Source: Pimelobacter simplex
Lineage (GTDB): Bacteria; Actinomycetota; Actinomycetes; Propionibacteriales; Nocardioidaceae
DNA length: 64,000 nucleotides
NCBI GenBank assembly: GCA_016803235.1
Contig: JADCLI010000021.1
Coordinates: 24,297 to 88,296 of the forward strand
Reading direction: 5' to 3'
This document shows positions 1 through 64,000 of this stretch, one piece after another. Numbering within the stretch: position 1 is the stretch's first letter; the number at the start of each line of letters is the position of its first letter. The position numbers were made by a program, and so were the translations under genes. A model generated the notes under the pieces. It made no database searches and was not told where the DNA came from. It was given only the letters and a program-made list of their open reading frames with translations.

Positions 1-246
1 ATCTTCCTCGACCTGATCAAGGTCGCCGGCCCGACCAGGTCGACGATCATCACCTACGTCAACCCCGCGGTGGCGATCCTGCTCGGCGTGCTGCTCCTCG
101 ACGAGCGGCTCACCATCGGCATGCTGGTCGGCTTCCCGCTGATCCTCGTCGGCTGCGTCGTCGCGGCCGGCGGCCGGCCCGCGACCACCGCGACCACGGA
201 GCCGGCCGCCGAGTGCGCCGTCGTCGCCGACCCGGACCTGGTGTGA
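1..246 (+). CDS. EamA/DMT-family transporter, C-terminal fragment (5' end outside window)
   Basis: Only the last 81 residues are in the window; the frame is open from base 1 and stops with TGA at 244-246. It shows two hydrophobic segments and the sequence NPAVAILLGVLLLDERLT, which matches the NP-x-(A/V) and LxE motifs near the end of the second EamA repeat in drug/metabolite transporters. The last 25 or so residues are a soluble Ala/Thr-rich tail. It converges on a second EamA gene with 3 nt between the stops. The substrate cannot be told. Family call good, function generic. Confidence 0.8.
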   Translation: MFLDLIKVAGPTRSTIITYVNPAVAILLGVLLLDERLTIGMLVGFPLILVGCVVAAGGRPATTATTEPAAECAVVADPDLV

Positions 247-249
247 GCC

Positions 250-1179
250 TCAGCGGGCGCGCCGGGCCACGCCGACGCCGAGCAGCGCGAGCGCGCCGCC
301 GGCGTACGCGACGGCCGGCGGGGCCTCGTCCAGGAGCACCAGCCCCAGCACGATCGTCAGCGGCGGGACCAGGTAGGTCGTCACGCCCAGCGCCGACGCG
401 CTCATGTGCCGCAGGGCGTAGGCGTAGGTCGTGAACGCGACCGCCGTCGGGAACACCCCGAGGTAGACGAGCCACAGCGTCGACGACGCCGGTGCGTCCG
501 CCACCTCGCCGACCAGCCGGCCCGCCCACGGCAGGCAGGTCACGACGCCGACCGTGCAGGCCAGCCAGGTGACGTGGACGGCGGAGAGCTCGGCGACGAG
601 GGGCTTCTGGAGGATCACGCTGACGGAGTACGCCGCCGCGGGCACCAGGCACAGCACGACGCCGAGCAGGTCGCCGGTGTTGTCGCCGCCGGACGTGGAC
701 AGGCCGATCACGACGACCCCGGAGAACGCCAGCGCAAGGCCGGCGGCGAGCTGCGCGGTGAACCGCTCGCGGAGGAACACCGCCGCCAGCACGGCGATCA
801 GGACGGGGGAGACCTGCAGCAGCATCGACGCCGTCCCTGCGTCGACCCGCTGCTCGCCGGCGTTGAGGGACAGGTTGTAGATCCCGAACCACAGCACGCC
901 GATGATGGCGATCGAGACCCACTGCCGCCGGCTCGGACGGGGCAGTCCCTGGGCCAGCGCGATCGGCGCGAGGGCCAGCGCTCCGACCGCCAGCCGGCCG
1001 AAGGACAGCGCGCCCGCCGAGAAGTCGTGGGCGAGGTGCCGGATGCCGACGAAGGCGCTCGCCCACAGCACGAGGGTCACGCCGACCGCGGCCAGCGGCA
1101 GCAGCCCGGCGGGCCCGCTGCCGCGGTCGCCGTCGGTGTCCGGAGCGGAGGCGGGCGCTGTGGACTCGGCGGCGGGCAC
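250..1179 (-). CDS. EamA/DMT-family transporter, 309 aa
   Basis: A full-length drug/metabolite transporter, predicted to be an inner-membrane exporter with about ten membrane helices in two EamA repeats (roughly residues 30-160 and 175-305). The first repeat carries LWASAFVGIR and ends with SPVLIAVLAAVFLRER; the second ends with LVPPLTIVLGLVLLDE, the usual position of the conserved acidic residue. The first 25 residues are a soluble Ala/Pro/Ser-rich lead. Length is normal for the family. The neighbour at base 1 belongs to the same family but faces the other way, so they are not one operon. Substrate unknown; amino acids or metabolites are typical. Confidence 0.88.
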   Translation of the reverse strand: MPAAESTAPASAPDTDGDRGSGPAGLLPLAAVGVTLVLWASAFVGIRHLAHDFSAGALSFGRLAVGALALAPIALAQGLPRPSRRQWVSIAIIGVLWFGIYNLSLNAGEQRVDAGTASMLLQVSPVLIAVLAAVFLRERFTAQLAAGLALAFSGVVVIGLSTSGGDNTGDLLGVVLCLVPAAAYSVSVILQKPLVAELSAVHVTWLACTVGVVTCLPWAGRLVGEVADAPASSTLWLVYLGVFPTAVAFTTYAYALRHMSASALGVTTYLVPPLTIVLGLVLLDEAPPAVAYAGGALALLGVGVARRAR

Positions 1180-1225
1180 GAGGTCACGGTAGGCACCGGT
1201 CGACCGGCCGGTCGACCGGTTTTCC

Positions 1226-3091
1226 TCAGCCGGCCCGCCCCAGCGGCGGTGCGGGGCGCACGACCTGCTGGTCGCGGCCGCGCCTCTTGGCCTCGTACAG
1301 CGCGGCGTCGGCGTGGTGCAGGAGCTCGAGGGCGTCCTGGCCGGGCGTGATCTCGATGCCGCCGACGCTCAGGGTGACCCGGCGGCACACCGGCGCCAGC
1401 TGGGTGGTGTGCTCCCGGACGGCATCCACGAGGCCCTGCGCGGCCTGCTCGGCGCCGGCCGGGTCGGTGTCGGCGAGCAGGACCGCGAACTCGTCCCCGC
1501 CGAGCCGGGCCACCGCGTCCCGGTGGCGGACCCGGTGGCGCAGCACGTCGGCCGTCGTCCTCAGCAGGGCGTCGCCGGCGGCGTGCCCGAGGGTGTCGTT
1601 GACGTCCTTGAAGTGGTCGAGGTCGAGCATCAGCAGGACCCCCGGTCCGGTGGGGCTCGTCGTGGCGAGGTGCTCGCGCAGCACCCCCTCGAACCAGCGT
1701 CGGTTCGGCAACCCGGTCAGCGGGTCGTGATGGGCCAGGTGCGCCAGCTGCTGCTGGAGGTGCTCGCGCGCCTGCTGGTCGTGCACGGCCTCGGTGACGT
1801 CGATCGCCACGCCCAGGTAGCCCGTCGCCGTCCCGCTCGCGTCGCGCAGCTGGCTCAACGCGAGCCGGGCGAACAGCCGGCTTCCGTCCTTGCGGACCAG
1901 GGTCCAGGTCCGTGGCTCGCCCTCGACGCGGGCCAGTTCGGCCAGCACCTCCGCCGGTGGTACGCCGAGCTCGTCGGCCGCGGCCTGCAGCTCCTCCGCG
2001 TCGACGAAGCGGCTCAGGGGACGGTGCCCGACCACCTCGGCGGCGGCGTACCCGAGGAGCCGCTCGGCACCGACCCCGAAGGTGCGCACCCGGCCGCCGA
2101 GGTCGGTGGACACCAGCGCGACCAGCCGGCTCGCGTCCATCAGCGACGTCAGCTCGGCAGCCACGGTCCGCTCCTGGGCATGGCTGAACGCGAGGGACAG
2201 GCCGGCGACCATCGTCATCAGCACGCACAGCTGGGCCACGAGGGCGCGAGCGGTCACCTCGTCGAAGGCGACGAAGGGGCCCTCGCCGACGAGGGTCAGT
2301 GCCACCGCCGCGGCGGCGCAGCCCAGGCTGTGCACGGTCGCCGCCAACGGGGAGAACCGGATGCCCGCCCAGAACGTCGGGACCAGCACCAGGAAGGCCA
2401 GGGCCGGGCCTGCCGGCGCGGCGAACACCGCGAGGTAGACACCGACCGACGTCGCGACCAGGAGCATCGCTTCGAGCCCCCGGGCCGAGCCCCGGGGGCA
2501 CACCGCACGCCGGAGGACGCGCGCCACGCCTCGCCAGCCGCCGGATCGCGCCGCAGGGAGGAGCACCGGCCCGGCGAGCAGACCGACCAGGCCGACCGCG
2601 ACCACGCCGACGGTGTTGCGTCCCCACCAGGCGAGGACGGTCAGCAGCGAGCCGCCGTGCCGGGTGAGGTACAGGCCCGCCGATCCGACCAGGGCCGCGA
2701 CCAGGCAGGCGATCAGCCCGGCGGCGACGAGCCGCCCGAGCTCGGCGAGCCGGCCCAGCGGGCGGCGCCCACCGAAGCCCCAGACCTCGGGGAGCCACCA
2801 GTGGGCCAGCGCCAGGACCAGCCCGGCCTGGACGAGGTTGGCCACCACGAAGACCGCCGCGAGCGCGGCGGAGGCGCCGGTGCTGGCGTTGACCACGAAG
2901 GTGGCGGCCCCGAAGGTGACCGCGTCCGCCACGACCGTGCGACGAGTGCTCGTGGCCAGCCAGAGCACCGCGACGCCCGCCGCGGGCCAGACCAGGCTGA
3001 GCGCGGTGCCGTCGATGATCGTGGCCCGGCCGACGTACCCCGAGCCGACGAACGCCGCCGTCCACGCAGCGAGGCGGACGACGGCGTGCAT
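1226..3091 (-). CDS. MASE1-PAS-GGDEF diguanylate cyclase, 621 aa
   Basis: Membrane-bound enzyme predicted to make cyclic di-GMP from two GTP. Residues 1-290 are a multi-helix membrane region of MASE1 type. A PAS domain follows (about 320-425), ending in GYLGVAIDVTEA. The GGDEF domain runs from about 440 to 610. The active-site motif GGDEF is intact (about residue 531), and an inhibitory I-site RHRD lies exactly five residues before it, so product feedback inhibition is expected. There is no EAL domain. The signal sensed by MASE1 is unknown. It lies 46 bp upstream of the end of regX3 on the same strand, so some read-through from that operon is possible. Confidence 0.93.
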   Translation of the reverse strand: MHAVVRLAAWTAAFVGSGYVGRATIIDGTALSLVWPAAGVAVLWLATSTRRTVVADAVTFGAATFVVNASTGASAALAAVFVVANLVQAGLVLALAHWWLPEVWGFGGRRPLGRLAELGRLVAAGLIACLVAALVGSAGLYLTRHGGSLLTVLAWWGRNTVGVVAVGLVGLLAGPVLLPAARSGGWRGVARVLRRAVCPRGSARGLEAMLLVATSVGVYLAVFAAPAGPALAFLVLVPTFWAGIRFSPLAATVHSLGCAAAAVALTLVGEGPFVAFDEVTARALVAQLCVLMTMVAGLSLAFSHAQERTVAAELTSLMDASRLVALVSTDLGGRVRTFGVGAERLLGYAAAEVVGHRPLSRFVDAEELQAAADELGVPPAEVLAELARVEGEPRTWTLVRKDGSRLFARLALSQLRDASGTATGYLGVAIDVTEAVHDQQAREHLQQQLAHLAHHDPLTGLPNRRWFEGVLREHLATTSPTGPGVLLMLDLDHFKDVNDTLGHAAGDALLRTTADVLRHRVRHRDAVARLGGDEFAVLLADTDPAGAEQAAQGLVDAVREHTTQLAPVCRRVTLSVGGIEITPGQDALELLHHADAALYEAKRRGRDQQVVRPAPPLGRAG

Positions 3092-3137
3092 GCCTGCTGG
3101 ATCGGCAGCCGCCCGCGCGGGTTGAGCGAGCGCAGGT

Positions 3138-3811
3138 TCAGACGTCGAACTTGTAGCCCAGCCCGCGGACCGTCACGAGGAACTTCGGCTCGCTCGGCTC
3201 GGGCTCCAGCTTGGCGCGCAGCCGCTTGACGTGCACGTCGAGGGTCTTGGTGTCGCCGACGTAGTCGGAGCCCCAGACCCGGTCGATGAGCTGGCCGCGG
3301 GTGAGCACCCGGCCCGGGTTGCGCAGGAACATCTCGAGGAGCTCGAACTCCTTGAGCGGCAGGCGCTGCTCGGTGCCGTCGACGGTCACGACGTGGCGCT
3401 CCACGTCCATCCGCACGGGGCCGGCCTCGAGGGTGTCGGGCAGCAGCTCGTCGCCGACACCGCGGCGCAGGACCGCACGGATCCGGGCGACCAGCTCGCG
3501 GGGCGAGTAGGGCTTGGTGACGTAGTCGTCGGCGCCGAGCTCGAGCCCGACCACCTTGTCGACCTCGTCGTCCTTGGCGCTGACCATGATCACCGGGACG
3601 TTCGACGTCTGCCGGATGGTGCGGCACACCTCGGTGCCGGGGATGCCCGGCAGCATCAGGTCGAGCAGCACGATGTCGGCGCCGTTGCGGTCGAACTCCT
3701 TGAGCGCCTCGTTGCCGTCGGCTGCGATCGCGACCTCGAACCCCTCCTTGCGGAGCAGGTAGGCGAGCGCGTCGCTGTAGCTCTCCTCGTCCTCGACGAC
3801 AAGTACCCGGG

Positions 3812-3815
<4 letters not shown>
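3138..3815 (-). CDS. regX3: OmpR-family response regulator RegX3
   Basis: Phosphate-responsive DNA-binding regulator. The receiver domain (1-120) has acidic pair E8/D9, phospho-acceptor D52 in LLDLMLP and K101 in YVTKPYSP. The C-terminal winged helix (about 130-225) ends with VRGLGYKFDV, typical of OmpR/PhoB proteins. It overlaps senX3 by 4 nt (ATGA), so the two are translationally coupled, kinase first. The gene order with gpmA and phoU nearby matches the mycobacterial senX3-regX3 locus, which supports the symbol over a generic PhoP-like call. The PHO box upstream of senX3 suggests autoregulation. Confidence 0.92.
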
Positions 3816-5020
<1,205 letters not shown>

Positions 5021-5081
5021 GTCTCGATCGTACGGCGCGCGCGGGGCCGGGTTCCGAATCAGCGGGGCCGTGCTTCGCGAT

Positions 5082-5103
5082 GTTCATCCCGCGTTCACCG
5101 CAC
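5082..5103 (+). promoter_or_regulatory. PHO box: two 11-nt direct repeats between senX3 and phoU
   Basis: GTTCATCCCGC (5082-5092) is followed directly by GTTCACCGCAC (5093-5103). The 11-nt period and GTTCAC core match the known binding units of PhoP/RegX3-type regulators in actinobacteria. The site sits in the divergent senX3/phoU gap and just upstream of the phoU -10, so it may control both directions. The motif is seen; binding is inferred. Confidence 0.72.
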
Positions 5104-5129
5104 CTCGCTTGCTGGACACCTCCGCTCCC

Positions 5130-5135
5130 TACGCT
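5130..5135 (+). promoter_or_regulatory. phoU -10 element (TACGCT)
   Basis: TACGCT ends 7 nt before the ATG at 5143, so transcription would begin at or next to the start codon (leaderless). The same spacing is seen before several other genes in the window. It lies 27 nt after the PHO box. Confidence 0.55.
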
Positions 5136-5142
5136 CGGGTCC

Positions 5143-5796
5143 ATGCGTGACGCCTACACCGACCAGCTCGACGCGATCTTCGACGACCTCGCCGGGATCT
5201 CCCGCCGCGTCCAGACCGCCGTCGGCCAGGCCACCGAGGCCCTGATGACCGGCAACTCCTCGATCGCCGAGCAGGTCATCAGCCAGGACGCCGAGATCGA
5301 CCGCGCCCGCGAGAAGGTCGAGGACTCCTGCTTCGCCCTGCTCTCGCTGCAGCAGCCCGTCGCCGGCGACCTGCGCACCGTCGTCGCCGCGCTGCGGATG
5401 GTGGCCGAGCTCGAGCGGATGGGCGACCTGTCCGTCCACGTCGCCAAGATCGCCCGCCTCCGCGTCCCGGACGTCGCCGTCCCCGAGGAGGTCCGCCCGA
5501 CGGTCGCGCGGATGGCCGAGGTCGCCGAGGACATGGTCGGCCGGGTCACCGAGGTCATCTCCGGCCGCGACGTCGAGGCTGCGATCGCGCTGGGCCGCGA
5601 CGACGAGGAGATGGACCAGCTGCGCCGCCGCAGCTTCACCGAGCTGCTCGGCGAGGAGTGGACCCACGGCGTCGAGGCCGCGGTCGACATCGCCCTGCTC
5701 GGCCGCTACTACGAGCGGATCGCCGACCACGCCGTCTCGGTCGCCAACCGGGTCATCTTCGTGGTCACCGGCCACCACCCCGCTCCCGCTGCCTGA
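5143..5796 (+). CDS. phoU: Phosphate signalling protein PhoU, 217 aa
   Basis: Cytoplasmic modulator of phosphate signalling between the Pst transporter and the SenX3-type kinase. It consists of two PhoU helical-bundle repeats (about 10-95 and 110-210), with the metal-binding style motifs ELERMGDLSVHVAKIA and YERIADHAVSVANRV, one per repeat. Start ATG 5143 begins MRDAYTDQLD, the family's usual N-terminus; an upstream in-frame extension of 65 residues is Arg/Pro-rich and unlike PhoU. Divergent from senX3, with a PHO box in the gap. Length is normal. Confidence 0.95.
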   Translation: MRDAYTDQLDAIFDDLAGISRRVQTAVGQATEALMTGNSSIAEQVISQDAEIDRAREKVEDSCFALLSLQQPVAGDLRTVVAALRMVAELERMGDLSVHVAKIARLRVPDVAVPEEVRPTVARMAEVAEDMVGRVTEVISGRDVEAAIALGRDDEEMDQLRRRSFTELLGEEWTHGVEAAVDIALLGRYYERIADHAVSVANRVIFVVTGHHPAPAA

Positions 5797-5814
5797 TCTG
5801 CCGGAAATGAGTTC

Positions 5815-5829
5815 CACCGGCGACCGGTG
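5815..5829. terminator. Hairpin between convergent phoU and gpmA
   Basis: CACCGG (5815-5820) pairs with CCGGTG (5824-5829) around a CGA loop, in a short gap between convergent genes. No T-run follows on either strand, so it is at best a weak bidirectional terminator. Confidence 0.35.
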
Positions 5830-5857
5830 AAACTTGTGACCCGTGGGGCTGCTGTGG

Positions 5858-6604
5858 TCAGCGTCCCTGGTTGGCGACGGCAGCGGCAGCGGCCGCGGCC
5901 GCCTCGGGGTCGAGGTAGCGACCACCGGGGACGACGGGCGCGAGGGTGTCCTCGTCGAGCTCGTAGACCAGCGGCATCCCGGTGGGGATGTTGAGGCCGG
6001 TGATGTCGGCGTCGCTCATCTGGTCGAGGTGCTTGACGATCGCGCGCAGGCTGTTGCCGTGGGCGGCGATGAGCACGGTGTGGCCGGCCCGCAGGTCCGG
6101 CACGATCCCGGCGTCCCAGTAGGGCAGCAGTCGGTCGATGACCTGCTTGAGCGCCTCGGCGCGGGGCAGCTCGTCGCCGAGGTCGGCGTAGCGGGGGTCG
6201 CCGGCCTGGGAGTACTCGTCGCTGTCGTCCAGCGGCGGCGGCGGTACGTCGAACGAGCGGCGCCAGAGCATGAACTGCTCCTCCCCGTACTCGTCCTTGA
6301 TCGCCTTCTTGTCCTTGCCCTGCAGGGCGCCGTAGTGGCGCTCGTTGAGGCGCCAGGAGCGGCGGACGGGGATCCAGTGCCGGTCGGCGGCGTCGAGCGC
6401 GAGCGCGGCGGTGTTGATCGCGCGGCGCTGCAGCGAGGTGTGCACGACGTCCGGCAGGATGCCGGCCTCCGCGAGGAGCTCGCCGCCCCGGACCGCCTCG
6501 CCACGACCCTTCTCGGTCAGCGCGACGTCGACCCAGCCGGTGAACAGGTTCTTGGCGTTCCACTCGCTCTCGCCGTGGCGGAGCAGGACCAGCGTGAACG
6601 TCAT
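5858..6604 (-). CDS. gpmA: 2,3-bisphosphoglycerate-dependent phosphoglycerate mutase, 248 aa
   Basis: Glycolytic enzyme interconverting 3-phosphoglycerate and 2-phosphoglycerate through a phospho-histidine. [10 protein letters not shown] near the N-terminus holds the catalytic His; [12 protein letters not shown] and [14 protein letters not shown] provide the other active-site residues, including the second His. Length matches the dimeric/tetrameric dPGM group. The start ATG at 6604 overlaps the stop of the upstream lipoprotein gene by one base (TGATG), so they are co-transcribed. Proximity to senX3-regX3 is a conserved actinobacterial arrangement. The Ala-rich C-terminal tail is a local addition. 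Confidence 0.95.
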
Positions 6605-7248
6605 CAGTGCGCGCCCTCGGGTGCCGGGATCTCGTCCGCGCAGGTGAAGGTGGCGTCGCCGCCCTCCTCCGCGTGCTCGTCGGCGTGCGTCTCGTCGGCG
6701 TGGGCCTCGTCGCCCTCCTCCTCGGCGGCGGCGTCGGCGGCCTCGCCGTCGGTGCCCTTCTCCGAGGGGGACTCGCTGGCCAGGTCGGTCGGAACCTGGG
6801 TGTACTGGAAGCACGGCTTGACGACCGGGACGTCCAGGCTGAGCGTGGTGCCGTCGCTGAAGGTCAGGTCGAGCGGGATGACGTCGCCGGCGGTGAAGTT
6901 GCCGCTCAGCGGTACGACGGCCGAGGTGGCCAGGTTGACGGTGCCCCGGCCCGCGACCTCGATCGGCTCGAAGTCGCCGGTGGTCACGCCCGCGGTCGAC
7001 GACACGGCGTCGAGTGAGGCGTCCTCGCGCAGGTTGTTGGACAGCGCGCCGATCAGCCGGCCCTCGCCCTTCGCGGTCGCGAGCACCCGGATGCCGAGCG
7101 CGTCGACGTCACCGGTGCGGTCGTTGACGCCCGCGGCGATCGTGTTGACCCGGTCGGTCGGGTAGTCGAAGCCGCACGCGCTCAGGGCGGTGGCGGGGAC
7201 GACTGCCAGCAGCAGTCCGGCGAGCGCGGATCGGCGCAGGTGGGGCAT
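6604..7248 (-). CDS. LpqE-like secreted lipoprotein with His/Glu-rich tail, 214 aa
   Basis: A lipoprotein signal peptide with lipobox LSAC ends at about residue 24. The body (about 30-155) is a predicted beta-sandwich. The tail (about 165-205) is rich in Glu, Asp, Ala and His (for example [19 protein letters not shown]) and could bind metal. Mycobacterial LpqE sits next to carD, and this gene is one gene away from carD, so an LpqE/PCu(A)C-type relation is likely. The methionine/histidine copper motif of true PCu(A)C chaperones is not visible, so copper binding is unproven. It is co-transcribed with gpmA (1-nt overlap). Confidence 0.65.
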
Positions 7249-7316
7249 CTCGGCAGGCCTCCGGGTCAGGTTGGGTCGAAGCGGGCTCACTCTAGCGTTG
7301 CGCGAGGCCGGGTCGG

Positions 7317-8324
7317 TCAGCGGCTCAGGCCGACCCGGGCGCCGACCACGACCAGCGCGACGACGACGCCGACACTGAACAGGGTCGACAGCGCGAGCAG
7401 CCGGGTCGCGCCGAGCTTGAGTCCCAGCTTGAGCGGCAGGTACGTCCAGCCGTCCTCGTGGTCGGCCACCAGGCCCCACACGGCCCGCATGAAGTGGATG
7501 CCGACACCGAGCAGCGCGGCGAGCGCCACGATGGCCGGCTCGGGGGCGCTGCCGACGGCCTTGCCGCCCCAGCCGCCCCAGGACAGGTACGCCGGGAGGA
7601 GGGCGTACGACGCCGCCCACGACCACCACGAGAAGAACCCGGTGCGCAGGACGATGTTGCCGAGCATCGCGACCGCCACGGAGCCCAGGTAGTAGGCGCC
7701 AGCCCGGACGCCGGTCGTGGTGGCCAGCGGGACGAGGAGCAGGAACGCGACGACGATCGCGTACCAGACGGTGCCCACCTCGAGCCGGCCCGAGCCGACC
7801 GGCTTGCCGGCGAGGCCGTGGGCCTGGTCGCGCTGCCGGTCGACGATGTCGTTGTGCCAGCCCAGGATGGTCTGGCCCACGAGCACGGTCACCAGCACGA
7901 CGCCCGCCTCGCGCGCCGGGCGGCCGGCCACCGCGGCGATCAGGCCCATCGCGAGCGCGGTGGTGATCGCCTGCTTGGCGTGGGCGGCCTGGAGCAGCTG
8001 GATCAGGACGACGTCGGCCGGGCTGCGGCCGCCGAACAGCCACCCCGTGAACCCGGGCCGGTCCGGGACGTGGGGGAGCGGGGGACGCTCGAGGTCGGCG
8101 TCCTCGGCGTCCTCGGCGTCCTCGGCGTCCTGCTCGACGTCCTCGTCGGTCTCCTCGACCAGCTCGGCCGCGAGCTCCTCGTCCGCGGGCTCGTCGGTCG
8201 CGACGTCCTCGGTCTCGGGGTCGCCGTCCGCGGGGAGGTCGTCGAGGCCGGCCTCGGGGGCCTCCTCGGTCAGGGTTCCCTCCCCGGCAGAGCGGCTGCG
8301 CCGCCAGCGCTGCATCTTCGCCAT
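7317..8324 (-). CDS. UbiA-family prenyltransferase with long acidic N-terminus, 335 aa
   Basis: Integral membrane enzyme that joins a prenyl chain to an acceptor. The UbiA domain covers about residues 95-330 with seven to nine helices. The first Asp-rich motif is NDIVDRQRDQ (NDxxDxxxD) and the second is DHEDG, both needed to bind Mg-diphosphate. Residues 15-85 form an unusual soluble acidic leader, including a short DAE/DED repeat. The family makes quinones, archaeal-type lipids or decaprenyl-phosphoribose; which one applies here cannot be told. The lipoprotein/gpmA pair follows after 68 bp on the same strand. The ispD and ispF genes nearby could supply isoprenoid precursors. Confidence 0.85.
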   Translation of the reverse strand: MAKMQRWRRSRSAGEGTLTEEAPEAGLDDLPADGDPETEDVATDEPADEELAAELVEETDEDVEQDAEDAEDAEDADLERPPLPHVPDRPGFTGWLFGGRSPADVVLIQLLQAAHAKQAITTALAMGLIAAVAGRPAREAGVVLVTVLVGQTILGWHNDIVDRQRDQAHGLAGKPVGSGRLEVGTVWYAIVVAFLLLVPLATTTGVRAGAYYLGSVAVAMLGNIVLRTGFFSWWSWAASYALLPAYLSWGGWGGKAVGSAPEPAIVALAALLGVGIHFMRAVWGLVADHEDGWTYLPLKLGLKLGATRLLALSTLFSVGVVVALVVVGARVGLSR

Positions 8325-8495
8325 GGCGAGCAGTATTGACCACGGGCGACCAGCATGGGGGCGGGCCCGCCGATCGGTCGGGACCTGCCGTCGTACGGCT
8401 CCGGGTGACCTGCCCCACAGTGCCGCCGCCCGGACGGACCATACGAGTGGCGGCCTGTCAAGCCGCCGATGGTGCCCCTGACCTGCGCAAACGCA

Positions 8496-8525
8496 TTCGG
8501 AGAGTCGTAGAAGGCGTGGTAAGAT
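8496..8525 (+). promoter_or_regulatory. Candidate carD promoter
   Basis: TTCGGA (8496-8501) and TAAGAT (8520-8525) with an 18-nt spacer precede carD by about 30 nt, followed by a purine-rich ribosome site AGGAAGGGG (8537-8545). The -35 is weak. The 230-bp gap between the UbiA gene and carD shows no other clear element. Confidence 0.4.
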
Positions 8526-8554
8526 AGGTCACCCTAGGAAGGGGTTTTGCTCAT

Positions 8555-9040
8555 ATGACTTTCACCGTCGGCGAAACGGTCGTCTACCCCAATCACGGGG
8601 CCGCGGTCATCGAGAACATCGAGATGCGGACGATCAAGGGCCAGGAACGGCAGTACCTCGTGCTTCGGATTGTCGCCCAGCAGGACCTCGTGGTCCGCGT
8701 GCCGGCCGACAACCTCGACCTCGTGGGTGTTCGGGATGTCGTGGACAAGGACGGGCTGGACCGGGTCTTCGGGGTGCTCCGCGCGGAGCACGTCGAGGAG
8801 CCGACCAACTGGTCGAGGCGCTACAAGGCGAACCTCGAGAAGCTCCACAGTGGCGACGTCATGAAGGTGGCCGAGGTCGTGCGCGACCTGTGGCGCCGGG
8901 AGCGTGACCGCGGTCTGTCGGCAGGCGAGAAGCGGATGCTCGCCAAGGCCCGCCAGATCCTGGTCTCCGAGCTCGCCCTGTGCGAGAACACCAACGAGGA
9001 CAAGGCCGAGACCATCCTCGACGAGGTGCTCGCCTCGTAG
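8555..9040 (+). CDS. carD: CarD-family RNA polymerase-binding regulator, 161 aa
   Basis: Essential actinobacterial transcription factor that binds the RNAP beta subunit and stabilises the open complex, notably at rRNA promoters. The N-terminal RNAP-interaction domain (about 1-55) starts [18 protein letters not shown], the family signature; the C-terminal helical DNA-binding part contains [13 protein letters not shown] with the conserved Trp that contacts the promoter. Length is typical. In mycobacteria carD is followed by ispD and ispF; here an IspD-like fragment follows and the true ispD is 3 kb downstream. Confidence 0.96.
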
Positions 9041-9071
9041 GCAGCCCTCACCCGCACCACCGACGGCGTCA

Positions 9072-9077
9072 TACGGT
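9072..9077 (+). promoter_or_regulatory. -10 element (TACGGT) of the IspD-like gene
   Basis: TACGGT ends 8 nt before ATG 9086, a leaderless-type spacing. Confidence 0.45.
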
Positions 9078-9085
9078 GGGTTCCG

Positions 9086-9694
9086 ATGAACCCGCACCCG
9101 TATGACGCCGTCGACCTTTTCGCCCCCGTCGCCGGGATCGTGGTGGAGGAGGGGCGCGGTGCCCTGCCCTTCCACCTGGTCCACGGCGAGTCCCTCGTGG
9201 CGAGCGCCGCGTGGGCGGCCGGCGAGGCGGGCATCGACCTGCTCGACCAGACCGTCCCGTGGGAGACCGTCGTGGAGCGCGAGGTGCCGCTGCTCCTGCA
9301 CGACCCGCTCTGCCCGATGACGCCGCCCGACTTCCTGCGTCGCTGTGCCGAGCGCGCCGCGGTCGAGGACCGGGTCGTCGTCGGCGTCCGTCCGGTGACC
9401 GACACGGTCAAGGAGGTGCACCCGGTCGCCGGCGGTGACGTCGTCGGCGCGACCGTCGACCGGGACGCCCTCGTCGCCGTCTGCTCGCCCGTGGTGCTGC
9501 CCGCGGCCGTGGTCGCGGACCTGCTCGGCGCCGGCGGCCCGCTGCCGACGAGCGACTTCGTGCAGCTCGTGACCCTCCTGCGGCAGCGGTACGGCGCCGA
9601 GCGGGTGCTCCTCGTCGAGGCACCGCCCGAGGCCCGGCGGGTCGCCTCGGCCGCCGACCTCCCCGTGCTCGAGGCGCTGACCGATCCGCGCTGA
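9086..9694 (+). CDS. Truncated, degenerate IspD-like protein, 202 aa
   Basis: Recognised by VGVRPVTDTVKEV at about residues 107-119, which corresponds to the (R/K)PVTDTVK segment of IspD cytidylyltransferases. The CTP-binding loop LAAGxGxRxG expected at the N-terminus is absent, and so is the acidic metal motif HDxARP (here LLHDPLCPM). It therefore probably lacks IspD activity; the real ispD is at 12129-12851. It follows carD, where other actinobacteria carry ispD, and has its own -10 element. It could be a relic of duplication or a repurposed regulatory protein. The frame is open and codon use is normal, so it is not an obvious pseudogene. Confidence 0.6.
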   Translation: MNPHPYDAVDLFAPVAGIVVEEGRGALPFHLVHGESLVASAAWAAGEAGIDLLDQTVPWETVVEREVPLLLHDPLCPMTPPDFLRRCAERAAVEDRVVVGVRPVTDTVKEVHPVAGGDVVGATVDRDALVAVCSPVVLPAAVVADLLGAGGPLPTSDFVQLVTLLRQRYGAERVLLVEAPPEARRVASAADLPVLEALTDPR

Positions 9695-9703
9695 GGGCCG
9701 CGG

Positions 9704-10267
9704 TCAGCGGTTGCGCGGGTCGTACGTCGGATCCGGGTAGCGCCGCGGGCAGCCCTCGTCGACGGCGGCGGGGCGCAGCTCGAAGTGCCACGGCTCGTTG
9801 TCGTAGGTCCGACACAGGCCGTACCGGTCGCCGTACGTCCCCAGCCAGGCCGCCGCCCGTGCCGGGCCGACGTCGACGGCGTCGCCCGACACGTGGGGCG
9901 AGTTGTCCGGCGTGGAGACCCAGCGGGCGGCCTCCGCCCGGGAGCCGTAGGTCGCGACCGCCTCGTCGAGGAGCCGCTGCTGGTAGGCGCGGGAGCGCCA
10001 GCCGCTGTTGACCACGAGGTCGACGTCGTCGTCGACCGCGGCCCGTGCCGCCCGGCGCAGCGCGCGGAGCAGGTCCGGGTCGAGCTCGGCGATGCCGGAG
10101 TGCTCGTCGTCGTACACCGAGGTGCCGTCGGGGAGCTCGCCGTCCCCGACGGGCCCGGAGTCGGCCGCCGACGAGGTCGAGGTGAGGGAGCGGTAGCCGA
10201 CGGCGCCGAGCAGCACGAACACGATCAGCAACAGGAGGACCGGGCGGGAGGTGGGGGAAGGGGCCAT
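9704..10267 (-). CDS. VanY-type D-alanyl-D-alanine carboxypeptidase (M15), 187 aa
   Basis: Zinc peptidase predicted to trim the terminal D-Ala of peptidoglycan stem peptides outside the membrane. One N-terminal membrane anchor lies at about residues 8-25. The catalytic domain carries SGWRSRAYQQRLLDEA, the zinc motif SPHVSGDAVDVGP (His and Asp ligands) and EPWHFEL (catalytic Glu and third ligand His), all in the M15B order. It is divergent from a VanR/VanS-like two-component pair with an 88-bp gap, suggesting control by that system. vanHAX-type resistance genes are absent, so glycopeptide resistance should not be assumed. Confidence 0.88.
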   Translation of the reverse strand: MAPSPTSRPVLLLLIVFVLLGAVGYRSLTSTSSAADSGPVGDGELPDGTSVYDDEHSGIAELDPDLLRALRRAARAAVDDDVDLVVNSGWRSRAYQQRLLDEAVATYGSRAEAARWVSTPDNSPHVSGDAVDVGPARAAAWLGTYGDRYGLCRTYDNEPWHFELRPAAVDEGCPRRYPDPTYDPRNR

Positions 10268-10342
10268 GGCGAGGAGTCAAGACAGCGGCGCGTTGCCGGG
10301 GCGTATCGGCTTTTCGATATGCCGGCGATATCCGGCGGCTCG

Positions 10343-10348
10343 TAGCAT
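10343..10348 (+). promoter_or_regulatory. -10 element (TAGCAT) of the 10356 response regulator
   Basis: TAGCAT ends 7 nt before GTG 10356 (leaderless-type spacing). Just upstream, GATAT-GCCGGC-GATATC (about 10315-10331) is AT-flanked and close to symmetric, a possible operator for the divergent pair. Confidence 0.5.
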
Positions 10349-10355
10349 CGGCGAG

Positions 10356-11024
10356 GTGCGGGTGCTGATCGTCGAGGACGAGCCTCTTCTGGCCGAGGCC
10401 GTCCGCGACGGACTGCGGCTGGAGGCGATCGCCGCCGACGTCGCGGGCGACGGCGACACCGCCCTCGAGCTGCTCGGCGTCAACAGCTACGACATCGCGG
10501 TCCTCGACCGGGACGTGCCGGGGCCGTCCGGGGACGAGATCGCGCGGCGCATCGTCGCCTCGGGCAGCGGCATGCCGATCCTGATGCTCACCGCGGCCGA
10601 CCGGCTCGACGACAAGGCCTCCGGCTTCGCGCTCGGCGCGGACGACTACCTCACCAAGCCGTTCGAGCTCGCCGAGCTCGTGCTGCGGCTGCGGGCGCTC
10701 GACCGCCGACGGGCGCACCACCGCCCGCCCGTCCGCGAGATCGCCGGTGTGCGCCTCGACCCGTTCCGCCGTGAGGTCTTCCGCGACGGCCGGTACGTCG
10801 CCCTGACCCGCAAGCAGTTCGCGGTGCTCGAGGTCCTCGTCGGCGCCGAGGGCGGCGTGGTGAGCGCCGAGGAGCTGCTCGAGCGGGCCTGGGACGAGAA
10901 CGCCGACCCCTTCACGAACGCCGTGCGGATCACGGTGTCCGCGCTGCGCAAGCGGCTCGGCGAGCCCTGGGTCATCGCCACCGTCGCCGGCGTCGGGTAC
11001 CGGATCGATGTCGGCAACAACTAG
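10356..11024 (+). CDS. OmpR-family response regulator (VanR-like), 222 aa
   Basis: Receiver domain (1-118) with E8/D9, phospho-acceptor D51 in VLDRDVP and K101 in YLTKPFELAEL; winged-helix output domain (about 125-220) ending [10 protein letters not shown]. The start is the GTG at 10356, giving VRVLIVEDEP; longer in-frame versions add a low-complexity lead. The stop overlaps the downstream kinase by 17 nt, a strong sign of coupling. The divergent VanY-like carboxypeptidase suggests a cell-wall stress role; the target genes are otherwise unknown. Confidence 0.9.
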   Translation: MRVLIVEDEPLLAEAVRDGLRLEAIAADVAGDGDTALELLGVNSYDIAVLDRDVPGPSGDEIARRIVASGSGMPILMLTAADRLDDKASGFALGADDYLTKPFELAELVLRLRALDRRRAHHRPPVREIAGVRLDPFRREVFRDGRYVALTRKQFAVLEVLVGAEGGVVSAEELLERAWDENADPFTNAVRITVSALRKRLGEPWVIATVAGVGYRIDVGNN

Positions 11025-12132
11025 GCGCCGCGGACCGAGCGTCCGGCTCCGGTTGACGCTGAGCTACGCCGGCTTCCTGCTGCTCGCCGGCGCGCTGCTG
11101 CTCGCCGTGGTCTGGCTGTTCCTCCTGCGCTACGTGCCCGACCAGGCCGTCACCGTGGCCACCGACGACCTGGGCGGTCCGGGGCCGAGGTCGCCGTACC
11201 TGTTCATCCCGGGACGCTCGGACCTGTGGGAGGCGTTCGCCCCCAAGGCGGCGCTGGTGCTGGGCTTCCTGCTCGTCTGCGGTCTCGGTGGCGGGTGGCT
11301 CCTGGCCGGCCGGATGCTCGCCCCGCTCGGCCAGATCACCGAGGCCACGCGGCGAGCGGCCGGCGGCTCGCTCACGCACCGGATCCGGCTCCGGGGCCGC
11401 GACGACGAGTTCCGCGAGCTGGCCGACGCCTTCGACGGCATGCTCGCGCGGCTCGACGCGCACGTCGCCGAGCAGCAGCGCTTCGCCGCCAACGCCTCAC
11501 ACGAGCTGCGGACGCCGCTGACGATCACCCAGACCCTGCTGGAGTTGGCCCGCAAGGACCCGACCCGCGACACCGGCCGGCTGGTCGAGAGCCTGTACGC
11601 CGTCAACACCCGGGCGATCGACCTGATCGAGGCGCTGCTCCTGCTCAGCCGGGCCGACCGCAGGTCCTTCGCCCGCGAGGACGTCGACCTGTCGCTCCTC
11701 GCCGAGGAGGCCACCGAGACGCTGCTGCCGCTCGCCGAGGCGGGCGGCGTCGTCCTCGAGGCGTCGGGCGACCTCGCCGTCACCACGGGCGAGCCGGCGC
11801 TGCTGCTGCAGCTGACGACCAACCTCGTCCACAACGCGATCGTGCACAACCTCCCCGCCGGCGGCCGGGTCCGGGTCAGCACGCACCGCGAGCCCGCGGC
11901 GGCGCTCCTGCACGTGGAGAACACGGGGGCGCTGCTCGACCCGGAGCTGGTCGCCACCCTGGCCGAGCCCTTCCAACGGGGCGCGGGGCGCACCCAGGAC
12001 GGGCATGCCGGTGCAGGCCTCGGCCTCGCGATCGTCCGGAGCATCGCCGAGGCGCACGACGGCAGCCTCTCCCTCGCGGCCAGGTCGGGAGGCGGGCTGC
12101 GGGTGACGGTGCGCCTGCCGGCCGCGGGCTAG
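11008..12132 (+). CDS. Sensor histidine kinase, 374 aa
   Basis: Membrane kinase partner of the preceding regulator. Two membrane helices (about 18-41 and 79-101) enclose a short, roughly 38-residue outside loop; a HAMP region follows (about 102-155), then HisKA with H165 in [21 protein letters not shown], and an HATPase domain with [20 protein letters not shown]. The small sensor loop suggests that it detects a signal in or at the membrane, as cell-envelope sensors often do. Its 3' end overlaps ispD by 4 nt in convergent orientation. Confidence 0.9.
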
Positions 12133-12851
12133 GAGAGCAGCCGCTCGGCGACCTGGAGGTCCTCGGCGAAGGTCACCTTCACGTTGCCCGGGTGGGCCGC
12201 CACGGACCGCACCTCGTGCCCGGCCGGTGCGAACTCCGCGAACGCCGCCGCGGTGTCGGTGCCGTCGAAGCCGGCCGCGGCGGCGGCCGCGTACGCCGCC
12301 AGCAGCGGGGTGGCCCGGAACGCCTGCGGGGTCGAGACGCCCACCAGCCGGGTGCCGGGACCGCCGGGGGCGGGCACCAGGGCGGCGTCGCGGGGGAGCA
12401 GGCCGGCCAGCTCGTGCGTGGGTACGGCGCCGCCGTGCTCGCGCGCGGTGGCGATGGTCGCCTCGAACAGCGCCGCGCTCGCCAGCGGCCGGGCGCCGTC
12501 GTGGATCGCGACCACGTCGACGCTGCCGGCGGCGACCCGCGGGGCGAGCGCGGCCAGCGCCGCCTGCTCGGAGTCCTGCCGGGTCGCGCCGCCCTCGACG
12601 AGCAGCACCTCGCGCTCGCCGATGACCGGCAGCAGTGCGGTCCCGACGTCCGCTCGCTCGCCAGGACGGTGCACCACGACGACCGGGTCGACGCCCGACA
12701 GCTCGAGCGCGGTGAGCACCGACCAGGCCAGCACCGGGCGGCCACGCAGCGGGAGCAGGATCTTGTTGACCCCGGCACCCACGCGGGTGCCGCTCCCGGC
12801 GGCGAGGACGACGACGGCTGCGGTCGGTGCAGGGGCCGGGGCGGTGGTCAC
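12129..12851 (-). CDS. ispD: 2-C-methyl-D-erythritol 4-phosphate cytidylyltransferase IspD, 240 aa
   Basis: Third step of the MEP isoprenoid pathway: joins CTP and MEP to give CDP-ME. It has the CTP loop [14 protein letters not shown] near residue 15, the Lys in [30 protein letters not shown] (metal and base contacts), GVSTPQAF, and GTDTAAAF in place of the usual TDD. The start is GTG 12851, 7 nt after a TAGGCT -10. ispF lies about 1.1 kb upstream on the same strand with a hydrolase between, a loosened form of the common ispD-ispF pair. Confidence 0.93.
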
Positions 12852-12858
12852 GCCGCCG

Positions 12859-12864
12859 AGCCTA
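12859..12864 (-). promoter_or_regulatory. ispD -10 element (TAGGCT, minus strand)
   Basis: TAGGCT on the minus strand ends 7 nt before the GTG of ispD, a leaderless-type arrangement. Confidence 0.5.
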
Positions 12865-12877
12865 GATGTGTCCGCGC

Positions 12878-13828
12878 TCAGGCGCGGGCGCGGTGCCGCC
12901 CGCGTCGCTCCGCGTCGCCGGCGGGCTGGTCCGCGACCCGGGCGAGCGCGCGGTCGACCAGCGTGCACAGCTCGCCGCTCACGAGCTCGCGACGCTCGAA
13001 GGGCAGGTAGTGGCCCGCGTCGGGGGCCACGAGCAGCCGCGCGCCGCGGATGCCGCGGGCGATCTTGCTGGCGTGCTCGGGCGGGGTGAGCAGGTCGCGG
13101 GTGCCGACGAGCACCGTGGTCGGGACGTCGTCGAAGGCGGCGAGGTTGCCGATCCGGTCGTGGGCCATCATGTCCCTGAAGAACCCGGACATGGTCTCCG
13201 GTGCCGCGTGGACCAGCTGGTCGACGACGTGGGCGACGTCGCGGGAGCGGGCCGGGCGGCCGAACAGGAACCGGCGGGCGATCTGCCGCTCGATGGTCGG
13301 GAACTTCTCCCGGCGGCTCAGGCTGAGCATCCGCGACCGGTTGGCGAGGATGAACGGCAGCCGGTCGCGCAGCACGGCGCCCGCGACGGCCGGCAGGCCC
13401 AGGGTGACCTTGGACAGCTCGCCGCTGGTGGTGCTGACGAACAGGGTGCCGACGATCCGCGGCATCAGGTCGGGTCGCTCCTCGGGGATCGCGGTGATCG
13501 TCATCCCGCCGACCGAGTGGCCGGCGACGACGAGCGGTCCCTCGGGGGCGCAGCTGTCGACGACCAGGCCGAGGTCGCGCGCGAGGTGGGGGATGGTGCA
13601 CGCCGCCTCCGGCGCCCGGTCCGAACGCCCGTGCCCGCGGTGGTCCCAGGTGATCACCCGGACGTCGCGGCCGTAGCGCGCCAGCAGGTCGGTGACCTGG
13701 TAGTGCCAGTCCGACTCCTCGGCCGTCCAGCAGTGCGACAGCAGCACCGTCAGCGGCGCGTCGTCGCGGCCGCGCACGGTCACGTGGATGCGCAGGCCGT
13801 CCTCGGTGATCACGGTGTGGTCGGACAT
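12878..13828 (-). CDS. Alpha/beta-fold hydrolase, 316 aa
   Basis: Classical alpha/beta hydrolase. The nucleophile elbow is GHSVGG (Ser at about residue 98), the acid is in [14 protein letters not shown] and the His in [21 protein letters not shown] near the N-terminus forms the oxyanion region, and [13 protein letters not shown] is the usual strand-4 motif. No signal peptide is evident. ATG 13828 is preferred because GGGGG lies at ribosome-site distance; an in-frame ATG 12 nt upstream is the alternative. It sits between ispF and ispD on the same strand. Substrate unknown; esterase or lipase-like activity is typical. Confidence 0.85.
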
Positions 13829-13914
13829 CGGTACCCCCATGTCGGTGTCGGCGTCCCACCCTGCCACGACCCGGCGCGGTTGCGACAGCGTGTCGCAGGA
13901 AGAGACCGGGGAGG

Positions 13915-14397
13915 TCAGGAGGTGAGCAGCGCGGTGGCGATCGCGGCGACACCCTCGCCGCGCCCGGTGAGGCCCAGGCCGTCGGTGGTCGTCGCGGACA
14001 GGGACACGGGGGCGTCGAGGACGCCGCCGAGCGCGGCCTCCGCCTCCGCGCGGCGGGGACCGACCTTCGGCCGGTTGCCGATCACCTGCACCGCGACGTT
14101 GACGACCGAGAAGCCCGCCGCCTCGACCCGGCGCCGGGTCTCGCCGAGCAGGGCCGCGCCGCTGGCGCCCGCCCACTGTGGCTGCGCCGTACCGAAGTTG
14201 CTGCCGAGGTCGCCGAGACCGGCGGCCGAGAGCAGGGCGTCACAGGCCGCGTGGGCGGCGACGTCGGCGTCGGAGTGGCCCTCGAGCCGGACGTCCTCGT
14301 CGGGCCAGGTCAGGCCGCCGAGCGCCAGCGGGGGGTCCTGCGGGCCGCGGGGGACCAGGCGATGGACGTCGGAGCCGATGCCGATGCGCAGGTTCAC
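13915..14397 (-). CDS. ispF: 2-C-methyl-D-erythritol 2,4-cyclodiphosphate synthase IspF, 160 aa
   Basis: Cyclises CDP-ME 2-phosphate to MEcPP in the MEP pathway; the enzyme is a homotrimer. Metal ligands are in IGSDVHRL (Asp and His) and LEGHSDADV (His), and [18 protein letters not shown] forms the nucleotide-binding C-terminal signature. Length is exactly typical. The start is GTG 14397. It is divergent from the sulfite-oxidase-like gene with a 46-bp gap; CATGAT lies 6 nt before the start as a possible -10. Confidence 0.96.
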
Positions 14398-14443
14398 GGC
14401 CCGATCATGCCTGAGTCGGGTGCCGTGGGAGAGAATCGGTCAG

Positions 14444-15988
14444 GTGAGGAGCTCCCGGGCCTGGTGGCCGCTGGCCGGGCTGATCGCCGGAGCGGTCGGC
14501 CTGGCGATCAGCTATGCCGCGGCAGCCCTGCTGCACGTGCGGGACTCGCCGGTCGTCGCGGTGGCCGAGGGCGTCATCGCGCTCACCCCCGGGCCGGTCG
14601 CCACGTGGGCGATCGACACCTTCGACACCGCCGACAAGAAGGTCCTCGTCGTCGGCATGCTGGTCGTCGTCGCGTTGCTCTTCGGGTGGTTCGGGCGACT
14701 GGCGCACCGGCGGTGGTGGGCCGCGGTGACCGGGTACGTCGTGCTCGCCGGCATCGCCGTCGTCGCCGTGCTGACCAAGCCGACGCCCAGCCTGATCGAC
14801 CTCGCGCCGGTCGTGGTCGGGCTGCTCTGCTGGCTGGTCGCGCTCGCCCTGCTCGCCGAGTGGCTGCGGCGCTGGGAGCTCGTCGAGGACGTCCCCGGCC
14901 CCGCCGACGACGCGGTGCCGACCCGGCGCCGGTTCTTCGTGCTCGCCGGTGCCATGGCCGCCGTGACCGTGGTCGGCGGGCTGGCCGGGCGGATCGCCGG
15001 CAACGCGCGGCGCAAGGCCGAGCAGAGTCGCCGGCTCCTGCGGATCGAGGGCGTCACCGCGCCCGTCGTGCCCGACGGCGTCGCGGTCGGGGTCGACGGC
15101 GTCTCGCCGTGGCAGACCCCGAACGACGACTTCTACCTGATCGACACCGCCATCATCAAGCCGACCGTCGCGCCCGCCGAGTGGGAGCTGCGGATCCACG
15201 GCAAGGTCGAGCGCGAGATCCGGCTGACGTACGCCGACCTGGTCGGTCGCGAGATCACCCAGGACTGGATCACCCTCAACTGCGTGTCCAACGAGGTCGG
15301 CGGCGACCTGGTCGGCAACGCGTGGTGGAGCGGCGTGCGGCTGGCGGCGATCCTCGCCGAGGCCAAGCCCCTGGCCGGCGCGGACGCGGTGCTGCAGACC
15401 TCGGAGGACGGCTGGACCTGCGGGACGCCGCTGGCCGCCCTGATGGACGACCGCAACGCGATGCTCGCGGTCGCGATGAACGGCGAGCCGCTGCCGATCG
15501 AGCACGGCTTCCCGGTGCGCACCATCGTGCCCGGGCTCTACGGCTACGTGTCGGCGTGCAAGTGGGTGGTCGACATGGAGGTCACCTCGTTCGAGGACAT
15601 CACGGCGTACTGGACCGACAAGGGCTGGTCGGAGCAGGGGCCGGTCAAGATCGCGTCCAAGATCGAGGTGCCCGGTGACGGCGCCGAGGTGCCGGCCGGG
15701 GAGCTGGTCTGCGCGGGCGTCGCCTGGTTCCAGCACACCGGGATCTCCGGCGTCGAGGTCCAGGTCGACGGCGGCCGCTGGCAGCGGGCGACCCTCGCGA
15801 CCACCCCGAACGCCGACACCTGGGTGCAGTGGCGCGCGGTCCTCGACGTCGACCCCGGCGAGCACCAGCTGCGGGTCCGGGCGATCGACGCGGAGGGCCG
15901 CACCCAGACCGGCGCGGTGGCGGACGTCGTGCCGGACGGTGCGACCGGATGGCACACCATCGACCTCACCGTCTCGGCACAGGACTGA
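14444..15988 (+). CDS. Membrane-anchored molybdopterin oxidoreductase, sulfite-oxidase family, 514 aa
   Basis: N-terminal part (about 1-165) holds four or five membrane helices. A second boundary, TRRRFFVLAGAMAAVTVVGG (about 165-184), looks like an internal twin-arginine type signal/anchor. The Mo-cofactor domain (about 250-410) contains ITLNCVSNEVGG with the Cys that binds molybdenum; a C-terminal Mo-co dimerisation domain (about 420-510) follows. The catalytic domain is therefore probably outside the membrane. Start GTG 14444 has GAGAAT 7 nt upstream. Whether sulfite or another S/N-oxide is the substrate cannot be told. Confidence 0.88.
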   Translation: MRSSRAWWPLAGLIAGAVGLAISYAAAALLHVRDSPVVAVAEGVIALTPGPVATWAIDTFDTADKKVLVVGMLVVVALLFGWFGRLAHRRWWAAVTGYVVLAGIAVVAVLTKPTPSLIDLAPVVVGLLCWLVALALLAEWLRRWELVEDVPGPADDAVPTRRRFFVLAGAMAAVTVVGGLAGRIAGNARRKAEQSRRLLRIEGVTAPVVPDGVAVGVDGVSPWQTPNDDFYLIDTAIIKPTVAPAEWELRIHGKVEREIRLTYADLVGREITQDWITLNCVSNEVGGDLVGNAWWSGVRLAAILAEAKPLAGADAVLQTSEDGWTCGTPLAALMDDRNAMLAVAMNGEPLPIEHGFPVRTIVPGLYGYVSACKWVVDMEVTSFEDITAYWTDKGWSEQGPVKIASKIEVPGDGAEVPAGELVCAGVAWFQHTGISGVEVQVDGGRWQRATLATTPNADTWVQWRAVLDVDPGEHQLRVRAIDAEGRTQTGAVADVVPDGATGWHTIDLTVSAQD

Positions 15989-15991
15989 GCC

Positions 15992-17239
15992 CTACCAGTT
16001 GCCGCCGGGCGCTGCGGGGAGCGGGTGCGCGGCGTCGTGGACGACGTACGCCGTGCCGCCGGAGGCCTGCAGCCAGATCCGCTCGAGCTGCGCGCGGGCG
16101 TAGACCCGCCGTACGCCCTCGGCACTCGCGGCCGCGGGGTCGTTGACGATCACGTCGCCGGTCGCGGTGAACCCGACGATGACGAGCAGGTGCCCGTTGG
16201 ACGCGGAGATCGGGGCGCCGGTCAGGTCGCCGCGACCGAACGCGATCGACACGACGGGCGGGATCCCGGCCTTGACGAGCAGCTCGGCGTCGGTGAGGTC
16301 GCGCAGCCGGGTCACGAACGCCTCGCCGGTCCGGCCCAGCCGCCGGGCGGCGTACGCGGTGTTGAACGGCCAGTTCCCGGTCCCCTCGTAGGCGTGGTCG
16401 TACGTCGAGCGGGCGGTCGCGTCGACCCACGGGTCCGGGTGCCCGGCCGGGACCCAGCCGTAGGAGCCCGGGCCGGGAAGGCGGCCGTAGTAGCCGAGCA
16501 CCATCGAGGTCGAGGTCGGCGAGCACCACGCCTCGCCGCCGCCACCCCACTGCGGGTAGTGGCCGGTGTGGATCATCTGCGAGTAACGCGGGACCGCGAG
16601 CTCGACGCCACGCGCGACCCCCGGCGCGGAGACCGCGCCGGCGGCGGCCGGCAGTCGGGAGGTCATCGCCGTGGCGAGGTCGACGCGCGGCGACCTCCGG
16701 CCGGCCTCGTGGCGCACCGTCACCCGGATCCGGTACGACGCCAGCCCGGCCGTCCTCCACGTGTCGGTCGCCACCCGGGTGCCGTCGTCGGCCTGGCTTC
16801 CGCCCGAGCGGCGCTTGACGACCTTGTCGGTCGCCGCCCACCGGGCGACGGTGTCCCACGACGTCCTCGCGCCGTTCGCGGCCCGGCCGCGGACCTCGAC
16901 CGCGATCCAGCTCGATCCCGGCGTGCGGGCCGACCACGACGCGATCAGCTCGGTGTAGTCGAAGCCGGGCGCGATCCACGGGCTGCTCCAGCGGCTGCCG
17001 ACGTAGCTGCGGCCGTACCGCCGCTCGGTCGCGGCGCCCTTCCAGGCGCCCGGCGCGAACCGCTGCAGGTGGACCTGCCGGGCCGAGACCGCCGCCGCGG
17101 CCACCGCCTCGGGGCGCGACTCGGCGGGGGAGCGGTCGGCGACCACGGCGATGCCGGCCGCCAGGGAGGCGACCAGGGCGAGGACGAGGGACACGACGGG
17201 AACGGGGAAGGACCGGCGCACTGCCTCACGGTACGTCAC
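15992..17239 (-). CDS. Secreted C39-type cysteine peptidase, about 415 aa
   Basis: Signal/anchor helix at about residues 10-32, then a beta-rich region (about 45-220) and a C39_2 peptidase domain (about 230-410). The catalytic Cys is in GGEAWCSPTSTSMVLGYYG; the His is in SNGHLLVIVGF and the Asp in VIVNDPAA. Such proteins are secreted papain-like peptidases of unknown substrate. Several GTG starts lie close together (17239, 17248, 17257); 17239 gives a compact signal peptide, but the choice is uncertain. Its 3' end is 3 nt from the end of the converging molybdoenzyme gene. The gap to cysS (17240-17544) holds the inverted-repeat element described separately. Confidence 0.82.
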   Translation of the reverse strand: MTYREAVRRSFPVPVVSLVLALVASLAAGIAVVADRSPAESRPEAVAAAAVSARQVHLQRFAPGAWKGAATERRYGRSYVGSRWSSPWIAPGFDYTELIASWSARTPGSSWIAVEVRGRAANGARTSWDTVARWAATDKVVKRRSGGSQADDGTRVATDTWRTAGLASYRIRVTVRHEAGRRSPRVDLATAMTSRLPAAAGAVSAPGVARGVELAVPRYSQMIHTGHYPQWGGGGEAWCSPTSTSMVLGYYGRLPGPGSYGWVPAGHPDPWVDATARSTYDHAYEGTGNWPFNTAYAARRLGRTGEAFVTRLRDLTDAELLVKAGIPPVVSIAFGRGDLTGAPISASNGHLLVIVGFTATGDVIVNDPAAASAEGVRRVYARAQLERIWLQASGGTAYVVHDAAHPLPAAPGGNW

Positions 17240-17275
17240 ATCCGTCACTCCCGTCACACGGAGGCGCGGCGCGGC

Positions 17276-17493
17276 CTTGTAACTACGTGTTACGTGCGGA
17301 ATTCGGCTGCAACAACACCCGGGTAGCAACCACAGCACCCGGGTGGTGCGGCCGGCGTGGCGCCGGCGCAGCTCGGTGACGCGCGGCTGTTCCAAGTCCG
17401 CGTTGCGAGGCCGAATTGGCGACTACCCGGGTGCTGTGCTCGGTACCCGGGTGCTGTGGCATGCCTTTTCGTGCCGTAACACTTAGTTACAAG
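17276..17493. repeat. 218-bp symmetric inverted-repeat element in the C39 peptidase/cysS gap
   Basis: The outer arms CTTGTAACTACGTGTTACG (17276-17294) and CGTAACACTTAGTTACAAG (17475-17493) match in inverted orientation at 18 of 19 positions. Inside each arm, at identical distances (22 nt, then 12 nt), lie two perfect ACCCGGGT palindromes (17317-17324, 17337-17344, 17425-17432, 17445-17452). The outer sites are themselves dyads, GTAAC-N5-GTTAC. The 80-bp centre has no gene. No target-site duplication is visible. It may be a MITE-like element or a paired operator. Confidence 0.7.
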
Positions 17494-17532
17494 CGCACCC
17501 GCGACGATGTGAGGCGGACCCGCGCCGATCCC

Positions 17533-17538
17533 TAGACT
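17533..17538 (+). promoter_or_regulatory. cysS -10 element (TAGACT)
   Basis: TAGACT ends 6 nt before GTG 17545, so cysS is probably leaderless. The 218-bp inverted-repeat element ends 39 nt upstream, so its right arm lies near the -35 region. Confidence 0.6.
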
Positions 17539-17544
17539 GGCGGC

Positions 17545-18954
17545 GTGACCATCCGGCTCTACGACACCGCGACCCGCGAAGTACGTGACTTCGTGCCCCT
17601 CCACGAGGGCAGGGCGGGTCTGTACGTGTGCGGCCTGACGGTCCAGAGCGAGCCCCACGTCGGCCACGTCCGCTCCGCGGTGAACTTCGACGTCCTCCAG
17701 CGCTGGCTGCGTCACCGCGGCTACGAGGTCACGTTCATCCGCAACATCACCGACATCGACGACAAGATCCTGGCGAAGTCGGCCGAGCAGGGCCGGCCCT
17801 GGTACAACCTCGCGTACGCGATGAAGATCGAGCTCGACAAGGCCTACGCCGCGCTCAATGTGGCGCCGCCGACCTACGAGCCCGCCGCGACGGGCCACAT
17901 CCCCGAGATGATCGTGCTCATCGAGCGGCTCATCGAGCGCGGCCACGCCTACCCGGCCGAGGACGGCAGCGGCGACGTCTACTTCGACGTCCGGTCGTGG
18001 CCTTCGTACGGCGAGCTGACCCACCAGGGCGTCGACGACATGGAGCCGGCGGCCGACGCCGACCCGCGCGGGAAGAGGGACCCCCGCGACTTCGCGCTGT
18101 GGAAGGGCCGCAAGGACTCCGAGCCGGAGACCGCGTCCTGGCCGAGCCCGTGGGGTCGGGGCCGTCCGGGCTGGCACATCGAGTGCTCGGCGATGGCCGG
18201 CAAGTACCTCGGCGAGGCCTTCGACATCCACGGCGGCGGCGTCGACCTGCGCTTCCCCCACCACGAGAACGAGCAGGCCCAGTCGCGGGCGGCGGGGGGC
18301 GCGTTCGCGTCGTACTGGATGCACAACGCGTGGATCACCACCGCCGGCGAGAAGATGAGCAAGTCCCTCGGCAACACGCTCTCGATCCCCTCGGTGCTGC
18401 AGCGGGTCAGTGGTGCGGAGCTGCGGTTCTACATGGTCGCCGCCCACTACCGCTCCCACGTCGAGTTCAGCTTCGAGGCGCTCGACGAGGCGGCCGCGGG
18501 CTACCAGCGGATCGTCTCCTTCCTCGACCGCGTCGGGGGCCCGACGGGCTCGACCGGTGGCAGCGGTGAGCTGCCGGAGGCCTTCGCCGCCGCGATGGAC
18601 GACGACCTCGGTACGCCGGCCGCGGTCGCCGTCCTCTACGACACCGTGCGCGAGGGCAACCGCCTGCTGGCGGCCGGCGAGGACGTCGCCGCGGTCGCGG
18701 GTGCGGTCGCCGCGATGCTCGACGTGCTCGGCGTGCACCCGGCCGACCCGGCCTGGGCCGGTGCCGGCTCCTCCGGCGCCGAGGAGCGGCTCAGCGCCGC
18801 GGTGGACGCGCTGGTCGCCGGGCTGCTGGAGGAGCGCACCCAGGCGCGCGCCGACAAGGACTGGGCCCGCGCCGACGCGATCCGCGACCGGATCAAGGCG
18901 GCCGGCATCGAGGTCACCGACACCCCCGACGGACCCACCTGGAGCGTGAGCTGA
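17545..18954 (+). CDS. cysS: Cysteinyl-tRNA synthetase, 469 aa
   Basis: Charges tRNA-Cys with cysteine. Class I features are the HIGH-type motif in [13 protein letters not shown] (about residue 40), the zinc Cys in CGLTVQSEP and in [16 protein letters not shown], and the KMSKS loop EKMSKSLGN at about residue 270. Length and the C-terminal DALR-like helical region match CysS rather than the related mycothiol ligase MshC. rlmB follows after 1 nt, and carD/ispD/ispF lie upstream, as in mycobacteria. Confidence 0.97.
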
Positions 18955-18955
18955 C

Positions 18956-19924
18956 ATGGCAGGCAACTCGAGCCGCAAGGGCGCGATCCGCAAGTCGAGC
19001 AAGAGGCCGCAGGCCGGCTCGGGCGGCCAGGTCCGCCGCGGACTCGCCGGGAAGGGGCCGACACCCAAGGCCGTCGACCGCGAGTACCACAAGGCGCACA
19101 AGATCGCCGAGGCCAAGAAGCGCGCCGAGGCGAAGAAGGGCGGGCGCAGCGGCCCGCGTCGCAAGCCCGGCGGCGACGAGTGGATCGCCGGACGTAACCC
19201 CGTCGTCGAGGCGCTGCGCGAGCGGGTGCCGGTGACGTCGGTGTACGTCGCCGAGGGTGCCGAGCGCGACGGCCGGCTGCGCGAGGTCTTCCGCCTCGCC
19301 GCGGAGAACGGCGTCGGCCTGCTCGAGGTCAGCCGCGGCGAGCTCGACCGGCTCACCGACGGCGCGGTCCACCAGGGTCTCGCGGCCCGGATCCCGGCGT
19401 ACGAGTACGCCCACCCCGACGACCTGCTGGACGCGGCCGACGAGGCCGGCCAGAAGCCGCTGGTCGTCATGCTCGACTCGATCACCGACCCGCGCAACCT
19501 CGGCGCGATCGTCCGCAGCGCGGCCGGTTTCGGCGCCCACGGCGTCGTCATCCCCGAGCGCCGCGCGGCCTCGATGACCGCCGCGGCCTGGAAGACGTCG
19601 GCCGGCGCCGCCGCCCGCTGCCCGGTGGCGCAGACGGTCAACCTGACCCGGCAGATCAAGGCCTACCAGGAGGCCGGCTGCTTCGTCATCGGCCTCGCCG
19701 CCGACGGCGACCTCACCCTGCCCGAGCTGACGGGCGACGCCGACCTGGTCGAGGGCGCGCTGGTGCTGGTCGTCGGCTCCGAGGGCGAGGGACTGTCCCG
19801 GCTGGTCGCGGAGAGCTGCGACCGGCTGATGTCGATCCCGATGGCCGGTGTGCTGGAGTCGCTGAACGCCGGCGTCGCCGCGTCGGTCGCGCTGTACGCC
19901 GTCGCGGAGGCCCGCGCGCGGTAA
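18956..19924 (+). CDS. rlmB: 23S rRNA (guanosine-2'-O-)-methyltransferase RlmB / TrmH family, 322 aa
   Basis: SPOUT methyltransferase that 2'-O-methylates a guanosine in 23S rRNA. Residues 1-70 are a Lys/Arg-rich extension likely to bind RNA. A substrate-binding domain follows (about 75-155), then the knotted catalytic domain with motif 1 SITDPRNLGAIVRSA, motif 2 VVGSEGEGLS and motif 3 IPMAGVLESLNAGVAASVAL. The start ATG 18956 is 1 nt after the cysS stop. The gene order cysS-rlmB is conserved in actinobacteria. Confidence 0.93.
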   Translation: MAGNSSRKGAIRKSSKRPQAGSGGQVRRGLAGKGPTPKAVDREYHKAHKIAEAKKRAEAKKGGRSGPRRKPGGDEWIAGRNPVVEALRERVPVTSVYVAEGAERDGRLREVFRLAAENGVGLLEVSRGELDRLTDGAVHQGLAARIPAYEYAHPDDLLDAADEAGQKPLVVMLDSITDPRNLGAIVRSAAGFGAHGVVIPERRAASMTAAAWKTSAGAAARCPVAQTVNLTRQIKAYQEAGCFVIGLAADGDLTLPELTGDADLVEGALVLVVGSEGEGLSRLVAESCDRLMSIPMAGVLESLNAGVAASVALYAVAEARAR

Positions 19925-19926
19925 CG

Positions 19927-21435
19927 GTGCTCGTGCTCCCGCCCCGCCGTGTCCTCAAGGTCCTCACGTACGTCGGGACCTGGCTGGTCCTGTCCGCCGC
20001 GATCGCGGCCGCGATCTTCCTGCACAGCGAGCGGACCGTCGAGATCGCCAGCCACGAGGCGACGCTCAGTCCCAACCTCTCCGGCGAGGTCGTCGCACGG
20101 ATGGGGCCGGTCCTGCCGGACCTGCGGATGCCGTCGGGCTCGCGGATCGGGGTCGAGGTCGAGCTCGGGAAGACCGACGCCGCGACGCTCGAGGAGCTGA
20201 CCCGCCGGTACGCCGCGATCGCGTCGCAGCCCGAGGGACAGGTCGCCGTGGCCCAGCGCGCCGTCGAGACCATGGCGCGCGCCGCCCTCCTGCAGGGCGC
20301 CGTGCTCGGCGCCGTACCGCTGCTGGTGTGGGGCCTCGTCGGCCGGTCGCGGCGACGCGAGCTGTACGCCGCGCTGCCGACCCGTCGCGGAGTGGCCGTC
20401 TCGGTCCTGGCGGCCGCGCTCGTGGTCGCGGCCGTCGTCCCCTACGGCTGGGGGCGCACCGAGCGGCCGGCGGAGCGCTGGATCGCGCTCGGCGACTTCC
20501 TCGGCCCCGAGGTGCCCCTGCCCGACGAGCTGGACGAGGTCGAGGTGATGACCGACGCGACGACCGCCCAGTCGCGGCGGCTGATCGAGAGCGGCATCAG
20601 CAGCTACGACGAGAGCCTGCGGTTCTACTCCGAGGCGGCCGACGACGCCGCGCTGCTCGACCTGCGACAGCCCGAGGAGGGGGAGACCGTCGCCGTCCTG
20701 GTCTCCGACCGCCACGACAACGTCGGCATGGACAAGGTCGCCCGGGCGATCGCCGACACCGCGGGTGCGACCGCCGTCCTCGACGCCGGCGACGACACCT
20801 CCACCGGCAGCCGGTGGGAGGCCTTCTCGCTGGACTCCCTCGCGGCCACGTTCAAGGACTTCGACGGGCGCTGGGCGGTCGCCGGCAACCACGACAACGG
20901 CGGCTTCGTGCGCAGCCACCTGGAGGACCTCGGCTGGACCTACTTCGACGACGAGGTGATCGACGGGCCCGGCGGCTCGCGGATCCTCGGCGTCGACGAC
21001 CCGCGCTCCAGCGGTCTCGGGGACTGGCGGGACCAGACCGGGTTGAGCTTCAGCGAGGTCGCCGAGCTGCTCGGCGACGCCGCGTGCGCCGCCGACGAGG
21101 AGGGCGAGCGGGTCAACACCCTGCTCGTCCACGACGCCAACATCGCCAAGCCGGCGCTGCAGCGCGGCTGCGTCGACCTCGTCCTCGGCGGCCACGTGCA
21201 CGTGCAGACCGGTCCGACCGCTGTCACCGCCGAGGACGGCCGGACCGGCTACACCTACACCCTCGGCACGACCGGGGGTGCGGCGTACGCCATCGCCATC
21301 GGCAGCAAGCTCCGCCGGCCCGCCAGCATCGCGCTGGTCACCTACCGCGACGGCCGGCCCGCCGGCATCCAGTCCATCACCCTGCAGCCGAACGGCCGCT
21401 TCGAGGTCGACCCCTGGGCGGCGCTCACCTACTGA
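19927..21435 (+). CDS. Membrane metallophosphoesterase, 502 aa
   Basis: Two membrane segments (about 12-35 and 118-165) precede a calcineurin-like phosphoesterase domain (about 255-460). Metal motifs are in order: DRH, AGDD, GNHDNG and GGHVHVQTG (GHxH). The DxH and GD motifs are slightly altered but keep the ligands. It starts at GTG 19927, 2 nt after rlmB, so it is probably translated from the same transcript. Substrate unknown; nucleotide or phospholipid head-groups are possible. Orientation suggests the catalytic domain faces outside. Confidence 0.85.
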   Translation: MLVLPPRRVLKVLTYVGTWLVLSAAIAAAIFLHSERTVEIASHEATLSPNLSGEVVARMGPVLPDLRMPSGSRIGVEVELGKTDAATLEELTRRYAAIASQPEGQVAVAQRAVETMARAALLQGAVLGAVPLLVWGLVGRSRRRELYAALPTRRGVAVSVLAAALVVAAVVPYGWGRTERPAERWIALGDFLGPEVPLPDELDEVEVMTDATTAQSRRLIESGISSYDESLRFYSEAADDAALLDLRQPEEGETVAVLVSDRHDNVGMDKVARAIADTAGATAVLDAGDDTSTGSRWEAFSLDSLAATFKDFDGRWAVAGNHDNGGFVRSHLEDLGWTYFDDEVIDGPGGSRILGVDDPRSSGLGDWRDQTGLSFSEVAELLGDAACAADEEGERVNTLLVHDANIAKPALQRGCVDLVLGGHVHVQTGPTAVTAEDGRTGYTYTLGTTGGAAYAIAIGSKLRRPASIALVTYRDGRPAGIQSITLQPNGRFEVDPWAALTY

Positions 21436-21529
21436 GTCACCGGATTCGTGTTTGGTGAGGGTTCCCCTAGTGTGTCCCCGACATTCGTGTGGGTGACTCG
21501 GGACCGCCCCTGCTCGGAAAGGTTCCAGC

Positions 21530-22039
21530 ATGCTCGATCTCGGACGTGGCCTCCTCGGCCGCATCATCGGTGGAGTCCTCAGCCTCGCGGTCGCCCTCGC
21601 GGCGTACTTCATCTTCTTCAAGGGGCAGGAGAAGGTGGAGGAGGCGAAGGCCCCGAAGGTCGGTGAGTGCCTGGCGGTCACCGGGACCTTCAACGCCGAG
21701 CACACCGAGCACCCCTGCGACAGCGCCGAGGCCGACTACGAGGTCGTGGCCGACGACGGCAAGTGCGACCCCGACGCCGAGACGCCGTACAAGATCTCGC
21801 TCGGCAACGACCGCTCCAGCGGCAACGTGGCCGACCTGTGCCTGGCCCTGAACGTGGCGAAGGGCGACTGCTTCGACTACAGCGCGGAGGACAAGGTCGA
21901 CTGCGCGACGACCACGGGCACCTCGACCGTGGTGAAGGTGACCCGGGTCGGCAAGGCCGGGGAGCAGTGCGCCAACCCTGCCCAGCCCCTCGAGAACAAG
22001 ACCCGCGGGACCCTGTTCTGCCTGGTGCCGAACGCCTGA
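21530..22039 (+). CDS. LppU/SCO3897-family membrane protein, 169 aa
   Basis: One N-terminal membrane helix (about 10-32) and an outside domain with six Cys (C44, C55 and others) likely to form three disulphides: VGECLAV, HPCDS, DGKCD, LCLAL, DCFDY, GEQCAN and a terminal LFCLV. This layout matches the LppU/SCO3897 family of exported actinobacterial proteins of unknown role. It has no lipobox. The gap upstream holds GAGTCACC (21434-21441) facing GGTGACTC (21492-21499) and a repeated ATTCGTGT, with TAGTGT (21469-21474) as a possible -10. Confidence 0.7.
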   Translation: MLDLGRGLLGRIIGGVLSLAVALAAYFIFFKGQEKVEEAKAPKVGECLAVTGTFNAEHTEHPCDSAEADYEVVADDGKCDPDAETPYKISLGNDRSSGNVADLCLALNVAKGDCFDYSAEDKVDCATTTGTSTVVKVTRVGKAGEQCANPAQPLENKTRGTLFCLVPNA

Positions 22040-22145
22040 GCGCGGCACCTCCAGGGACGGTCGGGCCTCTCGGGGCCCGGCCGCTCCGCGACGTTGCGGA
22101 CATTTGGTCCGGTACGACGCCGCGGCCCTAGGCTGGGCACCGCAA

Positions 22146-22224
22146 TCCCCGGTTGGTCTGCCGGCAGGGCCCGCCTGACTTTGAATCAGGACAAGCGACG
22201 TAGGTTCGACTCCTACCCGGGGAG
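22146..22224 (+). tRNA. tRNA-Gln (anticodon UUG)
   Basis: Acceptor TCCCCGG (22146-22152) pairs fully with CCGGGGA (22217-22223); discriminator G at 22224. The D stem is GGTC/GGCC. The anticodon stem CCTGA/TCAGG encloses CTTTGAA, giving anticodon TTG. The T arm is GTAGG-TTCGACT-CCTAC. The U1-A72 pair and G73 fit glutamine identity. CCA is not encoded. At 79 nt it is longer than usual because the variable loop is 9 nt (ACAAGCGAC) and two bases separate the D and anticodon stems. Confidence 0.8.
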
Positions 22225-22252
22225 CTCATCGCCCCTTTCCGCCGCCGCGGGC

Positions 22253-22600
22253 TCACAGGTCGGTGACCCACCAGGGGGCGTCGGGTCCGGCCCGCAGGGG
22301 GACGACGGTGAGCGCCGCGGTGCAGCACCCGGCCCTCCCAGGCCTCGGGGATGCCCCGGGTCAGGTCGACCGGGTCCACCTGCGGGCTGACCGCCGGTGA
22401 CGGGCGGACTCCACGACGCGCAGGGGCAGGTCGAGGACCCGGCCCGGAGGAAGGAGCCGGCCGCGATCGCCCCGAGGAGCTGGCCTGCGGCACGCCGGCG
22501 ACCAGCGTGTCGCCGACCTCGAGGTCCTCGCTGTCGAGCCGACCGGTCCGGCCGTCGCCGGGCCGTGGCCTCGACGTGGCGGACGGCTGCGTCGCGGGGC
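22253..22600 (-). pseudogene. Decayed gene remnant between tRNA-Gln and the DUF5999 gene
   Basis: On the minus strand, protein-like stretches lie in different frames: LDSEDLEVGDTLVAGVP near the 5' end, then RVLDLPLRVVESA, then VDPVDLTRGIPEAWEGRVLH, and LRAGPDAPWWVTDL before a TGA at 22253. No single frame joins them, which suggests several small indels. I do not recognise the ancestral family. Sequence error is an alternative. The stretch 22225-22604 holds no other gene. Confidence 0.35.
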
Positions 22601-22604
22601 GTGG

Positions 22605-22784
22605 TCAGGCTGACCGCGGCAGGGACATCACCCGTCCCTCGGGCGTGAGGTACGCGCCGTCGTCGAACAGGATGACGCCGTTGCAGAGCCGGCACCAGCC
22701 CTGCTCGCTGTGGTCGGCGGTCACGTGGGCGGTGCAGCAGTCGGGGTCCCCGGCGGCCGGGCACTCGGGTGAGTGGTCACACAT
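22605..22784 (-). CDS. DUF5999-family small protein, 59 aa
   Basis: Short Cys-rich cytoplasmic protein: MCDHSPECPAAGDPDCC at the start, then SEQGWCRLCNGVILFDDGAY and LTPEGRV. This matches the DUF5999 pattern common in Streptomyces and relatives, with extra Cys pairs that could bind zinc. Start ATG 22784 has a good ribosome site (GGGAG) upstream. It is divergent from the ABC operon. Function unknown in all relatives I know of. Confidence 0.72.
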   Translation of the reverse strand: MCDHSPECPAAGDPDCCTAHVTADHSEQGWCRLCNGVILFDDGAYLTPEGRVMSLPRSA

Positions 22785-22951
22785 CGTCGTGCTCCCTTTC
22801 GATCGTTCACTTTCCATCTCCGTGATACGCCTCATCGGCCGCAGATGCACGCGCTTTCGCCGAACTGTGGAAATCCGTCCCCCATGGTGGTGGGGAAAAC
22901 CCCACTCCCGATCGGCAGGCCAGGCCCATCGAGCGCGGCGCCCGTGGTTCC

Positions 22952-22957
22952 TAGCGT
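22952..22957 (+). promoter_or_regulatory. -10 element (TAGCGT) of the ABC/TCS operon
   Basis: TAGCGT lies 34 nt before ATG 22992, leaving a short leader with a ribosome site (CAGGAG). Upstream, GTGGGG-AAAA-CCCCAC (22890-22905) is a perfect 6-bp dyad that could be an operator. Confidence 0.45.
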
Positions 22958-22991
22958 CGGAGGCACCAGATCCCGCACTCCAGGAGCAGCC

Positions 22992-23732
22992 ATGTCCGAC
23001 ACCGCGCTCGAGGTCCAGGACCTCACCCGTACCTACGGCTCCGGCGACAACACCGTCGCCGCGCTCGCCGGCATCGACCTCGCCTTCCGGCGGGGTACCT
23101 TCACCGCCGTGATGGGGCCGTCCGGCTCCGGCAAGTCGACCTTCCTGTCCTGCGCCGCCGGACTGGACCGCCCGACCCGCGGGCGGGTGCTGGTCGGCGG
23201 CACGGACGTCACCGACTGGGACGAGGAGCGACGTACCCGGCTGCGCCGCGAGCGGATCGGATTCGTCTTCCAGGGCTTCCACCTGCTGCCGTACCTCTCG
23301 GCCGTCGAGAACGTCGGCCTGCCCAGCCGGCTCGCCGGCAAGCGCGTCGACCGCGAGCGGGTGCGGCAGCTGCTCGACCGGGTCGGGCTCGCCGACCGGG
23401 CGCACCACCTGCCGGGCAGCCTCTCCGGCGGGCAGCAGCAGCGGGTCGCGATCGCCCGGGCGCTGCTCACCGCGCCCGACGTCCTGCTCGCCGACGAGCC
23501 CACCGGCGCCCTCGACTCGGCCACCGCGCGCCAGGTCCTCGGGGTGCTGCGCGGCAGTGTCGCCGACCTCGGCCAGACCGTGGTGATGGTGACCCACGAC
23601 CCGGTCGCGGCGTCGTACGCCGACGAGGTGGTCTTCCTCGTCGACGGCCGGGTCGCGGGCCGGATGGCCCACCCCACCGCCGACGCCGTCGCCGGGCAGA
23701 TGGCCCACCTCGACGAGCTGGTGTCGGCATGA
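22992..23732 (+). CDS. ABC transporter ATP-binding protein (MacB/LolD type), 246 aa
   Basis: ATPase of an export or lipoprotein/peptide-handling ABC system. Walker A GPSGSGKST (about 43-51), Q-loop FVFQGFHLL, signature LSGGQQQRVAIARAL, Walker B VLLADEPTGALD and the switch His in VTHD are all intact. The motif order and the ADEPTGALD sequence are typical of the MacB/LolD/BceA group. It overlaps the permease by 4 nt and is followed by its own sensor and regulator, as in antimicrobial-peptide response modules. Confidence 0.93.
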   Translation: MSDTALEVQDLTRTYGSGDNTVAALAGIDLAFRRGTFTAVMGPSGSGKSTFLSCAAGLDRPTRGRVLVGGTDVTDWDEERRTRLRRERIGFVFQGFHLLPYLSAVENVGLPSRLAGKRVDRERVRQLLDRVGLADRAHHLPGSLSGGQQQRVAIARALLTAPDVLLADEPTGALDSATARQVLGVLRGSVADLGQTVVMVTHDPVAASYADEVVFLVDGRVAGRMAHPTADAVAGQMAHLDELVSA

Positions 23733-25054
23733 GCGCCGCGATGAGCGGCCTGGCCCTGCGCAGCCTGCGCCACCGGCCGAGGGCCGCCGTCGCCACCTTC
23801 CTGGCGGTCCTGCTCGGCACGCTGCTGATCGGCTCCTTCGCCACGCTGGCGGAGTCCTCGGGCTCCGCGTCCGGCGCCGACGCCGACACCCTGGTCATCC
23901 TCGGCGCCGTCGTCGGCGGGTGGGGCTCGGTCATCGTGCTCTTCTCGGTCGCCTCGACCGTCGGGATCACCACCACCCAACGCGCCACCGAGATCGGCCT
24001 GCTGCGCACCATCGGGGCCACGCCCCGCCAGGCCCGCCGGTTGATCGCCCGCGAGACCGGCGCGATCGCCGTCGCCGCTGCCGTCCTCGGCGCCCTGCTC
24101 GCCGCCGTGGGCGGCCGCGCGCTCTTCGAGCTGATCCGGTCCGGCGGGCTGGTCTCCGAGCGCACGGAGCACGATGCCGGGCCGGTCTCGGTCGCGGGCG
24201 CCGCGCTCCTCGTCCTCCTGGTCTCCGCCGTCGCCGCGGGCGTCGCCGCCCGTCGCGCGACCCGCGGCCCCGCCGCGGTCGTGGCCCGCGAGAGCGCCGG
24301 TGAGCAGGGCCGGATGCGGTGGTGGCGGGTCGCGATCGCGCTGCTGCTGATCGGGTACGGCCTCGCGATGGCCGTCCTCACCATCACGGTGACCGCCCAC
24401 GACACCGACCCGTACGCCGCGATGTCGACCAGTGGCTCCAGCTCGATCCTCGTCGGCGTCGGCCTGGCCGTCCTCGCGCCGGTCCTGCTGCGGTGGGGCG
24501 CCGGCCCGGTGCGCCTGCTGGCCGGTACGTCGGCGACGGCGCACCTGGCGTCGTACAACACCCTCCGTCGGGCGCACCTGCTCGCCGGCGTGCTCGCCCC
24601 CGTCGTGGTGCTCACCTCGGCCGCCGTCGGGACCCTGATGCTCGTCGACATCGACCAGCGCACCCTGCCGGGCGGCACCGCGGACAGCGACACGATCAAC
24701 CTGCTCAACAACGTCGTCGTCGGCATGGTGTCGCTGTTCGCCGCGATCATGGTGGTCAACGCGTTCGTCGCCACGATCGCGCACCGCCGCGAGGAGCTCC
24801 ACCGGCTGCGGCTGCTGGGCGCCACGCCCCACCAGGTCCGCGGATCGGTGGTCGCGGAGGCCGGGGTCGTCGCCGTCGTCGGCGTCGTGCTCGGGACCCT
24901 GGCCGCCCTCACCACGGTCGTCCCGTTCGCGGTCGCCCGGCACGAGGGCGTGGTCCCGGACGGTGGCCTGTGGCTGGCGCCCGCCGTGGTCGCCGGGGTC
25001 GTCGCGCTCACCGTGGGCTCGGCGCGCGGGGCGGTCCGGGGCGCCGTCCGGTGA
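23729..25054 (+). CDS. FtsX-like ABC transporter permease, 441 aa
   Basis: Membrane partner of the preceding ATPase, with about eight helices in two FtsX-type blocks. The first block (about 60-145) includes ATEIGLLRTIGATPRQARRL and the second (about 320-440) HRREELHRLRLLGATPHQVRG; these coupling-helix motifs contact the ATPase. The loop between them is moderate, not the large extracellular domain of BceB. ATG 23729 overlaps the previous stop by 4 nt, and GTGA at 25051 couples the next gene. Confidence 0.9.
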   Translation: MSAAMSGLALRSLRHRPRAAVATFLAVLLGTLLIGSFATLAESSGSASGADADTLVILGAVVGGWGSVIVLFSVASTVGITTTQRATEIGLLRTIGATPRQARRLIARETGAIAVAAAVLGALLAAVGGRALFELIRSGGLVSERTEHDAGPVSVAGAALLVLLVSAVAAGVAARRATRGPAAVVARESAGEQGRMRWWRVAIALLLIGYGLAMAVLTITVTAHDTDPYAAMSTSGSSSILVGVGLAVLAPVLLRWGAGPVRLLAGTSATAHLASYNTLRRAHLLAGVLAPVVVLTSAAVGTLMLVDIDQRTLPGGTADSDTINLLNNVVVGMVSLFAAIMVVNAFVATIAHRREELHRLRLLGATPHQVRGSVVAEAGVVAVVGVVLGTLAALTTVVPFAVARHEGVVPDGGLWLAPAVVAGVVALTVGSARGAVRGAVR

Positions 25055-26262
25055 CAGACTGGCCCGCGATGGACGCCACGGTCACGGTCGACGCACTGAC
25101 GCAGCGGCTGCGGCTGACGCTGCTCTCCGCCGGGTACGCCGTGTCCTTCGTCCCCTCGCTGGCGCTGGCGATCCTCACCCTGCTCTCCGTGCCGCTCGGG
25201 CTCGCCGGCGTCGGCTTCGTGCTGGCGCTGGCCGCGGTCCCGGCCACCGCGGCGCTGACCGCGGTCCACCGCCGGCTCAGCGGCCGGCTGCTGGGGGAGA
25301 GCATCACGGCGTCGTACGCGCCCGCCCGCGGGGCCGCACTGGTGCGGCCGGCGTACTGGCTGCGGGACCCGGCGCGGTGGCGCGACTTCGGGTTCCTGTG
25401 CTTCTCGGCCACCGGCGGCTTCGTGATGTCGCTGGTCCCGGTCGCGCTGCTGACGACCCCGATCACCTGGGTGATCCTCGCGTTCACCGCGGGGGACTGG
25501 ATGTGGGTGCTCATGGTGCTCTTCACCGGCCCCCTGCTGCTGACCTGGTGGGTCACCACCGACCCACTGGTCCACGCTCGCGCCCGGGCCGAGCGCGCCC
25601 TCCTCGGCCACGGGCGGGTCGCCGAGCTCGAGGAGCGGGTCGGGCAGGTCGAGGAGTCCCGGGCCGAGACGCTCGACCACTCCGCCGCCGAGGTACGCCG
25701 CATCGAGCGCGACCTGCACGACGGCGCCCAGGCCAGGATCGCGTCGGTGGGGATGAGCGTCGGGCTCGCGGAGAAGCTGCTCCAGACCGACCCCGAGGCC
25801 GCCGCCGCGCTGCTGCGCGAGGCGCGCGAGACCACGATGGACGCCCTCGACGACCTGCGCTCGGTCGTCCGCGGCATCCACCCGCCGGTGCTCGCGGACC
25901 GCGGCCTGGCCGGTGCGATCGAGGCGCTGGCGCTCGCGCTGCCGGTCCCGGTGGCGGTGGCGGTCGACGTACCCCGCCTGCCGGCGCCCGTCGAGTCCGC
26001 CGCCTACTTCGCCGTCGCCGAGTGCCTCGCCAACACCGTCAAGCACGCGGCCGCGAGCCGCGCCTGGGTGACGGGGACCTACGACGACGGTCGGCTGCGC
26101 CTGGTCGCCGGCGACGACGGCCGCGGTGGCGCCGACCCCCGCGGCTCCGGGCTCGCCGGGGTCGCGCGCCGGCTCGGCGCCTTCGACGGCACCCTCGTCG
26201 TCGACAGTCCCACCGGTGGGCCCACCACGGCCCGGATGGAGCTGCCGTGCCCGACCACGTGA
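25051..26262 (+). CDS. NarL-type sensor histidine kinase (HisKA_3), 403 aa
   Basis: Four or five membrane helices (about 20-175) precede a coiled-coil (about 190-220), a HisKA_3 dimerisation domain with IERDLHDGAQARIASVGMS (phospho-His in the DLHDG motif) and an HATPase domain with NTVKHAAASRAWV and the G-box GSGLAGVARRLGAFDG. The N-terminal membrane region resembles the sensor-domain type seen in actinobacterial LiaS/NarS-like kinases. GTG 25051 overlaps the permease stop by 4 nt; ATG 25069 is an alternative start. It probably senses the envelope stress handled by the exporter. Confidence 0.88.
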   Translation: MTDWPAMDATVTVDALTQRLRLTLLSAGYAVSFVPSLALAILTLLSVPLGLAGVGFVLALAAVPATAALTAVHRRLSGRLLGESITASYAPARGAALVRPAYWLRDPARWRDFGFLCFSATGGFVMSLVPVALLTTPITWVILAFTAGDWMWVLMVLFTGPLLLTWWVTTDPLVHARARAERALLGHGRVAELEERVGQVEESRAETLDHSAAEVRRIERDLHDGAQARIASVGMSVGLAEKLLQTDPEAAAALLREARETTMDALDDLRSVVRGIHPPVLADRGLAGAIEALALALPVPVAVAVDVPRLPAPVESAAYFAVAECLANTVKHAAASRAWVTGTYDDGRLRLVAGDDGRGGADPRGSGLAGVARRLGAFDGTLVVDSPTGGPTTARMELPCPTT

Positions 26263-26909
26263 CCGGACTGAGAGCCGTGCTCGCCGAGGACCAGGCGCTG
26301 CTGCGCGTGGGTCTCACCCGGATCCTCGAGTCGGGTGGGATCTCGGTCGTCGAGGCCGTGGGCGACGCGCCCTCGCTGGCCCGGGCGCTGGCCCGCGACG
26401 ACATCGACATCGCGGTGGTCGACGTACGCCTCCCGCCGACGCACACCACGGAGGGCCTGGAGGCCGCGACCACCGTGCGGGCGGCGCGACGGGCGTTCCC
26501 GGTGCTGGTCCTCAGCCAGTGGGTGGAGCCGATCTACGCCCGCGACCTGCTGGCCGGGGGAGAGGGAGCGATCGGGTACCTGCTCAAGGACCGGGTCGCC
26601 GACGTCGACGGCTTCCTCGCCGCCGTCCACCAGGTCGCCTCGGGCGGCACGGTGCTCGACCCGGAGGTGGTCGCCACCCTCGTCTCGGCGCGGTCGCGAC
26701 CCCTGGACCGGCTCACCGACCGCGAGCGGGAGGTGCTCACCCTGATGGGCGAGGGCCGTTCGAACGCCGCGATCGCCGCCCGGCTGGTCGTCACCGAGAA
26801 GGCGGTCGGCAAGCACATCAACAACATCTTCACCAAGCTGGACCTGCCCCAGGCCGCCGACGACAACCGCCGGGTCCTGGCCGTGCTGGCCTGGCTCGAC
26901 GGACGCTGA
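26259..26909 (+). CDS. NarL/LuxR-family response regulator, 216 aa
   Basis: Receiver domain with E11/D12, phospho-acceptor Asp in IAVVDVRLPP and Lys in GYLLKDRVADV; LuxR-type helix-turn-helix with LTDREREVLTLMGEGRSNAAIAARL and VTEKAVGKHINNIFTKLDL. The GTG at 26259 overlaps the kinase stop by 4 nt. It completes a four-gene module: ATPase, permease, kinase, regulator. Likely target is the module's own promoter near 22952. Confidence 0.92.
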   Translation: MTGLRAVLAEDQALLRVGLTRILESGGISVVEAVGDAPSLARALARDDIDIAVVDVRLPPTHTTEGLEAATTVRAARRAFPVLVLSQWVEPIYARDLLAGGEGAIGYLLKDRVADVDGFLAAVHQVASGGTVLDPEVVATLVSARSRPLDRLTDREREVLTLMGEGRSNAAIAARLVVTEKAVGKHINNIFTKLDLPQAADDNRRVLAVLAWLDGR

Positions 26910-26963
26910 CGCGGCCCACCCGCACGGCGCCGGTCCGGCCGTCTCCTTCGTCCCGGCGGTCGT

Positions 26964-26969
26964 TAGGGT
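26964..26969 (+). promoter_or_regulatory. glmU -10 element (TAGGGT)
   Basis: TAGGGT ends 6 nt before GTG 26976, a leaderless-type arrangement. Confidence 0.6.
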
Positions 26970-26975
26970 GACCGG

Positions 26976-28469
26976 GTGACCGACCAGCTCACCGTCATCG
27001 TCCTCGCCGCCGGCGGCGGCACCCGCATGAAGTCGAAGACCCCGAAGGTCCTCCACCGCATCGGCGGGCGCAGCATGATCGGTCACGTCCTGACGGCCGT
27101 GGCGGCCCTCGAGCCGGCCCGGGTGGTCACCGTGATCGGCCACCAGCGCGAGCTGGTCGGCCCCCACGTCAGCGAGCTGCGTCCGGAGAGCGTGCTCGCG
27201 GTCCAGGCCGAGCAGCTCGGCACCGGGCACGCCGTGCGGATCGCGCTCGAGGCACTCGACGACGCGCCCCGCGAGGGCACCGTCCTGGTCGCGTACGGCG
27301 ACACCCCGCTCCTCGAGGGTGCCACCCTGCGGGCGTTCACCGCGTCGCACCGCGACGCCGGGGCCGCGGTCAGCATCCTCAGCGGGGTCGTCGCCAATCC
27401 CTTCGGGTACGGCCGGATCGTGCGCGACGACACCGGTGTCGTGCAGGCGATCGTCGAGGAGAAGGACGCCTCGGAGACCGAGCGCGCGATCACCGAGATC
27501 AACTCGGGGATCCTCGCCTTCGACGCCGCCTTCCTCGCCAAGGCCATCGGCCGGATCGGCAACGACAACGCCAAGGGCGAGTACTACCTCACCGACGCCG
27601 TGGGACTGGCCCGCGAGGCCGGCCTGGTCGTCACCGCCCATCCCGTCGACGACGCCCTGCAGACCGAGGGAGCCAACGACCGCGCCCAGCTGGCCGAGCT
27701 CGGTCGCGAGCTCAACCGCCGCATCGTCACCCGCTGGATGAGGGACGGGGTGAGCGTCATGGACCCGGCGACCACCTGGATCGACGCCGACGTCGTGCTC
27801 GCCCCCGACGTGACCGTCCTCCCCGGCACCCAGCTGCTCGGCGCGACCGTGGTCGCCGAGGACGCCGTGGTCGGCCCGGACACCACGCTCGAGGACTGCG
27901 AGGTCGGCGCCGGTGCGCGCGTCGTACGCACCCACGGTCAGCTCGCGGTCGTCGGCGCCGGCGCCTCGGTCGGCCCGTTCGCGTACCTGCGCCCCGGCAC
28001 CCTCCTCGGCGCCGACGGCAAGATCGGCACCTTCGTCGAGACCAAGAACGCGCAGATCGGCGACGGCGCCAAGGTCCCGCACCTGTCGTACGTCGGCGAC
28101 GCCGAGATCGGCGAGGGCAGCAACATCGGCGCCGGCACGATCTTCGCCAACTACGACGGCGTCAACAAGCACCGCACGACCGTCGGCAAGCAGGCGAGGA
28201 CCGGCTCCAACAACACCTTCGTCGCGCCGGTCTCGATCGGGGACGGCGCCTCGACCGGCGGCGGCACCGTCGTACGGCGCAACGTCCCGGCCGGTGCGCT
28301 CGCCGTCAGCGCCTCGCCCCAGCGCAATCTCGACGGGTGGGTGGCCTCGCACCGGGCCGGCACCGCGCAGGCAGCGGCCGCGGAGGCCGCTGTGGCGGGC
28401 GCCACGGATGAACAGTCCGAAAACGGACCCGGACTTGGGGACGACCCCGCCGAGCGGGCAGAATCCTAG
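26976..28469 (+). CDS. glmU: Bifunctional GlmU: glucosamine-1-P acetyltransferase / UDP-GlcNAc pyrophosphorylase, 497 aa
   Basis: Makes UDP-GlcNAc for peptidoglycan. The N-terminal uridylyltransferase domain (about 1-235) opens with VLAAGGGTRMKSKTPKVLH and has AYGDTPLL and NSGILAFD. The C-terminal left-handed beta-helix (about 255-460) carries the acetyl-CoA and active-site region NIGAGTIFANYDG and KHRTTVGKQ. A disordered tail of about 35 residues is usual in actinobacteria. prs follows after 34 nt; glmU-prs-rplY-pth is a conserved actinobacterial series. Confidence 0.96.
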   Translation: MTDQLTVIVLAAGGGTRMKSKTPKVLHRIGGRSMIGHVLTAVAALEPARVVTVIGHQRELVGPHVSELRPESVLAVQAEQLGTGHAVRIALEALDDAPREGTVLVAYGDTPLLEGATLRAFTASHRDAGAAVSILSGVVANPFGYGRIVRDDTGVVQAIVEEKDASETERAITEINSGILAFDAAFLAKAIGRIGNDNAKGEYYLTDAVGLAREAGLVVTAHPVDDALQTEGANDRAQLAELGRELNRRIVTRWMRDGVSVMDPATTWIDADVVLAPDVTVLPGTQLLGATVVAEDAVVGPDTTLEDCEVGAGARVVRTHGQLAVVGAGASVGPFAYLRPGTLLGADGKIGTFVETKNAQIGDGAKVPHLSYVGDAEIGEGSNIGAGTIFANYDGVNKHRTTVGKQARTGSNNTFVAPVSIGDGASTGGGTVVRRNVPAGALAVSASPQRNLDGWVASHRAGTAQAAAAEAAVAGATDEQSENGPGLGDDPAERAES

Positions 28470-28503
28470 GTACCACCTTCGCCGACCAGGGGGAGCCACG
28501 CGC

Positions 28504-29484
28504 GTGAGCGGTCTGAAGCGGACGACCGAGAAGAACCTGATGGTCTTCTCCGGACGAGCACACCCCGAGCTGGCCGACGAGGTCGCTCAGATCCTCGACC
28601 AGGCGCTCGTGCCGACGTCGGCCTACGAGTTCGCCAACGGCGAGATCTACGTCCGCTACGAGGAGTCCGTCCGCGGCTGCGACGCCTTCGTGATCCAGAG
28701 CCACACCACTCCGATCAACGAGTGGATCATGGAGCACCTGATCATGGTCGACGCGCTCAAGCGCGCCTCCGCCAAGCGGATCACCGTGGTCATGCCCTTC
28801 TGGGGCTACAGCCGCCAGGACAAGAAGCACCGCGGCCGCGAGCCGATCTCGGCCCGCCTGATGGCCGACATGTTCAAGACCGCGGGCGCCGACCGGATCA
28901 TCACCGTCGACCTGCACGCCGACCAGCTGCAGGGCTTCTTCGACGGTCCTGTCGACCACCTGATGGCGCTGCCGGTGCTCACCGACTACATCAAGCAGAA
29001 GTACGGCGACCAGCCGCTCGCCGTCGTCTCGCCCGACGCCGGCCGGATCAAGGTCGCGGAGCGCTGGTCCGCCCGCCTCGACGGCGCGCCGCTGGCCTTC
29101 ATCCACAAGACCCGCCGCACCGACGTCGCCAACGAGGTGGTCGCCAACCGGGTCGTCGGTGACGTCAGGGGCCGCATGTGCGTGCTGACCGACGACATGA
29201 TCGACACCGGCGGCACGATCGTGAAGGCCGCCGAGGCGCTCATGGCCGAGGGCGCCGCGGGCGTCATCATCGCCGCGACCCACGCGATCCTCTCCGACCC
29301 CGCGGTGGACCGGCTGAAGAACTGCTCGGCCACCGAGGTCGTCATCACCAACACGCTGCCCGTGCCGTCCGAGAAGCAGTTCGACAAGCTGACCACGCTG
29401 TCGATCGCGCCGCTCGTCGCCCGGGCCATCCGTGAGGTGTTCGAGGACGGCTCCGTGACGTCGATGTTCGACGGACATGCGTAG
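28504..29484 (+). CDS. prs: Ribose-phosphate pyrophosphokinase (PRPP synthetase), 326 aa
   Basis: Makes PRPP from ribose 5-phosphate and ATP for purine, pyrimidine, His and Trp synthesis and, in these bacteria, decaprenyl-phosphoribose. Motifs: FANGEIYVRYEESVRG, PFWGYSRQDKKHRGREPISA (ATP/Mg region), VDLHADQLQGFFDGPVDHL, and the PRPP loop LTDDMIDTGGTIV. GTG 28504 has a strong ribosome site (GGGGGAG). Length is typical of class I enzymes. Confidence 0.96.
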   Translation: MSGLKRTTEKNLMVFSGRAHPELADEVAQILDQALVPTSAYEFANGEIYVRYEESVRGCDAFVIQSHTTPINEWIMEHLIMVDALKRASAKRITVVMPFWGYSRQDKKHRGREPISARLMADMFKTAGADRIITVDLHADQLQGFFDGPVDHLMALPVLTDYIKQKYGDQPLAVVSPDAGRIKVAERWSARLDGAPLAFIHKTRRTDVANEVVANRVVGDVRGRMCVLTDDMIDTGGTIVKAAEALMAEGAAGVIIAATHAILSDPAVDRLKNCSATEVVITNTLPVPSEKQFDKLTTLSIAPLVARAIREVFEDGSVTSMFDGHA

Positions 29485-29506
29485 TTAACGGCGTTCACGA
29501 ATTGCT

Positions 29507-29526
29507 GCGGTTTGGGACCAAACCGC
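29507..29526. terminator. Perfect 9-bp inverted repeat between prs and the AAA ATPase gene
   Basis: GCGGTTTGG (29507-29515) and CCAAACCGC (29518-29526) are perfect inverted arms around GA, in the gap between convergent genes. A degenerate copy (GGTTGG-TGC-CCAATC) follows near 29550-29564. There is no T-run, so either a bidirectional terminator or a protein site. Confidence 0.45.
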
Positions 29527-29585
29527 GACGACACGCCGCACGAGCCTGCGGTTGGTGCCCAATCGGTGACCGTTGAGCGGCCGGC

Positions 29586-30752
29586 TCACGCGTCGTCGAG
29601 GGAGCGCACGAAGGCCCCGAAGCCGGGGAGCGTGAACCGCACCAGGCCGTGACCGACCGGCTCGATCACGCCCTTCTCGATCAGCCGCTCCCGGGGGACG
29701 CTGATGGCGCGCGAGTCGACGCCCATGCCGGCGGCGATCGCAGCCCGGGTGACGTTGCCGTCGCCGGCGGCGGCCATCGCGGCGAGGAAGCGCTGCTCCA
29801 GGCGTGAGGCCGCGCCCCACCGGGCGCGGTGCATGGCGGTGAGCTGGTCGCGGGCCACGGGCAGGCCGCGCTTGACGTGGGCGAGGGTCAGCCGGGTGCC
29901 GGTGCCGGGGTCGGCGGCGTCCCAGGTGGTGGAGCCGAGGAGCTGGAGCAGGTACGGGTAGCCGCGTGACTCGGTGACGACGGCGGCCAGGGCGCCGTCG
30001 GTCCACGCCACTCCCTCGGCCTCGGCGGGCGCGACGAGGGCGGCGCGGGCGTCGTCGTCGGAGAGGACGTCGAGCGAGACGAAGGTGCTGCGCTCGCCGA
30101 AGGTCGCGGCGCGGGTCAGGGCCTCGGGGGTGACCGGGAGGCCGGCGGCGACGGTGGCGAGCGGGTTCTCGGTGCGCTCGCCGTCGAGGTTCTGCAGGGT
30201 GTTGAGCAGGACCGACATCTCGTCGGCCGACGCGGTGTGCAGCTCGTCGAGCAGCAGGAACAGCCCGGCGCCGCCGTGGGCGCGGACCGACGCCGCAGCG
30301 TCGTGGAGCAGTGACTCCAGCATCCCGATCGCTGCGTGCGGGGGAGGGGTCGGCGCCTCCCTGCGGGCCACCTCGGCCTGCACCTTCGCGCCGGGTACGC
30401 CGACCTCGACGGTGAGCCGCTCGAGCTGCCCGCGCCACCGGTTCCCCGTCGGGACGGCGTCCGCGCGCTCGAGTGCCCGCGCGACGCTGTGGGCGATCGC
30501 CGAGAGGACGGGCTGCTGCCGGGAGCAGGCCACCCACGCGGTCACGAAGCCCGACTCGACGGCGCCCCGCTGGGCGGCGCGCAGCAGTGACGTCTTGCCG
30601 ATGCCGCGGGGCGCGTGGAAGACCATGAGCGGGCCACCGAGCTCGCCGTACGTCGCGACCCGGGCCAGCAGGCCCTCGATCCGGCGCATCTCCACGGCCC
30701 TTCCGGCGAGGATCCGGGGGACCTGGCCGGGGGTGTAAGGGTTGCTCGGCAT
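29586..30752 (-). CDS. AAA ATPase with C-terminal winged helix (ORC1/Cdc6-like), 388 aa
   Basis: Walker A HAPRGIGKTSLLRAA (about 47-61) and Walker B GLFLLLDELHTAS (about 165-177) are intact; sensor-type Arg/Asn residues follow in TLQNLDGERTENPL. The C-terminus (about 300-388) is a winged-helix-like region (ISVPRERLIEKGVIEPVGHG). Such proteins belong to the AAA_16/STAND-like family, in actinobacteria often of unknown role. It has its own strongly AT-rich, palindromic promoter region, unlike its neighbours. It is not adjacent to an effector gene, so a defence role is only speculation. Confidence 0.75.
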   Translation of the reverse strand: MPSNPYTPGQVPRILAGRAVEMRRIEGLLARVATYGELGGPLMVFHAPRGIGKTSLLRAAQRGAVESGFVTAWVACSRQQPVLSAIAHSVARALERADAVPTGNRWRGQLERLTVEVGVPGAKVQAEVARREAPTPPPHAAIGMLESLLHDAAASVRAHGGAGLFLLLDELHTASADEMSVLLNTLQNLDGERTENPLATVAAGLPVTPEALTRAATFGERSTFVSLDVLSDDDARAALVAPAEAEGVAWTDGALAAVVTESRGYPYLLQLLGSTTWDAADPGTGTRLTLAHVKRGLPVARDQLTAMHRARWGAASRLEQRFLAAMAAAGDGNVTRAAIAAGMGVDSRAISVPRERLIEKGVIEPVGHGLVRFTLPGFGAFVRSLDDA

Positions 30753-30768
30753 GCGGCCTCCCGCGCGT

Positions 30769-30807
30769 GATACGTCTTTATACTTGGCTGAAGTATAAAG
30801 CGGTATC
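30769..30807. promoter_or_regulatory. AT-rich operator over the AAA ATPase promoter
   Basis: A perfect 9-bp dyad TTTATACTT (30777-30785) / AAGTATAAA (30791-30799) with a 5-nt centre is flanked by a second dyad, GATAC (30769-30773) / GTATC (30803-30807). On the minus strand the dyad contains TATACT, a near-consensus -10 for the ATPase gene, so a bound repressor would block it. It is unusually AT-rich for this window. Confidence 0.65.
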
Positions 30808-30824
30808 AGAAGGCGCGGAGGGAC

Positions 30825-31265
30825 TCAGAGGTACGGATCGGTGATCTCGCGCAGCGCCGACAGCGCCTCGCGCAGGGCCGCCATCCGGCGCGGGCCGAGG
30901 TGCTCGGCCCAGGCCGACTCCAGCTCCTGCAGCGCCGTCATCGCCGCCGCCCGGGCCTGTTCGCCGCGGCCGGCGACCCGGACCAGGCGGGCCCGGGCGT
31001 CGGTCGGATCCGGGACGCGCTCGACGTACCGGCCGGCCTCGAGCTGGTCGACCATGTAGCCGGCCGTCTGCTTGGTGACCTGGGCCGACTCGGCGAGCTC
31101 GGTGAGACGCGAGCCGGAGTCCGCGATCCGCGCGAACACCCGGGCCTGGGCGAGGGTCAGGTCCCCGAAGCCCTGGGAGGCGAGGTGTGCCAGGGACGCG
31201 TTCTCGGCGTACCGGTACGGGATGAACAGCAGCAGCGGCGTGGGGGAGGGGTCGGCGTCGGTCAC
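30825..31265 (-). CDS. MarR-family regulator, module 1, 146 aa
   Basis: Winged-helix dimer repressor. Core region GDLTLAQARVFARI to VERVPDPTDARARLV holds recognition helix VTKQTAGYMVDQLEAG and the wing DPTDARARL. It ends LREITDPYL, almost the same as the second MarR at 32679 (LREITDPYR), so the two are paralogues. GTG start with ribosome site AAGGAG. It is divergent from a DinB-like gene, and a GTCAG-N5-CTGAC site lies between them. No redox Cys is evident, so a small-molecule ligand is likely. Confidence 0.9.
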   Translation of the reverse strand: MTDADPSPTPLLLFIPYRYAENASLAHLASQGFGDLTLAQARVFARIADSGSRLTELAESAQVTKQTAGYMVDQLEAGRYVERVPDPTDARARLVRVAGRGEQARAAAMTALQELESAWAEHLGPRRMAALREALSALREITDPYL

Positions 31266-31274
31266 GGCTGCTCC

Positions 31275-31303
31275 TTGACAAAATGGTCAGAAGTTCTGAC
31301 TAT
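31275..31303 (+). promoter_or_regulatory. Promoter with embedded MarR-type operator, module 1
   Basis: TTGACA (31275-31280), a 17-nt spacer and GACTAT (31298-31303) form a near-consensus promoter for the gene at 31335. The spacer carries the perfect dyad GTCAGAA-G-TTCTGAC (31286-31300), which begins 5 nt after the -35 and overlaps the -10 by 3 nt. The same geometry recurs at 32633-32661. Confidence 0.75.
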
Positions 31304-31334
31304 CGTGAGACGGACACTAGCAAGCGAGGTGGCG

Positions 31335-31958
31335 ATGGACGTCGACACGGCGTGGCAGCACACCCACGAGCAGCGGCGCGAGCTCGCGCGTCTGCTGGCC
31401 GGCCTCGACGAGGAGGCATGGGCCGCGCCGTCGGTCTGCCCGGGCTGGACGGTGCGCGACGTGGCGGCCCACGTGATCTCGGTGCCGCAGATGACCTGGG
31501 GCCCGTTCCTGCGGGCCTGCGTGCGCGGCGGCTTCTGGGTGCCGCGGGTCGGGCTGCTCGAGGGACGCCGGCGCGGACGGGCGGAGATCGCCGCCATCCT
31601 CGAGCAGTACGAGAGGTACGACGGCTCGCGTGTCTCGACGCCGTTCACCGGACACCTCGAGTCGCTGATGGACGTGCTCGTGCACGTCCAGGACATCGTC
31701 CGGCCGCTCGGCCTGCGCCACGACGCGCCGCCGGAGGCCTCGGCGGCCGCCGCGGGCGCGGCGCTGCGGCTCGGCGTCTTCTTCGGTCGCCCGCGTCTGG
31801 GCGGCGTCCGGCTGGTCGCGACCGACGTCGCGTGGAGTCACGGCCAGGGTCCCGAGGTGCGCGCGCCGATGGTGGAGCTGCTGCTCCTGTGCACGGGGCG
31901 CTCGGCCGCCGCGGCGCAGGTCGAGGGTGAGGGCCGGTCGCTGGTCCGGCTGGCCTGA
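31335..31958 (+). CDS. DinB-like / maleylpyruvate-isomerase N-terminal-family protein, module 1, 207 aa
   Basis: Four-helix-bundle protein of the mycothiol-dependent maleylpyruvate isomerase/TIGR03083 type. The putative metal-binding residues are in WQHTHEQRREL, RDVAAHVISVPQ and LVHVQDIVRPLG. WTVRDVAAHVIS and DIVRPLGL are family hallmarks. About 35-40% similar by eye to the gene at 31964, its convergent paralogue. Divergent from a MarR gene and driven by a promoter with an embedded operator. Members often handle thiol adducts or detoxification; the substrate is unknown. Confidence 0.8.
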   Translation: MDVDTAWQHTHEQRRELARLLAGLDEEAWAAPSVCPGWTVRDVAAHVISVPQMTWGPFLRACVRGGFWVPRVGLLEGRRRGRAEIAAILEQYERYDGSRVSTPFTGHLESLMDVLVHVQDIVRPLGLRHDAPPEASAAAAGAALRLGVFFGRPRLGGVRLVATDVAWSHGQGPEVRAPMVELLLLCTGRSAAAAQVEGEGRSLVRLA

Positions 31959-31963
31959 CCTCC

Positions 31964-32599
31964 TCAGGAACGGGCCGGTACGGCCGCCAGCCCTTCGCCG
32001 CTGAGCAGGTCGAGGTCGGGTGCCCGGCCGGAGGCCAGCATGAGCAGCTCCTGGATCGGGCCGCGGACGGTCGGCCCCTTGCCGCGGTCCCAGTCGATGT
32101 CGGTGGCGACCATCCGGACGCTGCGCAGCAGCCTGCCCGTGCCCATGAGGAAAGCGAGGCGGCGTACCCGGTCCGCGGCGACCGCCGCCGCCTCCGGTGC
32201 CATGGCGCGTCGTACGCCGAGGGGGCGGGCGATGTCCTGGTGGTGGAGCAGGGCGTCGATCAGGGGCTCGACCGAGGTGGTGGTCGGGACGTGGTGGGTG
32301 CTGGTCGCGTACCGCTCGAAGTCGCCGAGGATGCTCTCCCGGGTCTCTCGGGCCCCGAGTCGCTTCACCTCGCGGAAGATCATCGAGTTGTAGCCGCGGC
32401 CCAGGTTGCGCGCCATCATCCCGGGCATCGCGCCCCAGCCGATCTGTGGCGTGGAGATGACGTGGGCCGCGACGTCGTGCACCGACCAGCCGGGGCAGAG
32501 CGTGTCGTGCGCCCAGTCCGCCGGGTCGAGGTCGGCCAGCGTCGCGGCGAGCGCGGCGCGCTCGGCGTGGATGTGCGCCCAGATCGCGGCCTTGTCCAT
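31964..32599 (-). CDS. DinB-like / maleylpyruvate-isomerase N-terminal-family protein, module 2, 211 aa
   Basis: Paralogue of the gene at 31335: CPGWSVHDVAAHVISTPQIGWG matches its CPGWTVRDVAAHVISVPQMTWG, and LLHHQDIARPLGVRRA matches LVHVQDIVRPLGL. The metal-type His residues (IWAHIHAERAAL, DVAAHVIS, HHQDIARP) are kept. It converges on its partner with 5 nt between stops and is divergent from the second MarR gene. Ribosome site AGGAG. Together with the upstream module it forms a mirror image. Confidence 0.8.
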   Translation of the reverse strand: MDKAAIWAHIHAERAALAATLADLDPADWAHDTLCPGWSVHDVAAHVISTPQIGWGAMPGMMARNLGRGYNSMIFREVKRLGARETRESILGDFERYATSTHHVPTTTSVEPLIDALLHHQDIARPLGVRRAMAPEAAAVAADRVRRLAFLMGTGRLLRSVRMVATDIDWDRGKGPTVRGPIQELLMLASGRAPDLDLLSGEGLAAVPARS

Positions 32600-32613
32600 G
32601 TCGGCTCCTATTG

Positions 32614-32661
32614 GTCAGTCTTCCTGACTGATATAGTCAGTCTCACTGACCAGTTCGTCAA
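32614..32661 (-). promoter_or_regulatory. Promoter of module 2 with two MarR-type operators
   Basis: On the minus strand TTGACG (32661-32656), a 17-nt spacer and GACTAT (32638-32633) drive the DinB-like gene at 31964. GTCAG-TCTCA-CTGAC (32636-32650) sits in the spacer with the same 5-nt and 3-nt offsets as in module 1. A second site, GTCAG-TCTTC-CTGAC (32614-32628), lies 22 bp away, two helical turns, over the likely start of transcription. Confidence 0.75.
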
Positions 32662-32678
32662 GACCCGTGGAGGCCCAG

Positions 32679-33140
32679 ATGTCCGAGCCGCATCCCGCGC
32701 TGCTGATGTTCATCGGTGCGCGGTACGTCGAGCAGCGGGTCTCCGACGCGGTCGCCGCTGCCGGCTACGACGACATCACGCCGGCGATGGCCCGCGTCGC
32801 GGCCCGGCTCAGCGAGGACGGGATCCGGGTGACCGACCTGGCCGAGCAGGCCCGGATCACCAAGCAGAGCGCGAGCGTGCTGGTCGACCAGCTCGAGCGG
32901 GCGGCGTACGTCGAACGGGTGCCCGACCCCGCCGACGCCCGCGCCCGGCTCGTCGTGATCGCGCCGCGAGGGCGCGAGGTGCAGCAGGTGGCGCGCCGCG
33001 AGGAGCGGGCGATCGAGCGGGAGTGGAGCCGGCACCTGGGCGCCGAGCGGATGGCGGCGCTCAAGGACGCGCTCAAGGGCCTGCGCGAGATCACCGACCC
33101 CTACCGTGAGGATTTCGCGCAGCCCGCTCGTCGCGGGTAG
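32679..33140 (+). CDS. MarR-family regulator, module 2, 153 aa
   Basis: Paralogue of the regulator at 30825: shared elements include DLAEQARITKQSASVLVDQ (versus ELAESAQVTKQTAGYMVDQ) and VERVPDPADARARLV. ATG 32679 is chosen because GTGGAGG lies 5 nt upstream as a ribosome site; a GTG 12 nt earlier is possible. It is divergent from the DinB-like gene at 31964 across two operator sites. The TAG stop is also the start of a TAGTCT -10-like element for rplY. Confidence 0.9.
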   Translation: MSEPHPALLMFIGARYVEQRVSDAVAAAGYDDITPAMARVAARLSEDGIRVTDLAEQARITKQSASVLVDQLERAAYVERVPDPADARARLVVIAPRGREVQQVARREERAIEREWSRHLGAERMAALKDALKGLREITDPYREDFAQPARRG

Positions 33141-33215
33141 TCTTCTCCGGTTGCCTCGGCGAGGGAGCACCCGCTTCTGTGACTCCGTGATCGACTGGGC
33201 CGGTCTGTCTTCATG

Positions 33216-33259
33216 ACGCCGCGCGCCCTGCCGGTCACCGGGTGAGGGAAGCGCGGCGT
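33216..33259 (+). promoter_or_regulatory. rplY 5' leader hairpin
   Basis: ACGCCGCGC (33216-33224) pairs perfectly with GCGCGGCGT (33251-33259). The loop contains further complementarity (CCCT/AGGG and CCGGT/ACCGG). TAGTCT at 33138-33143 could be the -10, giving a leader of about 155 nt before rplY. A protein-binding leader for L25 autoregulation is possible; nothing else is seen in this gap. Confidence 0.45.
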
Positions 33260-33309
33260 TTCTCGTCTCCGAGCAGCCGCCACCATCACGCGAAGATCAG
33301 GAGATCCCC

Positions 33310-33963
33310 ATGAGCAGCGAGAAGATCCAGGCCGAGGTCCGCACCGAGTTCGGCAAGGGCGCCGCCCGCCGCATCCGCCGCGACAACAAGATCCCCGCCG
33401 TCGTCTACGGCCACGGCAACGAGCCGGTCCACCTGACCCTCCCGGGCCACGACACGATGATGGCCATCAAGCACGGCGGCGCCAACGCCGTCCTCGAGCT
33501 CGAGTTCGACGGCCAGTCGCAGCTCGCCCTCACCAAGCAGGTCCAGGTCGACCCGGTCCGCCGCGTCCTCGAGCACGTCGACTTCGTCGCCGTGAAGCGC
33601 GGCGAGAAGGTCACCGTCGACGTCCCCGTGCACGTCGTGGGCGACGCCGCCGCCGAGACCCTCGTCGTCACGGAGAACGCGACCATCCAGGTCGAGGCCG
33701 AGGCCACCCACATCCCCGAGCAGTTCGAGGTCAGCATCGAGGGCGCCGAGGCCGGCACCCAGGTCCTCGCCGGCCAGGTCGAGCTGCCCAAGGGCGTCAC
33801 CCTGCTCACCGACGCCGAGACCCTCGTCGTCAACGTGACCGCCGCGCAGACCGCCGAGCAGGCCGAGGCCGAGCTCGAGGAGGCCGAGGCCGAGGCCGGC
33901 ATCGAGAAGGACGCCCCCGAGGCTGACGCCGCCGAGGCTGCTGAGGCCGGCGACAGCGAGTGA
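33310..33963 (+). CDS. rplY: 50S ribosomal protein L25 / general stress protein Ctc, 217 aa
   Basis: Binds 5S rRNA in the large subunit. The N-terminal L25 domain (about 1-92) begins KIQAEVRTEFGKGAARRIRR and includes IPAVVYGHGNEPVHL. The C-terminal TL5/Ctc domain (about 95-185) follows. An acidic Ala/Glu-rich tail (about 186-217) is common in actinobacterial Ctc. Ribosome site AGGAG. pth follows, separated by a strong palindrome. Confidence 0.96.
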   Translation: MSSEKIQAEVRTEFGKGAARRIRRDNKIPAVVYGHGNEPVHLTLPGHDTMMAIKHGGANAVLELEFDGQSQLALTKQVQVDPVRRVLEHVDFVAVKRGEKVTVDVPVHVVGDAAAETLVVTENATIQVEAEATHIPEQFEVSIEGAEAGTQVLAGQVELPKGVTLLTDAETLVVNVTAAQTAEQAEAELEEAEAEAGIEKDAPEADAAEAAEAGDSE

Positions 33964-34000
33964 TCACCGGCCGGCTCAGGTGGTTCCTGGGCCGACTGAT

Positions 34001-34030
34001 CTCCCCGGCGCGGACGTCCGCGCCGGGGAG
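34001..34030. terminator. Perfect 30-bp palindrome between rplY and pth
   Basis: CTCCCCGGCGCGGAC (34001-34015) is followed with no spacer by its exact complement (34016-34030). As RNA it would form a very stable GC stem, probably a terminator or attenuator separating rplY from pth. There is no T-run. The pth ribosome site GAGGAG starts 16 nt downstream. Confidence 0.65.
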
Positions 34031-34058
34031 CACCGCCGCACCCGACGAGGAGACCTTC

Positions 34059-34661
34059 GTGGCTGACGCGACCAGCGCCGACGTCTGGCTCGTCGTCGGG
34101 CTCGGCAACCCCGGCCCGTCGTACGCCGGGCACCGGCACAACATCGGCTACCTCGTCGTCGACGAGCTCGCGCGCCGGATGGGCAGCGGCTTCCGTGCCC
34201 ACAAGAGCGGTCGCGCCGACGTCGTCGAGGGCCGGCTCGGCGCCCCCGGTGCCACCAGCCCCCGGGTGGTGCTGGCCAAGTCCCGCTCGTACATGAACGA
34301 GTCGGGCGGTCCGGTCAAGGCGCTCGCGACCTTCTACAAGGTCCCCGCCGACCGGGTCATCGCGATCCACGACGAGCTCGACATCGACTTCGGCACGCTG
34401 CGCATCAAGAAGGGCGGCGGCGACAACGGCCACAACGGCCTCAAGTCGATGCGCTCCTCGCTGGGCACCGGCGACTTCTACCGGGTCCGGGCCGGCATCG
34501 GCCGCCCGCCGGGTCGCCAGGAGGTCGCCGACTTCGTGCTGTCCAACTACGGCACCGTGGAGCGCAAGGAGCTGCCGTTCCAGATCGACTCCGCCGCCGA
34601 CGCCGTCGAGTCGCTCATCGCCGACGGCCTCGAGAAGACCCAGTCCCGCTTCAACTCCTGA
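34059..34661 (+). CDS. pth: Peptidyl-tRNA hydrolase, 200 aa
   Basis: Releases tRNA from prematurely dropped peptidyl-tRNA. Motifs: LVVGLGNPGPSYAGHRHNIGY with the catalytic His, LAKSRSYMNESGGPV, AIHDELDIDFG and KKGGGDNGHNGLKSMRSSLG. GTG 34059 is chosen: it has GAGGAG upstream and gives the usual length; the upstream in-frame ATG at 33960 would translate through the palindrome and add a non-conserved extension of 33 residues. It follows rplY, as in many bacteria. Confidence 0.95.
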   Translation: MADATSADVWLVVGLGNPGPSYAGHRHNIGYLVVDELARRMGSGFRAHKSGRADVVEGRLGAPGATSPRVVLAKSRSYMNESGGPVKALATFYKVPADRVIAIHDELDIDFGTLRIKKGGGDNGHNGLKSMRSSLGTGDFYRVRAGIGRPPGRQEVADFVLSNYGTVERKELPFQIDSAADAVESLIADGLEKTQSRFNS

Positions 34662-34669
34662 CCAGCCCT

Positions 34670-34741
34670 CCGAATCGTTCGATCGAACGGTTCGGGGGAG
34701 GAATGGGCCTCAGAACTCCCTCAAGCCGTTCGATCGAACGG
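34670..34741. repeat. Twin CGTTCGATCGAACG palindromes
   Basis: The perfect 14-bp palindrome CGTTCGATCGAACG occurs at 34676-34689 and 34727-34740, 51 nt apart. The first extends with CCGAA/TTCGG to 26 nt (one T-G wobble), the second to 16 bp with C/G. They lie between the pth stop and the phosphatase -10. They could be terminators of pth or operator sites for the next gene. Confidence 0.6.
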
Positions 34742-34809
34742 AACGGGGCAGTCGGGCGATCCGCTGTCCTGTCCACCGGCACGGATGCACCCAGGTTCGA
34801 CACGCCCAC

Positions 34810-34815
34810 TACGCT
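34810..34815 (+). promoter_or_regulatory. -10 element (TACGCT) of the CysQ-like gene
   Basis: TACGCT ends 6 nt before GTG 34822, a leaderless-type arrangement. Confidence 0.55.
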
Positions 34816-34821
34816 GACCGC

Positions 34822-35613
34822 GTGACTTTCGTGCCCGGTACCCCCGCTCCCGAGGTCGTCGCCGACGACCACCTCCTCGCCGCCTGGCTGGCCGAGGAGG
34901 CCGGCCGCCGCCTGCTGGAGGTGCGCACGGAGGGCCTGGAGGGCAAGGAGCTCAAGGATGCCGGTGACCGCGCGGCCCACCTGCTGCTCATGGACCTGCT
35001 GGCGACCTACCGCCCCGACGACGCCGTCCTGTCCGAGGAGGCGCTCGAGAGCGCGGCCGACAAGGACGCCCGGCTCACCGCCGCCAAGGTCTGGATCGTC
35101 GACCCGCTCGACGGAACCCGCGAGTTCTCCGAGCCGCCGCGTGACGACTGGGCCGTGCACGTCGCGCTCTGGCAGGACGGCCGGCTGGTCGCCGGCGCCG
35201 TCGCGCAGCCCGCCCTGGGCGAGACCTTCAACACCGGTACGCCGCCCGTCGTCCCGGCCCGCACCTCGCAGCGGCCGCGCATCGCGGTGTCCCGCACCCG
35301 CCCGCCGGCCTTCGTGGAGGCGCTCGCGGAGGAGCTCGACGCCGAGCTGGTCCCGATGGGCTCGGCCGGCGTGAAGATGATGTCGGTCGTGCGCGACGTG
35401 GCCGACGCCTACGTGCACGCGGGCGGCCAGTACGAGTGGGACTCGGCCGCTCCGGTCGCGGTCGCGCGCGCGGCCGGCCTGTTCACCTCGCGGGTCGACG
35501 GCAGCGAGCTGGTCTACAACCAGGCCGACGTCTACCTGCCTGACGTGATCGTGTGCCGTCCCGAGCTCTCCGAGCAGATCCTCGCCTTCGTCAAGGCGAA
35601 CGGCACCGACTGA
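34822..35613 (+). CDS. Inositol-monophosphatase-superfamily phosphatase (CysQ-like), 263 aa
   Basis: Mg- or Li-sensitive phosphatase fold. Metal residues are in LSEEALE (Glu), DPLDGTREF (canonical DPIDGT-type motif) and the C-terminal WDSAAPVAVA. The DGTREF form and overall layout favour CysQ-type 3'-phosphoadenosine 5'-phosphate phosphatase over inositol monophosphatase, which usually has DGTxNF. It would recycle PAP made during sulfate assimilation. Some actinobacterial enzymes of this group act on both substrates. Confidence 0.82.
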   Translation: MTFVPGTPAPEVVADDHLLAAWLAEEAGRRLLEVRTEGLEGKELKDAGDRAAHLLLMDLLATYRPDDAVLSEEALESAADKDARLTAAKVWIVDPLDGTREFSEPPRDDWAVHVALWQDGRLVAGAVAQPALGETFNTGTPPVVPARTSQRPRIAVSRTRPPAFVEALAEELDAELVPMGSAGVKMMSVVRDVADAYVHAGGQYEWDSAAPVAVARAAGLFTSRVDGSELVYNQADVYLPDVIVCRPELSEQILAFVKANGTD

Positions 35614-35629
35614 GCGGTCCGGCGGCACG

Positions 35630-36403
35630 ATGGCTGAGGCAGGACCCGAGGAGCGTGCGCCGCGCATCGACTGGCCCGCGACCGTCGCCGGGGCGGGAGC
35701 GGCGGTCACCGTGGCCGTGCTGCTCTCCACCCTCGGCGCCGCCGGCACCCTGATCGGCGCTGCCCTCGGCAGCGTCGTCGCGACGATCAGCACCGCGCTG
35801 TACAAGCAGGGCATCGAGTCCAGCCGGCGACGGGTGGCCGAGGTGCAGGCGGCCGCCCTGCAGCGCGAGGCCGCCCGGGCGCACCGCCACGTCGAGGCAC
35901 CCGAGCTCACCGACGCGGCGGGGGCCGAGGATGACGCGCAGGACGACGAGGCGGCCGATGCTGGCGCCTCGCTCGCCGACCGCTGGGCCGCGCTGCCGTG
36001 GAAGCGGATCGCGGTCCTGGCGGCGGCGTTGTTCGTGCTGACGCTCGTGGTCATCAGTGCCGTCGAGCTGATCGCCGGCAGGAGCGTCTCGACCATCACC
36101 GGCGGCACCGACGGCAAGGACCGCACCTCGATCGGCGGTGTCTTCGGCGACGGTGGCAGCGGCGGCAAGGACGAGGGCGAGCAGCAGCAGGAGCTGCCGG
36201 CCGAGCAGACCCCGACCCCCACGCCCACGCCGACCGACACCGGCAGCACGGTCGCGCCCACGGAGCCGGCCACGCCGACCGCGCCGGTCACGCCGACCGC
36301 GCCGAGCGACCTGCCGGCGCCCACCGGGACGGCCACGGTGACCGAGACCGTCACCCCCACGCTGCCGCCGTCGGCTATCCCGTCCCCGACCGCGACGCCC
36401 TGA
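35630..36403 (+). CDS. Membrane protein with Thr/Pro-rich outer tail, 257 aa
   Basis: Not recognised as a named family. Two membrane regions (about 15-50, probably a hairpin of two helices, and about 125-148) flank a charged cytoplasmic stretch with an Arg-rich helix and an acidic low-complexity segment (AEDDAQDDEAADAGAS). After the last helix about 105 residues rich in Gly, Thr, Pro and Ser, with TPTPTPTPTD repeats, lie outside, a likely cell-wall-spanning or O-mannosylated tail. It starts 14 nt after the phosphatase and is probably co-transcribed. Confidence 0.6.
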   Translation: MAEAGPEERAPRIDWPATVAGAGAAVTVAVLLSTLGAAGTLIGAALGSVVATISTALYKQGIESSRRRVAEVQAAALQREAARAHRHVEAPELTDAAGAEDDAQDDEAADAGASLADRWAALPWKRIAVLAAALFVLTLVVISAVELIAGRSVSTITGGTDGKDRTSIGGVFGDGGSGGKDEGEQQQELPAEQTPTPTPTPTDTGSTVAPTEPATPTAPVTPTAPSDLPAPTGTATVTETVTPTLPPSAIPSPTATP

Positions 36404-36451
36404 GACGAAACCGGGTTGCCCGGGCCCGCCGCGCCCGGCAAGGGTGGGCGC

Positions 36452-36847
36452 ATGACGTCGTACATCTCGCACACCACCGTCGACTGCGCCAACGCCTACG
36501 AGCTGTCCGAGTGGTGGAAGCCCGTCCTCGGGTACACCGACGTCCCCGGTGACCCCAACCTGCCGGGGCACGAGGAGTGCATGATCGTCGACCCCGACAC
36601 CGGCCACCAGGTGCTGTTCATCGAGGTCCCCGAGCCCAAGGCCGGCAAGAACCGGGTGCACTTCGACCTCCGCCCACGCACCGGCACCCGTGACGAGGAG
36701 ATCGAGCGGCTGTTCGCGTACGGCGCCGTGCAGGTCGCCGACCACCGGGGCATCCACGGCCCCGGAAGCGGCTGGATGACCTTCGCCGACCCGGAGGGCA
36801 ACGAGTTCTGCGTGGTGCGCTCGCAGGGTGAGCTGGAGAGCTCCTAG
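36452..36847 (+). CDS. VOC/glyoxalase-superfamily protein, 131 aa
   Basis: Small bleomycin-resistance/dioxygenase-fold protein of two beta-alpha-beta-beta-beta units. The pattern is ISHTTVDCANAYELSEWW, VLFIEVPEPKAGKNRVHFDLR and MTFADPEGNEFCVV, typical of actinobacterial VOC proteins. The canonical His/Glu metal ligands of glyoxalase I are only partly present, so no enzymatic role is assigned. Its stop overlaps the converging alkB gene by 4 nt. Confidence 0.82.
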   Translation: MTSYISHTTVDCANAYELSEWWKPVLGYTDVPGDPNLPGHEECMIVDPDTGHQVLFIEVPEPKAGKNRVHFDLRPRTGTRDEEIERLFAYGAVQVADHRGIHGPGSGWMTFADPEGNEFCVVRSQGELESS

Positions 36848-37458
36848 AACACGTTGAGGGGCCGGAACTGCACGGAGATCCGCGGTCCGGCCGAGGCGAC
36901 CTTGGGCACGGCGTGCTCCCACGTGCGCTGGCAGGAGCCGCCCATCACGACCAGGTCGCCGTGGCCCATCTCGACCGCGAACGCCTCGTCGCGCCGGTCG
37001 GGGTCGCGCGGACGCAGGTGCAGCCGGCGCGGGTCGCCGACCGAGACGATCGCGACCATGGTGTCGTCGGTGGAGCCGCGCCCGATCGTGTCGCCGTGCC
37101 AGGCGACGCTGTCGCGCCCGTCGCGGTAGTAGCAGCAGCCGGCGGTGCGGAAGGGCTCGCCGAGCTCGTCGGCGTAGCGCGCCGTGAGCCGCTCGCGGGC
37201 GTCGGTGAGCGCGGGGTGGGGAAGCTCGTCGCCGATCATGTAGGTGAACACCAGGCGCGGTACGTCGACCACCCGGTCGTACATCGCGCGCCGCTCCGCA
37301 CGCCACGGCACGTCGCGGACCAGGGTCGCGAACACGTCGTCGGCGTCGGGCAGCCAGTCGCGCGCGACGTCGACCCAGGCGCCGGCGCTGAGCGTGCGGC
37401 GCTCGATGGTGGCCTCGCTCGCGGCGTCGAACAGGCTGGTCTGGAAGTCCACCGTCAT
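36844..37458 (-). CDS. alkB: AlkB-type 2-oxoglutarate/Fe(II) dioxygenase, 204 aa
   Basis: Repairs alkylated bases by oxidative dealkylation. Iron ligands are H121 and D123 in AWHGDTIG and H182 in TWEHAVPK; R193 and R199 in RISVQFRP bind 2-oxoglutarate. The first 40 residues are the nucleotide-recognition lid region. Length is normal. It converges on the VOC gene and is divergent from the GntR regulator. No ada or aidB-type gene is nearby. Confidence 0.9.
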   Translation of the reverse strand: MTVDFQTSLFDAASEATIERRTLSAGAWVDVARDWLPDADDVFATLVRDVPWRAERRAMYDRVVDVPRLVFTYMIGDELPHPALTDARERLTARYADELGEPFRTAGCCYYRDGRDSVAWHGDTIGRGSTDDTMVAIVSVGDPRRLHLRPRDPDRRDEAFAVEMGHGDLVVMGGSCQRTWEHAVPKVASAGPRISVQFRPLNVF

Positions 37459-37591
37459 GGACCGAGGATACCTCGACTTCGAACACCTGTTCGCATGCCG
37501 TGTCAGGCAAAGTTTCGCGAGTTCCCGGGACGGCGCCGTGGACGAGTCCCTACTGTCGGGGCCGCAGTGCGCCAGCGCGACAGGGGGGTCG

Positions 37592-38281
37592 ATGAGCCGC
37601 TCGCTCAAGCACGTGACGATCCGCGAGTACGTCCGCGACCTGGTCGCCGGCAGCGCCCCCGGCACGGCCGCGCCCTCCGAGCGGTTCCTGGTCGACCGCT
37701 TCGGTGTCGCCCGGATGACGGTGCGCCAGGCGCTCGACGCCCTGGTGGGGGAGGGCGTGCTGGAGCGCGTGCCGGGGCGGGGCACGTTCGTGGCCGCACC
37801 GCGTCGTACGGCGACGGGCGTCCTCGGCTTCACCGAGGAGATGGCCCGCCGCGGCATGGTCGCCGAGGCCCGCACCCTCGTCGCCGAACGGGTCCCCGCC
37901 GGCGCCCGCCTCGCGGTCGCGCTGCAGGTCGCGCCCGGTACCTCGCTGGTCCGGTGGCGGCGGTTGCGGATGGCCGACGGCCGCCCGATCTGCCTCACGG
38001 AGACCTACCTCGTCGAGCAGCGGGTGCCGGGACTGGTCGAGTCCCTGCCCGACAGCCTGTACGACGACCTCGACGCCCGTGGCCTGCGCCCCACGTGGTC
38101 GGAGGACGTGCTGGCCGCGTGCGCCGCAGCCCCGGAGGAGGCGGCCCTGCTCGAGGCCCCGGCGGCCTCGCCCGTGCTGCGACACGACCGCCGTGCGTCG
38201 GCGCAGGAGGTCGTGGTCGAGGTGTCGCGGACGGTCTACCGCGGCGACCACCACGCGGTCAGCCTGCTGCTGCGCGGCTGA
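37592..38281 (+). CDS. GntR-family (HutC/UTRA) transcriptional regulator, 229 aa
   Basis: DNA-binding winged helix at the N-terminus (about 5-68) with PSERFLVDRFGVARMTVRQALDALVGEGVLERVPGRGTFVA, of which the key part is the MTVRQALDAL recognition helix. A UTRA ligand-binding domain follows (about 75-228), with PICLTETYLVEQRVPG. UTRA domains bind sugars, amino-sugars or histidine-route intermediates. Start ATG 37592 has GGGGGG upstream. No adjacent transport or sugar genes reveal its target. Confidence 0.9.
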   Translation: MSRSLKHVTIREYVRDLVAGSAPGTAAPSERFLVDRFGVARMTVRQALDALVGEGVLERVPGRGTFVAAPRRTATGVLGFTEEMARRGMVAEARTLVAERVPAGARLAVALQVAPGTSLVRWRRLRMADGRPICLTETYLVEQRVPGLVESLPDSLYDDLDARGLRPTWSEDVLAACAAAPEEAALLEAPAASPVLRHDRRASAQEVVVEVSRTVYRGDHHAVSLLLRG

Positions 38282-38647
38282 TCAGGGACCGAGGCTCCCG
38301 AGCGGCGCGACCGTCAGGCCGGTCTCCTCGCAGACCCAGGCCGGGTCCGGTCCGCCGAGGTCGGGCTCGATGTGCAGGGCGTGCACCGGAGCGTCGTCGC
38401 ACTGCGTGCACACCGGCCACAGGCCCTCACGGGCCTGCCGGCCGAACCGGTCGGCGAGCCCGTCCTGCACGTCCTGGGCCACGAGGCCGGCGATGAACGG
38501 CTCTCCCTGGGGCCACTGCTCGAGCCACCAGCGGCGCTCCGAGCAGGCGTCCTCGAGCAGGGTCACGGAGTCCGGGGTTCCGAGAGCCCGGGCCTGCAGG
38601 TCGGCCAGGACCTGCGCTCGGGCGCGGAAGATCACGCTCTCGTCCAC
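38282..38647 (-). CDS. Hypothetical protein with CxxC motif, 121 aa
   Basis: Not recognised. N-terminal helix (VIFRARAQVLADLQARA), a Trp-rich middle (CSERRWWLEQWPQG) and a possible zinc site: PVCTQCDDAP together with WVCEETG. GTG 38647 is the likely start. It begins 1 nt after the end of the GntR gene on the other strand. Codon use is typical of the window, so it is probably real. Confidence 0.5.
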   Translation of the reverse strand: MDESVIFRARAQVLADLQARALGTPDSVTLLEDACSERRWWLEQWPQGEPFIAGLVAQDVQDGLADRFGRQAREGLWPVCTQCDDAPVHALHIEPDLGGPDPAWVCEETGLTVAPLGSLGP

Positions 38648-38741
38648 AGGCCCATTGTGCTCGGGTTTGGTGACGGGCCGGTGGCGGGCATCGCAGCCGG
38701 CACCACTCCCGACCCGCGGGAGCCATCGAGAGGGGACCGTC

Positions 38742-39056
38742 ATGACGCTGTCCGCCGTGTGGGCCGACCTGGACCGGCTCGATGACCAGATGGCCGAGCT
38801 CGCCGGCCAGGCCGCCGAGCTGACGTCGTACGCCCGGCGCTGGGTGTGCCAACGGGCCGGCTTCGAGCCCAGCCCGCTGTGCCTGCTGCGCCCGCTCGCC
38901 GAGCTGATGGACCTGCTCGCCGACGGCTTCGGCGAGCTGCGGGACCTCGCGCTCGAGGACTGGGCCGACCTGCGCCACGACCTCGTGCTGACTCGGCAGG
39001 ACCTGCGCGCGGTCGACGACGGCGTGGTCGGCCTGATGCCGGTGGTGGCGTGGTGA
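38742..39056 (+). CDS. Small helical protein, first of a coupled pair, 104 aa
   Basis: Almost entirely alpha-helical: AVWADLDRLDDQMAELAGQAAEL and LRPLAELMDLLADGFGELRDLALEDW, with heptad-like Leu spacing that suggests a helical hairpin. It has ribosome site GAGAGGGGA. Its stop overlaps the GTG of the next gene by 4 nt. Size and pairing recall partners of WXG100-type proteins, but it has no clear W-x-G motif of its own. Function unknown. Confidence 0.55.
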   Translation: MTLSAVWADLDRLDDQMAELAGQAAELTSYARRWVCQRAGFEPSPLCLLRPLAELMDLLADGFGELRDLALEDWADLRHDLVLTRQDLRAVDDGVVGLMPVVAW

Positions 39057-39799
39057 CGGCGCAGCCGCTGGTGCTGCCGGAGCCCGCCCTCGGGCCCGAG
39101 CGGCTGCGTCACGACGCCGACTTCCGGGCGCTGGAGCGTCGGTTCGACCGGGTGCGGGACACCGTCAACGAGGGGATCGACGTCCTCAACGGCCTCGGGC
39201 TCGGGCTGCGCCGGCTGCCCGAGGAGAGCCTCCAGGAGCTGGTCGTGCTGCCGTTGACCGGCGACCACCGCCGGATCCGGCAGAACGCCGCGGCGATCGA
39301 GTACGTCGACGCGGCCATGGCCCGCTACGCCGCCTCGACCGCCGGCTTGGCGCTCGCGGTCCGTCCGGGCTGGGAGGGTGAGGCCGCGGCGTCGTACCTG
39401 CTCCGCCTGGGGCGCCACGCCGCCGCCGCGCGGGGCGCGGGGGAGCTGCTGGCGGTGGCCGTCCCGGTGCTCGAGGAGGTCGCCCGGTTCGCCGAGCGGC
39501 TGGCCGTCGAGGTCGAGGAGCTGGTCGTCGAGCTGGTCGACAAGGGCACCCGGCTGATGACCCGGCTGCTCGCCCGGGCCGCGGGGCCGGCGGGCTGGGC
39601 CGTGCTCGCGGCCGACGTGGCCCTGCACGGTCTCGACGCCGTCGCCGACCTGGTCGACGACGCCCGTCGGCTGGTCGAGATCGTCGACCGGCTGCTCGAG
39701 CTGAAGGAGGAGGTGATCGACCGGGTCGCCGAGCAGCGCGACCGGCTGGCCGCGCTGCGCTCCGTGGGGGACGTCGTGCGGGAAGGTCTAGGCCGGTAG
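39053..39799 (+). CDS. Helical protein with W-x-G motif (WXG100-like?), 248 aa
   Basis: Helical throughout. A W-x-G motif in RPGWEGEAAASYLLRLGRH (about 102-120) sits in a turn between two long helices, the layout of WXG100/ESX secreted proteins, and is followed by a long amphipathic helix rich in Glu and Val (VARFAERLAVEVEELVVELVD) and a coiled-coil end. GTG 39053 overlaps the preceding gene by 4 nt. No ESX secretion genes (EccC etc.) are in the window, so the assignment is tentative. The last 12 nt overlap the converging HD-type gene. Confidence 0.5.
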   Translation: MTAQPLVLPEPALGPERLRHDADFRALERRFDRVRDTVNEGIDVLNGLGLGLRRLPEESLQELVVLPLTGDHRRIRQNAAAIEYVDAAMARYAASTAGLALAVRPGWEGEAAASYLLRLGRHAAAARGAGELLAVAVPVLEEVARFAERLAVEVEELVVELVDKGTRLMTRLLARAAGPAGWAVLAADVALHGLDAVADLVDDARRLVEIVDRLLELKEEVIDRVAEQRDRLAALRSVGDVVREGLGR

Positions 39800-40405
39800 G
39801 TGCGCGAGCTCGCGGGCGACATTGGCCCGCGCGGTCCGCTCCCACTGCGTGCGGCCGTGCGCGGTCCGGAACAGCGACGGGGTGTCGGTCAGGGCCCGCA
39901 GCACCTCGGCCCGGCCGGCCGCGAACACCTCGTCGTCGAGGTGGGCGTACTCCGAGCGCACCGCGGCGACGTACTCGTCGTAGCGCTCCTGCTCGGCCGC
40001 GAGGATGGACAGGTCGGCGTCCGAGAGCGCGCAGCCGTTGGCGTCGTCGGCCTCCGGGCGGTGGTGCTCGGTGAGCCGCACCAGCCGGGCGACCTCGGTG
40101 ACCGTCGCCGGGTCGGTGTGGGCCGGCAGCGCGTCCTCGGCCCAGGCGGCCGAGCGCTCCTCGGCGTCCCGCTCGCCGTCGTACACCGCGTCGTGGAACC
40201 ACGCGGCCAGCAGCACCGGTGTGCGGTCGTACCTCGCCCCGGCGGCGGCGAGCTCGTCGAGCCGCTGCAGCACCTCGATGAGGTGGCGGGTGCCGTGGTG
40301 CCCCCGGCTCGGGTCGCCGTAGGCCGCCAGCAGCTCGTCGCGCAGCGCGTCGGCACCGGTCAACGGCCAGGGCAGGTCGGTCACGTCGGGATGGTCGTCC
40401 TCCAT
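39788..40405 (-). CDS. HD-domain phosphohydrolase-like protein, 205 aa
   Basis: HD-type helical domain: GTRHLIEVLQRL holds the first His and LLAAWFHDAVYDG the HD pair, followed by VRLTEHHRPEADD and ALSDADLSILA with the last Asp. This pattern matches actinobacterial predicted metal-dependent HD phosphohydrolases. Start ATG 40405 gives MEDDHPD; a further ATG at 40453 is in frame but adds a non-conserved lead. It converges with the WXG-like gene with a 12-nt overlap. Substrate unknown. Confidence 0.8.
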   Translation of the reverse strand: MEDDHPDVTDLPWPLTGADALRDELLAAYGDPSRGHHGTRHLIEVLQRLDELAAAGARYDRTPVLLAAWFHDAVYDGERDAEERSAAWAEDALPAHTDPATVTEVARLVRLTEHHRPEADDANGCALSDADLSILAAEQERYDEYVAAVRSEYAHLDDEVFAAGRAEVLRALTDTPSLFRTAHGRTQWERTARANVARELAHLPA

Positions 40406-40462
40406 CCGGACATTCAAACCGACCGCCCCGGCCGCTGTCACCGGCACCCCCACATCGGGCGT

Positions 40463-41644
40463 TCAGTCGCCCTTCACGTTGACGATCTGGCGCAGCACGT
40501 GCCGGACCTCGACGAGGTCGGCAGCGTCGGCCATCACCCGGTCGATGTCCTTGTACGCCGCCGGGATCTCGTCGATGAACGCGTCGGTGTCGCGGTACTC
40601 GATGCCCGCCATCGCCTCCCGCAGCTGCTCGCGGGTGAAGGTCCGGCGGGCCCTCGACCGGGAGTACTCCCGGCCGGCGCCGTGCGGTGCCGAGTTGAGC
40701 GCGACCGGGTTGCCGAGCCCGCTGACGACGTACGACGCCGTGCCCATGGATCCCGGGATCAGGCCGGGCCGGCCCCGCTCGGCGTTGATCGCGCCCTTCC
40801 GCGAGAGCCACACGTCCTTGCCGAAGTGATGCTCCTGCTCGGTGTAGTTGTGGTGGCAGTTGATCTCCTCGACCCGCTCGACCTCGTCGGCCGAGCCGAG
40901 GCCCATCCACTCCGCGAACTGCCGGACGACCCGGTCCATCATCTCCTCACGGTTGAGCAGGGCGTAGCGCTGCGCCCACCGCATCTCGCGGATGTAGGCC
41001 CAGAACTCGTCCGTGCCCTCGGCGAGGTAGGCGAGGTCCTTGTGAGGCAGCTGGATGTGCCACTTCGCGCACAGGTCGCGCGCGACCTCGATGTGCTTCT
41101 GCGCGATCTTGTTGCCGACACCCCGCGACCCCGAGTGCAGGAACAGCCAGACCTGCCGCTTCTCGTCGACGGTCACCTCGATGAAGTGGTTGCCCGACCC
41201 CAGCGTGCCCAGCTGGAGCTCCCAGCGCGCGGCGTACCGGCCGGGCTCGAAGCCGGCCTGCTCGGCCTGCGTCGTGAGCTCGGCGAGCCTGTGCTCGGTG
41301 TGCTCCCGGCTGATCGCGCGGTTGGCGGCGCCGGCCGAGAGCGGGACCGCCCGCTCGATGGCCTCCCGCAGCGGTCGCCGGTCGGTGGGGAGCTGGTCGG
41401 TCGTGAACCGGGTGCGCACCGCGATCATGCCGCAGCCGATGTCGACGCCGACCGCGGCCGGGATGATCGCGCCGAGGGTCGGGATGACCGAGCCCACCGT
41501 CGCGCCCAGGCCCAGGTGGGCGTCGGGCATCAGCGCGAGGTGCGGGTGGATGAACGGCATGCTCGCCGTCATCACCGCCTGGTCGCGGGTGCCCTGCTCG
41601 AGGATCGAAGCCCAGCTGAGGAGCTTCGGGGTGATCTTGTCCAT
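40463..41644 (-). CDS. rtcB: RtcB-family RNA ligase, 393 aa
   Basis: Joins RNA ends with 2',3'-cyclic phosphate (or 3'-phosphate) to 5'-OH, using GTP and manganese. Motifs are in order: PDAHLGLGATVGSV, VGVDIGCGM (metal Cys), GSGNHFIEV, SGSRGVGNK, the guanylated-His signature NSAPHGAGREYSRSRAR, and EIPAAYKDIDRVM. Length is typical of the shorter RtcB clade. Start ATG 41644. The 143-bp leader folds into a three-way junction (see separate entry). No RtcA cyclase or archease gene is nearby. Confidence 0.93.
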   Translation of the reverse strand: MDKITPKLLSWASILEQGTRDQAVMTASMPFIHPHLALMPDAHLGLGATVGSVIPTLGAIIPAAVGVDIGCGMIAVRTRFTTDQLPTDRRPLREAIERAVPLSAGAANRAISREHTEHRLAELTTQAEQAGFEPGRYAARWELQLGTLGSGNHFIEVTVDEKRQVWLFLHSGSRGVGNKIAQKHIEVARDLCAKWHIQLPHKDLAYLAEGTDEFWAYIREMRWAQRYALLNREEMMDRVVRQFAEWMGLGSADEVERVEEINCHHNYTEQEHHFGKDVWLSRKGAINAERGRPGLIPGSMGTASYVVSGLGNPVALNSAPHGAGREYSRSRARRTFTREQLREAMAGIEYRDTDAFIDEIPAAYKDIDRVMADAADLVEVRHVLRQIVNVKGD

Positions 41645-41663
41645 CGTGGTGTCCTGCGTCGTG

Positions 41664-41770
41664 GCCCTTCTCGTGTCGTGTGCTGCGGTGCCGGCCGCTG
41701 GTGCGGCCGGCGGAGAACGCCACGGCCCGGGAAATGCGTTGCACACGCATTTCCCGGGCCGTAGAAGGGC
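41664..41770 (-). ncRNA. Structured leader RNA of rtcB (three-way junction)
   Basis: In minus-strand order: GCCCTTCT (41770-41763), an 18-bp perfect hairpin (arms 41762-41745 and 41739-41722, 5-nt loop), a 9-bp perfect hairpin GCCGGCCGC-ACCA-GCGGCCGGC (41711-41690), and AGAAGGGC (41671-41664), which closes the junction with 8 bp. The structure ends 19 nt before the rtcB ATG. It could be a regulatory leader, a processed RNA, or simply the trpB terminator plus chance pairing. Confidence 0.55.
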
Positions 41771-41787
41771 AGACGGGCGGGGTGTCG

Positions 41788-43146
41788 TCAGCCGACCACC
41801 GGCACGTTCGCGAGTGCCTCGGTGAGCGCCTCGTCCGACAGCGGGTCGTCCTCGAGCCTGCCGCCGAGGAAGGTCTCGTAGGCGCCGAGCTCGAGCAGGC
41901 CGTGCCCGGACAGCCCGACCACGATCACCGGGGAGGTGCCGGCCTCCGTGGCGGCGAGCGCCTCGCGGCGTACCTGGGCCAGGGCGTGGGACGACTCGGG
42001 CGCCGGGACGATGCCCTGGGTCCGGGCGAACTCGACCGCGGCCTCGAAGCACTCGCTCTGGTGCAGCGCGACCGCGTCGATGAGGCCCTCGTTGACCGCG
42101 TGCGAGACCAGCGGCGCCATGCCGTGGTAGCGCAGGCCACCCGCGTGGATGGGCGAGGGGACGAAGTCGTGGCCGAGGGTGTGCATCTTCATCAGCGGCG
42201 TGAGTCCGGCGGTGTCGCCGAAGTCGTAGCGGTACTCGCCCCGCGTCAGCGTCGGGCACGAGCTCGGCTCGACAGCGAGGATCCGCGGCGCCTGGCTTCC
42301 GGCGAGCTTCTCGCGCAGGAACGGGAAGGCGAGGCCGGCGAAGTTCGAGCCACCGCCGGCACAGCCGACGACCAGGTCGGCGCCGGGCTCGCCGGCCTTG
42401 GCCAGCTGCAGCAGGGCCTCCTCGCCGATGACCGTCTGGTGGAGCAGCACGTGGTTGAGCACCGAGCCCAGCGCGTACTTGGCCTCGGGGTCCTGTGCCG
42501 CGACCTCGACGGCCTCCGAGATCGCGATGCCCAGCGAGCCCGGGTGGTCCTCGGCGAACGCCTTGCCGGACTCGGTCATCCGGCTCGGCGAGCGGTGCAC
42601 CTTGCCGCCGAAGACCTCGATCAGGGTGCGGCGCTGCGGCTTGGTGTCGTACGACGCGCCGACCTGCCACACCTCGCAGGTGACCCCGAACAGCGCGCTG
42701 GCGTAGGAGAGGGCGGTGCCCCACTGGCCGGCGCCCGTCTCGGTGGTGAGCCGGGTGATCCCGTTGATCTTGTTGTAGTAGACCTGCGGCACGGCCGTGT
42801 TGACCTTGTGTGAGCCGGCCGGCGAGACGCCCTCGTACTTGTAGTAGATCCGGGCGCTGGTGCCGAGCCTCTCCTCCCAGCGTCGCGCGCGGTAGAGCGG
42901 GCTCGGCCGGTACTGCCGATAGACGTCGAGGACCGGCTCCGGGATGTCGACGTACCGCTCGGCCGTGACCTCCTGCGCGATCAGCTCCGGCGGGAACAGC
43001 GGCGCCAGGTCGTCGGGCCCGACCGGCTCGTGCGTGGCCGGGTGCAGCGGCGGCGGGGGAGGCGTCGGCAGGTCGGCGACGATGTTGTACCAGCGGGTCG
43101 GCTGCTCCTCCGGCTCGAGGGTGTACATGACCTGGTCGTCGCTCAT
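41788..43146 (-). CDS. trpB: TrpB-like PLP-dependent tryptophan synthase beta-type enzyme, 452 aa
   Basis: PLP-fold beta-replacement enzyme. The PLP lysine is in PAGSHKVNTAVPQVYY; LTTETGAGQWGTALSYASA, VVGCAGGGSNFAGLAFPF (phosphate loop) and GLSGHGLLELGAY follow. The N-terminal extension (TRWYNIVADLPTP) marks the TrpB2 branch, which is often not paired with TrpA; no trpA gene is adjacent. It would make Trp from indole and Ser. ATG 43146 with ribosome site AGAGGA. Chorismate mutase is divergent. Confidence 0.9.
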   Translation of the reverse strand: MSDDQVMYTLEPEEQPTRWYNIVADLPTPPPPPLHPATHEPVGPDDLAPLFPPELIAQEVTAERYVDIPEPVLDVYRQYRPSPLYRARRWEERLGTSARIYYKYEGVSPAGSHKVNTAVPQVYYNKINGITRLTTETGAGQWGTALSYASALFGVTCEVWQVGASYDTKPQRRTLIEVFGGKVHRSPSRMTESGKAFAEDHPGSLGIAISEAVEVAAQDPEAKYALGSVLNHVLLHQTVIGEEALLQLAKAGEPGADLVVGCAGGGSNFAGLAFPFLREKLAGSQAPRILAVEPSSCPTLTRGEYRYDFGDTAGLTPLMKMHTLGHDFVPSPIHAGGLRYHGMAPLVSHAVNEGLIDAVALHQSECFEAAVEFARTQGIVPAPESSHALAQVRREALAATEAGTSPVIVVGLSGHGLLELGAYETFLGGRLEDDPLSDEALTEALANVPVVG

Positions 43147-43183
43147 GGGGAATCCTCTCGGGAGGCACTCGGGGGTCGCTCGG

Positions 43184-43189
43184 ATCCTA
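43184..43189 (-). promoter_or_regulatory. trpB -10 element (TAGGAT, minus strand)
   Basis: TAGGAT on the minus strand lies 37 nt before the trpB ATG, giving a short leader with a ribosome site. The remaining 43190-43325 gap shows no clear structure apart from CAGGAT (43313-43318), a possible -10 for chorismate mutase. Confidence 0.45.
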
Positions 43190-43325
43190 GGGCAGCCGCA
43201 CCCCCGGCCGGGCCGGCTCGTCGTGCCCACGGGCCGTGATCGTCCGTCCGCGGCTGTGACCTCGCGACGCCTCGCCACGCGGACGCCGCCCCGTCCCGGC
43301 GGGTCCGTAGGGCAGGATTCGGGGT

Positions 43326-43628
43326 GTGAGTGCTGACGACGCCCGGGCCGAGCTCCACCGACTCCGGTCGAGCATCGACAACCTCGACGCCGCCCTCGTG
43401 CACCTGCTGGCGGAGCGGTTCAAGTGCACCGAGGCGGTCGGTCGCCTCAAGGCGCGCGCAGCGATGCCGCCGGCCGATCCCGCCCGTGAGGCGGTCCAGA
43501 TCGCGCGGCTGCGGTCGATGGCGGAGAGCTCGGGCCTCGACCCGCACTTCGCCGAGAAGATCCTCAACGTGATCATCGCGGAGGTCATCCGCAACCACGA
43601 GCAGTTCGCCGAGGAGAACGAGGACTGA
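43326..43628 (+). CDS. Chorismate mutase, AroQ type, 100 aa
   Basis: Converts chorismate to prephenate for Phe and Tyr. All-helical AroQ fold: LHRLRSSIDNLDAALVHLLAERFKCTEAVGRLKA holds the first-helix Arg and Lys sites, with RLRSSIDNLD as the hallmark, and the last helix contains VIIAEVIRNHEQF. Short, secreted-signal-free, single-domain form, as in actinobacterial AroH-like cytoplasmic enzymes. GTG 43326. Close to trpB, so both draw on chorismate chemistry. Confidence 0.92.
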   Translation: MSADDARAELHRLRSSIDNLDAALVHLLAERFKCTEAVGRLKARAAMPPADPAREAVQIARLRSMAESSGLDPHFAEKILNVIIAEVIRNHEQFAEENED

Positions 43629-43674
43629 CGCGGACGGTCCCGAGCAGGGACTCTGGCGCACCCCCACCTCATAT

Positions 43675-43692
43675 GCTTAACTCCGGTTAAGC
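43675..43692. promoter_or_regulatory. Operator-like dyad before the BASS transporter
   Basis: GCTTAAC (43675-43681) and GTTAAGC (43686-43692) are perfect inverted arms around TCCG, next to TATGCT (43672-43677), a likely -10. The ribosome site GGAGGAGG follows. The regulator is unknown; the nearest is the MarR gene at 44653, but its own upstream region lacks this motif. Confidence 0.6.
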
Positions 43693-43711
43693 AATCTGGA
43701 GGAGGGGTTCG

Positions 43712-44650
43712 ATGCCGCTCGCCGCGTCCGACCTGGATGCGCTCAGCCTGTCGCTGGGCAACGGACCGCAGACCGTGATCAAGGTGCTGATCGCGGTCTT
43801 CCTGCTCGGCATCGCCCTCGACACCCGGGTCGCCGACCTGAGCGCCGTGGTGCGCCGGCCCGCGGTGCTGGTGGCCGGGGTGGTGGCGCAGTTCGCCGTC
43901 CTCCCGGGCGTGACGCTGCTGCTGTGCCGGGCCCTCGACGTCGGCGGGTCGGTGGCGCTGGGCATGCTGCTGGTGGCGTGCTGCCCGGCCGGCAACCTCT
44001 CCAACCTCCTGACCCACCGTGCGCGCGGCGACGTCGCCCTGTCGATCGCGATGGCCACCTCCTCCAACCTGCTCGCGGTCCTCGCCACCCCGGCCGCGTT
44101 CGGGTTCTGGGCGGCCAGCTATCCCGCGGCCGACGCCCTGCTCCACGACATCCGGCTCGACCCGGTGGAGATGGGGGTCGAGGTCGCCGTCCTCATCGGC
44201 CTGCCGTTCGCGATCGGGGTCGCGGTGGCGTCACGGCGTCCCGACCTCGCCGCGCGCCTCCGACGCCCGATGGAGGTCGCCGTCCTCGCGCTGCTGATGG
44301 TCGTGGTCGTCGCCGGGTTGGCCACGCGCGGGCGCGTGATCGGTGAGCACCTCGGCGAGGTGGCCCTGCCCGCGGTCGTGCAGAACGCCGTCGTGCTGCT
44401 CATCGGGTACGGCGTCGGCCGGGCCCTGCTGCTGCGGGCGGCCGGGGTGCGCGCGATGACCTTCGAGATGGGCGTGCGCAACACCGCCCTCGCCCTGGTG
44501 CTGGCCCTGGCCTACTTCGACGACCTCGGCGGCGTCGCGCTGGTCGTCGCGTTCTGGGGGCTGTGGGACGTCGTGACCGGGCTCGCCCTGTCCACGACCT
44601 GGCGCCGTCGTGCCGCGCCCGAGCGCGAGGCCGCGGCCGCGGCCGCGTGA
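43712..44650 (+). CDS. Bile acid:sodium symporter (BASS)-family transporter, 312 aa
   Basis: About nine or ten membrane helices. The conserved BASS motif is LVACCPAGNLSNLLTHRARGDVALSIAMATSSN, with CPAGNLSN crossing over the sodium sites; the second inverted repeat carries FEMGVRNTALALVLALAYF. Such proteins move organic anions (bile acids, pantoate, pyruvate or similar) with sodium. Substrate unknown. It has its own operator-like dyad. A MarR gene converges on its end with 2 nt between. Confidence 0.88.
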   Translation: MPLAASDLDALSLSLGNGPQTVIKVLIAVFLLGIALDTRVADLSAVVRRPAVLVAGVVAQFAVLPGVTLLLCRALDVGGSVALGMLLVACCPAGNLSNLLTHRARGDVALSIAMATSSNLLAVLATPAAFGFWAASYPAADALLHDIRLDPVEMGVEVAVLIGLPFAIGVAVASRRPDLAARLRRPMEVAVLALLMVVVVAGLATRGRVIGEHLGEVALPAVVQNAVVLLIGYGVGRALLLRAAGVRAMTFEMGVRNTALALVLALAYFDDLGGVALVVAFWGLWDVVTGLALSTTWRRRAAPEREAAAAAA

Positions 44651-44652
44651 GG

Positions 44653-45120
44653 CTACTGCGGCAGCAGCGTGTGGCGCTGCTCGGGAGTGGCGCGGTCGAC
44701 CAGCGCCTCGAGGCTGCGCCGGGTCGCCGCGGCATCGGCCGCGCCGACCCGGGCCGCGAGCCCCTCCTCGAACTCCGCGTGGAAGGCCGCGGCACAGGCC
44801 AGTGCCTGCCGCCCACGTGCGGTCACCCGCACCGCCCGGACCCTCTTGTCGGCCGCCTCCGCCCGCTCCAGGTAGCCCGCCCTGAGCATCGGGTCGATCG
44901 CCTTGAGCGCCCCGGGGCTGCTCAGCCCCATCCGCTCGGCCAGGTCCCGCAGGCTGAGCGCCTCGTCGCCCAGCGCCCGCAGCACCCAGCCGCTGCGGAC
45001 CGTGAAGTCCTCGAACCCGGACTCGGCCAGCCGCCCGTGCAGGTCGTCGACGAACACCGCGCCGGCGAGGTTCAGCAGCACCCCGAAGTCCGGCCGGCCG
45101 CCGTTGCCTTCCTCAGTCAC
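44653..45120 (-). CDS. MarR-family regulator, 155 aa
   Basis: Winged helix with FEDFTVRSGWVLRAL, recognition helix SSPGALKAIDPMLRAGYLERA and wing DKRVRAVRVTARG. Divergent from the arylsulfatase with only 23 bp between starts, so it probably controls that gene and itself. GTG start. Not closely related to the two MarR proteins at 30825 and 32679. Ligand unknown. Confidence 0.88.
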   Translation of the reverse strand: MTEEGNGGRPDFGVLLNLAGAVFVDDLHGRLAESGFEDFTVRSGWVLRALGDEALSLRDLAERMGLSSPGALKAIDPMLRAGYLERAEAADKRVRAVRVTARGRQALACAAAFHAEFEEGLAARVGAADAAATRRSLEALVDRATPEQRHTLLPQ

Positions 45121-45143
45121 CCGAGCATCGTAGGAGCCCCCAC

Positions 45144-47426
45144 GTGACCAGCACCGAGCCCATCGGGCCCGTCATCGCCCGCACGGCGGCCGAGTCGACG
45201 CCGTACCACCCGCCGCGCCCGCGCCCCGCCGGCCGGCCGAACGTGGTCGTCGTGCTGCTCGACGACATCGGCTTCGGCCAGCTCGGCACCTTCGGCGGCG
45301 AGATCGAGACCCCGACCGTCGACCGGCTCGCCGGGCTCGGCCTGCGCTACAACCGCTTCCACGTCACGGCCATGTGCTCCCCCAGCCGTGCCTCCCTGCT
45401 GACCGGGCGCAACTCCCACGCGGTCGGCATCGGCTTCCTGGCCGACATGCCGACCGGCTACCCCGGCTACAGCGGGCGGATCCCCGCCTCGGCCGCGACC
45501 CTGCCCCGCATCCTGCGCGACGCCGGGTGGAACACCATGGCCGTGGGCAAGTGGCACCTCACGCCCCGCAACGACCGCACGGCGGCCGGCCCGTTCGGCA
45601 GCTGGCCGCTGGGGCAGGGCTTCGAGCGCTTCTACGGCTTCCTCCACGGCGACGCCAACCAGTGGACGCCCACCCTGTACCGGGACAACTCGCCCGTCGA
45701 GCCGCCCGCCACGCCGGAGCAGGGCTACCACCTGACCGAGGACCTGCTCGACGAGGCGGTGCGGATGGTGCGCGACCAGCAGCACGCGGCCCCCGAGAAG
45801 CCGTTCCTCCTCTACCTCGCGCCCGGCGCGGGGCACGCGCCCCACCAGGTCCCGGCCGAGTGGATCGAGAGGTACGCCGGCCGGTTCGACGACGGCTGGG
45901 AGGTGGTCCGCGAGCGCACCTTCGCCCGCCAGGTCGCAGCGGGCGTGGTACCGGCCGGCACCACCCTGCCCCCGCGACCGCCGTGGGTGCAGGACTGGGC
46001 CGGGCTCGGTGAGGACGAGCACCGGCTCTTCGCGAGGTACGCCGAGGCCCACGCCGGCTTCGTGGCCCACTTCGACCACCACCTCGGCCGGCTCGTCGAC
46101 GCGCTGGACGAGATGGGGATCCTCGACGACACGATGATCGTGCTCACCTCCGACAACGGCGCCAGCGCGGAAGGGGGCCGGATCGGCTCGCTCAACGAGC
46201 ACCGCTTCGGGTTCGGTGTCGCCGACGACCTCGACGACAACCTCGAGGCCATCGACGACATCGGCGGCTGGCGCGGCTACAACCACTACCCGTGGGGCTG
46301 GGCGTGGGCCGGCAACACCCCGTTCCACCTGTGGAAGCGCTACTCCTGGCTCGGCGGCGTCCGCGTTCCCATGGTCCTCAAGCCGCCGCGCGGCATCGCG
46401 GCACCCGGCGGCGTCCGCGAGCAGTGGTGCCACGTCGTCGACCTCGCGCCGACGATCCTCGACCTGTGCGGGGTGGGCGCGCCGGAGCAGGTCGACGGCG
46501 TGGCCCAGCAGCCCATGGCCGGCGCCTCCCTGGTGCCGACGTTCGAGGACGCCACGGCGCCCGCTCCCCGGACCACCCAGTACTTCGAGATGCTCGGCTC
46601 CCGCTCGATCATCCACGACGGCTGGAAGGCGACCACCGACCACGTCTCCTCCGGTGTCGACGACGAGCTGCTGATCCCCGGCAGCCGCGACTTCGGGACC
46701 GACCGCTGGTGCCTGTACCGGATGGACGACGACTTCTCCGAGGCCCACGACCTCGCCGGCGAGCATCCCGACGTCGTGGCCGAGCTGGCGGCCCGCTGGG
46801 AGGCGGAGGCCGAGGCCCACCAGGTGTTCCCGATGACCGACGGGCTCTACGGCCACCTGCCCGGCATCGAGCCGCCGCTGTGGCCGGTCCCCGAGCGTCT
46901 CGTGGTCCGTCCCGGCGGCAACCCGGTGGCCGACGAGGCGGTCCCGTCGCTGGCCCTCGGCGCGCTGGTCGAGGCGGCGGTCGTCGTCCCCGACTCCGGT
47001 GCCGAGGGGGTGCTCGCCGCGATCGGCGACTGGTCCAACGGCTGGGCGCTCGTGGTCGTCGACGGTTGCCCACGCTTCCTGCTCAACGTGACCAGCACGC
47101 CCTACGCCGTCGCGTCGTCCGCTCCGCTGGCCCCGGGAGCGCACACGGTCGGGTTCCGCCTGGCCGGGCAGGAGGGCGTGCTCCTGGTCGACGGTGACGA
47201 GGTCGCGCGGGCGTCGTTCCCGCAGGGCATGGGCGCCAGCGGGATCCAGATCGGCGGCGGCGGGCTGCGTCTGGGCCACGACGCGGGCTTCCCGGTCAGC
47301 GACGACTACGCCCCGCCGTTCCGGTGGACCGGCGAGCTGTGCTCGCTCACCTTCACGGGAGGTCAGGCGCTGGTCGAGCTCGACGTCGAACGGGCCCGGC
47401 TGGCGGCGCTGCTGCGCTCCGAGTGA
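45144..47426 (+). CDS. Arylsulfatase (formylglycine type), 760 aa
   Basis: Hydrolyses sulfate esters. The sulfatase core covers about 30-540. The formylglycine site is C78 in MCSPSRASLLTGRNS (C-x-P-x-R), which needs maturation by a formylglycine-generating enzyme. Metal and substrate residues are in VVLLDDIGFGQLGTFGG, GKWHLTPRNDRT and LTSDNGASAEGG. The C-terminal part (about 560-760) is a beta-rich domain common in large actinobacterial sulfatases. No signal peptide is seen, so it is probably cytoplasmic. Divergent MarR gene 23 bp away. Its end overlaps pcaD by 64 bp in convergent orientation. Confidence 0.93.
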   Translation: MTSTEPIGPVIARTAAESTPYHPPRPRPAGRPNVVVVLLDDIGFGQLGTFGGEIETPTVDRLAGLGLRYNRFHVTAMCSPSRASLLTGRNSHAVGIGFLADMPTGYPGYSGRIPASAATLPRILRDAGWNTMAVGKWHLTPRNDRTAAGPFGSWPLGQGFERFYGFLHGDANQWTPTLYRDNSPVEPPATPEQGYHLTEDLLDEAVRMVRDQQHAAPEKPFLLYLAPGAGHAPHQVPAEWIERYAGRFDDGWEVVRERTFARQVAAGVVPAGTTLPPRPPWVQDWAGLGEDEHRLFARYAEAHAGFVAHFDHHLGRLVDALDEMGILDDTMIVLTSDNGASAEGGRIGSLNEHRFGFGVADDLDDNLEAIDDIGGWRGYNHYPWGWAWAGNTPFHLWKRYSWLGGVRVPMVLKPPRGIAAPGGVREQWCHVVDLAPTILDLCGVGAPEQVDGVAQQPMAGASLVPTFEDATAPAPRTTQYFEMLGSRSIIHDGWKATTDHVSSGVDDELLIPGSRDFGTDRWCLYRMDDDFSEAHDLAGEHPDVVAELAARWEAEAEAHQVFPMTDGLYGHLPGIEPPLWPVPERLVVRPGGNPVADEAVPSLALGALVEAAVVVPDSGAEGVLAAIGDWSNGWALVVVDGCPRFLLNVTSTPYAVASSAPLAPGAHTVGFRLAGQEGVLLVDGDEVARASFPQGMGASGIQIGGGGLRLGHDAGFPVSDDYAPPFRWTGELCSLTFTGGQALVELDVERARLAALLRSE

Positions 47427-48190
47427 CCTCGCAGGAGCGCGGCAACCTCGGTGGGCGCCTCGTAGGGCGCCAGGTGGCCGACCCCCGGCAGCACCTCCAG
47501 CCGCCCGTCGGGTACGGCGGCCGCGAGCTCGGCCAGCACCGTGGGCGGCGTCGCCACGTCGTCGGCGCCCGCGACGGCGAGCAGGGGGACGCCCAGCTCG
47601 GCGAGGCGTGCGCGGACGTCGAAGCCGGCGAGCGCCTCGCACACCCGGGCATAGCTCTCGGGGTCCACGGCGGCCAGGTCGACGGCCGCGGCCGCGCGCC
47701 GCGGGTCAGCCTCGCCGACGCGGGAGCCGAACCAGCGCGCGGGGGAGGATGCCACGATCGGCGCCATCCCCTCGGAGCGGACCAGCGCGGCCCGCTCCGG
47801 CCAGGTGGCCCAGGTGCCGAAGGCCGCCTCGCTGCACAGCACGGCCAGTGAGGTGACCCGCTCGGGGTGGTCCAGTGCGAGCTGTAGGCCGACCGCGCCG
47901 CCGACCGAGTCGCCGGCGTACGCGAACGCGACGTCGGGCCCCGCCGCCTCGGACACGGCCGCCAGCACCCCCTCGCCGAGGGAGGACAGCGTGAGCGCCG
48001 GGGCCAGCCGGTCGACCGACGGGCTCGCGCCGTGGCCGGGGAGGTCCCAGCCGAGCACGTTCCATCCCGACAGGGCCGAGGCGACCGGTCCCCAGAGCCG
48101 GTCGACCGTCGTGCCCAGCGACGGCCCGACGACCAGCAACGGCCGGGCCGGACGGCCGGCCAGGTGGCGCACAGCGACGGCGGGCAGCAT
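47363..48190 (-). CDS. pcaD: 3-oxoadipate enol-lactonase (PcaD-like alpha/beta hydrolase), 275 aa
   Basis: Hydrolyses 3-oxoadipate enol-lactone to 3-oxoadipate. Nucleophile Ser in YAGDSVGGAVGLQL, acid in VAGADDVATPP, His in PGVGHLAPYE. LGWDLPGHGASP is the usual strand motif. The start ATG 48190 overlaps the catC stop by one base. Position at the end of a catR-B-A-C run, and not fused to a decarboxylase as in actinobacterial PcaL, supports PcaD. The 3' end overlaps the sulfatase gene by 64 bp, so the last 20 or so residues (Ser/Arg-rich) may be a non-essential extension. Confidence 0.85.
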   Translation of the reverse strand: MLPAVAVRHLAGRPARPLLVVGPSLGTTVDRLWGPVASALSGWNVLGWDLPGHGASPSVDRLAPALTLSSLGEGVLAAVSEAAGPDVAFAYAGDSVGGAVGLQLALDHPERVTSLAVLCSEAAFGTWATWPERAALVRSEGMAPIVASSPARWFGSRVGEADPRRAAAAVDLAAVDPESYARVCEALAGFDVRARLAELGVPLLAVAGADDVATPPTVLAELAAAVPDGRLEVLPGVGHLAPYEAPTEVAALLRGHSERSSAASRARSTSSSTSA

Positions 48191-48465
48191 CAGATCGCCG
48201 ACGGGTGCTCGGTCAGGGCCGTGACCTCGATCCGCATGTAGGGGAACAGCGGCAGGTTCGACAGGATCTCGTGCAGGCGCGCGTTCGACTCGACGTCGAA
48301 GATGCTGATGTTGGAGTACAGCCCGACGACGCGCCAGATGTGCGCCCACTCGCCGCTGCGCTGCAGCTCCTGGGAGTACGCCCTCTCCCGTGCGACCGTG
48401 TCCTCCCTCTCGGCAGGGTCGAGGTCGCGCGGGATCGAGACGTCCATGCGGACACAGAAGAGCAT
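48190..48465 (-). CDS. catC: Muconolactone delta-isomerase, 91 aa
   Basis: Converts muconolactone to 3-oxoadipate enol-lactone in the catechol branch. The family signatures FCVRMDVSIPRDLD at the start and WAHIWRVVGLYSNISIFDVES, LPLFPYM near the end are present. Length matches the decameric CatC. Overlaps both neighbours by one base (TGATG), so translation is tightly coupled with catA and pcaD. Confidence 0.95.
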   Translation of the reverse strand: MLFCVRMDVSIPRDLDPAEREDTVARERAYSQELQRSGEWAHIWRVVGLYSNISIFDVESNARLHEILSNLPLFPYMRIEVTALTEHPSAI

Positions 48466-49316
48466 CAGCGGACCGGGTCGAGCACGAAGCCGTAGTCGAC
48501 GGTGACCGAGCCGTCGGCCTGCGGCTTCGGGTCCAGCAGCAGCTCGGGCTTCACGGCCGAGGCGATGTCGTCGTCGTTGTGCTCGTCGCCGGGGAAGTAG
48601 AGCTGGGCGGTGAGCAGCTCGTGGCCCGGCGCCGACACCTTCACGTGCAGGTGCGCCGGACGCCAGGCGTGCCAGCCGGCGGCAGCGATCAGCTTGCCGC
48701 AGGAGCCGTCGGTGGGGATCTGGTACGGCGCCGGCTGGATCGTGCGGATCTCGAAGCCGCCCGCGGCGTCGGTGCGGAAGTTGCCGCGCAGGTTCCACTC
48801 CGGGATGCCGGGGGCGAACTGCGAGTAGAAGCCGTCGGCGTCGGCGTGCCAGAGCTCGACGAGCGCGCCCTCGAGGACGGTGCCGTCGGTGGAGGTGACC
48901 GTGCCGGTCCACACGAGCGGGGTGCCGGACTCACCCTCGCGCATGTCGATGGTGCCCTTGCTGCCGTGCTCCGGAGCGTTCGGGACGTAGTAGGGGCCCT
49001 CGATGGAGCCCTTGTTGCCCTCGCGGTGGGCGGTGTTGACGTCCTCGACCACGTGCTCGAGCCACACGTCCAGGAAGAGCGGCCACTCGCCGTCCTCGCC
49101 GACGTTGATCATCCACGCCTTGAGCGCGTTGAACTCGTCGTAGGTGACCTTCTCGTCGCGGACCGTCTGGTAGACCGCGTCGAGCACGCGGCGGGCGAGC
49201 CGGTCGACCCGCTCGGGCGGCGTACCGGCGACCGCGGCGAAGGGCGACTTGTCGGTGTGGAAGCGCTCGGTGGCGCTGGCGCCGGAAGCGGCGGCGGTGG
49301 CGACCTCGGTGGTCAT
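48465..49316 (-). CDS. catA: Catechol 1,2-dioxygenase, 283 aa
   Basis: Intradiol ring cleavage of catechol to cis,cis-muconate. Fe(III) ligands: Tyr in GPYYVPNAPE, Tyr in PAPYQIPTDGS, and H222/H224 in RPAHLHVKVSAPGHELL. The N-terminal helical dimerisation region (about 1-105) is typical of CatA and separates it from protocatechuate dioxygenase. It begins 31 nt after catB. It is followed directly by catC. Confidence 0.96.
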   Translation of the reverse strand: MTTEVATAAASGASATERFHTDKSPFAAVAGTPPERVDRLARRVLDAVYQTVRDEKVTYDEFNALKAWMINVGEDGEWPLFLDVWLEHVVEDVNTAHREGNKGSIEGPYYVPNAPEHGSKGTIDMREGESGTPLVWTGTVTSTDGTVLEGALVELWHADADGFYSQFAPGIPEWNLRGNFRTDAAGGFEIRTIQPAPYQIPTDGSCGKLIAAAGWHAWRPAHLHVKVSAPGHELLTAQLYFPGDEHNDDDIASAVKPELLLDPKPQADGSVTVDYGFVLDPVR

Positions 49317-49347
49317 GGCGGTGTCCTCTCGGGTTGGGTGGTGCGGG

Positions 49348-50451
49348 TCAGGAGTCAGTGCGGTAGCGGCGCAGCTTGTCGTCGTCGATCTCGACGCCGA
49401 GCCCGGCGCCGGGGCGCAGGGCGAGCTCGCCGTTCTCGATGCGGAGCGGCTCGGTGAGCAGGTCGTCGCTCATGTCGAGGAAGTTGGACAGCTCACCGGC
49501 GTGCAGGCTGCTGCGCTGGTGGGCGGCGCCGAACGCGACGGAGCAGATCGAGCCGAGCTGGCCGTCGATCTGGTTGCCCATCACCACCTCGAGGCCGAGT
49601 CCCTCGGCGAGGTGGAGCACCCGCTGCGAGCCGGTGAACCCGGTGCGGGCGGTCTTGATGGACAGCGCGGTGGCCGAGCCGCCGAGGACCTCGCGGGTCA
49701 CCTCGGCCGGCGTGGTGGCGGACTCGTCGGCGATGAACGGCACGTCGAGCTGCTGCACCAGCCAGCGACGCCCGAGCACGTCGTCGGCGGGGCTGAGCTC
49801 CTCGGCGAACGCGAGGTCGAGATCGGCCATCTGGCGCATCGCGCGAGCCGACTCCGACGCGGTCCAGCCGCGGTTGCCGTCGACGTACAGCACGACGTCG
49901 GGGCCCAGCCCCTCGCGCAGCGCGCGGACCACGGCCACGTCGAGCGCCGCGGGGCGACGACCGACCTTGACCTTGAACGTCGTGATGCCGTGGACCTCGC
50001 GCATCCGCGCCGCCTCGTCGACCATCGCCGCCGGCTGGTCGAAGCCGAGCATGTGGGAGACCCGCATCCGGTCGGTGTAGCCGCCGAGCAGCTCAGAGAC
50101 GGGCAGTCCCAGGGTGCGGCCGAGTGCGTCCCAGACGGCCATGTCGATCGCGGCCTTCGCCGTCGGGTTGCCGACCGTGCGGCCCAGCAGCGCGGCCATC
50201 TGCTCGCGGTCGGTGAGCGCGAGGCCGACGACCTGGGGGGCGAAGATCGTCTCGATCACCGCGATGATCCCGCGCTGCGTCTCGCCGTAGGTGAACGGCC
50301 GCGGCGGCGCCTCGGCGACCCCGACCACCCCGTCGTCGGTGTGCACGCGGACCAGCACGTGGTCGGCCACGTGGACCTCGCCGCTGGCGAACTTCAGCGG
50401 CTTGACGTAGGGGATCCGGAAGGGGATCGCCTCGATCGCGGTGATCTTCAT
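49348..50451 (-). CDS. catB: Muconate cycloisomerase, 367 aa
   Basis: Enolase-superfamily enzyme cyclising cis,cis-muconate to muconolactone. Lid region at the N-terminus (about 1-130), then the TIM barrel with KVKVG (acid/base Lys), YVDGNRGWT, FAEELSPADD and FIADESAT (three Mg ligands), and SIKTARTGF (second Lys). These features match CatB rather than mandelate racemase or chloromuconate enzymes, although the substrate range is not provable. ATG 50451 overlaps the catR stop by 4 nt. Confidence 0.93.
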   Translation of the reverse strand: MKITAIEAIPFRIPYVKPLKFASGEVHVADHVLVRVHTDDGVVGVAEAPPRPFTYGETQRGIIAVIETIFAPQVVGLALTDREQMAALLGRTVGNPTAKAAIDMAVWDALGRTLGLPVSELLGGYTDRMRVSHMLGFDQPAAMVDEAARMREVHGITTFKVKVGRRPAALDVAVVRALREGLGPDVVLYVDGNRGWTASESARAMRQMADLDLAFAEELSPADDVLGRRWLVQQLDVPFIADESATTPAEVTREVLGGSATALSIKTARTGFTGSQRVLHLAEGLGLEVVMGNQIDGQLGSICSVAFGAAHQRSSLHAGELSNFLDMSDDLLTEPLRIENGELALRPGAGLGVEIDDDKLRRYRTDS

Positions 50452-51371
50452 GGGAGTCCTCGGGAGGCGGTGGTCGGGGAGGGCGCGGCGGTGAAGAACC
50501 CGTTGCGGTCCAGTACGTCGAGCGCGCCGGCCACCAGGGCGGACGGATCGTCCGCGCGCCAGGCGAGGGAGAGGTCGATGGTCGCGGCGTCGGCGACGTC
50601 GCGGAACACGACGCCCTGCAGCTGCATGCTGCGCACCGACTCGGGCACCAGCGCGACGCCCAGCTGCGCGGCGACGAGCGCGAGCAGCGCGGCGGTGCCG
50701 GGGGCGCGGTGGGTGATGTTGGGGGAGAAGCCGGCGCGCAGGCAGCTGGACACCATCGCCTCGTTGACGGCCGAGCGGGTGTCGGCGTACGCGACGAACT
50801 CGTCGGCGGAGACGTCGACGACCTCGAGCGCGGGCTCCGCGGCGAGCCGGTGGTCGGCCGGGAGGGCGAGCACCAGCGGCTCCTGCAGCAGCGACCGGGT
50901 CTCGATGCCGGGCTCGGCGACGGGGCCGCGGAGCACGCCGAGGTCGAGGCGGCCGTCGGTCAGCCGCTCGACCTGGCCGGGGGTGAGCAGGTCGGCCTGC
51001 ACCTCGAGCGCGACTCCCGGCAGCGAGGAGCGGACGATGCGGGAGAGCCGGGCCAGCTGGGTGAACGCACTGGTGCCGGTGAACCCGACCCGGAGCAGCC
51101 CGCGGCTGCCCTCGGCGATGCTGCGGGTGCCGACCACGCACGCGTCGAGGTCGCCGAGGATCCGGCGCACCTCGCGGTGGAAGAACTCGCCGGCCGGCGT
51201 CAGGCTGACCTGGCGGGTCGTGCGTGCCAGGAGCAGGACGTCGAGCTCGGCCTCGAGGCGTCGTACGGCCTGGGAGAGAGCGGGCTGGGCGAGGTGGAGG
51301 CGCTCGGCCGCCTGGCCGAAGTGACAGGTCTCGGCCACGACGTCGAAGTAGCGCAGCTGCTTGAGGTCCAT
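50448..51371 (-). CDS. catR: LysR-type regulator of catechol genes, CatR-like, 307 aa
   Basis: N-terminal helix-turn-helix LKQLRYFDVVAETCHFGQAAERLHLAQPALSQAVRRLEAEL, with FGQAAERLHLAQPALSQ as the LysR signature; effector-binding domain from about 90 onward. It lies in the same direction as catB and overlaps it by 4 nt, so it is the first gene of the operon, unlike the usual divergent catR. The operator-like dyad at 51461-51485 lies about 90 nt upstream. Probable effector is cis,cis-muconate. Confidence 0.88.
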   Translation of the reverse strand: MDLKQLRYFDVVAETCHFGQAAERLHLAQPALSQAVRRLEAELDVLLLARTTRQVSLTPAGEFFHREVRRILGDLDACVVGTRSIAEGSRGLLRVGFTGTSAFTQLARLSRIVRSSLPGVALEVQADLLTPGQVERLTDGRLDLGVLRGPVAEPGIETRSLLQEPLVLALPADHRLAAEPALEVVDVSADEFVAYADTRSAVNEAMVSSCLRAGFSPNITHRAPGTAALLALVAAQLGVALVPESVRSMQLQGVVFRDVADAATIDLSLAWRADDPSALVAGALDVLDRNGFFTAAPSPTTASRGLP

Positions 51372-51460
51372 GGGTCACCTCCGTCCGGTGTGGTGGGCGT
51401 CACGTGGCCCCTCCACGCTAGATCGAGGTGATCCAGAAGCACAAAGACGAATAGTCGGCG

Positions 51461-51485
51461 CATTCATAACTCCATGTTATGAATG
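51461..51485. promoter_or_regulatory. Operator-like dyad upstream of catR
   Basis: CATTCATAAC (51461-51470) and GTTATGAATG (51476-51485) are perfect 10-bp arms around TCCAT. The core fits the LysR T-N11-A pattern, and the AT-rich sequence stands out. It is 90 nt upstream of the catR ATG and 18 nt from the end of the next gene. Confidence 0.65.
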
Positions 51486-51503
51486 TTTCGGGCAGAGCAG
51501 GTC

Positions 51504-51842
51504 TCACCGGGAGGTCAGCCACATGCCGACCGCGGCCGTCAGCGGGGCCGCGAGCAGCCACCAGGTCAGCACCGGGCGGCGGTGGATCGCCCGGCCCGCG
51601 ACGACTGCGATGGCCATGAACGCGCCGGCGATCACGTTGAGGCCGGCGCGGGCGGCGGTGGCCGACGGGTCGATCTCGAGCGCAGCGACCACCATGCCGA
51701 CGGCGAGGTGTGCCGCGGTGAAGACCACGAGGGTGGACATGACCCAACGCTGCACGTTGGTCAGGGCGCGGTCGTTGACGGGGCGGACCGGGTTCGCCGG
51801 GTCCATCAGGTGGCGTCGGCGCGGGGTGGTGTTCGTGCTCAT
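51504..51842 (-). CDS. Small membrane protein, 112 aa
   Basis: After a soluble lead (about 1-30) three membrane helices follow (about 33-53, 62-82, 88-108). Not recognised as a named family. It is divergent from the OhrR-type regulator with 62 bp between starts and a dyad in the gap, so it is likely the target of that regulator. That makes it a candidate peroxide-response membrane protein, by inference only. Confidence 0.55.
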   Translation of the reverse strand: MSTNTTPRRRHLMDPANPVRPVNDRALTNVQRWVMSTLVVFTAAHLAVGMVVAALEIDPSATAARAGLNVIAGAFMAIAVVAGRAIHRRPVLTWWLLAAPLTAAVGMWLTSR

Positions 51843-51866
51843 GACCAGCTTCCAATCGATCGTGTG

Positions 51867-51892
51867 GCAATGGTTTGTACACCAACTATTGC
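51867..51892. promoter_or_regulatory. Operator-like dyad in the divergent gap with the OhrR-type gene
   Basis: GCAAT (51867-51871) faces ATTGC (51888-51892), and inside TGGT-TTGTAC-ACCA (51871-51884) is close to symmetric. The centre holds TGTACA. The gap lies between the membrane protein and OhrR-like starts, fitting an autoregulatory MarR/OhrR operator. Confidence 0.5.
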
Positions 51893-51904
51893 TACACTAA
51901 CAAC

Positions 51905-52360
51905 ATGCCCGCCGCCCCTGATTCCGGTCTCCGCCGGGAGAATCCGCTCGCGCTCGACCAGCAGGTCTGCTTCGCCCTGGCGATCGCCTCGCGCAACGTC
52001 ATCGCGCTCTACCGGCCGCTGCTCGAGCCGCTCGGCCTGACCCACCCGCAGTACCTCGTGATGCTCGCGCTGTGGGAGAGCGAGCCGCTGCGCGTCACCG
52101 AGCTGTCGAAGCTCCTCGACCTCGACCCGGGCACTCTCTCGCCGCTGCTCAAGCGGCTGGAGGCGGCCGGCTACCTGCGCCGCGAGCGCGACCCGCGCGA
52201 CGAGCGCGCCCTCGCGGTGGTCCTGACCGAGCGCGGCCGGGCGTTGCGTGACGGCGCCGAGGCGATCCCGCCCGCGATCGTGGAGCGGCTCGGGATGCCG
52301 ATCGAGGAGCTGCTCGACCTGCACGCCCGGCTCACTGCGGTGATCGCCGCTACCCGCTGA
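51905..52360 (+). CDS. OhrR/MarR-family organic peroxide sensor, 151 aa
   Basis: N-terminal signature [38 protein letters not shown] matches OhrR, with QVCFAL giving a reactive Cys at residue 22. The wing [16 protein letters not shown] and helix [18 protein letters not shown] complete the MarR fold. OhrR proteins release DNA when this Cys is oxidised by organic hydroperoxide. The usual target, ohr, is not in the window. It converges on the LysR gene with an 11-nt overlap. Start ATG 51905; a longer in-frame version would begin inside the operator. Confidence 0.85.
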
Positions 52361-53240
52361 CCAGCTCCCGCACCAGCGCGAGCGTGCGCAGCAGGTGGGC
52401 CTCGGTCCGGTCGCTGCGGTGGGCCACGGCCAGCTCGACGGTCGGGGCGGGCCGGGCGAGCGGCACGTAGACCACGCCGTTGAGGGCCAGTGCCTGCGCC
52501 GGCTCGGGGACGACGGCCACCCCCAGCCCGCCCGCCACGAGCGTGGCCAGGGTGGAGGTCTCGCCGACCTCGTGCCGGATGTGGGGGACCAGGCCGGCCT
52601 GGGCGAAGAGCGTGCGGACGACGTCGTACATCGCGGAGCGCCGGCCGGCCGAGTGCACGATCAGGTCCGCGTCGGCGAGGTCGGCGACCCGCAGCCAGCG
52701 CCGGGTGGCCAGGCGGTGCCGGAGGGGTACGGCGACCACGAGCCGCTCCTCGCGCAACGGGGTGAGCGTCAGTGACACGTCATCGACCGGTGGGCGCAGC
52801 AGGGCGACGTCGATCGCGCCGGTCCGCAGTGCCTCGACCTGGTCGGCCACGAGCATCTCGCCGCGGAATGCGAAGTCCACGCCGGGGAGCTCCTCGGCCA
52901 GGCGTCGCGACAGGTCCGGGAGCAGGCTGTAGGTCGCGGACCCGACGCAACCGATGGCGAGCCGGCCCACGGTGCCGGCCGCGACCCGTCGGGCCTCGTC
53001 GGCGGCGTCGTCGACGTCGGCCAGGATCGCCCGCGCGCGGTCGAGGTAGGCCGCGCCGGCAGCGGTCAGGTCGACGCGCCGGGTGGTGCGGACGAACAGA
53101 TCGACGCCGACCTCGGCCTCGAGGCGGCGGATCTGCTGGGACAGGGGTGGCTGGGCCATGTGCAGCCGCTCGGCGGCGCGGCCGAAGTGGCGTTCCTCGG
53201 CGACGGTGACGAAGTACCGCAGGTGGCGCAGCAGATCCAT
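52350..53240 (-). CDS. LysR-family regulator, divergent from pcaF, 296 aa
   Basis: HTH with RYFVTVAEERHFGRAAERLHMAQPPLSQQIRRLEAEVG; the effector domain follows from about 90. Closely similar to the CatR/BenM/PcaQ group in its MAQPPLSQ helix. It is divergent from pcaF-pcaI-pcaJ with a 72-bp gap, so it probably activates these genes in response to a pathway intermediate. It could also act on the cat operon. Exact effector unknown. Confidence 0.85.
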   Translation of the reverse strand: MDLLRHLRYFVTVAEERHFGRAAERLHMAQPPLSQQIRRLEAEVGVDLFVRTTRRVDLTAAGAAYLDRARAILADVDDAADEARRVAAGTVGRLAIGCVGSATYSLLPDLSRRLAEELPGVDFAFRGEMLVADQVEALRTGAIDVALLRPPVDDVSLTLTPLREERLVVAVPLRHRLATRRWLRVADLADADLIVHSAGRRSAMYDVVRTLFAQAGLVPHIRHEVGETSTLATLVAGGLGVAVVPEPAQALALNGVVYVPLARPAPTVELAVAHRSDRTEAHLLRTLALVRELVSG

Positions 53241-53258
53241 ATTCCGAATCGTCTCAAT

Positions 53259-53271
53259 AGTGTCAGATACT
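53259..53271. promoter_or_regulatory. LysR-type site in the pcaF divergent gap
   Basis: AGTGTCAGATACT is nearly symmetric (AGTGT/ATACT) and lies midway in the 72-bp gap. Its size and place fit a LysR-box, but one arm is imperfect. Confidence 0.4.
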
Positions 53272-53299
53272 GATCCTTCACAATATCAACGTCGGCGCC

Positions 53300-53305
53300 T
53301 ACCGT
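53300..53305 (+). promoter_or_regulatory. pcaF -10 element (TACCGT)
   Basis: TACCGT ends 7 nt before GTG 53313 (leaderless-type spacing). Confidence 0.5.
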
Positions 53306-53312
53306 CGACGCC

Positions 53313-54497
53313 GTGAGCTCCTTCGTCTACGCAGCGGTCCGCACCCCGTTCGGCCGGTTCAACGGTGCCCTCGCCGGCGTCCGCACCGACGACCTCGGTG
53401 CCGCCGTCGTCTCCTCGGTCCTGGCCCGCACGCCCGGCCTCGACCCCGCCGCGATCGGCGACGTGGTCTGGGGCAACGCCAACGGCGCGGGGGAGGACAA
53501 CCGCAACGTCGGCCGGATGGCGACCCTGCTGGCCGGCGTGCCCGTCAGCGTGCCGGCCACCACCGTCAACCGCCTGTGCGGCTCCAGCCTGGACGCCGTG
53601 ATGGTCGGCTCGCGCACCATCGAGACCGGTGACGCCGACGTCGTCCTCACCGGTGGCGTCGAGTCGATGACCCGGGCCCCGTGGGTGCTGCCCAAGCCCG
53701 ACCGGGCGTTCCCGGCCGCCGACGTCACCGCGGTCTCGACGACCCTCGGCTGGCGACTGGTGAACCCGCGGATGCCGAAGGAGTGGACGGTCAGCCTCGG
53801 CGAGGCCAACGAGCAGCTGCAGGAGAGGTTCGGGATCTCCCGTGAGCGCCAGGACGAGTTCGCCGCGCGCTCGCACCGGCTCGCCCACCAGGCCTGGGAG
53901 GACGGCTTCTACGACGACCTGGTCGTCCCGGTCGACGGCAGCGACCTCGCCCGTGACGAGGGCATCCGTCCCGGCAGCACGCCCGAGTCGCTCGGCGGCC
54001 TCAAGCCGGTCTTCCGCAAGGACGGCACGATCACCGCCGGCAACGCCTCCCCGCTCAGCGACGGCGCCTCCGCCGTCCTGCTCGGATCGGAGGCCGCCGC
54101 CGACCGGATCGGTACGACGCCACTGGCGCGCGTGGCCGGCCGGGCGGCGTACGCCCTCGAGCCGCAGGCCTTCGGCTACGCACCCGTCGAGGCCGCCAAC
54201 GCCGCCCTCGCCCGCGCCGGCATCGCGTGGTCCGACGTCGGAGCGGTGGAGCTCAACGAGGCCTTCGCCGTCCAGTCCCTCGCGTGCGTCGACGCCTGGC
54301 CGATCGACCCCGAGATCGTCAACCAGCGCGGCGGCGCGATCGCCCTGGGCCACCCGCTCGGCGCGTCCGGCGGCCGGCTGGTCGGCACGCTGGCCAAGGT
54401 GCTGCGCGAGACCGGCCAGCGCTGGGGCGTCGCCGGCATCTGCATCGGCGTGGGCCAGGGCCTGGCCGTCGTCCTCGAGAACCCGGAGGCCTCCTGA
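53313..54497 (+). CDS. pcaF: 3-oxoadipyl-CoA thiolase, 394 aa
   Basis: Cleaves 3-oxoadipyl-CoA to succinyl-CoA and acetyl-CoA. The nucleophile Cys is in TVNRLCGSSLDAV (about residue 90), the His is in LGHPLGASGGRLVG and the second Cys in GVAGICIGVGQGLAVVLE. The motif NEAFAVQSLACVDAW is the thiolase II region. Proximity to pcaI/pcaJ favours the 3-oxoadipyl-CoA enzyme over a general acetoacetyl-CoA thiolase. pcaI starts 1 nt after the stop. Confidence 0.93.
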   Translation: MSSFVYAAVRTPFGRFNGALAGVRTDDLGAAVVSSVLARTPGLDPAAIGDVVWGNANGAGEDNRNVGRMATLLAGVPVSVPATTVNRLCGSSLDAVMVGSRTIETGDADVVLTGGVESMTRAPWVLPKPDRAFPAADVTAVSTTLGWRLVNPRMPKEWTVSLGEANEQLQERFGISRERQDEFAARSHRLAHQAWEDGFYDDLVVPVDGSDLARDEGIRPGSTPESLGGLKPVFRKDGTITAGNASPLSDGASAVLLGSEAAADRIGTTPLARVAGRAAYALEPQAFGYAPVEAANAALARAGIAWSDVGAVELNEAFAVQSLACVDAWPIDPEIVNQRGGAIALGHPLGASGGRLVGTLAKVLRETGQRWGVAGICIGVGQGLAVVLENPEAS

Positions 54498-54498
54498 C

Positions 54499-55194
54499 AT
54501 GGCTCGCACCCAGCTGATGGAGACCGCCGACGAGGCGGTCGCGGGCATCGAGGACGGATCCACCGTGCTGGTGGGCGGGTTCGGTCTCGCCGGCATGCCG
54601 TTCGACCTCATCGACGCGCTGATCCGGCAGGGCGCCCAGGACCTCACGATCGTGTCCAACAACGCCGGCAACGGCGAGGTCGGCCTGGCCGCGCTGCTCA
54701 AGGCCGGCCGCGTGCGCAAGGTCGTCTGCTCCTTCCCCCGCCAGGCCGACTCCTACGTCTTCGACGAGCTCTACCTGTCCGGCGAGCTGGAGCTCGAGGT
54801 CGTCCCGCAGGGCAACCTCGCCGAGCGGATGCGAGCCGCTGGTGCCGGGATCGGCGCGTTCTACAGCCCCACCGCCGTCGGCACGCCGCTCGCGGAGGGC
54901 AAGGAGTCGCGGGTGATCGAGGGGCGCGAGTACCTGCTCGAGTACCCGATCAAGGGCGACTACGCGCTCATCTCGGCCCACACCGCCGACCGGCTCGGCA
55001 ACCTGGTCTACCGCAAGACCGCCCGCAACTTCGGCCCGGTGATGGCCGCCGCGGCCACCACGACCATCGCCCAGGTGAGCAGCGTCGTCCCGACCGGCGC
55101 ACTGGACCCCGAGGCCGTCGTCACCCCCTCCATCTACGTCGACCGCGTGGTCGCCGTCGAGGCCCGCCACTACACCGTGCAGGGAGCCCGCTGA
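54499..55194 (+). CDS. pcaI: 3-oxoadipate CoA-transferase subunit A, 231 aa
   Basis: With PcaJ transfers CoA from succinyl-CoA to 3-oxoadipate. The glycine-rich CoA motif VLVGGFGLAGMPFDLIDAL and SNNAGNGEVGLAALL, then GGFG-type TPLAEGKESRVIEGREYLLEYP, are typical of subunit A (SCOT family I). ATG 54499. Its end overlaps pcaJ by one base (TGATG). Could also serve acetoacetate, but the neighbourhood supports 3-oxoadipate. Confidence 0.92.
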   Translation: MARTQLMETADEAVAGIEDGSTVLVGGFGLAGMPFDLIDALIRQGAQDLTIVSNNAGNGEVGLAALLKAGRVRKVVCSFPRQADSYVFDELYLSGELELEVVPQGNLAERMRAAGAGIGAFYSPTAVGTPLAEGKESRVIEGREYLLEYPIKGDYALISAHTADRLGNLVYRKTARNFGPVMAAAATTTIAQVSSVVPTGALDPEAVVTPSIYVDRVVAVEARHYTVQGAR

Positions 55195-55856
55195 TGACCG
55201 TCGAGCACCTGGACCGCGGCCCGCTCACGATGGACGAGCTCGCCGAGGTGATCGCCCGCGACATCCCCGAGGGCTCGTTCGTCAACCTCGGCATCGGCCA
55301 GCCCACCAAGATCGCCGACCACCTCCCGGCCGAGCTCGGCGTCGTCCTGCACACCGAGAACGGCATGCTCGGCATGGGCCCGGCCGCCCGCGGGGACGAG
55401 GTCGACGCCGACCTGACCAACGCCGGCAAGGTCCCCGTGACCGAGCTGCCCGGGGCGTCGTACTTCCACCACGCCGACTCCTTCGCCATGATGCGCGGCG
55501 GCCACCTCGACGTCTGCGTCCTCGGCGCCTACCAGGTGGCCGCGAACGGCGACCTCGCCAACTGGCACACCGGCCGCCCCGACGCGATCCCCGCCGTGGG
55601 CGGCGCGATGGACCTGGCGATCGGCGCCAAGGACGTGTTCGTGATGATGGGGCTGTTCGGCAAGGACGGCTCGCCCAAGCTGGTCGAGGCCTGCACCTAC
55701 CCGCTCACCGGCGTCGGCTGTGTCAGCCGCGTCTACACCGACCACGGGGTTTTCGAGGTCGGCGGTCCCGCCGTGGTCGTCCGCGAGACGTGGGGGATCG
55801 GCGTCGAGGAGCTCGGTCACCGGCTGGGCCTGCCGCTGACGGCCCCGGAGGGCTGA
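55194..55856 (+). CDS. pcaJ: 3-oxoadipate CoA-transferase subunit B, 220 aa
   Basis: Catalytic subunit: the glutamate that forms the CoA thioester is in HTENGMLGMGP (SENG-type motif). NLGIGQPTKIADHL near the N-terminus and GGAMDLAIGAKDVFVMM follow. Length is normal. Last gene of the pcaF-I-J run; lon starts 67 nt later with its own ribosome site. Confidence 0.92.
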   Translation: MTVEHLDRGPLTMDELAEVIARDIPEGSFVNLGIGQPTKIADHLPAELGVVLHTENGMLGMGPAARGDEVDADLTNAGKVPVTELPGASYFHHADSFAMMRGGHLDVCVLGAYQVAANGDLANWHTGRPDAIPAVGGAMDLAIGAKDVFVMMGLFGKDGSPKLVEACTYPLTGVGCVSRVYTDHGVFEVGGPAVVVRETWGIGVEELGHRLGLPLTAPEG

Positions 55857-55923
55857 GGAAGTTCCCCAGTTCGCCCACCGCGAACGCCGGAACACCACCA
55901 ACCCGGAATGCATTGGAAGGTGC

Positions 55924-58260
55924 ATGACGAACCCGATCCAGCTTCCGGTGCTGTTCCTCTCCGACGTGGTGGTGCTCCCCGGGATGGTGGTCCGGGTCGA
56001 GCTCGACGAGCCCGCCCGAGCCGCCATCGACGCCGCCCAGCTCGCCGCCCGTGAGTCCGGCGAGACCGCCCGGGTGCTGGTCGCACCCCGCCTCGAGGAC
56101 CGCTACGCGTCGTACGGCGTCGTCGCGAGCGTCGAGAAGGTCGGCCGGTTCTCCGGCGGCGAGCCTGCGGCGGTGCTCAAGGCCGGCGGTCGGGCCCGCA
56201 TCGGCAGTGGCGTGACCGGTCCCGGCGCGGCCCTGTGGGTCGAGGTCGAGCCGGCCGACGGCGGGGTCGTGGACGACGACGTCCGCGCGCTCGCCGAGGA
56301 CTACCGCAAGCTGGTCGTCGGCCTGCTGCAGCGCCGCGAGGCCTGGCAGGTCGCCGACCAGGTGACCCGGATCGACGACCCGGCGAGCCTGGCCGACACG
56401 GCCGGCTACGCGCCGTACCTCTCCGACGACCGCAAGCGCCAGCTCCTCGAGACCCCGTCGGTCCGTGACCGGCTCGAGCTGCTCGTCGAGTGGACCCGCG
56501 ACTTCGTCGCCGAGTCCGAGGTCAGCGACAAGATCGACGCCGACGTGCGCGAGTCGCTGGAGAAGAACCAACGCGAGTTCCTGCTCCGCCAGCAGCTCGC
56601 GGCGATCCGCAAGGAGCTCGGCGACGGCGACCCCGCGGGCGGCGACGACTACCGCGCCCGGGTCGAGGCCGCCGACGTCCCCGACGGGGTCCGCGAGGCA
56701 CTGCTGCGCGAGGTCGACAAGCTCGAGCGCGCCAGCGACCAGAACCCCGAGGCCGGCTGGATCCGCACCTGGCTCGACACCGTCCTCGACCTGCCCTGGA
56801 ACGTCACGACCGAGGACGACACCGACGTCGTCGCGGCGCGTGCCGTCCTCGACGCCGACCACCACGGCCTCGACGAGGTGAAGGACCGGATCACCGAGTA
56901 CCTCGCCGTCCGGGCCCGGCGCGCCGAGCGCGGCCTCGAGGTCGTCGGCGGGCGCGGGTCCGGCGCCGTCGTGCTCCTGGCCGGGCCTCCGGGCGTCGGC
57001 AAGACCTCGCTCGGCGAGTCGGTCGCGCGGGCCCTGGGGCGCACGTTCGTCCGGGTCGCCCTGGGTGGCGTCCGCGACGAGGCCGAGATCCGCGGTCACC
57101 GCCGCACGTACGTCGGCGCGCTGCCCGGCCGCGTCGTGCGGGCCATCAAGGAGGCCGGCTCGATGAACCCGGTCGTGCTGCTCGACGAGGTCGACAAGGT
57201 CGGCTCCGACTACCGCGGCGACCCGGCGGCGGCGCTGCTCGAGGTCCTCGACCCCGCGCAGAACCACACCTTCCGCGACCACTACCTCGAGCTCGACCTC
57301 GACCTGTCCGACGTGCTGTTCATCGCGACGGCCAACGACATCGGCTCGATCCCGGCCGCGCTGCTCGACCGGATGGAGCTGGTCTCCATCGACGGCTACA
57401 CCGAGGAGGACAAGGTCGCGATCGCCCGCGACTTCCTGGTCCCGCGCCAGCTGGAGCGCGCGGCACTGACGGCCGACGAGGTCACCATCAGCGACGAGGC
57501 ACTGCGCGAGATCGCGGCGAACTACACCCGGGAGGCGGGCGTGCGCCAGGTCGAGCGACTGCTTGCCAAGGCGTTCCGCAAGGCCACCGCGCGGCTCGCC
57601 TCGGGCGAGGTGGACCGCGTCGACATCGGTATCGGCGAGCTCAAGGACCTCATCGGCCGGCCCCGGTTCACCCCGGACCTCGAGGAGCGGACGTCGGTCC
57701 CCGGCGTCGCGACCGGCCTGGCCGTGACCGGCATGGGCGGTGACGTCCTGTACGTCGAGACGTCGGCCTCCGAGGGCAAGGCGGACCTCACGGTGACCGG
57801 CCAGCTCGGTGACGTGATGAAGGAGTCGGCTCGGATCGCACTCTCCTGGGTGCGCTCGCACGCCGCGGAGCTGGGCATCCCGGCCAGCGCCTTCGAGCAG
57901 TCCCTGCACGTGCACTTCCCCGCGGGCGCCGTACCCAAGGACGGTCCGTCCGCCGGTGTCACCATGGTCACCGCCCTGGTCTCGCTGCTGACCGGACGCC
58001 CGGTGCGCTCCGACATCGCGATGACCGGCGAGGTCACGCTCTCCGGGCGGGTGCTGCCGATCGGCGGGGTGAAGCAGAAGCTGCTCGCCGCCCTGCGCGC
58101 CGGGGTCGCCGAGGTGTTCATCCCCGAGCGCAACCGGCCCGACCTGGACGACGTCCCGGCCGAGATCCTCGACGCACTGACCGTCACCCCGGTCGGTGCG
58201 GTCACGGAGATCCTGGAGCGGGCGCTGGTGGTGGCGCAGGACGGAGTCGTCGCGGCGTGA
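55924..58260 (+). CDS. lon: Lon protease (endopeptidase La), 778 aa
   Basis: ATP-dependent serine protease that removes damaged and regulatory proteins. The N-terminal substrate domain (about 1-200) starts IQLPVLFLSDVVVLPGM; the AAA domain has Walker A GPPGVGKTSLGESVA and Walker B PVVLLDEVDKVG; the protease domain has S676 in KDGPSAGVTM and K717 in IGGVKQKLLAALRAG, the Ser-Lys dyad. A cytosolic hexamer. The gap before it lacks a clear HAIR/HspR repeat, so heat regulation is not shown. Confidence 0.97.
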   Translation: MTNPIQLPVLFLSDVVVLPGMVVRVELDEPARAAIDAAQLAARESGETARVLVAPRLEDRYASYGVVASVEKVGRFSGGEPAAVLKAGGRARIGSGVTGPGAALWVEVEPADGGVVDDDVRALAEDYRKLVVGLLQRREAWQVADQVTRIDDPASLADTAGYAPYLSDDRKRQLLETPSVRDRLELLVEWTRDFVAESEVSDKIDADVRESLEKNQREFLLRQQLAAIRKELGDGDPAGGDDYRARVEAADVPDGVREALLREVDKLERASDQNPEAGWIRTWLDTVLDLPWNVTTEDDTDVVAARAVLDADHHGLDEVKDRITEYLAVRARRAERGLEVVGGRGSGAVVLLAGPPGVGKTSLGESVARALGRTFVRVALGGVRDEAEIRGHRRTYVGALPGRVVRAIKEAGSMNPVVLLDEVDKVGSDYRGDPAAALLEVLDPAQNHTFRDHYLELDLDLSDVLFIATANDIGSIPAALLDRMELVSIDGYTEEDKVAIARDFLVPRQLERAALTADEVTISDEALREIAANYTREAGVRQVERLLAKAFRKATARLASGEVDRVDIGIGELKDLIGRPRFTPDLEERTSVPGVATGLAVTGMGGDVLYVETSASEGKADLTVTGQLGDVMKESARIALSWVRSHAAELGIPASAFEQSLHVHFPAGAVPKDGPSAGVTMVTALVSLLTGRPVRSDIAMTGEVTLSGRVLPIGGVKQKLLAALRAGVAEVFIPERNRPDLDDVPAEILDALTVTPVGAVTEILERALVVAQDGVVAA

Positions 58261-58287
58261 CCGACGCCCCCAGGGCCTCGTCGGCGC

Positions 58288-59946
58288 TCAGGCGCCGGCG
58301 AGGTCCTCGGCGTCGACGATCCGGTACGCGTAGCCCTGCTCGGCGAGGAACCGCTGCCGGTTCTGGGCGAACTCGGCGTCCACGGTGTCGCGGGCGACGA
58401 TCGTGTAGAAGTGCGCGACCTTCCGCTCGCCACCGGGCCCGGGAGGCCCGGGCCGCAGCAGCCGGCCCAGCCGCTGCGCCTCCTCCTGCCGGGAGCCGAA
58501 GGACCCCGACACCTGGATGGCGACCTCGGCGGTGGGCAGGTCGATCGAGAAGTTCGCGACCTTCGAGACCACGAGCAGCCCGATCTCGCCGGAGCGGAAG
58601 CCGTCGAAGAGCCGCTGCCGCTCCTTGACGGTGGTCTGCCCGGTGATGACCGGCGCGTCCAGCGCGGTGGCGAGCTCGTCGAGCTGCTCGAGGTACTGCC
58701 CGATCACGAGCGTCGGCTGCCCGGCGTGCCGGGCGACGAGGTCCCGCACCACCGTGAGCTTCTCCGGCGTGCACGCCGCCAGCCGGTAGCGCTCCTCCGG
58801 ATCGGCGGTGGCGTACGACATCCGCGAGGCGTCGGGCAGCGAGACCCGGACCTCGATGCAGTCGGCCGGCGCGATCCAGCCCTGCGCCTCGATGTCCTTC
58901 CACGGGGCGTCGTAGCGCTTCGGGCCGATCAGCGAGAACACGTCGCCCTCGCGGCCGTCCTCGCGCACCAGGGTCGCGGTCAGCCCGATCCGGCGCCGCG
59001 CCTGCAGGTCCGCGGTCATCCGGAAGATCGGCGCCGGCAGCAGGTGCACCTCGTCGTACACGATCAGGCCCCAGTCGCGGGCGTCGAACAGCTCGAGGTG
59101 CGGGTAGACGCCCTTCCGCTTGGTCGTGACGACCTGGTACGTCGCGATGGTGACCGGGCGGATCTGCTTGACGGTGCCGGAGTACTCGCCGATCTCGTCC
59201 TCCGTCAGGGAGGTACGACGGACCAGCTCGTCCTTCCACTGCCGGGCGCTCACGGTGTTGGTGACCAGGATCAGCGTGGTCGCCTGCGCGTGCGCCATCG
59301 CGGCGGCGCCGACGATGGTCTTGCCCGCACCGCACGGGAGCACGACGACGCCGGACCCGCCGTGCCAGAACGCCTCGGCCGCCTCCGCCTGGTAGGACCG
59401 CAGGGTCCAGTCGTCCTCGGCCAGCGCGATGGGGTGGGCCTCGCCGTCGACGTACCCGGCGTAGTCCTCGGCCGGCCAGCCCAGCTTGAGCAGCGCCTGC
59501 TTGAGGTTGCCGCGCTCCGAGGGGTGCACCGCCACGGTGTCGTCGTCGATCCGCGCACCGAGCATGCCGGCGATCTTCTTGGCGCGCAGCACCTCCTCCA
59601 GCACCGGGCGGTCGCTGGAGGCCAGCACCAGGCCGTGGACGGGGTGCTTCTCCAGCCGCAGCCGGCCGTAGCGCGCCATCGTCTCGGCGACGTCGACCAG
59701 CAGCGCGTGGGGGACCGGGTAGCGCGACCAGGTCAGCAGCGTGTCGACGACCTGCTCGGCGTCGTGGCCGGCGGCGCGCGCGTTCCACAGGCCCAGCGGC
59801 GTCAGCCGGTAGGTGTGGATGTGCTCGGGGGAGCGCTCCAGCTCGGCGAACGGCGCGATGGCCTTGCGGCACTCGGCGGCCTGCGGGTGGTCGACCTCCA
59901 GCAGCAGCGACTTGTCCGACTGCACGATCAGGGGTCCGTCGGTCAC
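58288..59946 (-). CDS. XPB/ERCC3-type DNA helicase, 552 aa
   Basis: SF2 helicase of the bacterial XPB family, known in mycobacteria (Rv0861c type). Damage-recognition-like N-terminus (about 1-170), then Walker A VVLPCGAGKTIVGAA, DEVH box VYDEVHLLPAPIF, the RED motif ATLVREDGREGDVF and motif VI QEEAQRLGRLLRPG. Expected to unwind DNA 3' to 5' in repair or transcription. A leaderless-type TAGACT lies 6 nt before GTG 59946. Its partner (next entry) lies upstream on the same strand. Confidence 0.94.
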   Translation of the reverse strand: MTDGPLIVQSDKSLLLEVDHPQAAECRKAIAPFAELERSPEHIHTYRLTPLGLWNARAAGHDAEQVVDTLLTWSRYPVPHALLVDVAETMARYGRLRLEKHPVHGLVLASSDRPVLEEVLRAKKIAGMLGARIDDDTVAVHPSERGNLKQALLKLGWPAEDYAGYVDGEAHPIALAEDDWTLRSYQAEAAEAFWHGGSGVVVLPCGAGKTIVGAAAMAHAQATTLILVTNTVSARQWKDELVRRTSLTEDEIGEYSGTVKQIRPVTIATYQVVTTKRKGVYPHLELFDARDWGLIVYDEVHLLPAPIFRMTADLQARRRIGLTATLVREDGREGDVFSLIGPKRYDAPWKDIEAQGWIAPADCIEVRVSLPDASRMSYATADPEERYRLAACTPEKLTVVRDLVARHAGQPTLVIGQYLEQLDELATALDAPVITGQTTVKERQRLFDGFRSGEIGLLVVSKVANFSIDLPTAEVAIQVSGSFGSRQEEAQRLGRLLRPGPPGPGGERKVAHFYTIVARDTVDAEFAQNRQRFLAEQGYAYRIVDAEDLAGA

Positions 59947-59952
59947 CGCACG

Positions 59953-59958
59953 AGTCTA
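59953..59958 (-). promoter_or_regulatory. -10 element (TAGACT, minus strand) of the XPB gene
   Basis: TAGACT on the minus strand ends 6 nt before the GTG of the helicase gene, although the upstream partner gene ends only 20 nt away. The helicase thus may have its own promoter. Confidence 0.5.
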
Positions 59959-59965
59959 GGTCGGC

Positions 59966-62254
59966 TCACCTGACGGGGATGACCCGGCTGATCCGGTGCA
60001 CGGCGTAGCGCCGCTCCGCGTCCGGGTCGTCGGCGTCGGCGTCGGCGTCGAACGCCGTCAGCTGACCGCCCTCGACGACCAGCGGGCGCACGGTCCGCTC
60101 GGACACCACGCCCTGGTTGTCGGTGAACCCGATGAGCACGGCGCCGCCGCGCTCGATCGCGTCCCGCAGCGCCGAGAGCACACCGCCGCCCGCGGCGGTG
60201 GCCGTGGCCGGGCGGTTGCGCGCGGCCTCGTCACCCTCGCGCAGCGTCGCCACGGCGGACACGACCTGCGCGGCCTGGCGGGCCGCGGCGCGTGCGGCGT
60301 CGGCGGACTCCCTGGTCCGCGGCGGGCGCGCGCGCAGGGTGTCGGGGGTGCCGACCCGGACCACCCCGTCGGGTCCCTCGACGACCGGCGCCAGGCCGAG
60401 CTCGCGCAGCCGGGGGAGCAGCACGTCGATCGGCAGCGTGGACACCACGACCGTCGGCGCGATCCGCTGCAGCCCGAGCGCCGCCGCCCTCGGGTGGCTG
60501 ACCAGGGCCGCGAGCGCGGCCTCGTCCTCGGAGCGCACGAAGGACGACGCCAGCCCGACCCGCAGCCGGCCGAAGGAGCGGACCACGTCGTCGATCAGGT
60601 AGCTCAGCGGCTGGGGGACCGGCGTGCGCGAGGCGGCCAGCACGAAAGCGTGCAGCTCGGCCGCGGTCCAGCCGGCGTCCAGCGCGCGGCGTACCGAGTC
60701 GGGGGTGAAGCGGTAGACCGTCGCCGCGCCGTGCGAGTCGACGTCGGCGACCTGCTGCAGCCGCCGGGCCAGGTCCGGCTCGAGCGGGCCGGGCGCGACG
60801 GCGGTCAGGTCGGCCTGGATCAGCACGTGGTCGACCGGCGGCGGCAGCAGCTCGGCCAGAACGGGGGTCGGGTCCCCGCCCGCCAGCAGCACCCTCGCGT
60901 ACGGCGCCAGCACGTCGGCACCGGTCAGGCCGAGGACCGCGGCCTCGGCGACCGCCCACGCCACCAGGTCGGGACGGGTCCGGGGCCGGCGCGGCCGCTC
61001 CCAGGCGACCCGAGCGACCAGCGACGGGAGGCCGGTGCCGGCGGAGAGGCCGTGGCCCTCGGGCAGGCCGGCGAGGACGGCGAGCGCCATCGTCTTGGCC
61101 TCCGGCATCCCGGCGGCCGACAGCTCGGGGGTCAGCGTGTTCCACGGCTTCTGGTCCGGCCCCCGCTCGCCGACCAGCGACGGCAGCCGCGGGCTCGACA
61201 GCCAGGCGCGGGCGAGAACGCTCCACCGTTCGGCGACCGGCCGCTCGGCCCACTCGTCGAACGCCGACGTCGGCACCCACACGGGGTTGCCGTCCGCGTC
61301 CGCACGGGTGCCGGCCAGCCCGGCCTCGTGCGCGAGCTCGACGTGCAGCGCCGCCTCGGGTTCCGGCACCTGCAGCTGGGCGGCGGCCGCCTTCAGCTCA
61401 CGGACGCCGAGCCCGGTGGTGCGCAGCGCGGCCGCCGGCCGGGTGCCCCACCACTCGAGGAGCAGCCCGACCCGTCGTACGACGTCCGTGGCGGCACCCA
61501 GCGCGGCACTGGTGGCGAGGCGGGGCGAGCGCTCCTCCGAGGCGACCGCGGGCGGGACGTCGACCGGCTCGGCGGTGGTCCGGCCACCCCGGACGGTGAG
61601 GCCGACCTCGCCGGGCACGACCAGCAACCCCGGCAGCAGGGACCCGCCGGGCACCAGCAGCCGGTGCGCGACGAGCAGCTCGGCCGGTGTCTCCGCGTCC
61701 TCGGGGCGCAGCCCGACGCGCACCGACCCCGACTTCGCCGTACCGCCCTCGGCGATGACGTGGTCGAGCAGCGCGCGGGCGCCCTGCGGCAGCGATGCCA
61801 GGGCCGCCGCGATCTCCTCGGCCGGGCGCGGTGACGCCGTGCGCGGCCGCAGGCCGCTCACCCCGGCGTCCGCTCCGCCGACCATCGCGTCGGCCACGCC
61901 GCTCAGCGCGCGGAGCCCCTCGGGGGAGTCCCAGGCGACCGCGAGGTCGCGCAGCCGGGCCAGTGTCGCGGCGACGTACGCCGGGTCGGCGTGGACGATC
62001 GCAGCGACTTCCGGATCGGTGGTTTGACCGGCGACGACGAGGGCATCCAGTACCGAGAGCTCGCCTCGGGTGAGGCTGTCGAGCGCGCGAGCGATCGAGT
62101 TCCTCACCGCGGCGCGGGACGCGAGTTGTCCGAAGTCGTGAGGGGCAGGGGTGGCCAGGTCGGGACGAGCGGTGAGCAGGCGCTGGAGCCGATCGTCGGG
62201 CCACGACCGCAGCTGGTCGGCCAACGACCGGTGTCCGCTCGGTCCCGCTCCCAC
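59966..62254 (-). CDS. Helicase-associated protein, XPB partner (Rv0862c-like), 762 aa
   Basis: Large protein always found beside the actinobacterial XPB helicase. N-terminal helical region (about 1-160) with LADQLRSWPDDRLQRLLTARPDL, a middle winged-helix-rich part and a C-terminal helicase-C-like domain (about 480-760) that lacks Walker motifs, so it has no ATPase of its own. It probably loads or regulates XPB, like Bax1 in archaea, but this is inference. GTG 62254 is chosen because TAGCGT lies 7 nt upstream. An acidic repeat DADADADD is near the C-terminus. Confidence 0.85.
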   Translation of the reverse strand: MGAGPSGHRSLADQLRSWPDDRLQRLLTARPDLATPAPHDFGQLASRAAVRNSIARALDSLTRGELSVLDALVVAGQTTDPEVAAIVHADPAYVAATLARLRDLAVAWDSPEGLRALSGVADAMVGGADAGVSGLRPRTASPRPAEEIAAALASLPQGARALLDHVIAEGGTAKSGSVRVGLRPEDAETPAELLVAHRLLVPGGSLLPGLLVVPGEVGLTVRGGRTTAEPVDVPPAVASEERSPRLATSAALGAATDVVRRVGLLLEWWGTRPAAALRTTGLGVRELKAAAAQLQVPEPEAALHVELAHEAGLAGTRADADGNPVWVPTSAFDEWAERPVAERWSVLARAWLSSPRLPSLVGERGPDQKPWNTLTPELSAAGMPEAKTMALAVLAGLPEGHGLSAGTGLPSLVARVAWERPRRPRTRPDLVAWAVAEAAVLGLTGADVLAPYARVLLAGGDPTPVLAELLPPPVDHVLIQADLTAVAPGPLEPDLARRLQQVADVDSHGAATVYRFTPDSVRRALDAGWTAAELHAFVLAASRTPVPQPLSYLIDDVVRSFGRLRVGLASSFVRSEDEAALAALVSHPRAAALGLQRIAPTVVVSTLPIDVLLPRLRELGLAPVVEGPDGVVRVGTPDTLRARPPRTRESADAARAAARQAAQVVSAVATLREGDEAARNRPATATAAGGGVLSALRDAIERGGAVLIGFTDNQGVVSERTVRPLVVEGGQLTAFDADADADDPDAERRYAVHRISRVIPVR

Positions 62255-62261
62255 GATGCAC

Positions 62262-62271
62262 ACGCTAGGAC
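62262..62271. promoter_or_regulatory. Overlapping divergent -10 elements
   Basis: Minus-strand TAGCGT (62267-62262) for the helicase partner shares its TA with plus-strand TAGGAC (62266-62271) for the PP2C gene. The starts are 21 nt apart. Both are close to their start codons, so the two transcripts compete for the same DNA. Confidence 0.45.
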
Positions 62272-62275
62272 ATCG

Positions 62276-63115
62276 GTGAACCGCGTCGAGCTGCACCACG
62301 GTGCCGCCACCGACGTCGGTCTGGTCCGGCAGGTCAACGAGGACGCCTTCTTGGCCCATCCGCCCGTCTTCGCGGTGGCCGACGGCATGGGCGGGCACGA
62401 CCGTGGCGACGTCGCCAGCAGGTTCGCCGTCGAGGAGCTCGCGCGTCTCGCCGACGGCAGCTACGACCTCGAGGACGGCACGGCCGCGGTCGACGCCGCC
62501 CTGCAGGCCGCGCAGGACCGCCTGCTCGCCTACGACGACGAGCAGCGCGCCGCCGGGGCGGGCGACGACTTCGCCGCCGGCACGACCGTCGTCCTCGCCC
62601 TCCTGGTGCAGTCCGCCGACCGCCCGCACTGGCTGCTCGCCAATGTCGGCGACTCACGGATCTATCGCTGGAACGAGGGCGAGCTCGAGCAGGTCAGCGT
62701 CGACCACAGTCTGGTCCAGGAGCTCGTCGACGCCGGCCGGATCACGCCCGACGACGCCGCCGTCCACCCGAACCGCAACGTCGTCACCCGCGCGCTCGGG
62801 GGAGCGGCGATGCCGGCGGCGGTCAGCGGGGCGGCCGACTACTACCTGCTGCCCCTCGCCGCGGCCGAGCGACTGCTGCTGTGCTCCGACGGCGTCAGTG
62901 GCATGGTGGACGACGTGACCATCGCCTCGATCCTCGCCGGGTACGACGACCCGCGCGACGCCGCCGACGCCCTGGTGGCCGCGGCGGTCACCGCGGGCGG
63001 TCACGACAACGCGACGGCGGTCGTGGTCGATGTGGTGGGATTGGCACACGTTGACCCGTACGACTCGCACGCGCAGCGGTTGAGTCTGGAGCAGAAGTTG
63101 GGGGCACTCCCATGA
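62276..63115 (+). CDS. PP2C-family serine/threonine phosphatase, 279 aa
   Basis: Metal-dependent Ser/Thr phosphatase: VRQVNEDAFLA, VADGMGGHDRGDVAS (metal Asp), LLANVGDSRIYRW, LLLCSDGVSGMVDD and TAGGHDNATAVVVDV, the last Asp set. Cytosolic, no membrane helix. Its stop overlaps the next gene by 4 nt. In related actinobacteria PP2C genes pair with FHA-domain proteins and STPKs; the partner here may be the last gene in the window. Confidence 0.93.
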   Translation: MNRVELHHGAATDVGLVRQVNEDAFLAHPPVFAVADGMGGHDRGDVASRFAVEELARLADGSYDLEDGTAAVDAALQAAQDRLLAYDDEQRAAGAGDDFAAGTTVVLALLVQSADRPHWLLANVGDSRIYRWNEGELEQVSVDHSLVQELVDAGRITPDDAAVHPNRNVVTRALGGAAMPAAVSGAADYYLLPLAAAERLLLCSDGVSGMVDDVTIASILAGYDDPRDAADALVAAAVTAGGHDNATAVVVDVVGLAHVDPYDSHAQRLSLEQKLGALP

Positions 63116-64000
63116 GCGAGAGCGGCACCGCCTGGTCGTACCGCAGTGGTGCGTGGTTCGCGGTCTTCGGACCCGGGGTCGCGATCGTGCTGCCGGAGTC
63201 CCAGAAGGACCAGGTCGTCGGTCTCTGGGCGCTGGTCGACGGCGGCGCCGGCTTCGACGACGTCCTCGACGGGCTGCTCGCCTCGGGCCTGAGCCGGATC
63301 CCCGGCTTCGTGCTGGTCAGCACCGACGAGGGCCCCACCCGCTTCCTGCTGCGCGGCGCCGGCGTGGTCGCCACGGTCACCGCCGCCGGCGAGACCGTGA
63401 CCGTCGACGGCGGCGCGAGCCACACCTGGGCCGAGCGCAGCCTCGACGACGTCACCGCGCTGAGCATCAGCCTCCCGGCCGGTGACGACGCAGCCACGGC
63501 CGACGAGACCGACTTCCCGATCCTCACCGGCCTGGTCCGGGTCGGGCGGATCGACCGCCCCGCCGTCGCTGCCGTCTCCGCCGCCGCGGCGCCCGAGCCG
63601 GTCGTGGAGCCGGCGGAGGAGCCGGCCGAGGAGCCGGCCGAGGAGCCCACCGACCAGGAGGACGAGTTCGCCCCTGTCACCGGTGGCGCCCACCTGGCTG
63701 TCGACGACGAGCCGCAGGCCCCGGCCGAGGAGCCGGCTCCCGCCGCGGAGGAGCCCGCTGCCGTCGAGGAGGAGCCGGCGGCGCTCGACGAGCCCAGCCC
63801 GCTCGACGAGCGCGCGTCCGCGGTCACCGAGGCGGCGTACCTCGACGACGGCCCGGCCACCGAGGTCATGGAGAGCGTCGACGAGCCCCTGGGCGAGGCC
63901 CCGCAGGAGCCGGCCCCCGACGGCTGGGTGACCCCGTGGGACAGCCCGGTCGCTGCCGCTGTCGGTCACCCGGCCCCGCGCCGAGCGGGGACCGGTCGAC
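63112..64000 (+). CDS. Acidic, Pro/Glu-repeat protein (3' end outside window)
   Basis: Open to the window edge; the N-terminal ~296 residues are seen. Residues 1-125 form a beta-rich folded region (WSYRSGAWFAVFGPGVAIVLPE, VDGGAGFDDVLDGLL, FLLRGAGVVATVTA). A long acidic Pro/Glu/Ala linker follows with repeats EPAEEPAEEPAEEPT. No known domain is complete. Because it is coupled to a PP2C gene (ATGA overlap), an FHA domain may lie past the window edge; this is inference. Confidence 0.55.
   Translation, partial: MSESGTAWSYRSGAWFAVFGPGVAIVLPESQKDQVVGLWALVDGGAGFDDVLDGLLASGLSRIPGFVLVSTDEGPTRFLLRGAGVVATVTAAGETVTVDGGASHTWAERSLDDVTALSISLPAGDDAATADETDFPILTGLVRVGRIDRPAVAAVSAAAAPEPVVEPAEEPAEEPAEEPTDQEDEFAPVTGGAHLAVDDEPQAPAEEPAPAAEEPAAVEEEPAALDEPSPLDERASAVTEAAYLDDGPATEVMESVDEPLGEAPQEPAPDGWVTPWDSPVAAAVGHPAPRRAGTGR

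Follow-up and report, generated by a model that had tools for sequence, protein, structure and literature searches.

Two divergent gene pairs, each joining a MarR-type repressor to a DinB-like enzyme, stand as mirror images at 30825-33140 of the 64,000-nucleotide stretch of DNA analyzed here (the window), from the soil actinobacterium Pimelobacter simplex, and they share one operator code. We consider it likely that each half is a self-contained, autoregulated MarR switch over an enzyme of the MDMPI fold, with probable cross-binding of the two repressors and hence jointly controlled isoenzymes.

The order MarR(-) DinB(+) DinB(-) MarR(+), with each pair divergent, fills the interval. Pair A comprises marR-A (30825..31265, minus strand), an open reading frame whose translation gives a predicted repressor of 146 residues (MarR_2, E 9e-13), and dinB-A (31335..31958, plus strand), encoding an enzyme of 207 residues. 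Pair B comprises dinB-B (31964..32599, minus strand; 211 residues), which lies tail to tail with dinB-A, and marR-B (32679..33140, plus strand; 153 residues), the predicted repressor of this half (MarR_2, E 1e-11); both MarRs exceed the gathering score. The profile families found at the locus are MarR_2/MarR, MDMPI_N and TIGR03083, the last two matching both enzymes. Identity is 52% between the MarRs and 44% between the DinB proteins, which bears out the paralogy claimed for both classes in a preliminary description of this DNA. Within the host genome dinB-A and dinB-B are each other's best other match, and a search run from marR-B gave marR-A as its best other match. Against two relatives, G262 and G303, dN/dS was 0.14-0.21 for all four genes; purifying selection acts similarly on all of them. 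An AAA_16 ATPase gene (29586-30752, minus strand) adjoins marR-A and is also found near the module in eight named loci.

All three perfect copies of GTCAG-N5-CTGAC in the window are confined to the two divergent gaps. Operator A (GTCAGAAGTTCTGAC, 31286..31300) is the single site in its gap, while operators B2 (GTCAGTCTTCCTGAC, 32614..32628) and B1 (GTCAGTCTCACTGAC, 32636..32650) are 22 bp apart, the commonest spacing. When one mismatch was allowed, the window held five matches where 3.7 were expected, an unremarkable number. The proposed promoters of both dinB genes read TTGAC(A/G), 17 nt, GACTAT: for dinB-A, a -35 TTGACA at 31275..31280 and a -10 GACTAT at 31298..31303 (plus strand); for dinB-B, a -35 TTGACG at 32656..32661 and a -10 GACTAT at 32633..32638 (minus strand). 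In each, the operator begins 5 nt past the -35 and ends 3 nt inside the -10. Gene order, operator coordinates and this matching geometry had all been reported in the preliminary description, and all were confirmed when the sequence was read again. We call the promoters from their position and conservation rather than from a sigma-70 scan, in which no promoter reached its threshold. Pair A of G262, G303 and G304 likewise has one site each, that of G304 with one mismatch, whereas the cousin loci L055 and L056 have two, so the two halves may differ in strength.

The same arrangement recurs far beyond this species. Among 60 genomic loci picked by dinB similarity alone, some of them the same place twice, 48 had a nearby MarR from the same branch, and a divergent MarR was found within 400 nt in 55 of 80 named loci (the best 80 of at least 432 relatives). 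Genera with the divergent module include Nocardioides, Pimelobacter, Kribbella, Cellulomonas, Sinomonas, Cryobacterium, Brevibacterium, Flexivirga, Streptomyces, Nonomuraea, Planotetraspora, Actinoplanes, Geodermatophilus, Blastococcus, Modestobacter, Amycolatopsis and Mycolicibacterium, among others. Once near-identical marR-dinB gaps were removed (101 reduced to 86), 59 held a perfect site and 75 held one with no more than a single mismatch; letter shuffles of the 86 gaps gave 0.003 and 0.36, respectively, and the reversed motif occurred in one gap. In 56 of the 86, a pair of sites was spaced 20-25 bp apart when up to one mismatch was allowed in one member and up to two in the other; the spacing was 22 bp in 41 of these. 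TTGAC stood 3-6 nt ahead of a site in 61 of the 86. By comparison, the 25 named DinB homologs without a detected divergent MarR had no perfect site and only one site with a single mismatch; therefore, the operator travels with the MarR and not with the enzyme alone. Judged from these sequences, the operator code predates the pairing of A and B, and the divergent MarR/TIGR03083 module is widespread in Actinomycetota. We found no description of this MarR/DinB module in the literature searched, which covered few of the subscription journals.

Eleven of the 86 gaps had no site. Visual inspection of three of them, the Streptosporangiaceae modules L142, L150 and L158, shows a TTAAGG-type palindrome upstream of position 4001 in place of GTCAG, and their MarR recognition helix reads T-P-Q. 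In L121 (N. ganghwensis) and L122 (N. stalactiti) a B-type dinB occupies the usual site and the MarR match is partial or absent, possibly through decay of the regulator.

In the mechanism that we propose, a MarR dimer would occupy the GTCAG-N5-CTGAC operator, which lies between -35 and -10 in the promoter of the divergent dinB, most relatives offering a second site about 22 bp (two helical turns) farther along the marR-dinB gap. Binding would silence the enzyme gene and probably marR as well. A small molecule would free the repressor from the operator; this compound, or one related to it, would then be modified or conjugated by the DinB enzyme, which probably uses mycothiol and a metal. Each repressor should bind all three operators, which would yield a jointly controlled pair of isoenzymes. 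We expect such cross-binding by default, since the operators have identical half-sites and both window MarRs begin the recognition helix with T61-K62-Q63; the cross-talk suggested earlier is thus plausible, and the two repressors probably bind each other's operators.

Across the family the helix motif follows the operator: 77 of 82 MarRs with T61 (the T-P-Q proteins of L142, L150 and L158 being counted as T) stand beside a GTCAG site, and six of seven with S or A do not. We rejected a recognition-helix code linking T61 to GTCAG, as the association, with three starred (five in all) independent changes, was not significant once relatedness was counted.

The same anatomy could also house insulated halves, in which the MarRs have diverged in affinity or ligand and cross-binding occurs to no effect in the cell. 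We hold this possible but on the unlikely side. Recognition-helix positions 64, 66 and 67 do differ (TAGY in A, SASV in B), A and B have separate histories, and A has one operator while B has two; however, many other variants, TAGF, SAGF and TAGH among them, also stand beside GTCAG sites (TASH in L172 and SAAA in L188 do not), and A and B do not differ in their half-sites. Unlikely, in our estimate, is an elaboration of joint control in which this is an ancient two-isoenzyme detoxification locus: repressors for different ligands would share one operator code, either alone would shut both promoters, and the resulting AND-type gate would have been selected while most relatives lost one half. If true, neither enzyme would be produced until both repressors had been released or the more abundant one titrated away.

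As for the ligand, the predicted model of marR-B (pLDDT 92) resembles many MarR structures, including entries with bound salicylate or benzoate. The conserved reactive cysteine of thiol switches of the OhrR/RosR type was not found in the window MarRs; cysteine is absent from both and from 38 of 56 aligned MarRs. The electrophile ligand proposed in the preliminary description is thus only partly affected: sensing by a conserved cysteine is unlikely because neither window MarR has one, and another electrophile-derived ligand is not argued against.

The enzymes score 88 and 97 bits with TIGR03083 (cut-off 50), a broad domain model, and 51 and 49 bits with MDMPI_N (cut-off 24). The predicted model of dinB-B (pLDDT 96) has only two matches under E 0.001, 2nsg (E 6e-6) and 2nsf (E 1.3e-5), both entries of mycothiol-dependent maleylpyruvate isomerase (MDMPI). 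The alignment spans 238 columns at 12-13% identity, with a TM score of only 0.65 and an rmsd of about 6.6. Further down, ClbS (7mtl) ranks third (E 0.28), with the M. tuberculosis mycothiol S-transferase in 17th place (E 2.5). An enzyme profile searched against PDB sequences returned nothing at E 0.01 and two YfiT-like chains at E 10. C35, H46, D115, H119, D122 and R192 are invariant in all 56 aligned rows, and H46, D115 and H119 are, by analogy with the family, presumably the metal ligands. The known enzyme is thus alike in being the best predicted-fold match and in the family name TIGR03083, but its metal triad is H-E-H, whereas the window enzymes have H-D-H and low identity to it in the fold alignment. 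The host encodes an MshC above the cut-off (below it, the MshC profile matches every control genome), and MDMPI_N matches at 13 places in the host genome. The presence of MshC permits, and does not demonstrate, the use of mycothiol by the DinB enzymes. The mycothiol-type enzyme proposed earlier is supported, and the dinB products are best described as predicted MDMPI-fold enzymes that would use a metal and probably mycothiol.

ClbS disarms colibactin, and one could read the dinB products in the same way, as metal hydrolases that disarm a toxic natural product rather than as mycothiol transferases or isomerases. The third rank of ClbS among the fold matches speaks for this, but the match is weak beside that to MDMPI (E 0.28 against 6e-6 over 238 columns) and dinB-B matches TIGR03083 at E 2e-27, so we find a ClbS-like hydrolase quite improbable and keep to the mycothiol-type enzyme.

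The mirror order, the common operators and the best matches within the genome speak for a recent local inverted duplication in this species. The phylogeny of the MarR and DinB pairs says otherwise: the paralogues are not sister sequences. We built quick trees of DinB, of MarR and of both joined, with SH-aLRT support only. Short reads were left out: those under 120 residues from family genomes, such as the MarR reads of L018 and L058, and, among named loci, DinB reads of up to 150 and MarR reads of up to 110 residues. In the DinB and joined trees pair A groups with G262, G303, G323 and G359 (support 93 and 96), apart from the large clade of pair B; the MarR tree places G359 elsewhere, and the remaining A rows join G304 (support 88), again with marR-A in the A clade and marR-B in the B clade. 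Forcing the A and B pairs together was rejected by the AU test for DinB (p 5.7e-7) and the joined alignment (p 1.1e-58), and weakly for the 143 columns of MarR (p 0.0275). Nor does the shared operator speak for such a recent duplication, because the same operator occurs at the module across its family.

Synteny points the same way. The B-type module is the resident one at glmU-prs-[..]-rplY-pth in the 24 relatives checked, G262 and G304 included. In the 16 named loci where prs and rplY are both in reach, the B-type dinB runs antiparallel to them, and 13 of 20 further loci lie at the same prs/rplY site, all in the B orientation (seven of the 13 correspond to named loci already counted); the remaining seven had no prs or rplY within the 11-13 kb examined. 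A-type modules also occur without B: in G359 a solitary one, in the A orientation (opposite to B), occupies the space between prs and rplY, and in G323 one lies beside prs, also in the A orientation, with no B in the 13.5 kb examined and rplY beyond reach. Matches to A above 62% were confined, among 341 family genomes, to the host, G262, G303 and G304, where they were at least 88%, and all four of these genomes carry the full quartet. Trees and synteny together reject a recent inverted duplication under the model used, and we give it next to no credence. The halves descend from one module as old paralogous lineages. A single clade of all modules at the locus is absent from the best tree but is not rejected by the AU test (p 0.27; 38 B rows, synteny checked for many). 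The origin is either an old inverted duplication here, after which most lines lost one half, or a separate arrival of A.

That the palindromes are RNA hairpins or terminators instead of operators is also extremely improbable: one scan scores the A palindrome as terminator-like on the minus strand, but the half-sites are conserved and the spacer variable, TTGAC lies 3-6 nt upstream in 61 of 86 gaps, and the presence of a site tracks the MarR neighbor.

In the 5.36 Mb host genome the exact operator pattern occurs at ten places, against five for a reversed control, and three of the ten are the window operators. Unlike operators A and B1, the other seven lack TTGAC within 14 nt upstream, whichever strand is read. 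We rejected a wide host regulon on this exact-pattern search, and the code looks local in the host, judged on exact sites. One of these host places (L003, 1499-1517) is a longer perfect palindrome of 19 bp, GTGTCAG-N5-CTGACAC, ahead of an acyltransferase-like open frame; it lacks the promoter context of the module and may be chance.

The double operator, with sites 22 bp apart, is present in 36 of 341 family genomes, where the reversed pattern was found in none, and in two of 396 genomes of an even sample of the phylum, one of them the host. The 30 family loci retained from the 36 genomes had matches to both MarR and DinB in 20 cases, to MarR alone in seven and to neither in three. In the seven MarR-only loci and in L096, a similar-reading open frame of 360-375 residues adjoins the double operator, and the two of these eight that were profiled are O-methyltransferases (PF00891, E 2e-41 and 1e-39). 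In these eight loci (L082, L083, L094, L095, L096, L100, L105 and L107) the double operator and the O-methyltransferase-like gene lie around 1501-1537, with a sister-branch MarR in seven; the MarRs of these seven form one clade in the MarR tree. In L085 and L087 the double operator, again around 1501-1537, stands beside a DUF1304 membrane-protein gene, and no MarR of the module's branch was found within the 3 kb locus. Wide occurrence of the operator at unrelated genes was, in the preliminary description, to count against its reading. In other genomes the operator does stand beside O-methyltransferase and DUF1304 genes; in the host no exact site at an unrelated gene has the promoter context. 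By inference, these targets point to small-molecule detoxification.

Known regulators offer partial likenesses. In M. tuberculosis the MarR protein Rv2887 binds upstream of the methyltransferase gene Rv0560c with salicylate as ligand (PMC5526998). It resembles the window MarRs in its position upstream of an enzyme gene, and a related branch of the latter also faces a methyltransferase gene. The printed 27 bp protected region, however, contains one GTCAG and no CTGAC five bases on, and the available part of that source describes neither a DinB enzyme nor a mirror pair (PMC5526998). AesR of Corynebacterium glutamicum uses two adjacent repeats in a divergent promoter; the repeat sequence is different, the targets are a cytochrome c biogenesis operon and its own operon with a protease gene, and release is by Cu, Ni and Zn (PMC13413800). 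Rv2887 and AesR work alike, and the available portions of the two reports show neither with the operator and enzyme of the window. RosR of C. glutamicum, with the transferase NCgl1216, ties a MarR-type regulator to mycothiol-dependent detoxification, but RosR is sensitive to hydrogen peroxide, whereas the window MarRs have no cysteine, and NCgl1216 is by the title of the report a Xi-class transferase and not a DinB protein (PMC6815410).

The readable operator code predicts targets for a branch of MarR regulators of which the searched literature gave no description. The regulator-enzyme module to which it belongs occurs in many families of actinobacteria and ties TIGR03083 enzymes to what would be an inducible switch. 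The module is widely conserved and the mirror pair rare, and the four genomes that carry both halves provide a natural test of how paralogous repressors with a common operator remain separate or become coupled.
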